Source of the DNA: a virus
DNA length: 34,524 nucleotides
IMG/VR virus record: IMGVR_UViG_3300003324_000362
Location: 1 to 34,524 of that record
Direction: 5' to 3' (one strand)
Shown: in pieces, positions 1 to 34,524 of the stretch
Layout: the number at the start of each line of letters is the position of its first letter
Position numbering within the stretch: the stretch's first letter is position 1
Position numbers and translations under genes: made by a program
The notes under the pieces: model-generated
The model's input: only the letters and a program-made list of their open reading frames with translations
Told to the model about the DNA's origin: nothing
The model's database searches: none

Positions 1-45
1 CAACGCGAAAAACGACACTACCAGCGGCGAATAACCGACGATTGA

Positions 46-675
46 CTAGCCAAGCAGCGACTTCTTTTCCTGCTCCATCAGCCACGTTCGGTAAGCCTTG
101 ACCTCTAGGGCGATGGCCTTGACGTCCTCGTCCTTGTTACCGGATAACTGCACGCGGTTGCGACCAGTCTTGGCTGCGATGGTGTCCAGAGCTTTGGAAC
201 GCTTGTTCTCGTCGGCGTTGAGGAACTCTTGCGCGGTGGCCAAGTCCTGCTTGGGAATCAACCCTTCGCCCTTGCCGCGACGTGAAGTCAGGTCGAGATC
301 GAGAATGCCGACGGAAGAGTCTGCGAGTTGCTGTAGCTCCGTTGCCCCGAGGTCGCTAGGATCGAGACCACGCTCGGCTGCGATTCTGGCCACGAAAGCG
401 GGGTCGGACTCGTTATCCACCGTCTCTCCCTTCTTAGCCCGTTCCTCGTTAGGGTGAGGCTTTTGGTTCTTTTTGACGTCGTATTTCTTGGCCACCGCCT
501 TGGCCAGTTTGTCCCACGCGTCGGGCAGGCCAGTTCGATAGATATTGTTATCAATCGCGTCTTCAAGACACGCCTGGTCTCCACGTCCACTAACTTTATT
601 GAACTCTTCAACGGTCTCGGGCACGTTGAATTGGAACTTTAATCCACTGCGAACCTCGACTTCTTGTTGCTTCAT
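46..675 (-). CDS. Conserved-looking phage protein of unknown function (209 aa)
   Basis: I do not recognise a named family. The protein is soluble, highly charged and mostly helical by composition, with no signal peptide or membrane segment. The N-terminal third (V-P-E-T-V-E-E-F-N, then a short acidic stretch and N-N-I-Y-R) reads like a compact folded domain. The middle (about residues 66-90) is Lys/Glu-rich and probably a linker, and the C-terminal 60 residues are again helical and end in a basic tail. It is the last gene of the leftward cluster in the window and is separated from the next gene by 271 bases, so it may have its own promoter. The ATG at 675 has no clear Shine-Dalgarno sequence. 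Being coding is well supported by length and codon use; function is open. Confidence 0.75.
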   Translation of the reverse strand: MKQQEVEVRSGLKFQFNVPETVEEFNKVSGRGDQACLEDAIDNNIYRTGLPDAWDKLAKAVAKKYDVKKNQKPHPNEERAKKGETVDNESDPAFVARIAAERGLDPSDLGATELQQLADSSVGILDLDLTSRRGKGEGLIPKQDLATAQEFLNADENKRSKALDTIAAKTGRNRVQLSGNKDEDVKAIALEVKAYRTWLMEQEKKSLLG

Positions 676-946
676 ACTTTGCTTTTTACTGGTGATTTGA
701 GAGGCAAGAGTTGATAAGGGACTAGAACTAGCCCTGTTTTGCTTGACTCTCTATGTTATGTTGATGTTGTGAGGCTTATACGGTGGCCTCGGGCCGTTCG
801 CCCACGGGGGCAAAGTAGTTAGTATCTGTAGTAATCCACAGGTGGTGGTTTGAGTGGGTCGTTCTGTCGTGTGGTTGAGCATGACGCTAACATAGACAAC
901 AAGACCCACAAAGCGACGAGCAGTAGTAATCTATGAATAGTTTGCA
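676..946. other. Intergenic region without a gene
   Basis: This gap in the leftward cluster holds no convincing coding frame. It contains a short GC-rich inverted repeat, GGGC at 791-794 and GCCC at 800-803 around a five-base loop. It has no T-run on either strand, so it is not a convincing intrinsic terminator. I could not find a good -35/-10 pair for the gene that starts at 675, although its separation from the neighbouring gene suggests a promoter lies here. Confidence 0.4.
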
Positions 947-1408
947 CTATATCAACCCCCAGTTAATAGAGTTTAGCTCTGTTATGCTCAGCATGTGGGT
1001 GTCGAGCTTGCCGGTCTGTGGCTCGAACCAGAATACATGCTTGACTTCGGTGTCCGGTTGCATGCAGACTATAAAATTGACCCAGTGCTTTTGACCAGAG
1101 TCTTTTGTATACTCTACACACCCAAAAGCCAGTGCTGCCTCTGGCGAGCCAGGCGTAGACCAATGACACACTCTAGCAGTGGCCCACGCTAGCTCCGAAA
1201 AGTCGTCACAGTCTCGTGATTCTGCTCGATAGAGCCCAATGAAGCGGTCACGCACTTTTGCAAAGTAGGGTCTAAATGCAGCCAGGCACCACTCAATCTT
1301 TGGTAAGACATACTGCTGGTCCACGAAGTGAATACCTGTTGGAGACACGCCCGCTTCCCATATAGCGTTCTCTAGGCTTGCTCTATCAAATATAACTATT
1401 TCAGACAT
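947..1408 (-). CDS. Transglutaminase/papain-like cysteine protein, possible peptidase or lysis-related enzyme (153 aa)
   Basis: The sequence has the landmarks of a small transglutaminase-like cysteine protein family common in phages and prophages. Cys67 lies in R-D-C-D-D-F, His108 and Asn111 in K-H-W-V-N-F, and E129-P130-Q131 in a W-F-E-P-Q-T-G motif near the C-terminus. The spacing of Cys, His and Asn fits a catalytic Cys-His-Asn arrangement on a papain/transglutaminase fold. The substrate is unknown; cell-wall peptide cleavage or protein modification are both possible. No signal peptide is present. The gene overlaps the end of its upstream neighbour by eight bases and has an AAAGGA Shine-Dalgarno sequence eight bases before its ATG, so translation is probably coupled. 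Catalysis is inferred from motif order only. Confidence 0.6.
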   Translation of the reverse strand: MSEIVIFDRASLENAIWEAGVSPTGIHFVDQQYVLPKIEWCLAAFRPYFAKVRDRFIGLYRAESRDCDDFSELAWATARVCHWSTPGSPEAALAFGCVEYTKDSGQKHWVNFIVCMQPDTEVKHVFWFEPQTGKLDTHMLSITELNSINWGLI

Positions 1409-1814
1409 TCAGTGGTCCTTTCTTTTTGCAATGCTCATTGTGGTCATCCAACGCACGAAAGTGTTTGTTCGGATGACTACCACACTCAAACTCTATCATA
1501 GCATAGTTCGCAATGTCAACTAAACACTCAGTATTACCTGTTACTCGATACAGGTCAAGCTTGTGCTCGATTGCACCGAGCAGGTCATACTGAGTCTTTA
1601 ACTGACGCTTTTCTGCGAAGGTCTCGTAGCGCAATGCTCCCATTAGTAGTCTGTTACGCATTAACCGCTCAAACGTCGGAGACCATTCACTTTGCTCTAA
1701 CTGCTTCCACTGCTCCTTGGTAAAGCGAGGCTTGGGGGGTGAACCAAGCCCCGCTTTTGCGAGTAGGCGAGAGCGAAGGTGAGCGAAGATGGTTGTAGGG
1801 GTGGGAGAAGACAT
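1401..1814 (-). CDS. Helical phage protein, unknown function, faintly MazG-like (137 aa)
   Basis: The protein has a basic, Pro-rich N-terminus (about residues 1-35) followed by an alpha-helical domain. The stretch L-M-R-N-R-L-L-M-G-A-L-R-Y (about residues 51-63) and a second part containing Y-R-V-T-G-N-T-E-C-L-V-D-I-A-N-Y-A (about residues 89-105) and H-P-N-K-H-F look like the conserved cores of a small phage family. The V-D-I-A-N-Y-A-M-I-E-F helix is reminiscent of the metal-binding helix of MazG-type nucleotide pyrophosphohydrolases, but the full E-x-x-E...E-x-x-D signature is not evident, so I do not assign that activity. It sits 13 bases from the upstream zinc miniprotein gene and overlaps the cysteine protein gene downstream. 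Confidence 0.75.
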   Translation of the reverse strand: MSSPTPTTIFAHLRSRLLAKAGLGSPPKPRFTKEQWKQLEQSEWSPTFERLMRNRLLMGALRYETFAEKRQLKTQYDLLGAIEHKLDLYRVTGNTECLVDIANYAMIEFECGSHPNKHFRALDDHNEHCKKKGPLNV

Positions 1815-1827
1815 GGTGGTTAATGAA

Positions 1828-2010
1828 TCAGCTCAAGAACCAATTGTGTTTTGAGCGGTCTCGTGTGGAGGGTAACATTTTACCTTCCTTCTGTAACTTG
1901 TCAAATGTTGTTTGTCCTTCCCGAACGAGCCGTTGTGCGACATTATAACAAGTTCTGCAGAGTCCGCGAGTGATTGCCTCGGACTTGCACGCAGGATATA
2001 AACATTTCAT
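1828..2010 (-). CDS. Four-cysteine zinc-finger miniprotein (60 aa)
   Basis: A short basic protein with four cysteines spaced C3-x4-C8-x9-C18-x2-C21, followed by a helical, basic tail. This layout is typical of phage treble-clef or zinc-knuckle miniproteins that may bind DNA, RNA or a host protein. The start at 2010 is chosen because it forms an ATGA overlap with the stop of the upstream gene and has a GAGGG Shine-Dalgarno sequence just before it. A longer version reading back to 2070 would add 20 residues of low quality overlapping the neighbour. Zinc binding is inferred from the cysteine pattern; the target is unknown. Confidence 0.75.
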   Translation of the reverse strand: MKCLYPACKSEAITRGLCRTCYNVAQRLVREGQTTFDKLQKEGKMLPSTRDRSKHNWFLS

Positions 2011-2354
2011 TCGCCCTCTGTTTGTTGACGGAGTTGTTCGCTCTGTAGGGTTTGTGACTCTTTCTCCCACTCCATTACATCAGCAGCAGTATTAATCCAA
2101 CCTTCTTTAACAACTGCACTGTCTAACACTTTCTGCTTGGTCGTGGATATAACTCCATCATTATTGCGCATACTTTGCTCAGCCACACAACGCAAACAAT
2201 ATGCTGTGTCGGCAGCTTCGAGGGCTTTCGCACGTGTAGTTGAGTTGTTTTGCTCTGCTGCTATTTCAGCTTCTAGCATTATTTTTTCTGCTAGAATGAC
2301 CAAAATGGCTGCCTCGGTTTGTGTCAGGTATTCACTGATTGCACTTAGTTTCAT
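2007..2354 (-). CDS. Small helical protein, unknown function (115 aa)
   Basis: An acidic, alanine- and glutamate-rich protein predicted to be almost wholly helical. The first 35 residues include an amphipathic helix (T-E-A-A-I-L-V-I-L-A-E-K-I-M-L-E-A-E), and two cysteines lie in a C-L-R-C pair near the middle, which could be a redox or metal pair. No family is recognised. Its stop overlaps the start of the zinc-finger miniprotein gene as ATGA. Its ATG at 2354 has no Shine-Dalgarno sequence; instead a tandem heptanucleotide repeat lies directly upstream. Confidence 0.65.
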   Translation of the reverse strand: MKLSAISEYLTQTEAAILVILAEKIMLEAEIAAEQNNSTTRAKALEAADTAYCLRCVAEQSMRNNDGVISTTKQKVLDSAVVKEGWINTAADVMEWEKESQTLQSEQLRQQTEGE

Positions 2355-2362
2355 GTAGCTGC

Positions 2363-2394
2363 GGTTTATGGTTTATGGTTTATGGTTTATGGTT
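2363..2394. repeat. Tandem heptamer repeat GGTTTAT, four full copies plus a partial one
   Basis: Four perfect copies of GGTTTAT (minus strand ATAAACC) plus GGTT of a fifth lie between the stop of the 42-residue membrane miniprotein gene and the start of the 115-residue protein gene. In the transcript of the leftward cluster the repeat would form the leader just before the start codon, where a Shine-Dalgarno sequence would be expected but is missing. It could vary in copy number by slipped-strand replication. Confidence 0.95.
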
Positions 2395-2522
2395 CAGTTT
2401 CCTCCAAAAAAACGAAGACACAAGCTGACTGCACCCACGATCAGATCGGTCAGTCCCAAAAGGAGAACGAAAAGACCGGCCAAGTGAAGCCCGACTACTA
2501 CTCCTGCGAAGAATTGTTTCAT
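2394..2522 (-). CDS. 42-residue hydrophobic membrane miniprotein
   Basis: This short gene is easily missed. Its ATG overlaps the stop of the 237-residue gene as ATGA, and a GGAG Shine-Dalgarno sequence lies eight bases upstream. The protein starts M-K-Q-F-F-A-G, then runs through a hydrophobic stretch (about residues 7-36, with a single Asp at 26 and a His at 13) and ends in L-R-F-F-G-G-N. It could form one long or two short membrane helices. Candidate roles are a holin/pinholin-like or superinfection-exclusion miniprotein, or a small regulator of a membrane enzyme. None of these can be shown from sequence; the coding call rests on the overlap, the ribosome site and the coherent hydrophobic profile. 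Confidence 0.65.
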   Translation of the reverse strand: MKQFFAGVVVGLHLAGLFVLLLGLTDLIVGAVSLCLRFFGGN

Positions 2523-3232
2523 TGCAGCAACTCCAATAGTCGTTCTTTCATACTCTTTGGATCGAGTGTCTTATCGTTTAACACTCCCTCTACCGCTTTA
2601 GTGGTCTCTTTGTTCGCTTGACTCGTCTTGTTCGCCTTGTTGCTATTTCTCTTTTTAGCCGTGGCCGACCGATGATCGGGGTTTGCAGCGGCTACGTCAC
2701 CGTCCACCTCGAACCACCCAATATGGCCCACGTAAGTGCCCCCACCGACTAGCTCGACAATCACCTCCACTCCGTCGGTTATTCTCGGCCAGCCACGGCT
2801 TCCAGGGAGACCAACGATCTCCCCGAGATCCTGTCGACTGCACCAACGCCAAGGCCGCTTGCTCGGCAGGTTGCAGTCGTGTTCTTCGCACCACTTAATC
2901 ATTCGAGAGTCTTGAGCGTATTGACGCCAGTCGAAAGAAGCACCGAGCGTTTCAGGGGTGCCCCCTTGATGCTTTGCACTTGCCGAGTTAACACTACCCG
3001 ATCCATGGGAGAATGGAGCCTGTTGGTTAATTGTTAAGTTACGAACTTGCACTTTCGCTTCTGTTGGCAAGCGTATTGCGTCCCTGCAATGCTCGGTGTA
3101 TGTCTCCAGAGTGGAGACGAAAGCTGCATCGGAGACTTGACGCGAAAGGAAGTCCTGCGTCAAGGCTTGGATTTTGTGCGAAAGATCGCGGAGGGTTGAG
3201 TCTCGTGAGCCTACGGCGAATGTGGAGGACAT
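2519..3232 (-). CDS. Unknown protein with basic low-complexity tail (237 aa)
   Basis: Not recognised. The N-terminal 70 residues are helical; a Ser/Gly/His-rich linker follows (about 72-95). A central domain rich in Trp, Cys and Gly (about 98-175) contains W-C-E-E-H-D-C and W-R-W-C-S-R and looks beta-rich, so it could bind a metal. The region at about residues 185-215 is Lys/Asn/Thr low complexity (K-K-R-N-S-N-K-A-N-K), probably a disordered nucleic-acid-binding or flexible segment, before a final amphipathic helix. It lies between the coiled-coil gene and the membrane miniprotein gene in the same leftward unit. No Shine-Dalgarno sequence is seen at its ATG. Confidence 0.75.
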   Translation of the reverse strand: MSSTFAVGSRDSTLRDLSHKIQALTQDFLSRQVSDAAFVSTLETYTEHCRDAIRLPTEAKVQVRNLTINQQAPFSHGSGSVNSASAKHQGGTPETLGASFDWRQYAQDSRMIKWCEEHDCNLPSKRPWRWCSRQDLGEIVGLPGSRGWPRITDGVEVIVELVGGGTYVGHIGWFEVDGDVAAANPDHRSATAKKRNSNKANKTSQANKETTKAVEGVLNDKTLDPKSMKERLLELLQ

Positions 3233-3239
3233 AGTGGTG

Positions 3240-3560
3240 TCAGGTTTTGGGTGGCTCGTCCTTTACCTTAAGCTTAAACCCCTGTAACTCAAGCTGAAAG
3301 CAAAACACTCCCAACCATTCCTGATGCAAGCGTAGAATCTTGTCGAGTTCGATTACGTCCAGTCGCTCGTTGGCGGGCAGATGTGATGTGACCTGCTTGA
3401 GCAGCTCCAAGTGAGCTTTGATCTGATCGGCCGAGTCGCTGAGGCCTAAGGCGAACTCAATCGCTTCGCGCATCGCCGCATTCTGCCGCTTCACGCGCTC
3501 CAGTTCCGCCTCCAACTCGCAGACGGCGCCCTCTAGTTCCTCGCGTTCAGTCTCGCTCAT
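3240..3560 (-). CDS. Coiled-coil protein of unknown function (106 aa)
   Basis: The start at 3560 is preferred over an upstream ATG at 3644. It makes an ATGA overlap with the stop of the preceding gene and is preceded by a GGAGGGGAG ribosome site, the strongest in this cluster. The N-terminal 45 residues (S-E-T-E-R-E-E-L-E-G-A-V onwards) show heptad-like spacing and should form a coiled coil. A second helical segment (about 48-85) follows, then a short C-terminal beta-like region ending in a charged tail. Small coiled-coil proteins of this kind are frequent in phage accessory clusters and often mediate oligomerisation. No enzyme motif is visible. Confidence 0.75.
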   Translation of the reverse strand: MSETEREELEGAVCELEAELERVKRQNAAMREAIEFALGLSDSADQIKAHLELLKQVTSHLPANERLDVIELDKILRLHQEWLGVFCFQLELQGFKLKVKDEPPKT

Positions 3561-3946
3561 ACTCCCCTCCATTTCCCGAGAGTGCTCAGGAATGCTTCGG
3601 CACGCTGGCGGGCGGTGGCATTCCAAACCGTTCGCGTTTTGCAAACGCGCTCAAGCTGAGTTTCGTAGTCCATGAAACGCACCAACGTCTTCTCCGCCTC
3701 ATGCATGGCGTTGAGATCGTTGAGGTAGTCGGGAAGGTAGCCATTCGTTTCCATGAATTTCATGTTGCAGATGCGCTCGCTGCCATCTGCTCGTTCCAGC
3801 CACACATCCGACTGCCCCTCGTATTCGTGGAGAGCTGGTAAAGCGATCATTCTGTGCCGTCGCGTTTCGAACGGGTGCTTGGGCGTGCGGTACCAGACAT
3901 AGCCACACGCCTCAGCTATCGCTATCCTGATTTCCTCATCAGTCAT
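3557..3946 (-). CDS. Phage ABA-sandwich domain protein (129 aa)
   Basis: The protein resembles the family described as the phage ABA sandwich domain. It begins M-T-D-E-E-I-R-I-A-I-A-E-A-C-G, has a central P-D-Y-L-N-D-L-N-A-M-H-E-A-E-K motif (about residues 72-86) and closes with N-A-T-A-R-Q-R-A-E-A-F-L (about 109-120) followed by a G-K-W. These three blocks in this order are the hallmark I rely on. Members are common in the accessory regions of phages and prophages, and their molecular role is unknown. The ATG at 3946 is preceded by a purine-rich GAGGGAAGA. Its stop overlaps the next gene by four bases, so the two are probably translationally coupled. Confidence 0.7.
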   Translation of the reverse strand: MTDEEIRIAIAEACGYVWYRTPKHPFETRRHRMIALPALHEYEGQSDVWLERADGSERICNMKFMETNGYLPDYLNDLNAMHEAEKTLVRFMDYETQLERVCKTRTVWNATARQRAEAFLSTLGKWRGV

Positions 3947-3976
3947 TCTTCCCTCTCTTTCTCAACCCTCTTCCCA

Positions 3977-4246
3977 TCACGTCTCGGCTGTCCCGTGCAT
4001 CATTGGCCCATACACCGTTGGTGACTTACACCGCGGGCACATGTAGCGTTCTGCGTCCAGCTCAACCCCCTGTTGAGTTCTACCACAACGAATACACATG
4101 CCCGGATGCTTGACGCCACAGAGGTGCTCTCGCAACTGAGAGTTGATACGACGCAACGTGATCTTCTCGTGGATGACCTGCCCGCCGAGAGTCCGGATAG
4201 TCATAGATGTAGACGTTGTAGACATAGATGTAGACGTTGTAGACAT
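3977..4246 (-). CDS. Zinc-ribbon-like protein with duplicated N-terminus (89 aa)
   Basis: The C-terminal half carries two Cys pairs, C-I-R-C (about residues 51-54) and C-P-R-C (about 70-73), a spacing typical of a zinc ribbon. A further C-G-V-K-H-P-G-M segment lies just upstream and could add ligands. The N-terminus is a perfect tandem duplication of the seven residues M-S-T-T-S-T-S, caused by a 21-base DNA repeat, so three in-frame ATG codons (4246, 4225, 4204) are available. None has a good Shine-Dalgarno sequence. I keep the longest form because it starts three bases after the stop of the upstream gene. It may bind nucleic acid or a host transcription component, but this is inference. Confidence 0.65.
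   Translation of the reverse strand: MSTTSTSMSTTSTSMTIRTLGGQVIHEKITLRRINSQLREHLCGVKHPGMCIRCGRTQQGVELDAERYMCPRCKSPTVYGPMMHGTAET
4202..4243. repeat. Perfect 21-bp tandem duplication at the 5' end of the zinc-ribbon gene
   Basis: Two adjacent identical 21-base units (4202-4222 and 4223-4243, unit beginning CATAGATGTAGACGTTG) encode M-S-T-T-S-T-S twice on the minus strand. Because the unit is a multiple of three and contains an ATG, changes in copy number keep the frame and only change the number of start codons and leader residues. Confidence 0.95.
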
Positions 4247-4249
4247 AAG

Positions 4250-4693
4250 TCAAAATTCTGCTACTCCCGTGGCCACAGCCTTCTCTGCTGCTCTCTTTAC
4301 CGTCACATCGTTCAGCCACGTCGTAGCCAGTTCAGTAGCTAGCCACTTCACATTGCGTGTGAGCACTGCCAGCGCGTGTGCACGGCGCCGTTGCGGGTGG
4401 GCTAGATTCTTGTCAGCGTCTACTATTTCGTCAGCGTGTTGTAGATACCACACGATCTCCTGCTCGCAGGCGTCGATATCCTGTAACGCTTGCACAACCA
4501 CCGGCTTCATCAGCTCGGACCAGAGCTGAAAAAGCTGCTGTGCTCGCACGACGTCGTTGCTCTTGCTCGCTACCACCAGCATTCGCTCGACCACCGCAAT
4601 GCGGTTGGCTTGGCCTTTGAACATTTGACCTGGGCCTGGACCTGCTTGGTTGTCTCTGCCTTGGTCGTCTCTACCGTTAGTCTCATTACTCAC
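4250..4693 (-). CDS. First gene of the leftward cluster, unknown helical protein (147 aa)
   Basis: The gene starts with GTG at 4693. The first 25 residues are hydrophilic and Gly/Asp/Gln-rich, probably disordered; the rest is helical and Ala/Val/Leu-rich with scattered Trp and a likely helical-bundle fold (about 30-147). No motif identifies a family. As the first gene after the divergent control region it would be the earliest product of the leftward operon. A sigma-54-like -24/-12 element lies about 90 bases upstream on the same strand. The next gene begins three bases after its stop. Confidence 0.75.
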   Translation of the reverse strand: MSNETNGRDDQGRDNQAGPGPGQMFKGQANRIAVVERMLVVASKSNDVVRAQQLFQLWSELMKPVVVQALQDIDACEQEIVWYLQHADEIVDADKNLAHPQRRRAHALAVLTRNVKWLATELATTWLNDVTVKRAAEKAVATGVAEF

Positions 4694-4781
4694 TTTGGTC
4701 TGCCTTTCTGTTCGCGTGTTGCCCCAGCAGCATCATGCCACCGGCACGGGCGAGATCCGCAAGCCCGCCTGGCAGGGCGAG

Positions 4782-4797
4782 AGCATTCCCTATGCCA
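4782..4797 (-). promoter_or_regulatory. Sigma-54-like -24/-12 element facing the leftward cluster
   Basis: On the minus strand the sequence TGGCATAGGGAATGCT keeps the essential GG and GC doublets at the exact spacing of a sigma-54 promoter, with two departures from the consensus. It would start transcription near 4770, about 77 bases before the GTG at 4693. A 10-bp inverted copy of TGGCATAGGG lies at 5037-5046. A chance match cannot be excluded. Confidence 0.25.
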
Positions 4798-4938
4798 TTA
4801 TTGCCGCTTTGCATAAGGCATTGCTGCTCAAGAGCTTGCATAGCTGGGCGCTAGCCCCCATGTCTCATTCCTGGACAGCTCCGGCCGCTTTCCTGCCCTA
4901 ATCCCTTGCGCTGCAAGCATTTACAGCTTTGAGGCAGA

Positions 4939-4956
4939 CTGTCCTATTTTGAGACA
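4939..4956. repeat. 18-bp direct repeat, left copy (partner at 5710-5727)
   Basis: CTGTCCTATTTTGAGACA here and CTGTCCTGTTTTGATACA at 5710-5727 match at 16 of 18 bases in the same orientation. The TTGAGACA end recurs at 5752-5759 and, inverted, at 5729-5736. This pattern is what one expects of a regulator-binding site used several times across the divergent region. Confidence 0.6.
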
Positions 4957-5083
4957 TTCCTCTGGGCAGCAAGCCAGCTTGACAGTGACCCAGTGCAGCC
5001 TCATAGTCGCCTTATCTATATATCTACCCTGCTACGTGGCATAGGGTTGAGTTTGTATCCATTCTCGACTGCTCGTGCTACGT

Positions 5084-5122
5084 TCGAGTCTGTCATCAGC
5101 TTTGCTGATGCTCGAGTCTGTC
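5084..5122. repeat. Hairpin CATCAGC/GCTGATG flanked by 11-bp direct repeats
   Basis: TCGAGTCTGTC occurs at 5084-5094 and 5112-5122. Between the copies lies a seven-base-pair hairpin, CATCAGC (5094-5100) and GCTGATG (5104-5110) with a TTT loop. The second direct repeat runs into the first phage palindrome, so the block may be a duplication of part of that element's left flank. Confidence 0.7.
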
Positions 5123-5142
5123 CTATTAAATAGGATCGACTC
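5114..5142 (+). promoter_or_regulatory. Phage dispersed palindrome, copy 1 of 6
   Basis: The core TCCTATTAAATAGGA (5121-5135) has seven-base arms around a central A. GAGTC at 5114-5118 and GACTC at 5138-5142 pair again outside a two-base mismatch. The sequence after the core is TCGACTCC, as in copy 2. It lies at the left edge of the repeat-rich control region. See copies at 5671, 9353, 17777, 25386 and 31435. Confidence 0.85.
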
Positions 5143-5175
5143 CTTGCTTAGCTCTCCGCTCTTCCGCGCTTTAGC

Positions 5176-5191
5176 GAGTAGGTCGGTGGGT
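5176..5191. repeat. Left arm of a 16-bp inverted repeat spanning the control region
   Basis: GAGTAGGTCGGTGGGT here is perfectly complementary to ACCCACCGACCTACTC at 5493-5508, about 300 bases away. The arm continues rightwards into a G-rich run of GGT/GGGT units (to about 5210) with enough G tracts for a two-tetrad quadruplex. The enclosed interval contains the AT tract and the 14-bp repeats. Confidence 0.9.
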
Positions 5192-5320
5192 CGGTAGGTG
5201 GGTGGGTGGATGCCTAGGGGGGCCTCTATGCCAGCCCTTGGGTGACTATAGGTGAAGCCTCTATTAGTTAACTGAGAGGGGGATTAGTTAAATAGAAAGT
5301 GAGAAGGGGGCCTCTACGTA

Positions 5321-5350
5321 TAGTTATAAAAAAAAAAATTTTTAATATAA
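5321..5350. other. AT-only tract, possible DNA-unwinding element
   Basis: A run made almost entirely of A and T, including a 12-base A tract followed by a T tract, lies in the middle of the inverted repeat. Such tracts next to short iterated motifs are a common sign of an origin's melting region. No replication initiator gene is in the window, so the assignment is circumstantial. Confidence 0.4.
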
Positions 5351-5430
5351 CTCACTGTCTCCCCGGCTAACTGTTCAAAATTTTTCTAAACGTAAGGAGA
5401 GACAGTGAGTTATAGGGAGACAGTGAGTTA
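5348..5430. repeat. Three copies of the 14-bp motif GAGACAGTGAGTTA, one inverted
   Basis: TAACTCACTGTCTC at 5348-5361 is the inverse of GAGACAGTGAGTTA at 5399-5412 and 5417-5430. The two direct copies are 18 bases apart. The left copy can pair with either right copy, giving a stem of 14 or more base pairs with a 37- or 55-base loop. Candidate roles are iterons for an initiator, operators, or a structured leader. Confidence 0.9.
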
Positions 5431-5492
5431 CACATAGGTGTCACCCTACATAGGCCCTGGCAGAGGGAGGGGGGTAGGGAGTGCACCGACCC

Positions 5493-5508
5493 ACCCACCG
5501 ACCTACTC
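5493..5508. repeat. Right arm of the 16-bp inverted repeat
   Basis: ACCCACCGACCTACTC pairs perfectly with 5176-5191. It follows a second G-rich patch (5465-5479, GGG runs) and closes the block of repeats in the divergent region. Confidence 0.9.
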
Positions 5509-5665
5509 TTCTCTAAATGCTTGATAGCCAAGCACTTAGAGAGAATCGGGTAGATATGAGAGTGTGCGAGCCGCGAGGTCTATATAGCGGTAGAGGGCTG
5601 ATCTGCACTTGTGTCTCCATGTCCTGGTTGCCTTCTTCAGTGATAGTGCTGTGCTGTGCGGAAGG

Positions 5666-5690
5666 GTTCATCCTATTAAATAGGATCGAC
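5666..5690 (+). promoter_or_regulatory. Phage dispersed palindrome, copy 2 of 6
   Basis: The core TCCTATTAAATAGGA (5671-5685) extends to eight-base arms (A5670-T5686). Outside, G-T-T and G-A-C pair with one mismatch and one G:T wobble. The downstream sequence TCGACTCC is identical to copy 1. It stands about 210 bases before the first rightward gene. Confidence 0.85.
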
Positions 5691-5709
5691 TCCGCGCCCA
5701 TAGCGCCCA

Positions 5710-5768
5710 CTGTCCTGTTTTGATACAGTGTCTCAAGACACATGTCCGCTTTTGAGACACAAAGCGGA
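5710..5768. promoter_or_regulatory. Operator-like palindrome and adjoining hairpin upstream of the first rightward gene
   Basis: Three elements are packed here: the right copy of the 18-bp direct repeat (5710-5727), a 14-bp palindrome GTGTCT-CA-AGACAC (5728-5741), and an eight-base-pair hairpin TCCGCTTT/AAAGCGGA (5745-5752 and 5761-5768) whose loop repeats TGAGACAC. The TGTCTC half-site is thus iterated in both orientations just upstream of a possible promoter, as expected for a repressor or activator site. Confidence 0.5.
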
Positions 5769-5788
5769 TCAGCACATTCTGTAACCCT

Positions 5789-5817
5789 TTGCAACGCAAC
5801 ATCTGCAAATCTATTTA
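5789..5817 (+). promoter_or_regulatory. Possible sigma-70 promoter for the first rightward gene
   Basis: TTGCAA and TATTTA are separated by 17 bases, each matching the consensus at four of six positions. It lies directly after the operator-like palindrome and about 80 bases before the ATG at 5894. This is a moderate match only. Confidence 0.35.
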
Positions 5818-5821
5818 GCTT

Positions 5822-5837
5822 TGGCAGCGGAATTGCT
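5822..5837 (+). promoter_or_regulatory. Sigma-54-like -24/-12 element facing the rightward genes
   Basis: TGGCAGCGGAATTGCT keeps TGGCA and TTGCT at exact sigma-54 spacing; only the bases at consensus positions 6 and 7 differ. Transcription would start near 5847, 45-50 bases before the ATG at 5894. Its mirror position relative to the leftward element at 4782-4797 is suggestive, but one similar match inside a gene (3065-3080) shows chance hits occur. Confidence 0.3.
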
Positions 5838-5893
5838 ACATGTCTGTTGTGCTGGGAAATTCCTCTCAGCCGAACAGAAAGGCAGATACATCT

Positions 5894-6151
5894 ATGGCAA
5901 AGCAGAATGAAGTTGTGGCGCCAGCAGTCGCCCGAGCCATAAAAGCCTCTAAAGGCGCGCGGATCGACTCCGAAGGACACAAAGCCCTTATCCGGGATAT
6001 AGTCGGCAGCAGTGATCCGGACTCCCTAGCGGACAACGTGGCGGCTGTCTCGAATCTCTCCGCGCTCAACCAAGAGGCCGAACGCTACGGTCTGATAAAG
6101 ACCGAGCGCGACTTGCCGGCGTTCTGGCGGGCTGTTCAGGCAGCGATGTAA
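5894..6151 (+). CDS. First rightward gene, small unknown protein (85 aa)
   Basis: The start at 5894 is chosen over one at 5840 because the extra 18 residues overlap the promoter-like elements and look non-protein. The product is charged and helical, with A-V-A-R-A-I-K-A-S near its N-terminus, a serine/aspartate-rich turn in the middle, and a C-terminal segment containing E-R-Y-G-L-I-K-T and F-W-R-A-V-Q-A-A-M. No family is recognised; the size and position just after the control region and before a terminator suggest a separately controlled early gene, perhaps a regulator. A weak AAAGG lies upstream. Confidence 0.65.
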   Translation: MAKQNEVVAPAVARAIKASKGARIDSEGHKALIRDIVGSSDPDSLADNVAAVSNLSALNQEAERYGLIKTERDLPAFWRAVQAAM

Positions 6152-6179
6152 CCCTAGCAGCTCAGCATTGCTCTCCTCG

Positions 6180-6213
6180 CCCCCGGTTGACTCTGCTCAG
6201 CCGGGGGATTTTT
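6180..6213 (+). terminator. Rho-independent terminator
   Basis: CCCCCGG (6180-6186) pairs with CCGGGGG (6201-6207), extended inward by TGA/TCA, and is followed by ATTTTT. It stands 28 bases after the stop of the 85-residue gene, so that gene would be transcribed as a single-gene unit separate from the terminase genes. It is the only convincing intrinsic terminator in the window. Confidence 0.85.
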
Positions 6214-6464
6214 GTTGGGTGTATTCACCCACCCTACGCCGTAATCCAGCCTCGCTACGCTCGGATAGGGAGACCTCAGAACGTTGGATGCTCAGTAGTA
6301 CTAAGATCCCCCTACAGGTTTTTTCAAAAATAAAACTCTGCTCAGACTCAAGACATACACAAACAGTTCCCCTTCGCGCATTCCGCAAAATAGACCTCTT
6401 GCAGGGGGCCTGGCAGTGGGCTATAGTAGCGTAGATTGAGCAAGAGAGCCAATGAGACTAAGAG
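6214..6464. other. Gene-free leader before the packaging genes
   Basis: Together with the terminator the space between genes is 313 bases (6152-6464). Beyond the terminator and the promoter at 6399-6427 I see no coding frame or repeat. A pac or cos site could lie here or in the small terminase gene but cannot be recognised by eye. Confidence 0.4.
6399..6427 (+). promoter_or_regulatory. Sigma-70-like promoter for the terminase unit
   Basis: TTGCAG (6399-6404) and TATAGT (6422-6427) are separated by exactly 17 bases. The -10 hexamer matches the consensus at five of six positions. It lies after the terminator and 38 bases before the first possible start at 6465, so a host polymerase could read the packaging genes from here. 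Confidence 0.5.
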
Positions 6465-6704
6465 ATGAACAGTGTAGCAGCAAACCCTCAGCAGAGTGAT
6501 GTAGGTGAGCAGGCCCCGCTGACAAGCGGGAGAGCGGAGGGGCGGATAGACAGTGTGACGACTGTGCCCCAACCTGCCGCATGGGTGCAAGACGTAATGA
6601 AGCGACAATCGCTGAACAATCTAAACCGAGATGAGCGAACAAGAGCAAGAGGCAACGACAGAGGAACAGACAGTATCGACTCCTCCGCCGCCCAAGTTCA
6701 ATAA
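6465..6704 (+). CDS. Doubtful small protein overlapping the small terminase start (79 aa)
   Basis: An open frame starts 38 bases after the promoter-like sequence and ends 74 bases inside the small terminase gene in another frame. The translated product is polar, with a segment W-V-Q-D-V-M-K-R-Q-S-L-N-N-L-N-R that looks protein-like, then an Arg/Asp-rich end that overlaps the neighbour. No family is recognised and no strong ribosome site is seen. It may be a leader peptide that couples translation to the small terminase, or a chance frame. Confidence 0.3.
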   Translation: MNSVAANPQQSDVGEQAPLTSGRAEGRIDSVTTVPQPAAWVQDVMKRQSLNNLNRDERTRARGNDRGTDSIDSSAAQVQ

Positions 6705-7272
6705 GCAACTCTACCGCAACAGCGGGTTAAAAGAGCTGTTCGAACTTGAAAAGTCTGCGTCCGCCGCGGCGGACGCAGACTCAGAGCGTTCCAATCCCCT
6801 ATCTCAACTCTTCAACGCTAAAGAACCCAACCTCGCGATTAAGCACGAAAAGCCAGAGCATCGTCTCCTGCTCTACATGAAAGCTCAGGGGATGAGTACC
6901 ACTGAGATCGCAGAACAGTCCGGTTATACAATCTCGTGGTTGTCGCAACTCTTCCGGCAGCCGTGGGCGCAAGAGAGGTTGCTACAAATCCTCAACGAGA
7001 CCGGTAAGGATCGAGTCCAGACTTTGCTCAAAGCCGCCGCTGAGGACTCGGTCATGACTCTAATAGACCTGCGCGACGACGCTGAAGTCCCAGCAAGCGT
7101 TCGCCGGTCAGCAGCGGACTCTCTGCTCGACCGCTATCTCGGCAAGCCACACCAACACGTAGAGGTGGTCCAATCCCCGGCCAAGTCCGCTGACGATATC
7201 ATGGCCTTGGACCGAGAGATCGAAGTGTTGCAGCAGGAAGAGAACAGACTCTTGGGTAAGGGTCACAGTTAA
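6631..7272 (+). CDS. terS: Probable terminase small subunit (213 aa)
   Basis: The protein has an acidic, Pro-rich N-terminus (1-25). A helix-turn-helix is seen at about residues 75-110 (R-L-L-L-Y-M-K-A-Q-G-M-S-T-T-E-I-A-E-Q-S followed by G-Y-T-I-S-W-L-S-Q-L-F). Next come a helical region with P-A-S-V-R-R-S-A-A-D-S-L-L-D-R-Y-L-G (about 157-174) and a C-terminal coiled coil (about 190-207). That order (DNA-binding helix-turn-helix, oligomerisation helices, charged tail) and the position before the large terminase gene fit a small terminase subunit, which recognises the genome's packaging site and hands the DNA to the large subunit. Family membership is inferred from architecture and context rather than from a diagnostic motif. 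No clear Shine-Dalgarno sequence is present. Confidence 0.65.
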   Translation: MSEQEQEATTEEQTVSTPPPPKFNKQLYRNSGLKELFELEKSASAAADADSERSNPLSQLFNAKEPNLAIKHEKPEHRLLLYMKAQGMSTTEIAEQSGYTISWLSQLFRQPWAQERLLQILNETGKDRVQTLLKAAAEDSVMTLIDLRDDAEVPASVRRSAADSLLDRYLGKPHQHVEVVQSPAKSADDIMALDREIEVLQQEENRLLGKGHS

Positions 7273-7369
7273 TTTTAGCAATCACCGGCGGGGAGGCCAT
7301 AAACTCCCCTCTCCCAGTAACCCACTAAAGCTTGGAAGTGGACCACGAGGCTGGGGACCAAAACTCTAA

Positions 7370-7576
7370 ATGCCCTGGAAAGCCGTAGGCAATAACATCG
7401 TTCGCGCTGATACTGGTAAAGTAGTCGGCCACTCGACTTCGCACGCAAAAGCGATGGCGAGTGTTCGAGCGCGCTACGCGAACGCTGGGGCAGAGGCCGG
7501 TAAAGACTCATTCGCCCATATGGGAGTACGCGCGAGCAAGACCAAGACTAAGTCTTCTGCTCGCAAGCGAGCGTAG
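7370..7576 (+). CDS. Small basic protein of the terminase region (68 aa)
   Basis: A short, strongly basic protein. The first half contains V-R-A-D-T-G-K-V-V-G-H-S-T-S (about residues 11-24) followed by an amphipathic helix K-A-M-A-S-V-R-A-R-Y-A-N-A. The tail is a Lys/Arg/Ser stretch. Similar small proteins with a beta-hairpin and helix followed by a basic tail are often found near phage packaging and head genes; their role is unknown. A GGGGAG/CTCCCC hairpin (7290-7309) lies in the gap before it. Between it and the terminase gene there are about 190 non-coding bases. Confidence 0.65.
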   Translation: MPWKAVGNNIVRADTGKVVGHSTSHAKAMASVRARYANAGAEAGKDSFAHMGVRASKTKTKSSARKRA

Positions 7577-7770
7577 CGAGCTACAAGCTCGAACATCGGA
7601 CCACAAAGCACTAATAACGAACCTCGCGACTCTGCTAACTCCCTCATTCGCTTTCCCGTAAACTCGCACAACCTGAAAGTTAGCCAAAACTCTCGCACAG
7701 ACGCAAACATCAAACCCGCGCTAACCTCCGCCCACTATCATTCTAGCTGACTCTATAGCTACTAGCTGCC

Positions 7771-9351
7771 TTGTCCCACGACACCCCCGTCGGGGCATCC
7801 ATACCTGAGTCTGGCACAGGATCAATCACCCCTAATCCTGTTGAGACGTCCGACTCTGGTATAGCTTCTGCAGAGCTACAGGCACTGCGCAAAAAGCGCG
7901 CACTACTTCTGCGTGCTAAAGTCGACGCTATCAAGCGTGACGCGCTGCCGTGGTATCGTCCTCATCCAAAGCAAGACCTGTTTCATCGTTCGACCGCAAA
8001 GCGTCGAGGAGTTTTCACTGGCAATCGCTTCGGCAAGTCCCACATGGGGATCAACGAAGACGTAGCCTGGCTACGTGGCGAACGGCCTTGGTATCCCGAG
8101 TCCGACCCCGCACGCCGCTCCGGTATCCCTCAACACCCGGTCAAAGGTCTCATCATAGCCAACGACTGGGACAAGGTCCAAGAAATCTTCACCGGACCTG
8201 ATGGCAAACTCTGGCGTGCTTTGCCGGCCGAACTAATCGACACTCAGCATCGGAATCACTCCGGCGCGGTCGATCTGGTCGCCCTCAAGAACGGTTCTAC
8301 TCTTCGCTTCGATACCGTTAAGTCCTATCTCTCAAACCCACAGGGGCTTGAGTCTTCAGACTGGGACTTCATCCACGTAGACGAACCCTGTCCCGAGCCG
8401 ATGTTCAAAGCTGCGGCGCGTGGTCTTATTGACCGCAACGGCTCCGCTTGGTTCACTCTCACCGCTCTACGTGAGCCTTGGATCACCGACGCTTTTGAGC
8501 CTGGCGGTATCTTCTCGTTCTCTTCGTTCGTCATCGATGGGTCAATCTATGACAATATCTACCTTACTCGCGAGGCGATCGACGCGTACGAAGCTACTCT
8601 CACTGATGACGAGAAAGAGTGCAGACTATACGGTAAGCCGCTACATAAAGCTGGACTTGTCTACAAAGAGTTCCAGAGAGACAAACACGTGTTGTCGGCA
8701 CTACCTATCGGTTGGCAGTCGTGGGTTGAACCTCCCGTTGCGTGGTCCTACTACGCATACATCGACCCTCATCCCCACTTACCACATTGCGTGTTACTGC
8801 TTACCGTTGATCCGTTCGGAAATCGTTATTACTTCTACGACATATTTGAGAAGTGTCTCATCTCACAACTTTGTGCGCGGGTGCGCACTCTAATGGGGGC
8901 GCGGCGGTTTGTGCGAGTCCGCTGCGACCCCATCGCTTTTACAGAAGACCCTGTTCACGGTACCACAATGGCCGCAGAGTTTTGGCGGTGTGGACTAGCA
9001 GTTGAAAAGGCGTCTAAAGACTTAGCGCGCGGCATTCTTCGAGTCAAGGAGGAGTTAAAACGTGAATCTGGCTACATACGATTTTCACCAGAATGCCGCC
9101 GCAGTATTTGGGAGATTAATAGATATCACTGGGACGAAGAGACCAACAAGCCCGTTGATGCAGACGACCACGCAATGGAGTGTCTCTACCGCTCAGTACT
9201 CGACGAGCCTAGGTATGTCGAACCATCGTCGATAAAAGACTCCGTGCCGGATATAATCATTCCACGCACGCCGAGTCTATGGACAGACTCTGACCCTCTG
9301 AGGTTCGACGAGGTCGTGCTAACAAGAAACGATTTGATGCTTTCTGAGTGA
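7771..9351 (+). CDS. terL: Terminase large subunit: packaging ATPase and nuclease (526 aa)
   Basis: The motor that pumps DNA into the prohead and cuts the concatemer. The ATPase domain has a Walker A motif G84-N-R-F-G-K-S90, a Walker B motif F-I-H-V-D204-E205 and a coupling motif F-T-L-T-A-L (about 228-233). The C-terminal RNase H-like nuclease has its acidic residues in Y-I-D332-P, R-C-D386-P and D-A-D-D-H (about 463-467). Length is normal for the family. The start is uncertain: an in-frame stop lies at 7756-7758 and the first internal Met is at residue 92, past the Walker A motif, so the TTG at 7771 is the only reasonable start; it has no Shine-Dalgarno sequence. The gene ends directly at a phage palindrome. 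Confidence 0.95.
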   Translation: MSHDTPVGASIPESGTGSITPNPVETSDSGIASAELQALRKKRALLLRAKVDAIKRDALPWYRPHPKQDLFHRSTAKRRGVFTGNRFGKSHMGINEDVAWLRGERPWYPESDPARRSGIPQHPVKGLIIANDWDKVQEIFTGPDGKLWRALPAELIDTQHRNHSGAVDLVALKNGSTLRFDTVKSYLSNPQGLESSDWDFIHVDEPCPEPMFKAAARGLIDRNGSAWFTLTALREPWITDAFEPGGIFSFSSFVIDGSIYDNIYLTREAIDAYEATLTDDEKECRLYGKPLHKAGLVYKEFQRDKHVLSALPIGWQSWVEPPVAWSYYAYIDPHPHLPHCVLLLTVDPFGNRYYFYDIFEKCLISQLCARVRTLMGARRFVRVRCDPIAFTEDPVHGTTMAAEFWRCGLAVEKASKDLARGILRVKEELKRESGYIRFSPECRRSIWEINRYHWDEETNKPVDADDHAMECLYRSVLDEPRYVEPSSIKDSVPDIIIPRTPSLWTDSDPLRFDEVVLTRNDLMLSE

Positions 9352-9375
9352 ATCCTATTTAATAGGACAGACTCA
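9345..9375 (+). promoter_or_regulatory. Phage dispersed palindrome, copy 3 of 6
   Basis: The core TCCTATTTAATAGGA (9353-9367) has T in its centre instead of A. TGAGT (9345-9349) and ACTCA (9371-9375) pair outside a three-base mismatch. The left arm overlaps the stop codon of the large terminase gene, and the core begins two bases after that stop. It opens the unit of exported-protein genes. Confidence 0.85.
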
Positions 9376-9416
9376 CCAACTACACTCTAAACCTTTCTAA
9401 ACCTTTACATATCTCT

Positions 9417-9689
9417 ATGTACGGACAATCAGCTCCAGTATCCCTCTCGCTCGGTCAGCTCGGCTCTGAGATAATCGACGACACCGAGGAACACACCGGC
9501 GACTTTGGCATCATCTACGCCTTGCAGTCTTGTGTGATTGGCACACTAGTCACCGCCAACAAAGCCAACGGCGATCCGATCATGCGTGGGACTTTAACAT
9601 CCATCCCGTTGCCTGCTGGGGCGGCACTATACGGTCGATTCACTTCGATCACGCTTTCGTCAGGCTACGCATTCGCTTACGATATTTAA
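9417..9689 (+). CDS. Small beta-rich virion-like protein (90 aa)
   Basis: The C-terminal half is rich in small, beta-branched residues and ends with A-A-L-Y-G-R-F-T-S-I-T-L-S-S-G and A-F-A-Y-D-I, a pattern seen in small phage structural proteins located next to the large terminase gene. The whole protein looks like one beta barrel or sandwich. It has no export signal. Its position as the first gene after the third palindrome suggests it is a minor virion component, but this is inference. The leader is C/T/A-rich with the repeated word TAAACCTTT and no Shine-Dalgarno sequence. Confidence 0.65.
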   Translation: MYGQSAPVSLSLGQLGSEIIDDTEEHTGDFGIIYALQSCVIGTLVTANKANGDPIMRGTLTSIPLPAGAALYGRFTSITLSSGYAFAYDI

Positions 9690-9701
9690 CTGTTCAGTGC
9701 C

Positions 9702-9983
9702 ATGATGTCCCTTGGAATGCTCTGTGACTTAGTTCACATCGACGCCGTTGCCGTCGCGAGGCACCACCAAGGCGGCGACGACGAACCTGGAGACGAGACC
9801 GCTGGTGACGTACCAGTAGGCATCCTAACCGAAGACGATAAATTCATCCTAACCGAAGATGGCAAAGTCATTCAAGCCGAGAATATGCAACCTGCGATTA
9901 CTACGACCTACCAAGCTGGTGGTGAGGGCGGGGACTCGCTTGGCGGTGAAGGCGGGGATGTAATCGGCCCAGAGAACAACTAA
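9702..9983 (+). CDS. Acidic small protein with a duplicated I-L-T-E-D motif (93 aa)
   Basis: The central part holds I-L-T-E-D-D-K-F and I-L-T-E-D-G-K-V in tandem (about residues 41-56), a short hairpin repeat often seen in small phage proteins of the fibre region. The N-terminal 20 residues are mildly hydrophobic, and the C-terminus is an acidic, Gly-rich run with the repeated G-G-E-G-G-D. No family with known function is recognised. It may be a minor structural protein or a fibre-associated factor. No Shine-Dalgarno sequence. Confidence 0.6.
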   Translation: MMSLGMLCDLVHIDAVAVARHHQGGDDEPGDETAGDVPVGILTEDDKFILTEDGKVIQAENMQPAITTTYQAGGEGGDSLGGEGGDVIGPENN

Positions 9984-9992
9984 CTAGACTCA

Positions 9993-11024
9993 ATGAGACT
10001 CTTTCCTATGCTAACCAAGACTCAAAGACGCGAATCCCTACTAGCCGTGGCTGTTTTGGCGTTATTCTGCATTGCTGCCACGGTCATAACGAAAATCAGT
10101 CAATACCCCAACACCGCGACCCTATCCAACACTGACTTGTTTATTGTAGCTTCGGGTGCTACTAATAAGAACATCAGCTACTCTCAACTGCGATCACTAA
10201 TCTTAGCGAACCCCTTGGAGTTGAGTGGCGGTCTACGTCTAAGTGGACAGTCTAAAGAATTAACTGTCGAAGACGGCGAGCTCAAGCTGGATGGGGAGAG
10301 CGTGGGCGGGGGCGCTTGGGTGAACAGCTCAGGAACGCTTTCTCCATTGGAGTCAGTTAACACCCTGAAGGTCGCTGATAGCGAGGTAAAATTGCTGCTC
10401 GGTTCCTTTGCTGGAGCTGAGGCCACGCTGGCCGGGGATACCTATCTGATTGGAGATAATGCCGGGGGAAGCCTGAACAGTGACGGAACCGGTATCTATA
10501 CTTTCGGAGCGAATGGATTATTCGAGTCCACTCTAACAAACTCAACCCGTTACGTGTTCGCGATTGGCGTAGACTCGCTTCGTTCAGCAACATTAGATCA
10601 CACTCCGTGGGTTTTTGCCTACGGCGATACCGTCTTGAACGGAGCATCCCTAACCCAGGGTGGCGACATCTTTGCGTTTGGTGAAAGCGCTCTAGCTAAC
10701 TGCAGCCTGGATAGCAGCAGTGAAATCTTCGCTTACGGGTTAAATGCCCTGGCGGGTGCCACCCTCACAAACTCCCACAACGTGTATGCATTTGGCAATG
10801 CCGCGGGTCAGAATCTGTCTGGCACCTATAGCGATGTGGGTATTTTTGAGTTTGGCAACTTCAAGCTGCGACCAAACGGACAGATTGTTCTTGCTGGCCA
10901 GACCAACCAGATGGTCTTTGGCGCGACCAATGACCCTCCGGTTTCTTCCAGTGCACCAACGAAATGGATCAGTGTCCAGGTGCAGGGAGAATCGGCTGTC
11001 TACCGGCTACCACTCTATGAGTGA
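9993..11024 (+). CDS. Fibre-like protein with N-terminal membrane anchor and 19-residue beta-solenoid repeats (343 aa)
   Basis: An N-terminal basic stretch is followed by a hydrophobic helix (about residues 15-33) without a clear cleavage site, so it may be a signal anchor. Residues 34-70 carry a T-K-I-S-Q-Y-P segment like those at the base of phage fibres. From about 150 to 290 the motif (Y/F)-A-(F/Y)-G recurs with a nearly constant 19-residue period (second aromatic or aliphatic position at 171, 191, 210, 229, 248, 267, 287), as in a beta-solenoid. The C-terminus ends in W-I-S-V-Q-V-Q-G and R-L-P-L-Y-E, a common fibre tip. It probably binds a receptor or surface, but its localisation is uncertain. 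Confidence 0.7.
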   Translation: MRLFPMLTKTQRRESLLAVAVLALFCIAATVITKISQYPNTATLSNTDLFIVASGATNKNISYSQLRSLILANPLELSGGLRLSGQSKELTVEDGELKLDGESVGGGAWVNSSGTLSPLESVNTLKVADSEVKLLLGSFAGAEATLAGDTYLIGDNAGGSLNSDGTGIYTFGANGLFESTLTNSTRYVFAIGVDSLRSATLDHTPWVFAYGDTVLNGASLTQGGDIFAFGESALANCSLDSSSEIFAYGLNALAGATLTNSHNVYAFGNAAGQNLSGTYSDVGIFEFGNFKLRPNGQIVLAGQTNQMVFGATNDPPVSSSAPTKWISVQVQGESAVYRLPLYE

Positions 11025-11057
11025 GCCTTGAGAGCCTCGCTTCTCGCGTTCCTATGA

Positions 11058-11279
11058 ATGATTCTCCACTTTCCAGACCTTGACACAACCGAACTCACCA
11101 AGATCGGCCTCACCCAACGCCTCATTCTTAAAGCCCTTTTAGTCCGTGTACGCAAGCGAATACAAGAACTCCGATGGCAAGCTCGACGCGGTGCCACAGA
11201 GGTACAGCTCCGTAAAGCAGTCAAACTTGGCAAACAAGAGCGTGCCCTACGAGACGCATTAAATGAAATTCTTCGCTAA
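11058..11279 (+). CDS. Small helical basic protein (73 aa)
   Basis: A short Arg/Lys/Leu-rich protein predicted to be two or three helices (about 15-45 and 48-72), without export signal, the only protein of this block from 9993 to 17768 that appears cytoplasmic. No family is recognised. It could be a chaperone or assembly factor for its fibre-like neighbours, by position only. Its end overlaps the start of the next gene by 17 bases. Confidence 0.6.
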   Translation: MILHFPDLDTTELTKIGLTQRLILKALLVRVRKRIQELRWQARRGATEVQLRKAVKLGKQERALRDALNEILR

Positions 11280-11610
11280 AATACTACTAGTCGGCCTGCT
11301 AGCCCTCTCTGCACAAGCAGTCGGAGCAAAGCTACATCGTTACGTTCTTGGTTGGACACCAACCCCCTCGCCAGCGGCCACCGGCTATGGTCTTTACTGG
11401 CGCTCTGGCACGAACGCCTACAGCGACACCAACCGTTTTGGCATCGCTATTGGTAACACGACATTCGACCTTCGAACGCTCAACCTCCCTCCCGCACTCT
11501 ATTCCCTCGCGATGAGTGCGACGAACGACACTGCTGAGAGTGATCTTTCAGTTGAAGTTCAATGGGACGCGAGGATACCCTTTCCGCCAAGCAACCTTAA
11601 AATACAATAA
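11263..11610 (+). CDS. Secreted-type single fibronectin III-like domain protein (115 aa)
   Basis: A classical Sec signal peptide is present: K-F-F-A-K, a hydrophobic core L-L-V-G-L-L-A-L, then S-A-Q-A-V-G-A with likely cleavage after A-Q-A or V-G-A (about residues 19-22). The mature part is one beta-sandwich of FN3 type: a Trp in L-G-W-T-P near the start, a central Y-G-L-Y-W-R strand, and a final S-A-T-N-D-T-A-E-S-D-L-S strand pair, about 90 residues as usual. Such domains mediate adhesion to proteins or glycans. An FN3 domain as an isolated exported phage protein is unusual. Confidence 0.65.
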   Translation: MKFFAKILLVGLLALSAQAVGAKLHRYVLGWTPTPSPAATGYGLYWRSGTNAYSDTNRFGIAIGNTTFDLRTLNLPPALYSLAMSATNDTAESDLSVEVQWDARIPFPPSNLKIQ

Positions 11611-11612
11611 CT

Positions 11613-14246
11613 TTGAGAAACCTAATCGCCATTTCATTCATCCTTCTGACCTTAACCGCTAATGCGGCTAATTGGTATGTTCGGTATCCTAACGGCGGCA
11701 CTGGCACAAGTTGGGCCAATGCTGCTCCTGGATTCTGGGCGTTGACCTCTGTTGCTCCGGGCGATACGATCTGGCTTGCGGGCGGAACTGAGTTCCAAGG
11801 CACCATTGCCTGGTCCGGCACGGCTGGTAATCCTATCTCTATCAAGCGGGCTAGAGCCACTGAATCCGCCTGCACCAGCTCGCCTGGGTGGAACGTTGCC
11901 TACGACGCACAGGTAGTTATCAACGTCCCCTACGTGCAAGGCTCTCCACAACCAGGCTATCAATGCTGGCAGAACTATGTTCGAATCGACGGTATGGTGG
12001 CTGACGGGATCAAATTCGTCTTTTCAACTCCGACCAACGATTGGGCCAACCAAACCTCTACCAAACAAATGGGCATCTGGGGTGGAGGTAGCCACTGTTC
12101 GGTCTCGAACGTAGAATTCCAAGGCTCGGTCACACCCAACAATCAGGAAGGTGTGGACTGGGGTGACTTTAACCGCTTCGGTCAGTTAGACGATCTCACC
12201 TTGAGCCACCTAAACATTCACGGCTGCTCCAACGGCTTTCAGATCGGTGACATTGACCATCTGACGGTGGAGTACTGCGAAATCTCTGTGCTTAACGGCA
12301 ACACCGCCAACCATGACAACGGCTCTTACACGTTCGGCAACCTGGGCTGGGGCATCTGGCGCTACAATTACATGCACGATTTTTCGTCGTTCGGGTTTGC
12401 CTTGATTGCCTCGTTGATCGGTCAGGCCAAACCGCACGACTGGCAAATCTACGGTAACGTTTGGCAGAACACCGCCCGCCCAGGTTCCGGTCAAGCTTTA
12501 GTATTCGACAACGCCTGCTCAGACGTTCCCTGCCAACTGCCCGCCACATTCGAAGTCTATAACAACACCTTCGTCAACTGCGCGATCGGAGTCCGTGCTG
12601 AGAGCCGTTGGCCAGTTCAATTCCCAGGCAGCAGCGTGGCCGGTGGGCAGTTCAAAAACAACATCGTTTACAGCGCCCCGTATCTAGGTGGCCTCCTGAC
12701 GCACGACTATAACTGGGTCAACCAGTCGACCATGTATGGCTACGGAGTTGAAGCTCACGGAGTCATCAACGGCTTTGATCCGTTCGTTAACCTGTCCGGC
12801 AATGACTTCCACATTCGTTCCTCTAGTACCGCTCGAGACAGAGGCGTAGCCCTCGCAGGCGAGTTTGCCACAGATAGAGACGGTAGCACTCGTGGCTCAG
12901 ACGGCTTGTGGGATATAGGTGCATACGAATTCGTGGGCTCCAACGGCGGAGCTGGGAGCTTTGCCTTTAGCGTATCGAGTCAAACTGTAGTCCAGAACAC
13001 CGGTCAAGCTATTATAACCGTCAACCGCAACGGGGGAGCGAGTGGGGCAGTAACCGTTACTGCAACCACCGCTAACGGTACCGCTTCCGCTGGCACGCAT
13101 TATACTGCTACAACGCAAGTCCTATCCTGGTCAGACGGCCAAATAGGGGCAAGGTCTTTCGCCGTTCCTATATCTACTGTGCCAACAAGCACCTCAGACC
13201 TAACATTCACTGTAGGTCTCTCTAGTGCCACAGGAGGAGCTTCGATTAGTACTCCTAGCACACAGACCATCACAATCCAAATGAATAGGCCGACAGCATA
13301 CTTATTCTCAATCGGTTCTTTACTGCCTAACAGCGGCGTAGCTATAACCGTCTCGCCATCAGACATCAACGGTCAAGCGAATGGTACGACAGCTTTCACT
13401 CGCTCATTCTATAGTGGGACAAGCGTGACCCTTACCGCTCCATCGACCGCAGGCGGTAATAGCTTCCTTAAGTGGCTGAAAGACGGCGCTGACCTCTCAG
13501 GTAGCCAGAGCGTAGTCACAACCGCCGATGCAGCACATACTTACACAGCCGTCTACGGCCCTCCACCGCCTAACGTGTTCACTTTAACAATCAACTCTAT
13601 CCCAACAGGCAAGGCGATAACGGTCTCTCCAAGCGATACCACGGGAGCAACGAACGGTACCGCCCCCTTTACACGCTCCTACACCGATGGCACCGTAGTC
13701 AGCCTAACCGCCCCTTCGTCCGGCTTTGCTAAGTGGCAAAAGAACGGCACTGACCATGCTTTAACTGCCGCCACAACCGTCACCGTCGATGCTTCCTATA
13801 CAATGACGGCCATTTACAACGTTGCCAATGCGGGCACGATAGCCTTGAGTGCGCCATCGTATCAGACACATGAGACTAATGGGACCGTGGTAATCACAGC
13901 CAATCGCACTGGGGGGACGAATACAACGACCGCGGTCTCTTATGCCACAGCTAGCGGTTCAGCCGTAGCTGGAACAGACTTCACTTCTGTTTCTGGCACT
14001 CTTTCCTGGGGAGCAAACGAAAACGGTGCAAAAACCTTCTCAGTTCCGATCATTAACTCCGGCACATTCGCAACAAAGCCCAGAAGCTTCACCGTTATGA
14101 TAGCCAATCCTACCAACGGAGCTCAGCTTGGACTGTCCCAAGCTACCGTTTCAATCTCAATGCTAATCCCTATAGGCGTAGGTACCGCTGTTCGGATAGG
14201 CGGTCACACAGTCTATGGAGGCAACGTCAGCTTTGGGAGCCATTAA
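11613..14246 (+). CDS. Exported parallel beta-helix protein with Calx-beta and InlB-like repeats (877 aa)
   Basis: Starts with TTG two bases after the previous stop. A signal peptide (M-R-N-L-I-A-I-S-F-I-L-L, cleavage after A-N-A at about residue 18) precedes a right-handed parallel beta-helix of about 420 residues. That region has pectate-lyase-like N-N-T-F-V-N-C and N-N-I-V-Y repeats and ends in W-D-I-G-A-Y-E-F. It continues with a Calx-beta domain (about 450-555), two similar repeats containing A-I-T-V-S-P-S-D and F-x-K-W (about 560-740) resembling bacterial InlB/Listeria-Bacteroides repeats, a second Calx-beta domain (about 745-850) and a short Gly-rich tail. A depolymerase or adhesin role at the cell surface is plausible; no catalytic residues can be assigned. 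Confidence 0.75.
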   Translation: MRNLIAISFILLTLTANAANWYVRYPNGGTGTSWANAAPGFWALTSVAPGDTIWLAGGTEFQGTIAWSGTAGNPISIKRARATESACTSSPGWNVAYDAQVVINVPYVQGSPQPGYQCWQNYVRIDGMVADGIKFVFSTPTNDWANQTSTKQMGIWGGGSHCSVSNVEFQGSVTPNNQEGVDWGDFNRFGQLDDLTLSHLNIHGCSNGFQIGDIDHLTVEYCEISVLNGNTANHDNGSYTFGNLGWGIWRYNYMHDFSSFGFALIASLIGQAKPHDWQIYGNVWQNTARPGSGQALVFDNACSDVPCQLPATFEVYNNTFVNCAIGVRAESRWPVQFPGSSVAGGQFKNNIVYSAPYLGGLLTHDYNWVNQSTMYGYGVEAHGVINGFDPFVNLSGNDFHIRSSSTARDRGVALAGEFATDRDGSTRGSDGLWDIGAYEFVGSNGGAGSFAFSVSSQTVVQNTGQAIITVNRNGGASGAVTVTATTANGTASAGTHYTATTQVLSWSDGQIGARSFAVPISTVPTSTSDLTFTVGLSSATGGASISTPSTQTITIQMNRPTAYLFSIGSLLPNSGVAITVSPSDINGQANGTTAFTRSFYSGTSVTLTAPSTAGGNSFLKWLKDGADLSGSQSVVTTADAAHTYTAVYGPPPPNVFTLTINSIPTGKAITVSPSDTTGATNGTAPFTRSYTDGTVVSLTAPSSGFAKWQKNGTDHALTAATTVTVDASYTMTAIYNVANAGTIALSAPSYQTHETNGTVVITANRTGGTNTTTAVSYATASGSAVAGTDFTSVSGTLSWGANENGAKTFSVPIINSGTFATKPRSFTVMIANPTNGAQLGLSQATVSISMLIPIGVGTAVRIGGHTVYGGNVSFGSH

Positions 14247-14247
14247 A

Positions 14248-15549
14248 ATGAAACAACTATTCACAAAAGCTACGGTTTTCCTAGCCACGGTTCTATGCTC
14301 CGTGAGTGTATTTGGAGCGACCGGCAGTATCAAGATAAGTGCCCTTCCGTCTATCACTGGAGCAACAGATGACGGACTGTTAATCATCGACTCTCTTGAA
14401 GGTGGGTTGACTAACAACACTTATAAGATTCGAGTCGGTGACTTGTTTGCCGGGCGTGACAACGCTTCCATAACGATAATGAACGTTACGAATATCTATG
14501 TAACATACGTTGTCTCGAGTAACACGATCAGCGCGAACATTCAAGGCACGACGAACAAGGTGCCGATATTCGGACCGGATTCGTTTTCGTTGACTGATTC
14601 TATTATAACTCAAGACAGCACTAACGGTATCACAGTGGCCGGTGCAGGTGATGGATTCGTTACTTTACGCAATGCTGACTCCGACGAAGCCACTATGGAA
14701 ATCGACACAGACGGAAATTGGATTGTAGACTCCACCGGAGACTTCTTCTTCAAGAACGATAGCACGACATTGTTAAAAGTCTCTGCGACGTCCGGATACG
14801 CTGGCGGTGGAACCAAAGTCCTTACTGATGACGGAACGTATAAGTCCGTCTCTGCTGCAGGTGGTGCTGTAGGAGCTAACCCAACCGCAAGCATTGGATT
14901 GTCGGCTGTCAACGGCAGTGCTGCAACGTTTATGCGTTCAGACGCTGCGCCAGCCTTAGAATCAGTAGGAACTCCAGGCACTTACGGCGACAGCACGCAC
15001 TTTATAGGCGTAACTACAGACGCTGCAGGCAGAGTGACTGCCGTGACCACAACAGCCTTACCAGCGGGGGTGAGTGCAGCTAATCCTACTGCTAGTGTTG
15101 GACTAACTGCGGTCAATGGTTCCGCATCGACCTTCCTGCGATCTGATGGCGCTCCGGCTTTAAGCCAGTCTATCGCGCCCACGTGGACCGGAGCCCATGT
15201 CTTTGACAGCACTTTAACAGTCAACAAAGGAATGGTGCAAACTTTGGAAACCGTTTCCTATAACGCCTCGACTACCATTGACCTAGATCCTACCGCTCAC
15301 CCTAACATGCGAGTAGAGACTCTCTCCGGGAACCTTACTATTTCAGTTAGTAACAAGGCGGCTGGTCGGTGGTTCACTCTCTTTATCGTGGGAGATGGAT
15401 CGAGTCGCACGCTTTCGCTTCCTTCGTGGAAGTTCATGAATATCACTGCTCCCACGACCCTAGCAGCAAATAAAACAGCGTCTCTAACCGTCTTCTACAC
15501 CGACGGCACCGACGCCAACGCGATTGCTAACTACGCTGTTCAGCCATGA
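14248..15549 (+). CDS. Tail-fibre-like protein with Sec signal peptide (433 aa)
   Basis: The ATG at 14248 is chosen over an upstream one because it begins exactly with a signal peptide (K-Q-L-F-T-K, core V-F-L-A-T-V-L, cleavage near V-F-G-A, residue about 22) and has a GGGAG ribosome site. The mature part starts with a K-I-S-A-L-P-S-I fibre-base motif. A 30-residue module around N-P-T-A-S-(I/V)-G-L and F-(M/L)-R-S-D appears twice (about 220-250 and 285-315), with T-T-D-A-A-G-R-V-T-A-V between the copies, both typical of phage fibres. The C-terminal domain (about 340-433) is a beta-structured tip. A phage fibre with a Sec signal is unexpected. Its stop overlaps the next start as ATGA. Confidence 0.75.
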   Translation: MKQLFTKATVFLATVLCSVSVFGATGSIKISALPSITGATDDGLLIIDSLEGGLTNNTYKIRVGDLFAGRDNASITIMNVTNIYVTYVVSSNTISANIQGTTNKVPIFGPDSFSLTDSIITQDSTNGITVAGAGDGFVTLRNADSDEATMEIDTDGNWIVDSTGDFFFKNDSTTLLKVSATSGYAGGGTKVLTDDGTYKSVSAAGGAVGANPTASIGLSAVNGSAATFMRSDAAPALESVGTPGTYGDSTHFIGVTTDAAGRVTAVTTTALPAGVSAANPTASVGLTAVNGSASTFLRSDGAPALSQSIAPTWTGAHVFDSTLTVNKGMVQTLETVSYNASTTIDLDPTAHPNMRVETLSGNLTISVSNKAAGRWFTLFIVGDGSSRTLSLPSWKFMNITAPTTLAANKTASLTVFYTDGTDANAIANYAVQP

Positions 15550-16985
15550 TACGCTCTGCTTTAATTCTATTGCTCGCGACCAGCGTCCACGCTGGCCTGC
15601 CAATCGCTATCTCTGATACGAGTTGGCCTGGAGGTACAGTTAGCTACGAAAACCTTCTACCTCCCGGTATCGCTTTGCGTTGGCGTTCCACAGATTTAGC
15701 TAATACTACGTCAGTCTCAAACTGGATTGACGAGATACAAAGCTATCACTGGACACAGACTACCAATGGCAGCATGCCTACATGGACTACCAACGGGGTT
15801 TATTTCAACGGAGGAAACATTTTGGTAGCTACAAACATGGATACATGGACGGCTACCACAGAGACAGGAAGTGGTGTCACTCCAACTGCTTGGCTACTAA
15901 TTGGTCGTTACTATAGCACTGTTCCTGGTTCGATGTTCTTTGCTGATCGTTGGGAAGGCGGAAGAATCTTTATTGGAATTGGTGATGTAGACTCTTATTT
16001 CTATGAAGGCACTCGTGGCAATTCTGCAGTAGGTGCCCTAAGCTCGGACGTGGACTTCGATCTGCTAACTTGCAAAACCACCCTCTCTCCAAATGCGTAC
16101 CAATTTTATACCAACGGAGTTTCCGGATGGGAAACAAACTCAGGCTGGAACGCCGGAGCGTCCAAGTTCTCACAAGTCGGCCTTAATTTACAGGGACTAA
16201 TCAAAGAGGTCATCGTTTGGAGTAATGCAGTTTTTACCACTACTCAGGTTGCTAATATCCACTCTTACGCGACAAATGTTTACACGCCTTCTTACCTTGC
16301 CAACAGTGCCGTCTTTGATGGTTCTAACGACTACATGCGATTAAGTAGTGCTGGACCATCTGGGTTGGCTGATGGAAAGCAATTTACCGTCTCGTTTTGG
16401 GTTAAGTTTGCTGGAGCTAACGGTTCGGGAGGGGTAATCTTAGATCTTGGAACTGGAGGTACAGTTAGACTTCTCGTATCACGCAATGCTTCGGACCAAA
16501 TCAGGCTGCTTGGCGTGAACTCAGCGTCCTCAGCTATACTTGACCTGCATGGTTCTTCTTCGGTTACTAGTGCAAGTGGATGGGTGCATATTTATGCTTG
16601 CATTGATCTTACAGATACAGCAAAACGAAAAATCTACATCAATGGTGTTGCCGAGACTCTTACGGTTACTACATATTCCAACGATACTATTGATTTCGTA
16701 GGGGCGTCGCATCTGTATACTGTCGGTGCTGATCTAGATACTCCTCCAGTTTTCAAGCTCAATGCAGCCTTGTCGGAATTTTGGTTTAACGACGCTTACT
16801 TTGACGACCCTACAAAGTTTATTTCTGGCGGACGTCCAATCAGTCTGGGTTCTGATGGTTCAACTCCTACCGGCTCACAACCAGTTTTCTACTTCCGGCG
16901 TTCAGGGGACTCTTTTGCTGTGAATCAGGGAACAGGTGGGAATTTTACAGTAACTGGTAGTCTAGGCACCACAATACCTCCATAA
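15546..16985 (+). CDS. Secreted-type concanavalin A/LamG-like protein (479 aa)
   Basis: A short signal peptide (I-R-S-A-L-I-L-L-L-A-T-S with cleavage after V-H-A, residue about 16) is followed by two lectin-like jelly-roll regions. The second is the clearer: F-D-G-S-N-D-Y-M-R-L near its start, F-T-V-S-F-W-V-K-F, and K-I-Y-I-N-G-V further on (about residues 255-420), the usual LamG landmarks. The first half (about 40-230) has a similar but more degenerate pattern, including Y-F-N-G-G-N and V-I-V-W-S-N. Such domains bind glycans. The ATGA overlap with the fibre gene suggests the two are made together. Function is inferred from fold only. Confidence 0.75.
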   Translation: MIRSALILLLATSVHAGLPIAISDTSWPGGTVSYENLLPPGIALRWRSTDLANTTSVSNWIDEIQSYHWTQTTNGSMPTWTTNGVYFNGGNILVATNMDTWTATTETGSGVTPTAWLLIGRYYSTVPGSMFFADRWEGGRIFIGIGDVDSYFYEGTRGNSAVGALSSDVDFDLLTCKTTLSPNAYQFYTNGVSGWETNSGWNAGASKFSQVGLNLQGLIKEVIVWSNAVFTTTQVANIHSYATNVYTPSYLANSAVFDGSNDYMRLSSAGPSGLADGKQFTVSFWVKFAGANGSGGVILDLGTGGTVRLLVSRNASDQIRLLGVNSASSAILDLHGSSSVTSASGWVHIYACIDLTDTAKRKIYINGVAETLTVTTYSNDTIDFVGASHLYTVGADLDTPPVFKLNAALSEFWFNDAYFDDPTKFISGGRPISLGSDGSTPTGSQPVFYFRRSGDSFAVNQGTGGNFTVTGSLGTTIPP

Positions 16986-16988
16986 ACG

Positions 16989-17291
16989 ATGCACTTCTCT
17001 TGGGAATTTACTCTTGGCAATCTGGTTACCGTTGTAGCAGGCATCGTAGCCTTAATAGCCGGCTACGTTAAAATGGGTGACAGAGTTGATGTAGCAGTCT
17101 CCCGCCTCGACAAACAAGAGAAGGAAATGGATGAGTACTCTAAACTCTCCATCTCAGCAATGTTGAACCAACACGAGCGTCGCTTGGTAGCGATTGAGAC
17201 AGCAGTCTCGAATATTGCAGCCATTCAAGCGGATATTGGTTGGATAAGGATGTTTATTTCCAAAACTCAAGCCGACAAGAATGAAAATTAA
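16989..17291 (+). CDS. Membrane-anchored coiled-coil protein, possible inner-membrane spanin or holin-associated (100 aa)
   Basis: One membrane helix (about residues 8-27, L-V-T-V-V-A-G-I-V-A-L-I-A-G-Y) is followed by a charged coiled-coil region (about 30-80) exposed on one side of the membrane. This topology fits an i-spanin or a holin accessory protein, and the next two genes encode a holin-like protein and a lipoprotein, making up a typical lysis cassette. It could also be a virion or membrane scaffold protein. No Shine-Dalgarno sequence; its end overlaps the next start by 11 bases. Confidence 0.6.
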   Translation: MHFSWEFTLGNLVTVVAGIVALIAGYVKMGDRVDVAVSRLDKQEKEMDEYSKLSISAMLNQHERRLVAIETAVSNIAAIQADIGWIRMFISKTQADKNEN

Positions 17292-17502
17292 CTGGGAAAA
17301 GTGGTGTTACTACAACGCCGACATGTTCATGCGACACCTTGGCACCGCCATGATGGCGAGCGTAGGATCGTTATGGGTCGCTGGCGAGCTGCAAGTAAAA
17401 CCATTCCTAGTCGGTCTCATAACCGGCGCGATCCTTCCCTCGATAGCTACAATACTTAAAAATGGTCTACCAAAACCTGACGACGACGAATGCGATACCT
17501 AA
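17281..17502 (+). CDS. Holin-like small membrane protein (73 aa)
   Basis: A Trp/Lys-containing N-terminus leads to an amphipathic or short membrane segment (H-L-G-T-A-M-M-A-S-V-G-S-L-W-V-A, about 19-34). A second hydrophobic helix follows (F-L-V-G-L-I-T-G-A-I-L-P-S-I-A-T-I-L, about 42-59), then a charged D-D-D-E tail. Two membrane segments and a charged C-terminus fit a class II-type holin that permeabilises the inner membrane at lysis. Placement between a coiled-coil membrane protein and a lipoprotein strengthens this. Holins are too diverse to be certain. Confidence 0.6.
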   Translation: MKINWEKWCYYNADMFMRHLGTAMMASVGSLWVAGELQVKPFLVGLITGAILPSIATILKNGLPKPDDDECDT

Positions 17503-17768
17503 TTCTACTAGCCCTTCTCTTGCCGTCCTGCACTAGTATTCATGTCACCAAGACATTCCCTGATGGCTCCAAGGTTGACGCCTTTGCAGGATCACTATTC
17601 GCCACGACAGCTATCAAGAGCCTATCCATAGACAGCACCAGAAAGTCCTCGTCAGGACTAATCAACGCGTCCGGATTTGCTACTGATCCAGACCAAGAAG
17701 CTATCACAGCAAGCGCCAACGCAATCGGACAACTTATCGGCGCTGCCGCTCGTGCCGCTGCAAAATAG
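17490..17768 (+). CDS. Small lipoprotein, possible outer-membrane spanin subunit (92 aa)
   Basis: The N-terminus M-R-Y-L-I-L-L-A-L-L-L-P-S-C is a lipoprotein signal with the lipobox L-P-S-C, so the mature protein would be lipid-anchored at Cys14. The rest is Ala/Ser-rich with a likely beta part (V-D-A-F-A-G-S-L-F-A-T-T) and a C-terminal amphipathic helix rich in Ala. With the upstream coiled-coil membrane protein it could form a two-part spanin, although classical Rz1 proteins are more Pro-rich. It is the last gene before the fourth palindrome. An endolysin is not seen nearby; the cysteine protein at 947-1408 is a distant candidate. Confidence 0.6.
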   Translation: MRYLILLALLLPSCTSIHVTKTFPDGSKVDAFAGSLFATTAIKSLSIDSTRKSSSGLINASGFATDPDQEAITASANAIGQLIGAAARAAAK

Positions 17769-17770
17769 CC

Positions 17771-17797
17771 AGTCCATCCTATTAAATAGGATCAACT
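17771..17797 (+). promoter_or_regulatory. Phage dispersed palindrome, copy 4 of 6
   Basis: The core TCCTATTAAATAGGA (17777-17791) has an added A/T pair and outer AGT/ACT arms across two mismatches. It fills almost the whole 33-base gap between the lipoprotein and portal genes. The portal ATG follows the core by exactly ten bases (TCAACTCCTT), the same spacing as in copy 5, and no Shine-Dalgarno sequence is present. Confidence 0.9.
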
Positions 17798-17801
17798 CCT
17801 T

Positions 17802-19871
17802 ATGGACGACATAGTCAAAAGAGCTCTAGAACTGGAAGACCACACTCCGTTCCACAAGCAAATGCTTGAGGACACTCTTACGCTTGTGCGACTCTCTCGT
17901 AACAAGATGTCAGAGTACTACGCTCAGTGGGACAAGAACGACGAAGTCTACCGTGCGATTCGTAAACGAGACTCCGAAGACATCAAAGCTGGTGAGCGTG
18001 GCGAACCCGAGAAGATGGTCGTTCCGATCTCGTTCGCACAAGTTCAAACGTTCGTTGCTTTTCTCTACTCTCTTTACATGCAACGGGATAGGTTCTTTGA
18101 GCTAACCGGATTCACTGCCGAAGACGAAGAGCCAGCCAAGGTTGCCGAAGCCCTGCTCGCACGTGACCTTTCAAAAAACTGCATCGAGGCGGTGCTGACC
18201 CAATTCCTACTCGACGTTGGCCGTTTTGGTTTAGGCATAATCAAAACCTGCTGGGTTACAGAGTCCGGCCTCGTTGAGCAAGAGCAATTCACCCCTGGCA
18301 TGTCTGCCGAAGGCGTCAACCTTTCCCACGACTCTTCTGAAACTTTCGTCGATCAAGGTATAACCTATGAGGGTAACAAGCTTACCAACATCTCTCCTTA
18401 CCGATTCTTTCCAGACGTTCGGTTGCCTCTCGTGCGCTTCCAAGAAGGCGAGTTCTGTGCTAGCGAAGATATCTACACTCATTCTCAGCTCAAGAAGTGG
18501 GAGAAAGAAGGCGTTGTCGCGGGTGTTAATTTTATCAAACCCGCAGGAAAAGAATGCACCCCAGACAGAGGGTATCGTTGGGAAACGGATTTGGATAACG
18601 GAGGAGCGTTTAGTAACGACGCCAATACCCGTGGTGATGGTCAGCTCAAAAAGAACATCATCATAACCGAAGTCCAGCGCAACATCATTCCGAGTGAGTA
18701 CATGATCGAGGACAAGCCACTCGGAGAAGAAGACTATCCAGTCAAATATGTCATTTGGGTCGCTAACGACAACCGCATCATTAAATGCGAACCAATGAAC
18801 TACATGCACGGGCAGTTCACATACTCACTCGCACCATTTCTATTCGACAACAACCTTCTAGTTTCGTTCTCGTTGTCAGACGTTATGGACCAGTTACAGT
18901 CCGTTATCTCTTGGTTCATCAACGCCCGCATCACCAACGTCCGCAAGGTCATCGGTGACAAGCTCATAGTTAACCCAACAATGGTTAACATGCAGGACTT
19001 AAAGGAACGTAAGCCAGTCATTCGGCTTTCTGCAGCAGCTACTGGTGAGATCGACCGTTACATCAAACAACTAGCTCTTGTAGACGTCACCGCTACCCAT
19101 GTGCGAGACGTTAAAGACCTACACGACATCCTAAAGATGGTCACCGGAATCAATGACTCTCTACTCGGCGAAGTGCGTCCAGGCAAACGATCAGCTACCG
19201 AAAATCGCAACACCACTACCGGAGCAGCTCAGCGTCTCAAAACCATCGGTGCTGTCATCTTTAGATTCGCACTAGAACAAATGGGTCGTCAAATGCTTTA
19301 TAACCTACGTGACGGACTAGATAATCAAACCTACGTCCGTATACTCGGCTCTAAGGCAGCAACAACCCCTGCATTCATTCAAGTCGACAAAGCCTCTATG
19401 CTTGGTCACTACGACTTTGAGGTATTCGACGCGACGCTCCCATCCGAACGTTATCTAACAGCGCAAGCTTTAGAGGAGTTCGTGCCTATTCTGTTACAGA
19501 ATCCACAAGCCGCGGTACTCCTTAACCTTGATCCACGTAAAATCATCAATGAAATCCTAACCCTTCGCGGTGTGCGTAACCCTGAGCGATTCTCTCTACG
19601 CCCGCCGGGAGCAGCACCCGACGCAAATGCTACAGACCCAACCTTACTCGCACTCGCAGGACAACAGTCAGCCGCATCTGCTAGCCCAGCAGGCTCAACA
19701 GGTGGCGCATCAGCAGACTCCTCTGCCTCTTCCACCGGACCCGGAGGACCAGCTTCGGGGGTTTCTCAATCTTTACCAAAACCCCTTCTATCTCTACTTA
19801 CTAGCGGCGCTCCTAGTGGAGGAGCGAACGGCAACGGCGGAGGTGTTCGAAGGCCAGGCACAGGATACTAA
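17802..19871 (+). CDS. Portal protein (689 aa)
   Basis: A large head-tail portal of podovirus type, which forms the dodecameric DNA gate at one capsid vertex. The N-terminal part (E-Y-Y-A-Q-W-D-K-N-D-E-V-Y, about 40-52, then V-P-I-S-F-A-Q-V-Q-T-F) is the conserved start of these portals. A central region containing W-F-I-N-A-R-I-T-N-V-R-K (about 370-382) and G-E-V-R-P-G-K-R-S-A-T-E (about 456-467) corresponds to the stem/crown region. Residues 600-689 are low-complexity Ala/Ser/Gly, overlapped out of frame by the next gene. The gene opens the head module directly after a palindrome; the scaffold and capsid genes follow. Assignment rests on length, motifs and gene order. Confidence 0.88.
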   Translation: MDDIVKRALELEDHTPFHKQMLEDTLTLVRLSRNKMSEYYAQWDKNDEVYRAIRKRDSEDIKAGERGEPEKMVVPISFAQVQTFVAFLYSLYMQRDRFFELTGFTAEDEEPAKVAEALLARDLSKNCIEAVLTQFLLDVGRFGLGIIKTCWVTESGLVEQEQFTPGMSAEGVNLSHDSSETFVDQGITYEGNKLTNISPYRFFPDVRLPLVRFQEGEFCASEDIYTHSQLKKWEKEGVVAGVNFIKPAGKECTPDRGYRWETDLDNGGAFSNDANTRGDGQLKKNIIITEVQRNIIPSEYMIEDKPLGEEDYPVKYVIWVANDNRIIKCEPMNYMHGQFTYSLAPFLFDNNLLVSFSLSDVMDQLQSVISWFINARITNVRKVIGDKLIVNPTMVNMQDLKERKPVIRLSAAATGEIDRYIKQLALVDVTATHVRDVKDLHDILKMVTGINDSLLGEVRPGKRSATENRNTTTGAAQRLKTIGAVIFRFALEQMGRQMLYNLRDGLDNQTYVRILGSKAATTPAFIQVDKASMLGHYDFEVFDATLPSERYLTAQALEEFVPILLQNPQAAVLLNLDPRKIINEILTLRGVRNPERFSLRPPGAAPDANATDPTLLALAGQQSAASASPAGSTGGASADSSASSTGPGGPASGVSQSLPKPLLSLLTSGAPSGGANGNGGGVRRPGTGY

Positions 19872-20046
19872 CACTCACTTCAAGAGCGTAGGTCTGGCTC
19901 TTGGACTTACTCGCATAAAAGACTTACACCAGGGTAAGATAGAAGACCTAAAACAACAGCTCAACGAGAGCAACAACAGTAACAACCTAGACAACACAGA
20001 CAAATCGAATGAACTGGATGATACTACGACTGCTGCTAAGTCCTGA
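19702..20046 (+). CDS. Small protein overlapping the portal 3' end in another frame (about 114 aa, start uncertain)
   Basis: An open frame runs from inside the portal gene to 20046. From about 19741 its translation looks like a genuine helical protein (F-L-N-L-Y-Q-N-P-F-Y-L-Y-L-L, then H-F-K-S-V-G-L-A-L-G-L-T-R-I-K-D-L), a pattern seen in small proteins between portal and scaffold genes of related phages, while the portal frame there is low complexity. The start is not settled: ATG at 19570 or 19627 gives long overlaps, GTG at 19702 keeps the folded part, and GTG at 19816 gives the smallest overlap. The C-terminus is a disordered Asn/Asp-rich tail. The role is unknown, perhaps head assembly. 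Confidence 0.6.
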   Translation: MAHQQTPLPLPPDPEDQLRGFLNLYQNPFYLYLLAALLVEERTATAEVFEGQAQDTNTHFKSVGLALGLTRIKDLHQGKIEDLKQQLNESNNSNNLDNTDKSNELDDTTTAAKS

Positions 20047-21139
20047 TGACGCCTCCGGAGGGAGCTCGTCTACGGGCACGGCTAATGCCGGTGCAGGCGC
20101 AGGAGCGAGTGCAGGAGCGAACTCTGATGCCGGAGCTGCTAACTCTACTGATGCAGCCTCAACAGGCGACACAAACATTGACTCAATACTCGACCATGAG
20201 ATCGGAAGCGACTCTGATAGTGCCGACGGTGACGATGCCGCCCCTACGCAGGCTCAACAACGTTCTACAACGTCAGGTGCTAGAGGCAGTCGCCAAAGTA
20301 ACCAAGGACAAAATGGTGGAGACTCTGACTCAACAGAAGATGACGCTTCTGCGGATGACTCTGACCCTGAAACTGGAAGTGACCAGACGGCAGCGGGTGC
20401 GAATACTTCGAATGGAATCACTGCTGAGGCAATCGAGACTATCCTCGACCGCGTGATAGCTCGTGCGGGAGCACCGACTCAACAGGCTCGCGGACAAGGT
20501 CAGCAGCAGCAGCAACAACAGACTCAGCAGCGTCAATACACCGAAGACGAATACAACCGTGCATTCAACGTTTGGCAGCCTTCTGACGAGTTACTAGCTC
20601 AACTCGGCTCAGAAGACCCTACTCAACGTAAAGCTGCACTCAAAGCTCTTCGAGATGGTATTGTCAAGCAAACGCTAACCCTCGCCGAAGCTCGGATGCA
20701 GATGTATCGCGATGCAGTCTACAATGAACACATCGCACCTATTCAGTCATTCGTCTCAGAACAGCAAGCCAGGTCGTTTAGAGATGACTTTTTCAAGTCC
20801 TATCCAGACCTTGCACCTTACGAGACTGTAGTAGAAGCAGTAGCAGCCAAGCTTCAAACCACCGGCTACCAAGCCAACTCCCGTCAAGAGGTCATGAAGC
20901 GATATGCGACTGATACTCGTAAGGTGATCAAAACTCTTTTAGCCCGAGCCAAGGGTACTAACAGCAACGGTGGAGGCGACTCTTCTGCTGCTGTAGCCTC
21001 TGGTCAGGCTGGAAAACCTCCCGCCAATGGCGGTAAACGTATGTCCACGCTAACCAGCGGAGGGCAAGGTGGTTCGTCGAAGGCACCAGCGGGCAACGCT
21101 AACGCGCGTGGGCCTAAAGGTATTGAGATCTTCGACTAA
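20009..21139 (+). CDS. Probable capsid scaffold protein (376 aa)
   Basis: The position directly before the major capsid gene and the composition indicate a scaffold that shapes the procapsid and is then removed. Residues 1-160 are acidic, Ala/Gly/Ser/Asp-rich and disordered. A Gln-rich run follows (about 165-180), and then a helical domain (about 185-320: Y-T-E-D-E-Y-N-R-A-F-N-V, T-L-A-E-A-R-M-Q-M-Y, and F-R-D-D-F-F-K-S-Y-P-D-L). The C-terminus is again Gly/Ser/Lys-rich, as expected for a capsid-binding tail. It starts inside the end of the previous gene (ATG at 20009 or 20018); neither start has a strong ribosome site. Confidence 0.75.
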   Translation: MNWMILRLLLSPDDASGGSSSTGTANAGAGAGASAGANSDAGAANSTDAASTGDTNIDSILDHEIGSDSDSADGDDAAPTQAQQRSTTSGARGSRQSNQGQNGGDSDSTEDDASADDSDPETGSDQTAAGANTSNGITAEAIETILDRVIARAGAPTQQARGQGQQQQQQQTQQRQYTEDEYNRAFNVWQPSDELLAQLGSEDPTQRKAALKALRDGIVKQTLTLAEARMQMYRDAVYNEHIAPIQSFVSEQQARSFRDDFFKSYPDLAPYETVVEAVAAKLQTTGYQANSRQEVMKRYATDTRKVIKTLLARAKGTNSNGGGDSSAAVASGQAGKPPANGGKRMSTLTSGGQGGSSKAPAGNANARGPKGIEIFD

Positions 21140-21181
21140 CACTAACCAAACCTCGCACACAACACACAGCACACAACCCCT

Positions 21182-22705
21182 ATGCCAATTCTTGGCTTAA
21201 TGTCCCCCGAAACAGTATCCGCTCAGCGTTGGACCAACATCCGGCGCAAGGTGTTCTACCTGTTTCCCAACGGTAAAACCCCCCTGATCGGTATCCTCTC
21301 CATGATGAAGGAAGAGGAGACCAACGACATGGAATACTCGTGGTGGGAGAAGCGTCTGCTTGAACAGCGGACCACTCTGGCCTACGACAAAACCGGCACG
21401 AACACAGTGGCGTTTTACAAGACTGTTGGCACGCTTGTTGGAGAAACTGTTCCGACTGTGTCTCTGACACTTGCCGATGGTAACATCACTTGGGCAGTCG
21501 GATCTGGTTATGGAATCGCCGTCGCAGACGCGAGCCTGTTCCGCCCTGGTCATGTCATCAAGTTCAAAACCTTGAACTCTGCTGGCTCAGCGTACATCGA
21601 AGTGCGTGGCCGTGTCATGGCTTCGTTGAGCAACGCTCAGGCTATCACAGCCGGTGCCACTGCTGGAGCTACTGCTGGTGGCGTGCTCGTCTTCAAGGCA
21701 CTCAACGCGCCTGGTATCACGGACTACGATAGTTCGTCCAACCTTGCACAGGAAGTCCTCGTCATCGGTTCTGCGTTCCCTCACGGCGTCACCGATCTCT
21801 CTAAGGAATGCTACTACCTGCCAATCAACCCCGGCAACTACACGCAAATCTTCCGAACTCCGTTCAGCTTTGCCGGGTCTTCTTTGGTCGTGCCAGTCAA
21901 GTTCGACGACACTGGCATCTACAAGGACAAAGCCAAGCAGCACTCGATCGACCACATGATCGAAATGGAGTTGGCCTTCATTTTCGGTAATCGTTACCGT
22001 GACGTGTCTGGCACCGGCGGAGCTGGTACCAACGCCCAGAACCTCAACGCCACTCCAGATCCCACAACCGGCGTCGGTTTGCCGATGTATTTGACCGGCG
22101 GCATTTTGTGGTTCCTCAACGCCTGGGAAATCGGTAACACCGCATCGGTCTCCGCCAACGGATTTGGTTATGGCAACTCTGCTGTCACCACTTCGTCTGA
22201 CGCTGCTCACGACGCTGATGACAATGCTCGAGTCATCATCAACTCGACCGGGCTTCTAAGCGAGAAAGTCTACGATACGTATCTCGAGCGCCTGTTCCGC
22301 ACATCCTCGAACACCTCCAACGAGAAGCTCGTGCTCTGCGGTTCCGGTTTCCTCAAGGTCATCAACCAGATGTATCGCAACGCCTCGGTGCTGAACTACA
22401 GTCCGCCTTCTGGTGACACGTTCGGCATGGAGATCGTCGCCCACAAGACCGCGTTTGGTACGGTCTATTACAAGACCCATCCGCTGTTCAGCCGGAACTC
22501 CACTCTTCGCAACAACGCGCTCTTCATGGACGTGCACAACTTGCGCTATCGTCCAATGGCCAAGCGCGACACTCAGCTGCTCAAAAACCGCCAGCAAAAC
22601 GATGCGGACTATCGCAAAGACGAGTGGTTCACTGAGGCTGGCCTGGAACTCCGGCAGCCGGAGTCGTTCATGTATTTGCAGAACGTTCAGGATTACGTTC
22701 CGTAA
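21182..22705 (+). CDS. Major capsid protein, SU10-like (507 aa)
   Basis: The main shell protein. The N-terminus (residues 1-45) includes Q-R-W-T-N-I-R-R-K-V-F-Y and G-K-T-P-L-I-G-I-L, typical of the N-arm of this group. The C-terminal block L-F-M-D-V-H-N-L-R-Y-R-P, then R-D-T-Q-L-L-K-N-R-Q-Q-N-D-A-D-Y and E-A-G-L-E-L-R-Q-P-E-S, is the hallmark of the SU10-like (DUF5309-type) major capsid family, which has the HK97 fold. Length is as usual. Its codon use is visibly more GC-rich and regular than in the genes on either side, as expected for a highly expressed gene. The leader is CA-rich with no Shine-Dalgarno sequence. Confidence 0.88.
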   Translation: MPILGLMSPETVSAQRWTNIRRKVFYLFPNGKTPLIGILSMMKEEETNDMEYSWWEKRLLEQRTTLAYDKTGTNTVAFYKTVGTLVGETVPTVSLTLADGNITWAVGSGYGIAVADASLFRPGHVIKFKTLNSAGSAYIEVRGRVMASLSNAQAITAGATAGATAGGVLVFKALNAPGITDYDSSSNLAQEVLVIGSAFPHGVTDLSKECYYLPINPGNYTQIFRTPFSFAGSSLVVPVKFDDTGIYKDKAKQHSIDHMIEMELAFIFGNRYRDVSGTGGAGTNAQNLNATPDPTTGVGLPMYLTGGILWFLNAWEIGNTASVSANGFGYGNSAVTTSSDAAHDADDNARVIINSTGLLSEKVYDTYLERLFRTSSNTSNEKLVLCGSGFLKVINQMYRNASVLNYSPPSGDTFGMEIVAHKTAFGTVYYKTHPLFSRNSTLRNNALFMDVHNLRYRPMAKRDTQLLKNRQQNDADYRKDEWFTEAGLELRQPESFMYLQNVQDYVP

Positions 22706-22763
22706 GTAAGCCAACTCACAAGCACAATTACACACCCACAGAACCTCTAACAAAGGACTCTAA

Positions 22764-23153
22764 ATGCCTGCAAGCACAGCAGTTACCAGTGCGATGGTTA
22801 CCAGAGTGTCCGCCTTTCAATTTGGCGGGCCGAGTGGTAAGAAACGGACGCGTGTGGTCGCTACCTTCACTGATGCCGCCAATGGCCTCGCTGTCGGAGC
22901 TAACGTCGACGATATTCCTGCATCGGTCTTCGGTCTCCAAAAGATTGAAGAATGCAGCAGTATCTTGGCATATACGACCTCAACGGGTGCGCCTGTGCGA
23001 ATCTACCCAGCATCGCCCGACTTGGCTGGAACGAGTATCTTAGCCACTAATGCGGGCTCTGCGACTGACTCGGAAGCCGCAAGAGCCGCAAAAGCGGATA
23101 TTACGCTCGCAACGACCGAGTCGGCGATGATAACCGTGGTAGGTTATCCTTGA
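22764..23153 (+). CDS. Probable capsid decoration or minor head protein (129 aa)
   Basis: The gene follows the capsid gene and has an AAAGGA ribosome site seven bases before its ATG. The protein is Ala/Thr/Ser-rich and beta-structured with no export signal. A short N-terminal segment R-V-S-A-F-Q-F-G-G-P is followed by alternating strands and by an Ala-rich helix (S-E-A-A-R-A-A-K-A-D) near residue 105. Small beta proteins directly after the capsid gene commonly decorate the capsid surface or serve as head completion factors. I do not recognise the family. Confidence 0.65.
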   Translation: MPASTAVTSAMVTRVSAFQFGGPSGKKRTRVVATFTDAANGLAVGANVDDIPASVFGLQKIEECSSILAYTTSTGAPVRIYPASPDLAGTSILATNAGSATDSEAARAAKADITLATTESAMITVVGYP

Positions 23154-23194
23154 CGTTCAATCTCTAACACTCAACCAAAGAAAGACCCATCAAA

Positions 23195-23383
23195 ATGGAT
23201 CGTAACACTGATCTCAGAAACATGGATGCTCCCGGAGTAGGGAGCGGGAAAGAAGCGGGTGACACCATCCTGAAAGCACAGGCGGAGTATCCGTCTTCTG
23301 CTGAGAAGGGTAGTAATTCCTTGAAGGAATACACTACTGAGAAACAGCCGGTAAGCGGAGCAGGAGGCCGCTCGTCACACTGA
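23195..23383 (+). CDS. Small hydrophilic protein, unknown (62 aa)
   Basis: A short polar protein, Gly/Ser/Lys-rich, probably disordered, with M-D-A-P-G-V-G-S-G near the start and K-Q-P-V-S-G-A-G-G near the end. No domain is seen. It sits between the decoration-like protein and the connector in the head module, with an A-rich leader and a weak AAAGA. Similar-sized disordered proteins occur here in other podoviruses, but their roles are unclear. Confidence 0.55.
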   Translation: MDRNTDLRNMDAPGVGSGKEAGDTILKAQAEYPSSAEKGSNSLKEYTTEKQPVSGAGGRSSH

Positions 23384-23457
23384 ACGACTAAGTACCAAAA
23401 ATCCGCAGTTCTCGATACGCAGTTAGGGGTCTGCGCACCAAAACCCCATAGCTTTCT

Positions 23458-24195
23458 ATGTCTAACACCTCTGGCCAGCTAAAAGTTGCAGTAGCAGGCT
23501 TCATGCAACGCGACCCGAGCACGTTCGTACGAACTGTTAACGCGGTCACGTGGGACGTGTTGCTTCAAGCGTGTAACAATGCAAGGTTATATGCCGAGCG
23601 ACTGATTGACTTTGAACTGGCCAAGGTGCCCATACAAATTGAGAGCGTGACTTTGACCACTGGAGGGTCGCTTGCCAACGCAAAGTTACTTGGGACTAGC
23701 ACCGCAGTAGGCGTCAAGAAGTTACTAGACGTGTTCCTAGCGACTGGTGACGGTGGAACTTATCCTATTAAGCTACAAACCAAAGCCTACTGGAACAAGC
23801 GAATGCTACGTAGGATCGAGAATCTGCTACCCACCGATGTAGCCAATTCGCTGCGTGTCATAGAGACGCCTTTGTCGCTAACTCAAATCGGTCAAACTAT
23901 CGCTGTTGCCCCACCCGACGCATCTGCTTTGCCGTCTGCTAGCTTTACCGTCTATGCCGAAGCGGTTCGCTGGCTATCACCTTACACCTCTGCCGGCACT
24001 GAGACTGACTTTCTACTCGACTATTGCTTTGACTGGCTTCAATATCGTGCGATTCAAGAGTTAAACTTCTTTGTTAAAGAAGACGAGCGGGTGCAGCTAT
24101 CCACTTCGCTTGTGAATGACGCTTGGCGCGCGATCGTTCAGTGGAACGGGGAGCTAGTTGCTTCTACCGCTGATGACGAATCTAGCCTTGACTAA
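23458..24195 (+). CDS. Head-tail connector/adaptor-like protein (245 aa)
   Basis: The protein follows the head genes and precedes the fibre and nozzle genes, as head-tail adaptors do. Its C-terminal part, D-F-L-L-D-Y-C-F-D-W-L-Q-Y-R-A-I (about 197-212) followed by V-N-D-A-W-R-A-I-V-Q-W-N, resembles the helical end of podoviral adaptors. The middle includes a beta-rich insert (I-E-S-V-T-L-T-T-G-G). Length (245 residues) is close to the tail-tube A/adaptor proteins of T7-like phages. The likely role is to connect the portal to the tail. No Shine-Dalgarno sequence. Confidence 0.65.
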   Translation: MSNTSGQLKVAVAGFMQRDPSTFVRTVNAVTWDVLLQACNNARLYAERLIDFELAKVPIQIESVTLTTGGSLANAKLLGTSTAVGVKKLLDVFLATGDGGTYPIKLQTKAYWNKRMLRRIENLLPTDVANSLRVIETPLSLTQIGQTIAVAPPDASALPSASFTVYAEAVRWLSPYTSAGTETDFLLDYCFDWLQYRAIQELNFFVKEDERVQLSTSLVNDAWRAIVQWNGELVASTADDESSLD

Positions 24196-24200
24196 CATTT

Positions 24201-25367
24201 ATGGCGACTTATCCACGACTTAATCCCGCAACGTTAGCAAATCTGCTACCAGTCATTGATGACCCAGCAGACACAGAGGACTCTAACAAGCTTGCACAGG
24301 TAGACCTACAAACCCGAAGGTTTGTCTACGACTATCTGTTCTTGAAGTTCGACTCGTCGACTGAAAAGCTCAAGCCTGGAGTGGTCGATGATACAACTCT
24401 GGCCGGTAAGGTCAAAGGTTCGACTGGGAATGCAGGGACACAACAGGGGATAGTTCAGGGTACTATTTCAACTCCTGACCTACGCGACGATGCTGTGACA
24501 GGCACTAAGATCGCAGATGGCACGATAGGCACCGATCATATTGCAGACGACGCCATAAACGGAGCGAAGATAGCTGACGATGCAGTCACTGCGGATCACA
24601 TAGCTAATAACTGCATTACAGCTGATCAGTTAGCAGCTAACTGTGTCACTGCCGCAGCGTTGAAAACTGGAGCCTCTGATGGCGCAGTAACAACTTCTCA
24701 CATCCGTGACGATGCAGTCACTGCTGACAAGCTCGCAGCCAACTCTGTAACCGGAGATGCACTTCCAACTTGCACATCTGGTCAACTATTAGTCGGCGGA
24801 TCAGATAACAAATTCGCTGTTAAGACTCTCTCAGGAGATGCAACTCTTGACAACACTGGACGAATAACCCTAGTCTCAAAGAACGAGTGCGAACTTGTCG
24901 AACGTGCCAATAACGCAACCAGCGGTGGTGGCGCTTCGAGTACGACCTGGCACGTTCGAGGTAACACTCCAGCCCCTGCGTGGATCGAAGCTTGGCGCGT
25001 ACCGACTGGAGCATTTGCTACCATCGGCGCGAGTGGGAAGGTCTCTCTGCCGGCAGGCACATACGTCGTTGAAGCCACAGCACCAGCTTACAAGGTAGGT
25101 AAGCATATCTGCCGTCTGGTTCGCTACAATGTCTCCGACGTGGTCCAAGAAACCTTCTATGGCACCTCAGAGGTCAGCGCGGCTGCGGATGGCGTTCAGA
25201 CTCGCACGCGTGTATGTGCCAAGATAACTGTTGGAGCGTCGACCGACTACCTTAAACTCGAGCACTACTGTGAAGCCGCGGAAGCGTCCGACGGACTTGG
25301 GTTAGCATCGTCCTCAGGCGGTACGTACGAAGTCTATGCCACAATGCACATTCGCCAGGTTGCCTAA
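24201..25367 (+). CDS. Trimeric fibre with decapeptide repeats and C1q/TNF-like tip (388 aa)
   Basis: Residues 1-55 probably attach to the virion. From about 94 to 188 a ten-residue repeat of the form D-D-A-V-T-x-x-K-I-A occurs about nine times, with one longer insert. Short repeats of this type form intertwined trimeric beta structures in phage head fibres. The C-terminal region (about 245-388, starting with A-W-I-E-A-W-R and holding L-P-A-G-T-Y-V-V-E-A) looks like a C1q/TNF-like jelly roll, a frequent trimeric receptor-binding tip. It lacks a signal peptide, unlike the fibres at 9993-16985. It sits between the connector and the nozzle and closes the head module before a palindrome. Confidence 0.75.
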   Translation: MATYPRLNPATLANLLPVIDDPADTEDSNKLAQVDLQTRRFVYDYLFLKFDSSTEKLKPGVVDDTTLAGKVKGSTGNAGTQQGIVQGTISTPDLRDDAVTGTKIADGTIGTDHIADDAINGAKIADDAVTADHIANNCITADQLAANCVTAAALKTGASDGAVTTSHIRDDAVTADKLAANSVTGDALPTCTSGQLLVGGSDNKFAVKTLSGDATLDNTGRITLVSKNECELVERANNATSGGGASSTTWHVRGNTPAPAWIEAWRVPTGAFATIGASGKVSLPAGTYVVEATAPAYKVGKHICRLVRYNVSDVVQETFYGTSEVSAAADGVQTRTRVCAKITVGASTDYLKLEHYCEAAEASDGLGLASSSGGTYEVYATMHIRQVA

Positions 25368-25379
25368 TCCTGCTTCTCA

Positions 25380-25406
25380 AGTCGATCCTATTAAATAGGA
25401 TCAACT
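25380..25406 (+). promoter_or_regulatory. Phage dispersed palindrome, copy 5 of 6
   Basis: The core TCCTATTAAATAGGA (25386-25400) has a 13-base arm with a single mismatch: AGT-C-GATCC pairs with GGATC-A-ACT. The ATG at 25411 follows the core by ten bases, as in copy 4. It opens the tail unit. Confidence 0.9.
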
Positions 25407-25410
25407 CCCT

Positions 25411-27210
25411 ATGGCTACAACACGTCAACTCGTCCTCCATGACAACCTCCTTGAAGGGGTTGACTCCACTCTACCTGCACACCTGATAGGCCACAAATGG
25501 CGTATTCAGCACAACTTCCGCCTAACTCCCGAACTCGAACAACTACCAAGGAAAATTACCCATGCTACTATTGGTACTGAAGACATTCGAAACATGGCAT
25601 TTTTGCCTAGCAGCACTCCTGGTTATGGTAGAACTATTCTGTTTGGTACTACTACTGTGTTTAGCCCGTCTGGCCAGGTTTACGCCTCTGGTCTTGCCAA
25701 CAACTCCACCTTCCGAAAGTGGGCAATGGCGCTCTACAATGGAACAATCTACTACTCAAACGACCTCAACACCGTTAGAGCGAACAACGGCTCAACCGAC
25801 GTTGCGCTTACAGGAGCCCCAAAAAGTAGATACCTACTTGCTTGGTACGACCACCTCGTAGCCGCTCATGTTACTGAAAATAGTCAATACCTACCATCAC
25901 GACTACTACTCAGCAACGTTAATAACTTTAATCAGTGGTCGCCTGCTATTACGAACGAAGCTGACTTCTATGATTTCGTCGAATGGCAGCAGTTGGACTA
26001 TCCGTTTGTGGGTATCACTGGTATTGCTAAGATCGGGGGCACGTTGTGGGTGTATACTCCGACTGCACTGATACCTGTAAGATATGTCGGATTGCCTAAG
26101 GTCATCCAAGTCGTCGAGGATCAAGTCGTAACCAATATAGGTAACACCTATCCCTGGACGTTGGTTGCCTTGGACAAGGTTAACTTTTTCTACGATGGTA
26201 TTGAGCACATGTTCTTTGCCTTCGATGGTCAGCAGGTAATCCCAATAGGTGACCCTGTACGCTCGTATATTCGTGCGAACCTGAACACCACGCCTGCGTT
26301 GGCTGAGAAAATGCACGCATTTCGCGACGTTGATAACCGCGAGATCTGGTGGGTCTTCGTGTCGACTCAATCTAACGGTGCTTTTGATAAAGCAGTGGTG
26401 TTCAACTACCGCTATAAGAAGTGGTTCACGGCTTCTGTTGAGAACGTTATGTCATTTTGCGGTAGCACATTCGCTACCAGTCCAGTTTCTGGTCTCGCGG
26501 GTAACGTGACCAGTCTCGGGGCAACACCGACAGGGCGGTTGGGCCTTGCATCTAGCCCAACCGCCCGCTTGTTCGGGACGGCATCAGGAGGACTGTTGCG
26601 TGAAGAGACTACAAACGACTCCCCTGCGGGGACGACTCTGACTCAAGAGCAACCGGTACTTGAAACCGCGGACTTTCACTACGGCGACATTCGCACTATT
26701 AAGGAAAACGACCAAATGTTGCTCAACGCAACAATGGAGTCAGTGTTGACAACGGTTGATTGGTCAGATGTATCAGCCGCTACTCTACCAGATACAGGTA
26801 ATCAGGTCAGCTTTTTAGTAGACCTTGGTCGGCCATATAAATGGACACCTCAAGCCGGCGACACCAAAGCATACAACGGAGATACTGTCCTAGCTACCGC
26901 AGGCGGTGCTAAGGTATTCATAGCTGAGTATGCTATATTCAAAGTCATCACCGCGAACAGCACGGCCACTCTCCAAACGCAAGCGTATATAGACATATAC
27001 GCCCAAGGACGAAACTTCCTTGGCGATGCTGTGACTTTCTCTTCAAGTGATAGAGTAGGTGCTTGGCTTAGAGCGTTACAAGACGCGATGCTATCATACG
27101 CTCCAAAAGTAGGTCGAGTCCTACGCTATCGGTTCGAGCCAAAAAAGGCACGCTTTACTAAAGTCTCAGCATTCAGTGATATAGTGTTGGTTAAGAAAGC
27201 CGAGCAATGA
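25411..27210 (+). CDS. Large beta-rich tail protein, nozzle/tube-B-like (599 aa)
   Basis: The middle of the protein shows the repeating strands of a beta-propeller: F-N-Q-W-S-P-A (about 171-177), T-L-W-V-Y-T-P-T-A-L-I-P-V (about 210-222) and F-F-Y-D-G-I-E-H-M-F-F-A-F-D-G (about 260-274). Similar blocks occur in podoviral tail nozzle and tail-tube B proteins, which form the distal channel for DNA ejection. The C-terminal third (about 430-599) is a separate beta domain. The N-terminus (V-L-H-D-N-L-L-E-G-V-D) matches the start of this group. The stop overlaps the next start as ATGA. A long GC-rich inverted repeat lies inside the gene. The name rests on architecture and order. Confidence 0.7.
   Translation: MATTRQLVLHDNLLEGVDSTLPAHLIGHKWRIQHNFRLTPELEQLPRKITHATIGTEDIRNMAFLPSSTPGYGRTILFGTTTVFSPSGQVYASGLANNSTFRKWAMALYNGTIYYSNDLNTVRANNGSTDVALTGAPKSRYLLAWYDHLVAAHVTENSQYLPSRLLLSNVNNFNQWSPAITNEADFYDFVEWQQLDYPFVGITGIAKIGGTLWVYTPTALIPVRYVGLPKVIQVVEDQVVTNIGNTYPWTLVALDKVNFFYDGIEHMFFAFDGQQVIPIGDPVRSYIRANLNTTPALAEKMHAFRDVDNREIWWVFVSTQSNGAFDKAVVFNYRYKKWFTASVENVMSFCGSTFATSPVSGLAGNVTSLGATPTGRLGLASSPTARLFGTASGGLLREETTNDSPAGTTLTQEQPVLETADFHYGDIRTIKENDQMLLNATMESVLTTVDWSDVSAATLPDTGNQVSFLVDLGRPYKWTPQAGDTKAYNGDTVLATAGGAKVFIAEYAIFKVITANSTATLQTQAYIDIYAQGRNFLGDAVTFSSSDRVGAWLRALQDAMLSYAPKVGRVLRYRFEPKKARFTKVSAFSDIVLVKKAEQ
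26533..26566. repeat. Perfect 12-bp GC-rich inverted repeat inside the nozzle gene
   Basis: GGGCGGTTGGGC (26533-26544) and GCCCAACCGCCC (26555-26566) pair completely around a ten-base loop; ten of the twelve base pairs are G-C. In the protein it encodes P-T-G-R-L-G and P-T-A-R-L-F, a degenerate internal repeat in a flexible Gly/Thr-rich stretch. In mRNA it would be the strongest hairpin in the tail region. Confidence 0.9.
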
Positions 27211-28355
27211 GCCACTCTGATGCCAATTTTCGAAACCGGGCTGGTCGAGGGTTAGTCACTCTTCGAGGCAACCCAGGTAGTCAGGCGGTGAATAACCTAC
27301 CTAGGCTGTCAGGGTTTCCACCGTTTCTAGATTTAGACTGCGGACTGTCAGTCGAAGCGGATCTGGTGTCTTGGGGTATACATCCGTTCTTTCGCACTCC
27401 GAACTTAGTCGGAAATCTAAGCTACTACGCCAGAGAGTGTAGATTCAGAAAAGACACTCCAGGTACTGTGCAGTTCAGGGTAACGTCTGATTTTGAGTCT
27501 TACGTCACACTGGTCAGAAGTGAGGATCACACCAAGCGTTGGGTCGCGGTGAATGGTGTAATCACCGCAGAGATCACCAATGACACCGTGGGACCTTTCG
27601 TATTAGAAGTGTCTAGTCGTGATAAGTTCGCTACCGGACACTTTCGAATGGACGTTATCTGCGAACCTGCTGTTGTAAATCAGGTCAAGCGTATTCGAGC
27701 GGCGTACTACTTTGACCACGCTACTCAACTCAGCATGTCTCAGTCGGACTTTGCTGATGCTTGGGAGGACTTACGACAAAAGCTCAACGCCTTGGACGTA
27801 TCTGGGTTAGAGTGGGATAAGCAGTACTTTTACACGTATAATGGTAGTATACTAATTCCACAAACCAACGTTAGCGTTGGGTTCAGCCCAGAGTGGGAGC
27901 TAATAGTTGGAGGGCTGATACCTATTCTTATTCGGGACTTCGACAACTACCAATGGGTCGGAAATGAATACTACCTGATCTGTGAACGCTGCATTCGTGG
28001 AATAAGCTCAGACTATCTTCCATCTAGTGATAAGCTTTTCAGATCCAATCCTAGCTTTGACTGGGACTACCCGCTGACGTTCTTTACTCGACCACCCTAC
28101 TTTTCACAAGACCCCTATCCGGCGTTCGCCACAGACCTAAGGAATAACGTAATAACAACAGAACTGGTTGACTTTGGCAACGTTACCACCGACGACACCA
28201 TCGACATGCAACTTCCAGCTCAGACCGGTGGCTATCCAAACTTTGGTCTTTATCGCAACGGATCAGGTGATGAGCAGTCCTTTCCAGATCCGCCAGATTA
28301 TAGCCAACTCACTATTAGGTTGTTAGATAACCTAAACATACCTCCTAACCCCTAA
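27207..28355 (+). CDS. Tail-module protein of unknown function (382 aa)
   Basis: Its ATG overlaps the nozzle stop (ATGA), so the two are coupled. The N-terminal third is beta-rich with aromatic residues; residues 160-195 are helical (S-Q-S-D-F-A-D-A-W-E-D-L-R), and the rest is beta-rich with many Tyr, Phe and Pro. There is no signal peptide, low-complexity repeat or catalytic motif that I recognise. The position between the nozzle and the internal virion genes makes a tail or tail-assembly protein likely. Confidence 0.65.
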   Translation: MSHSDANFRNRAGRGLVTLRGNPGSQAVNNLPRLSGFPPFLDLDCGLSVEADLVSWGIHPFFRTPNLVGNLSYYARECRFRKDTPGTVQFRVTSDFESYVTLVRSEDHTKRWVAVNGVITAEITNDTVGPFVLEVSSRDKFATGHFRMDVICEPAVVNQVKRIRAAYYFDHATQLSMSQSDFADAWEDLRQKLNALDVSGLEWDKQYFYTYNGSILIPQTNVSVGFSPEWELIVGGLIPILIRDFDNYQWVGNEYYLICERCIRGISSDYLPSSDKLFRSNPSFDWDYPLTFFTRPPYFSQDPYPAFATDLRNNVITTELVDFGNVTTDDTIDMQLPAQTGGYPNFGLYRNGSGDEQSFPDPPDYSQLTIRLLDNLNIPPNP

Positions 28356-28358
28356 CCC

Positions 28359-28598
28359 ATGAATTTCCTAAAACAGCTTGAATCTCCTGAGTTGCCTAAC
28401 CCGACGTTTGCTGATTCGTCCAAAGACGATGCTCCTAGGATATTGACCTTACAGCCAGCGACGACTATCCGTCCACTTTCGTGGAACGTAACTCAAGACG
28501 GCACGGCTTACCAAACGTTCGGTGCGCCGCAAACTACCAAGCCGCAACCAGGTAACCCTCGTCGACCGCTTTCTTTGGAAGAGAATGACGACCGTTGA
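28359..28598 (+). CDS. Small Pro/Thr-rich protein, unknown (79 aa)
   Basis: A polar protein rich in Pro, Thr, Ser and Asp, starting three bases after the previous stop. Its end overlaps the acetyltransferase start by 14 bases. It has no domain that I recognise and is probably extended or disordered, with P-R-I-L-T-L-Q-P-A and R-P-L-S-W-N-V in the middle. It may be a minor tail or assembly factor. Confidence 0.55.
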   Translation: MNFLKQLESPELPNPTFADSSKDDAPRILTLQPATTIRPLSWNVTQDGTAYQTFGAPQTTKPQPGNPRRPLSLEENDDR

Positions 28599-28986
28599 AC
28601 GTATAACTGGTCTAGAGGAGTTCACCAAACTCTGGCCGCACTTAGCGGACAACGCTCCGAGCACAGTTCCAGCGGAGGAACTTTTGCACATGTCGTTGTC
28701 GTGCTTGAGTCATGGGGTGATATTTGTCTGTAGAGACTTTGGGCAGCTAATTGGACTGTGTTGCGTGTTACGTGACGGAGAGGAAGCAACTTTGGTTAGT
28801 ATTCCACGCGAACGTGGTGGCAAGTATGGACAACGCTGCTTAGCAGCGGTTAAAGACTGGGCTAGATTAGTCGGTGTTAAATCTATTTCTGTTACATCGA
28901 CTAGACTGTCTGGTTCTAGTTATAAATACTTTGAGAAAGCTCTGGGTTTTCATAGACACTCTGTAACATTCAAAAAGGAACTCTAA
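28585..28986 (+). CDS. GNAT-family N-acetyltransferase-like protein (133 aa)
   Basis: The protein shows the core of a GNAT fold: a strand V-I-F-V-C-R-D-F-G-Q-L-I-G-L-C-C, a strand A-T-L-V-S-I, then the acetyl-CoA loop R-G-G-K-Y-G-Q-R-C-L (about 74-83) and the final F-E-K-A-L-G-F motif near residue 121. The loop is close to the usual (R/Q)-x-x-G-x-(G/A) form. The start at 28585 (GGAAGAGA before the ATG) is chosen over an upstream one that would overlap the neighbour by 77 bases. GNAT genes are found among podoviral tail and internal virion genes; the substrate is unknown and may be a virion protein's N-terminus. Confidence 0.75.
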   Translation: MTTVERITGLEEFTKLWPHLADNAPSTVPAEELLHMSLSCLSHGVIFVCRDFGQLIGLCCVLRDGEEATLVSIPRERGGKYGQRCLAAVKDWARLVGVKSISVTSTRLSGSSYKYFEKALGFHRHSVTFKKEL

Positions 28987-28987
28987 T

Positions 28988-29761
28988 ATGGCAGATGTAG
29001 TCATTCAAGCTCAGTCGACTCTATTCAATCGACAGGGTATCACAAGGCAGTCTAAGGGGTATTTACTGCCCGCTCCACTAGCGCCGTATATCGCGGCGTC
29101 GTTCTTGCACTCGTATGTGCCGGATTCGCTGCGGGACGCAGCGCAGATAGCACTGCAACTGCTGCTAGCACAGAACTCACAAATCATCCCTGGTGGACTG
29201 ACGCTGTTCGACATTCAAGATATCGACCCAACGCTGTTTCCTGGTGCGTCGGCTCTGGAGTCGATATACCAACAAGATCCGTTCTCGAGTGACTATGAGA
29301 CAGAAACCAACTCGCTTTATGAGCGAGCTTACTCGGTCGCCAGAGCAGCCGCGCAAAGCGGCCCGACTAATATTCGTGGTGGGACAGCTAGGCAGGCGCT
29401 GGAACTGGCGGAGTTGGGTGTCCAAATGTCTAATAGTAGGTTTAGAGAGATCTGGCAAAACCAACTTGCCATGTGTCAAGTGGTCATACAAGCGACTCAG
29501 GTAGCGAACGCTTCCGAGGAAGCTCGTCGCAACTCGCAACTCAAAGCACAGCAGCAACAAGCTGCGACCGAGCAGGGTCGCGTAGTACAAACTTTAGGGG
29601 CAGCAGAACAGATCACGCGAGATCGTGAGCAGCACTTGAGGGCACTCGCAGCAAGTGCTGAGTTCCTTGGATTACCTAACATGGCAACGGAAGAAACGTT
29701 GCAAGGCGAAGGGTTCCAAGGAGGAGTGACGACTGGATTTGGAATGTCTTATTGGCGGTAA
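28988..29761 (+). CDS. Internal virion-like protein (257 aa)
   Basis: An AAAGGA ribosome site precedes the ATG. The protein has an Ala/Leu-rich N-terminal half (A-P-L-A-P-Y-I-A-A-S-F, then D-A-A-Q-I-A-L-Q-L-L-L-A) and a long helical C-terminal half (about 110-230) rich in Gln, Ala and Arg with coiled-coil character. It ends with G-F-G-M-S-Y-W. Helical Ala/Gln-rich proteins at this place in the map are the internal head or ejection proteins of podoviruses, which leave the capsid ahead of the DNA. No enzymatic motif is visible. Confidence 0.65.
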   Translation: MADVVIQAQSTLFNRQGITRQSKGYLLPAPLAPYIAASFLHSYVPDSLRDAAQIALQLLLAQNSQIIPGGLTLFDIQDIDPTLFPGASALESIYQQDPFSSDYETETNSLYERAYSVARAAAQSGPTNIRGGTARQALELAELGVQMSNSRFREIWQNQLAMCQVVIQATQVANASEEARRNSQLKAQQQQAATEQGRVVQTLGAAEQITRDREQHLRALAASAEFLGLPNMATEETLQGEGFQGGVTTGFGMSYWR

Positions 29762-29787
29762 AAAGCAACGTCAAAGGAACAAACTTT

Positions 29788-31410
29788 ATGGCTGACAATT
29801 ATTTCGGTGCGTCGAGTGTCAAAAAGCGCAAGCAGCATTTTAGCGAGGAGAGTAATTACATCAATCCAGAGACAGGTATGATCTCTGGTGACTCAGGTCC
29901 GGCATGGAAACCTAACCCTTTGCCGCCGGGTCCGATAAAGATTAAGAGTGGCCAAGCCGGGGCAGCCACTTCGGTAAGACAGCCGGTGCAAACGTATGGT
30001 GACGCGGCATCTAGCCCGTTGTATTATCCTCCAGCGACACCAATGTCTATGCCTGGGCGTGCGAACGCTGCGTTGAGTGGGTTTTTTGGAGCGAATGTCG
30101 GAGCGTTGGGTGGAGCGAGTATTCGTAAAGCACTAACGGATGAGTCAATGGGTCAGGATATCTGGCAACGCCAACGCATATCGCAGTTAAACGATGACGC
30201 GTTGAGGCGTCAGTTGATGATGGACCAAATCGCACATTCGGGTCAGATGAGAGCTGCGGAGATTTTGAGGTCACTGCCACCTAACTTTTTAACCAGCCCC
30301 GAGGGTAAAGCAGTGGTTGCACAGTTAAGTAGACAACTCACTGACGGAATTGGCGGACCAGGTGCCGGAGCCAGTGCTGGTAGCTCGACTGGACAGTCTG
30401 TTCCAGGTGGAACGAATACCGCAACCACCCCGACACAACCCAAAGGTCGTGGCCCTGTCGCAGCTTTCGCTGAGAACGTTGCTCCAGGACTAGCTAGTAT
30501 GATTCCATTTATGGTTGGCGGGCCTACAGGCGCGCTCGCTAATGGTATCAGACTGGCTCTATCACCTATACTTGGGTGGGCTGCTCACAAAGGCATGGAG
30601 ATGCTCGACCCCAAGTTTAACGATACACGTGCAGAGAATCCAAAAGCGTCTCTAGGTGGAACGGTGCTCGGCCTTGGTATAGGTGGCTATGGTACAAGAC
30701 AAATCCGTTCACCTGGCACAGCAGGACAAACACCAATAGAAGAGACTCCTCCAGCACAGAACACCATCGCACCAGTCAACCTTTCACCTACTCCGAATGC
30801 TTCTCTACCGCCTACCACCCCCGGCGCTGGTGTTGGTGGTCCAGGCGTTGGTGTAGGTGGTTATGGTGCCGCAGCCTCTGCTCTTCGTCCACCTTCAATG
30901 CCTTACGGTGCGCCTACACCTATGGAGCCGCCTACTCCTCCCTCAGCACCTCCGTTGGCTACTCAGCCAACAGGTGTAAGCGCACCTTTTATTCAACCGC
31001 AGATGACACAGCAGAGCGGTGCAGCGAGTATTGGTGGAATAGGTGGTGGTGCAGTTCCTCCTCCTATCTCAACCACCGGCGCAACAGGACGTGCTCTCCG
31101 TGGCGAGACCGCTCCCTGGGAAACCGGTGGTAGTCTGCCCGCCGAAGGTATAGAGAGAAACGTTCACTACCCCAACGAGCAGATCGAGTACTCTCCAATG
31201 GAGACTGCTGGTGGTGTGACACCAGAGCAACTTGAACAGCAACTCTTCCGTCCAAATGTGCCATTCTTTCAGATGACTCCAGAGCAGGCGCAGAGAGTTC
31301 TTCAAGGTGTTCAGCCACAACTGCAACCTCCAGCGTTGCCTCAGGCAGTGCCACCGGCCGCTATGAGACATCGACTGCAGGTCAAGTCCCGCACACCGAT
31401 GCAGCCATAG
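29788..31410 (+). CDS. Pro/Gly-rich internal virion or ejection protein (540 aa)
   Basis: The ATG at 29788 is chosen because AAAGGA lies nine bases upstream; a TTG at 29752 would extend it into the previous gene. The N-terminal part (1-80) is basic and disordered. Two hydrophobic, Gly/Ala-rich segments (about residues 80-105 and 225-260, the latter with A-S-M-I-P-F-M-V-G-G and L-A-L-S-P-I-L-G-W-A-A-H-K) could insert into membranes. The second half (about 290-480) is Pro/Gly/Thr-rich low complexity, and the C-terminus is Gln/Pro-rich. This fits a virion protein ejected into the host envelope. No catalytic motif is seen. Confidence 0.7.
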   Translation: MADNYFGASSVKKRKQHFSEESNYINPETGMISGDSGPAWKPNPLPPGPIKIKSGQAGAATSVRQPVQTYGDAASSPLYYPPATPMSMPGRANAALSGFFGANVGALGGASIRKALTDESMGQDIWQRQRISQLNDDALRRQLMMDQIAHSGQMRAAEILRSLPPNFLTSPEGKAVVAQLSRQLTDGIGGPGAGASAGSSTGQSVPGGTNTATTPTQPKGRGPVAAFAENVAPGLASMIPFMVGGPTGALANGIRLALSPILGWAAHKGMEMLDPKFNDTRAENPKASLGGTVLGLGIGGYGTRQIRSPGTAGQTPIEETPPAQNTIAPVNLSPTPNASLPPTTPGAGVGGPGVGVGGYGAAASALRPPSMPYGAPTPMEPPTPPSAPPLATQPTGVSAPFIQPQMTQQSGAASIGGIGGGAVPPPISTTGATGRALRGETAPWETGGSLPAEGIERNVHYPNEQIEYSPMETAGGVTPEQLEQQLFRPNVPFFQMTPEQAQRVLQGVQPQLQPPALPQAVPPAAMRHRLQVKSRTPMQP

Positions 31411-31429
31411 TCGGCTCGTAGGATATCAA

Positions 31430-31454
31430 GTCCGTCCTATTTAATAGGACGGAC
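31430..31454 (+). promoter_or_regulatory. Phage dispersed palindrome, copy 6 of 6 (most perfect)
   Basis: The core TCCTATTTAATAGGA (31435-31449) is extended to perfect 12-base arms, GTCCGTCCTATT and AATAGGACGGAC, around a central T. Compared with copy 4 or 5, the first flanking pair changed from A-T to G-C on both sides, a compensatory change. It precedes the polyvalent-protein gene by 36 bases. Confidence 0.95.
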
Positions 31455-31490
31455 GCCTAGAGTTCTTACAGTTACGTAGCACTAGCCCCT

Positions 31491-34400
31491 ATGCCACAAC
31501 CATTTCTTTTGTCCAACCAGGAGAATAGCACACTGCCTGAGCAGCCCCCCTCCCCTGCCCAGAGAGTCAACTCTTGGTTGGACTCTATCTTCTCGCCAGT
31601 AAGTGAACCTTTAGGCACTGCATTTGGTGGAGTGGGTGCCGAATTAGCCCGTATGTACGCGCCTCAGCATACGGAGGCGTGGACTACGGGTGCCGAGGCA
31701 GCAGGCCGTGCTTTGCCGCGAACTGCTGCCGAGGCTTTACTGATTGGTCGTGCCCAACCTTTAGCTAAGCTCGCAGGTTTCGGTGACGTTGCATTGCGCG
31801 CATACAACGACACCCCCATCGAAGCCTCGACACCGCAAAGGTTGGGTGCGGCCGCTTTACAGACGGCTGCTTTTGGGCTGGCACCGAGGGTAGCAGAAGG
31901 AGTACAGGGGTTGAGTGGAGCTGAGAGTGCACTAGGACGGAGGGCGGCGTCGCTAGCAGGAAATATCGGAACCTTTGAAGCAGCGAACTTGGCGAGTTCA
32001 AAGGTGTTAGGACAGGAGTATAATCCATTGACACCAGAGCATATCGCTGGGACGGTGGCGAGTGTGTTGCCGTGGGAAGTAGGGAGCATGTGGTATGAGA
32101 GGATGCAGGCTAGGAATACAGAGGACCAGCAGGTTGAGAATGCAACAAAGACTTTCAAGAGGGAGATAGTACAGCCACAGGAACAGTCACAGCCGGCTGC
32201 AATGTGGGCACCTGAACAAACCTTCGCTGGTGGATTCGGTTGGAAGATGGCTGAGTGGAGAAACACCAAAGAGGGTAAAAGTCGCTATGCTCCACAACAG
32301 GTTATCAACAGGTTAAAGAACCTTTACCCAGACGAGTGGGAGATGTTGGCTCCGTTGGGGTTGGAGCAGCATTTGGCGGGTATGCAAAAGGTGAGTGGGA
32401 GTGAGGTTGATAAGTGGATACAGGAGAATGCGCCAAGGGTGGAGGTGAAGGAGTTGATAGCTGACACAGAAGGAGGAACACTACAACAACAAAATAGAGC
32501 TAGTCTTCAACACCAGTTGGAAACTTTGGGTATAGATCCTACATCTAGACCATCAGTGGAGATGTATGAAAGTTGGACTAGCGAGCAAAGAAGGCTGTAT
32601 AACGAGTGGGAAGCTTTAGAAGATGAACCGTATTCCCCGAATGAATCCGCCACAGCCCGCTACACCATGGTCAACCCCAAGCCGCTTGACCAGATGCCTG
32701 GAGCGGTAGATTTGTTGGTGAGGATTCCTATAGAAGAGAGAACTAAACGACAAAGACGTTTGGAGGAGAAGGAAAGACTTGGTATAATTACTCAAAAAGA
32801 GATGGAAGAAATGAGTAATTATGTAGGTAAACAAGAGATCAAATACGAATCCACTCACTACCCCACCGAAGGCAAAAACCTCCTCGCCCACGTTCGTGGT
32901 TACATGGAGACTGTTGATGGCAAGAAGGTGTTTCATGTATTCGAGGTGCAGAGTGATTGGGGGCAGGAGTGGAGGGAATACCAACAGATAGTTAAAGAGA
33001 ACGAAGCTTCTGGTATGCGGAGAGGTATAGCCGACTTCGAGGATAAGTCGCACCTAGAAGAACCTCTCCTCAAACACTACAACTCCCTCGCTATCAAAGC
33101 CGCTGCTCTACACGCCGCTCGTGAAGGTGCAGACGCTATCGCGATTAGTGATGCTGAGACAGCGATGATGACGGAGGGGCATGATAGGTATGCTACACAA
33201 CCAGGAGAGTATGATGAAAACAACCAGATGGTCTACAATAAACCAGTCATCCCTCAAGAGCGCGGAATGCGTCTCAACTACGACCAAACCCTACCCAAAC
33301 TCCTTTCCGACCTAACCGGCGAACCCGGCGAGCCAGTCTCTTTTGGTGAACACCAAAACATCTACGAAGGAACCGAAGACTCTCCAGTCCGCTCTAATCT
33401 TATCTTTCGCAACCCCGACGGCACTCCTAAAACCTCCATCACCGCTCGCCTCTACCCCCTCGACAAATTCAAAGTCGCTCTCGCTGCTCGTGGTGGACTA
33501 CCCTTAATCGGTGGAGGTAAGTTCGGTTACCAAGCCCGAGCGAAGTTGCAAGAACTCGAAGACCTCCAATGGTCTCCAGAGACTATCCAACGAATGGCTG
33601 CGGAGTTCGCTGCTGCCAAAGCACGTCCAGGACAATCCTGGGATGACTACGTCACCGAACGGCTATTTCCTAAGATGCAGTTGCATGCTCAGAACGAGCC
33701 TACTGCATTGCTGGCTACTACCAAGCGTTACATGGAGTACGTGTTCCATGACATGATGCACTTGCCAGATGTAGATGTGAAACGGTTGACTGAGTTCGGA
33801 CTACGTATAGCAGCCGCTGTAGGTCATACCCAAGGTGAGACACGTGTTTTACCCTCGACTGGGTTTCAAGAAGGTGGAAGCTGGCGTGGGGCGTCGTTCT
33901 ACGCACCATCGAGAAGTGGAGTGGCGAACGCTTTTATAGGGCTGCTACGCAATACTCTACTACGTGAAAACCAGCAAATCGCAATGACCTTCCACGCTTT
34001 AGCGCACGAGCTCACTCACGGTGTGTTCCTCCAAGCCGAAGGCGCGACCCACGGGAGCGTGACTCGTGAAATGCGTGATGCAGTCATACGTATCAACGAC
34101 CTGGTCAAAGATATGACCACTGACGAAATGGCACAGAGCATCGACCGGACGTTGAGCCTACTAAGTGGTGGAAGACTAACCAAGACTCTGTCGTATCGTC
34201 GAGACTACTACACCGAAGATGCTGTCGGTCGAATGGAGTACATTGCAGATATGATGGGACTGCACGCAATGTCAACTATGGCTCCAAGAAAGTCTGCTAC
34301 TTTCCAAGCACTACGTGACATGGCTACGTTCGGTCAGGAGGACTTCAAAAACCTAGCCAGGGGTATGCTGAGAGACTTTGGGACTGTGCTGAGTATCCTA

Positions 34401-34524
34401 CGCGATGGGTTGAAATTAATGGGCTGGTCGGACCGGTCTTTTAACAAACTCGAAGAACTGTCTAAAAACTTTCGTACCCTAATGCTCGACTACTCTAAAG
34501 CTGACAAGATGGTCGAAGCTTTCC
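31491..34524 (+). CDS. Polyvalent virion protein with HELTH metallopeptidase, 3' end outside the window (at least 1011 aa)
   Basis: An uninterrupted frame runs from ATG 31491 to the right edge. Residues about 30-190 are Ala/Gly-rich and hydrophobic, as at the start of ejected virion proteins. A domain with the motif E485-V-Q-S-D-W490 and, further on, A-I-K-A-A-A-L-H-A-A-R-E-G-A-D-A-I-A-I (about 545-570) matches a module found in phage polyvalent proteins of unknown activity. A zinc metallopeptidase follows: H839-E840-L-T-H843 with the likely third ligand E916 in M-E-Y-I-A-D920 (gluzincin style). The protein is probably injected with the genome and cleaves a host or phage protein. It follows the sixth palindrome and has no Shine-Dalgarno sequence. 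Confidence 0.85.
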   Translation, partial: MPQPFLLSNQENSTLPEQPPSPAQRVNSWLDSIFSPVSEPLGTAFGGVGAELARMYAPQHTEAWTTGAEAAGRALPRTAAEALLIGRAQPLAKLAGFGDVALRAYNDTPIEASTPQRLGAAALQTAAFGLAPRVAEGVQGLSGAESALGRRAASLAGNIGTFEAANLASSKVLGQEYNPLTPEHIAGTVASVLPWEVGSMWYERMQARNTEDQQVENATKTFKREIVQPQEQSQPAAMWAPEQTFAGGFGWKMAEWRNTKEGKSRYAPQQVINRLKNLYPDEWEMLAPLGLEQHLAGMQKVSGSEVDKWIQENAPRVEVKELIADTEGGTLQQQNRASLQHQLETLGIDPTSRPSVEMYESWTSEQRRLYNEWEALEDEPYSPNESATARYTMVNPKPLDQMPGAVDLLVRIPIEERTKRQRRLEEKERLGIITQKEMEEMSNYVGKQEIKYESTHYPTEGKNLLAHVRGYMETVDGKKVFHVFEVQSDWGQEWREYQQIVKENEASGMRRGIADFEDKSHLEEPLLKHYNSLAIKAAALHAAREGADAIAISDAETAMMTEGHDRYATQPGEYDENNQMVYNKPVIPQERGMRLNYDQTLPKLLSDLTGEPGEPVSFGEHQNIYEGTEDSPVRSNLIFRNPDGTPKTSITARLYPLDKFKVALAARGGLPLIGGGKFGYQARAKLQELEDLQWSPETIQRMAAEFAAAKARPGQSWDDYVTERLFPKMQLHAQNEPTALLATTKRYMEYVFHDMMHLPDVDVKRLTEFGLRIAAAVGHTQGETRVLPSTGFQEGGSWRGASFYAPSRSGVANAFIGLLRNTLLRENQQIAMTFHALAHELTHGVFLQAEGATHGSVTREMRDAVIRINDLVKDMTTDEMAQSIDRTLSLLSGGRLTKTLSYRRDYYTEDAVGRMEYIADMMGLHAMSTMAPRKSATFQALRDMATFGQEDFKNLARGMLRDFGTVLSILRDGLKLMGWSDRSFNKLEELSKNFRTLMLDYSKADKMVEAF

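Follow-up and report, generated by a model that had tools for sequence, protein, structure and literature searches.

A block of fibre-like and lectin-like proteins with predicted export signals between the terminase and portal genes of a tailed phage

The genes between TerL and the portal gene

The window, i.e. the whole stretch of DNA that was analysed, is an entire IMG/VR record of 34,524 bases, and its marker genes comprise a small terminase (phrog_2538), TerL (7771-9351, plus strand; phrog_5653, 1.5e-6), a portal or head-tail connector protein (17802-19871, plus strand; phrog_332, 3.2e-23) and a major head protein (phrog_1328). From this layout we infer a short-tailed, T7-like virion. Between TerL and the portal gene lies a block of genes, all on the plus strand, which opens with two small proteins without signal: the first (9417-9689; phrog_34166, 2.5e-6) belongs to the family of the gene that follows TerL in the related phage L023 (E 3.4e-8), the second (9702-9983) is acidic and has no family match in Pfam or PHROG. 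Five larger genes follow, and a recheck confirmed the coordinates that the preliminary description had given for all of them. The gene at 9993-11024 encodes a fibre-like protein in which an anchor-type signal (approximately 10035-10088) precedes an ISxLP fibre N-terminal domain (residues 33-72) and repeats. It is followed by a putatively exported protein of 115 aa (11263-11610; predicted Sec signal 11263-11319) and by an 877-aa protein (11613-14246), likewise predicted to be exported, which has a TTG start, a Sec signal (11613-11666), two Calx-beta domains and eight cysteines in its mature part. The tail-fibre protein at 14248-15549 has a Sec signal (14248-14316), then IKISALP and fibre repeats of the type NPTASVGLTAVNGSAST..PTWTGAH, and the last of the five (15546-16985) is a LamG lectin-like protein with a predicted Sec signal (15546-15593) and two cysteines.

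The surface-type folds that had been proposed for these proteins were recovered in part: Pfam identifies the two Calx-beta domains (1.5e-28) and the LamG domain of the 15546 protein (PF13385, 1.3e-12), but the FN3 of the 11263 protein, which is FN3-like by eye only, the beta-helix of the 11613 protein and the beta-solenoid of the 9993 protein have no match in Pfam or PHROG. Phage fibre motifs are indeed present in the two proteins for which they had been claimed. The repeats of the 14248 protein have counterparts in many phage fibres, with E values as low as 6e-46, and residues 33-72 of the 9993 protein match the profile of the fibre N-terminal domain (iE 2.7e-4). An extended version of this profile gives a weak match to the 14248 protein, equalled by 1 of 1000 shuffles, which weakly suggests that this protein, too, has the start of an ISxLP domain. 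Single-sequence AlphaFold models of the mature 14248 protein (pLDDT 36) and of residues 19-445 of the 11613 protein (pLDDT 33) were both unusable, and a search for close relatives of these two proteins among viral contigs returned none.

Three small genes close the block. Those for a membrane coiled-coil protein (16989-17291), which is XhlA- or spanin-like with sub-threshold matches only (XhlA 0.15, holin/anti-holin 0.1), and for a holin-like membrane protein (17281-17502), recognised by the hydrophobic core in its sequence, belong to no family above threshold; the lipoprotein that had been proposed behind them (17490-17768) has the lipobox LLPSC and no significant family match, and L003, L006, L016 and L023 have lipoproteins in the corresponding position. 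Exported superinfection-exclusion lipoproteins of the T5 Llp type are single small proteins that block the receptor.

Export signals were called with home-made predictors based on our own rules, and these call a signal in all five proteins described earlier as starting with a Sec-type signal or membrane anchor. Under these rules (positively charged n-region, hydrophobic core and a site of the A-x-A type), four of the five appear cleavable, with candidate sites in the sequences of the proteins at 11263 (LSAQA|), 11613 (LTANA|), 14248 (SVFG|A) and 15546 (SVHA|). The N-terminus of the 9993 protein (RRESLLAVAVLALFCIAATVITK) is anchor-like and has no good cleavage site, so that its signal may be an anchor. 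Outside the cassette, the signal-peptide calls of the first rule fell on spurious antisense frames only. A second, uniform caller was positive on the same five proteins and on the 17490 lipoprotein, and negative on an ordinary tail fibre without signal from the structural module (24201-25367, plus strand; phrog_892, 1e-21), which is conserved in L002-L006, serves as the in-genome control and received only a weak hydrophobic call from the first predictor. By a hand count, signals are borne by six of nine cassette proteins vs none of the 22 other likely genes (Fisher p = 1.1e-4). Wrong starts or spurious frames were considered for the cassette genes and rejected, because these genes abut almost without gaps and because the mature N-terminus in relatives is conserved behind a diverged signal.

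Relatives and the borders of the block

The preliminary description regarded the block as a cassette inserted as a unit and bracketed by palindromes. Copies of the palindrome TCCTATTWAATAGGA do stand at 9353 and 17777: the third (TCCTATTTAATAGGA, 9353-9367) where the cassette unit begins, the fourth (17777-17791) 10 bases before the start codon of the portal gene, where L003, L006 and L013 have a diverged equivalent. However, the window contains six copies (5121, 5671, 9353, 17777, 25386 and 31435; 0.09 expected), and the others precede further units. The palindromes mark the starts of transcription units in the window, and insertion of the block as a unit between them is not supported. The relatives have a version of their own, GTCATTAAATGAC, a few bases before TerL, the portal gene and a tail gene; in the form GGTCATTAAATGAC(C) it is found at 1606, 7779 and 12851 in L003 and at 1300, 9504 and 14579 in L006. 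Both versions have the centre ATTAAAT in common but not the arms, and each is found shortly before equivalent genes (TerL or the cassette, the portal gene, the tail gene). The palindrome is probably a promoter or operator, and from the comparison of the two versions its half-site specificity looks to have switched.

Related phages were examined for the same block, as had been suggested. Among relatives gathered by portal and TerL searches, signal-bearing proteins of diverged sequence occupy the same position at TerL identities from 71% (L003 and L006) down to 47%. L003, L006 and L013 (TerL 71%) present the same succession of signal-bearing proteins, membrane coiled-coil protein, holin-like protein, lipoprotein and portal gene, and signal-bearing blocks composed of different proteins are found in L016 and L020 (54%), L021 (50%) and L030 (47%), the last including a GDSL hydrolase (3.4e-10). 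L023 (TerL 49%) has a LamG-like protein (by eye) without signal at the position of the block; TerL adjoins the portal gene in L024-L026 (TerL 40-44%) and in cultured Vibrio and Microcystis phages, and one small gene separates the two in Caulobacter phage Kuura. A recent insertion was rejected, since relatives with TerL identities as low as 47% have a block in the same position. A mobile cassette should be absent from close relatives and have borders of its own; here, relatives possess the block and the palindromes also stand at other units. Since the blocks occupy the same place and consist of different proteins, they represent an old locus of the clade, and one that evolves fast. Two neighbouring genes may be mentioned: L021 encodes a caspase-type peptidase-like protein (by eye; 13610-14398) between its exported block and the portal gene, and L030 a GH75-type chitosanase-like protein (by eye; 10714-11190) directly before the portal gene.

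How the signals evolve was followed in fibres of the relatives, which carry this comparison because the five proteins of the window have no homologues suited to it. Between the fibre genes of L003 and L006, the signal is identical at 6 of 18 residues and the first 40 mature residues at 30 of 40, with hydrophobicity retained, a pattern which, read from these sequences, is that of a cleaved signal and not of a domain. The fibres of L016, L019 and L020 exhibit the opposite pattern: 15-17 of the 18 residues of the hydrophobic stretch are identical and the body varies, therefore an anchor role is possible in these fibres. In the three genes concerned (L016 10291-12054, L019 4671-6083, L020 11898-13385), the N-terminal hydrophobic stretch and the C-terminus are conserved and the middle is exchanged, which suggests domain swapping between conserved ends.

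Signal-bearing fibres in unrelated phages

Fibre motifs behind signal peptides, first reported for this window, recur in many unrelated phages. One match of the 14248 repeat was to phage MW202444, whose backbone is unrelated and whose fibre, downstream of a Phage-tail_3 protein, starts with a signal, and IMG/VR was therefore surveyed with three fibre motifs: the 14248-type repeat, a cysteine-flanked LRGDG motif (LWSGTC..FLRGDGSC) and the cysteine-free version of the latter. The final counts were made with the second, uniform caller because the first predictor had missed clear survey signals (L160, L164); the second likewise misses clear signals (L156, L183, L006) and is positive on 90 of 749 neighbouring ORFs of at least 200 aa, some of which are genuine cassette partners. 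With deduplication by N-terminus only, and some contigs present in two surveys under different ids, a signal was called in 12 of 70 fibres with the repeat motif and in 48 of 54 with the cysteine-flanked motif vs 13 of 71 with its cysteine-free version (Fisher p = 6e-16); most of the six uncalled cysteine-flanked fibres show a signal by eye.

These proteins share their repeats and the ISxLP N-terminal domain with ordinary tail fibres (e.g. phrog_892), from which they are set apart by the Sec signals and, in the wider class, by paired cysteines. A profile built from 13 signal-less fibres, in which the ISxLP domain begins at residue 1, detects the same domain a short way after the signal in L146, L156, L162, L168, L174, L183 and L213, so that, judged by sequence, the signal looks as if placed in front of an ordinary fibre. 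The position of the genes is that of a tail-fibre locus in L077, L152, L155 and L069, unlike in the window, where they lie between TerL and the portal gene: the signal-bearing fibre follows a few genes after DUF2612 (1.3e-52) in L077 and one gene after the tail protein phrog_4271 (4.8e-139) in L155, and in L152 genes for the baseplate wedge phrog_6 (4.9e-60) and for structural proteins immediately precede it.

Among complete fibres that contain cysteines, the number of cysteines is even in 8 of 8 with a signal vs 19 of 45 without in the repeat-motif set (Fisher p = 0.004), in 10 of 12 vs 6 of 32 in the cysteine-free-motif set (Fisher p = 1.5e-4) and in 40 of 43 vs 3 of 6 in the cysteine-flanked set. 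Only the last of these sets was selected for a cysteine pair, and since a pair adds an even number, selection alone cannot make the total even. Partner genes from runs of at least three signal-bearing genes, which were not selected for cysteines, are even in 22 of 28 cases (p = 0.002). The clade of the window is uninformative in this respect (4 of 9 even; the clear values of the window itself are 8 and 2). Even counts are as expected if disulfides pair in an oxidising compartment outside the cytoplasm.

Runs of at least three signal-bearing genes occur at 20 survey loci, several of them near-identical. L186, L192, L206, L174, L172, L209 and L294, contigs of unrelated uncultivated phages, have three to five consecutive large signal-bearing genes, and some runs hold members that are LamG-like or beta-helix-like (YYVSPSGSDSNNG) by eye, in cassette-like loci as in the window. 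Cultured phages with related fibres, portals or motifs yielded no convincing signals on fibre-like proteins, the sole call among those checked (Caulobacter phage Kuura, L009) being a false positive by eye, and no cultured relative of the signal-bearing fibres was found.

Possible roles of the exported proteins

In the textbook view, the virions of tailed phages are built wholly in the cytoplasm from proteins without signals. The coat proteins of filamentous phages are virion proteins with Sec signals, but these phages represent a different virus class, assembled at the inner membrane and without lysis. Our data make export of the cassette proteins of the window well supported as a prediction, and the fibres considered here would very probably pass through Sec. 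The occurrence of signal-tagged fibres in unrelated phages suggests that some tailed phages may build fibres outside the cytoplasm. Searching the open-access PMC literature, we found no published description of signal-bearing tail fibres; the description of Verrucomicrobia phage P8625 reports no signal peptides whatsoever, and for the target proteins of diversity-generating retroelements the absence of a signal peptide was taken as support for phage origin (PMC6199706). A precedent for export is Lys44, the endolysin of phage fOg44, which has a cleavable signal and is exported by the host Sec during phage development, as we propose here; it differs in being a lysis enzyme and not a fibre or lectin (PMC6116005).

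We tentatively favour, at slightly less than an even chance, a reading in which the block is a late unit, adjacent to holin-like and lipoprotein genes, that produces tail-fibre proteins and lectin-type partners as Sec-exported precursors, which would fold in the periplasm and, at lysis, come into contact with virions or cell surfaces. Late in infection, the host Sec pathway would carry the precursors through the inner membrane, their signals would be removed and they would fold in the periplasm, in many of the relatives with disulfides. There they would wait, because they have no recognised outer-membrane sorting signal, until the holin and spanin-type proteins break the cell. Once released, they would encounter virions that had been put together in the cytoplasm and would most probably attach to them as accessory receptor-binding fibres, this docking being the least certain step. 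If export is granted, we consider the chance of docking close to even. A comparable case is T4, whose fibres can join particles that lack them in vitro (PMC3004832). Against the favoured reading stand the ordinary fibre that is already present (24201), the cultured phages with no convincing signals on their fibre-like proteins, and the 9993 protein and fibres of the L016 type, which look like uncleaved anchors. That a widespread class of tailed phages makes receptor-binding fibres via the host secretory pathway, with periplasmic disulfides and trimerisation and with addition to virions at or after lysis, so that the final assembly step would lie outside the cytoplasm, we regard as possible but rather doubtful.

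Alternatively, the proteins might be exported and never enter virions, acting as free or envelope-bound lectins and depolymerases that coat the infected cell, block receptors on debris or against superinfection, or digest matrix and thereby let progeny spread. This is a serious possibility, if short of probable: it would account for the repertoire of lectins and hydrolases (LamG, Calx-beta, the GDSL hydrolase of L030), for the adjoining lysis-type genes and for a normal fibre encoded elsewhere in the genome, and N-termini of the anchor type suit display on a membrane. Free depolymerases diffuse from plaques (PMC6116005), and WceF of Pantoea stewartii, a trimer with a beta-helix of the tailspike type, has a signal that is cleaved on export, although it is encoded by a bacterial gene, has a Tat signal and serves its host as an enzyme that trims exopolysaccharide (PMC7949094). 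Such a role explains less well why repeats specific to fibres persist behind the signal together with the N-terminal domain of fibres, and why the signal-bearing fibre of other phages is encoded immediately after genes for the baseplate or tail tip, in the location of virion fibre genes.

It is improbable that the hydrophobic N-termini have nothing to do with export and instead anchor fibres of cytoplasmic assembly to the virion or serve in their oligomerisation. The dense fibre motifs and the poor cleavage sites of the 9993, L016, L019 and L020 proteins, the latter three with an almost unchanged stretch (15-17/18), would fit such a role, which the 9993 stretch may have; for the four cleavable signals it is the least likely. 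The classic cleavage sites in four of five proteins argue against it, as do the diverging signal residues between L003 and L006 under constant hydrophobicity, the even cysteine counts and cysteine motifs that accompany the signal in the wider class, and the homologous signal-less fibres, whose very first residues belong to the domain found after the signal in the others. Least probable of all is host-origin cargo, i.e. captured genes for host surface proteins with signals of their own, serving the host or the lysogen. Secreted proteins of bacteria often contain Calx-beta and LamG domains, and the block has few matches to phage families, but the 9993 and 14248 proteins carry phage-fibre domains, phages whose TerL is 47-71% identical have the block in the same position, and a TerL search of genome contigs turned up no prophage.

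Export of the fibres would shift where and when the final step of tailed-phage assembly happens, would mean that annotation filters assign such genes wrongly, and would allow receptor-binding proteins to contain disulfides. Given the patterns of cysteines and N-terminal domains, the idea can be tested directly on a single cultured phage, and the same patterns provide a simple search rule for more such fibres.

Clues to the host were sought in tRNAs of the window and in TerL relatives in genome contigs, neither of which were found; Verrucomicrobiota would be a guess from protein style only and is not claimed. A three-arm inverted repeat (TAACTCACTGTCTCCC / GGGAGACAGTGAGTTA) occupies 5346-5430 of the window, within a long gap that separates the minus-strand genes from the late genes. 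Among the genes for internal virion and tail proteins, the window encodes a small acetyltransferase-like protein (by eye; 28522-28986), and L002-L006 have a similar gene at the matching place.
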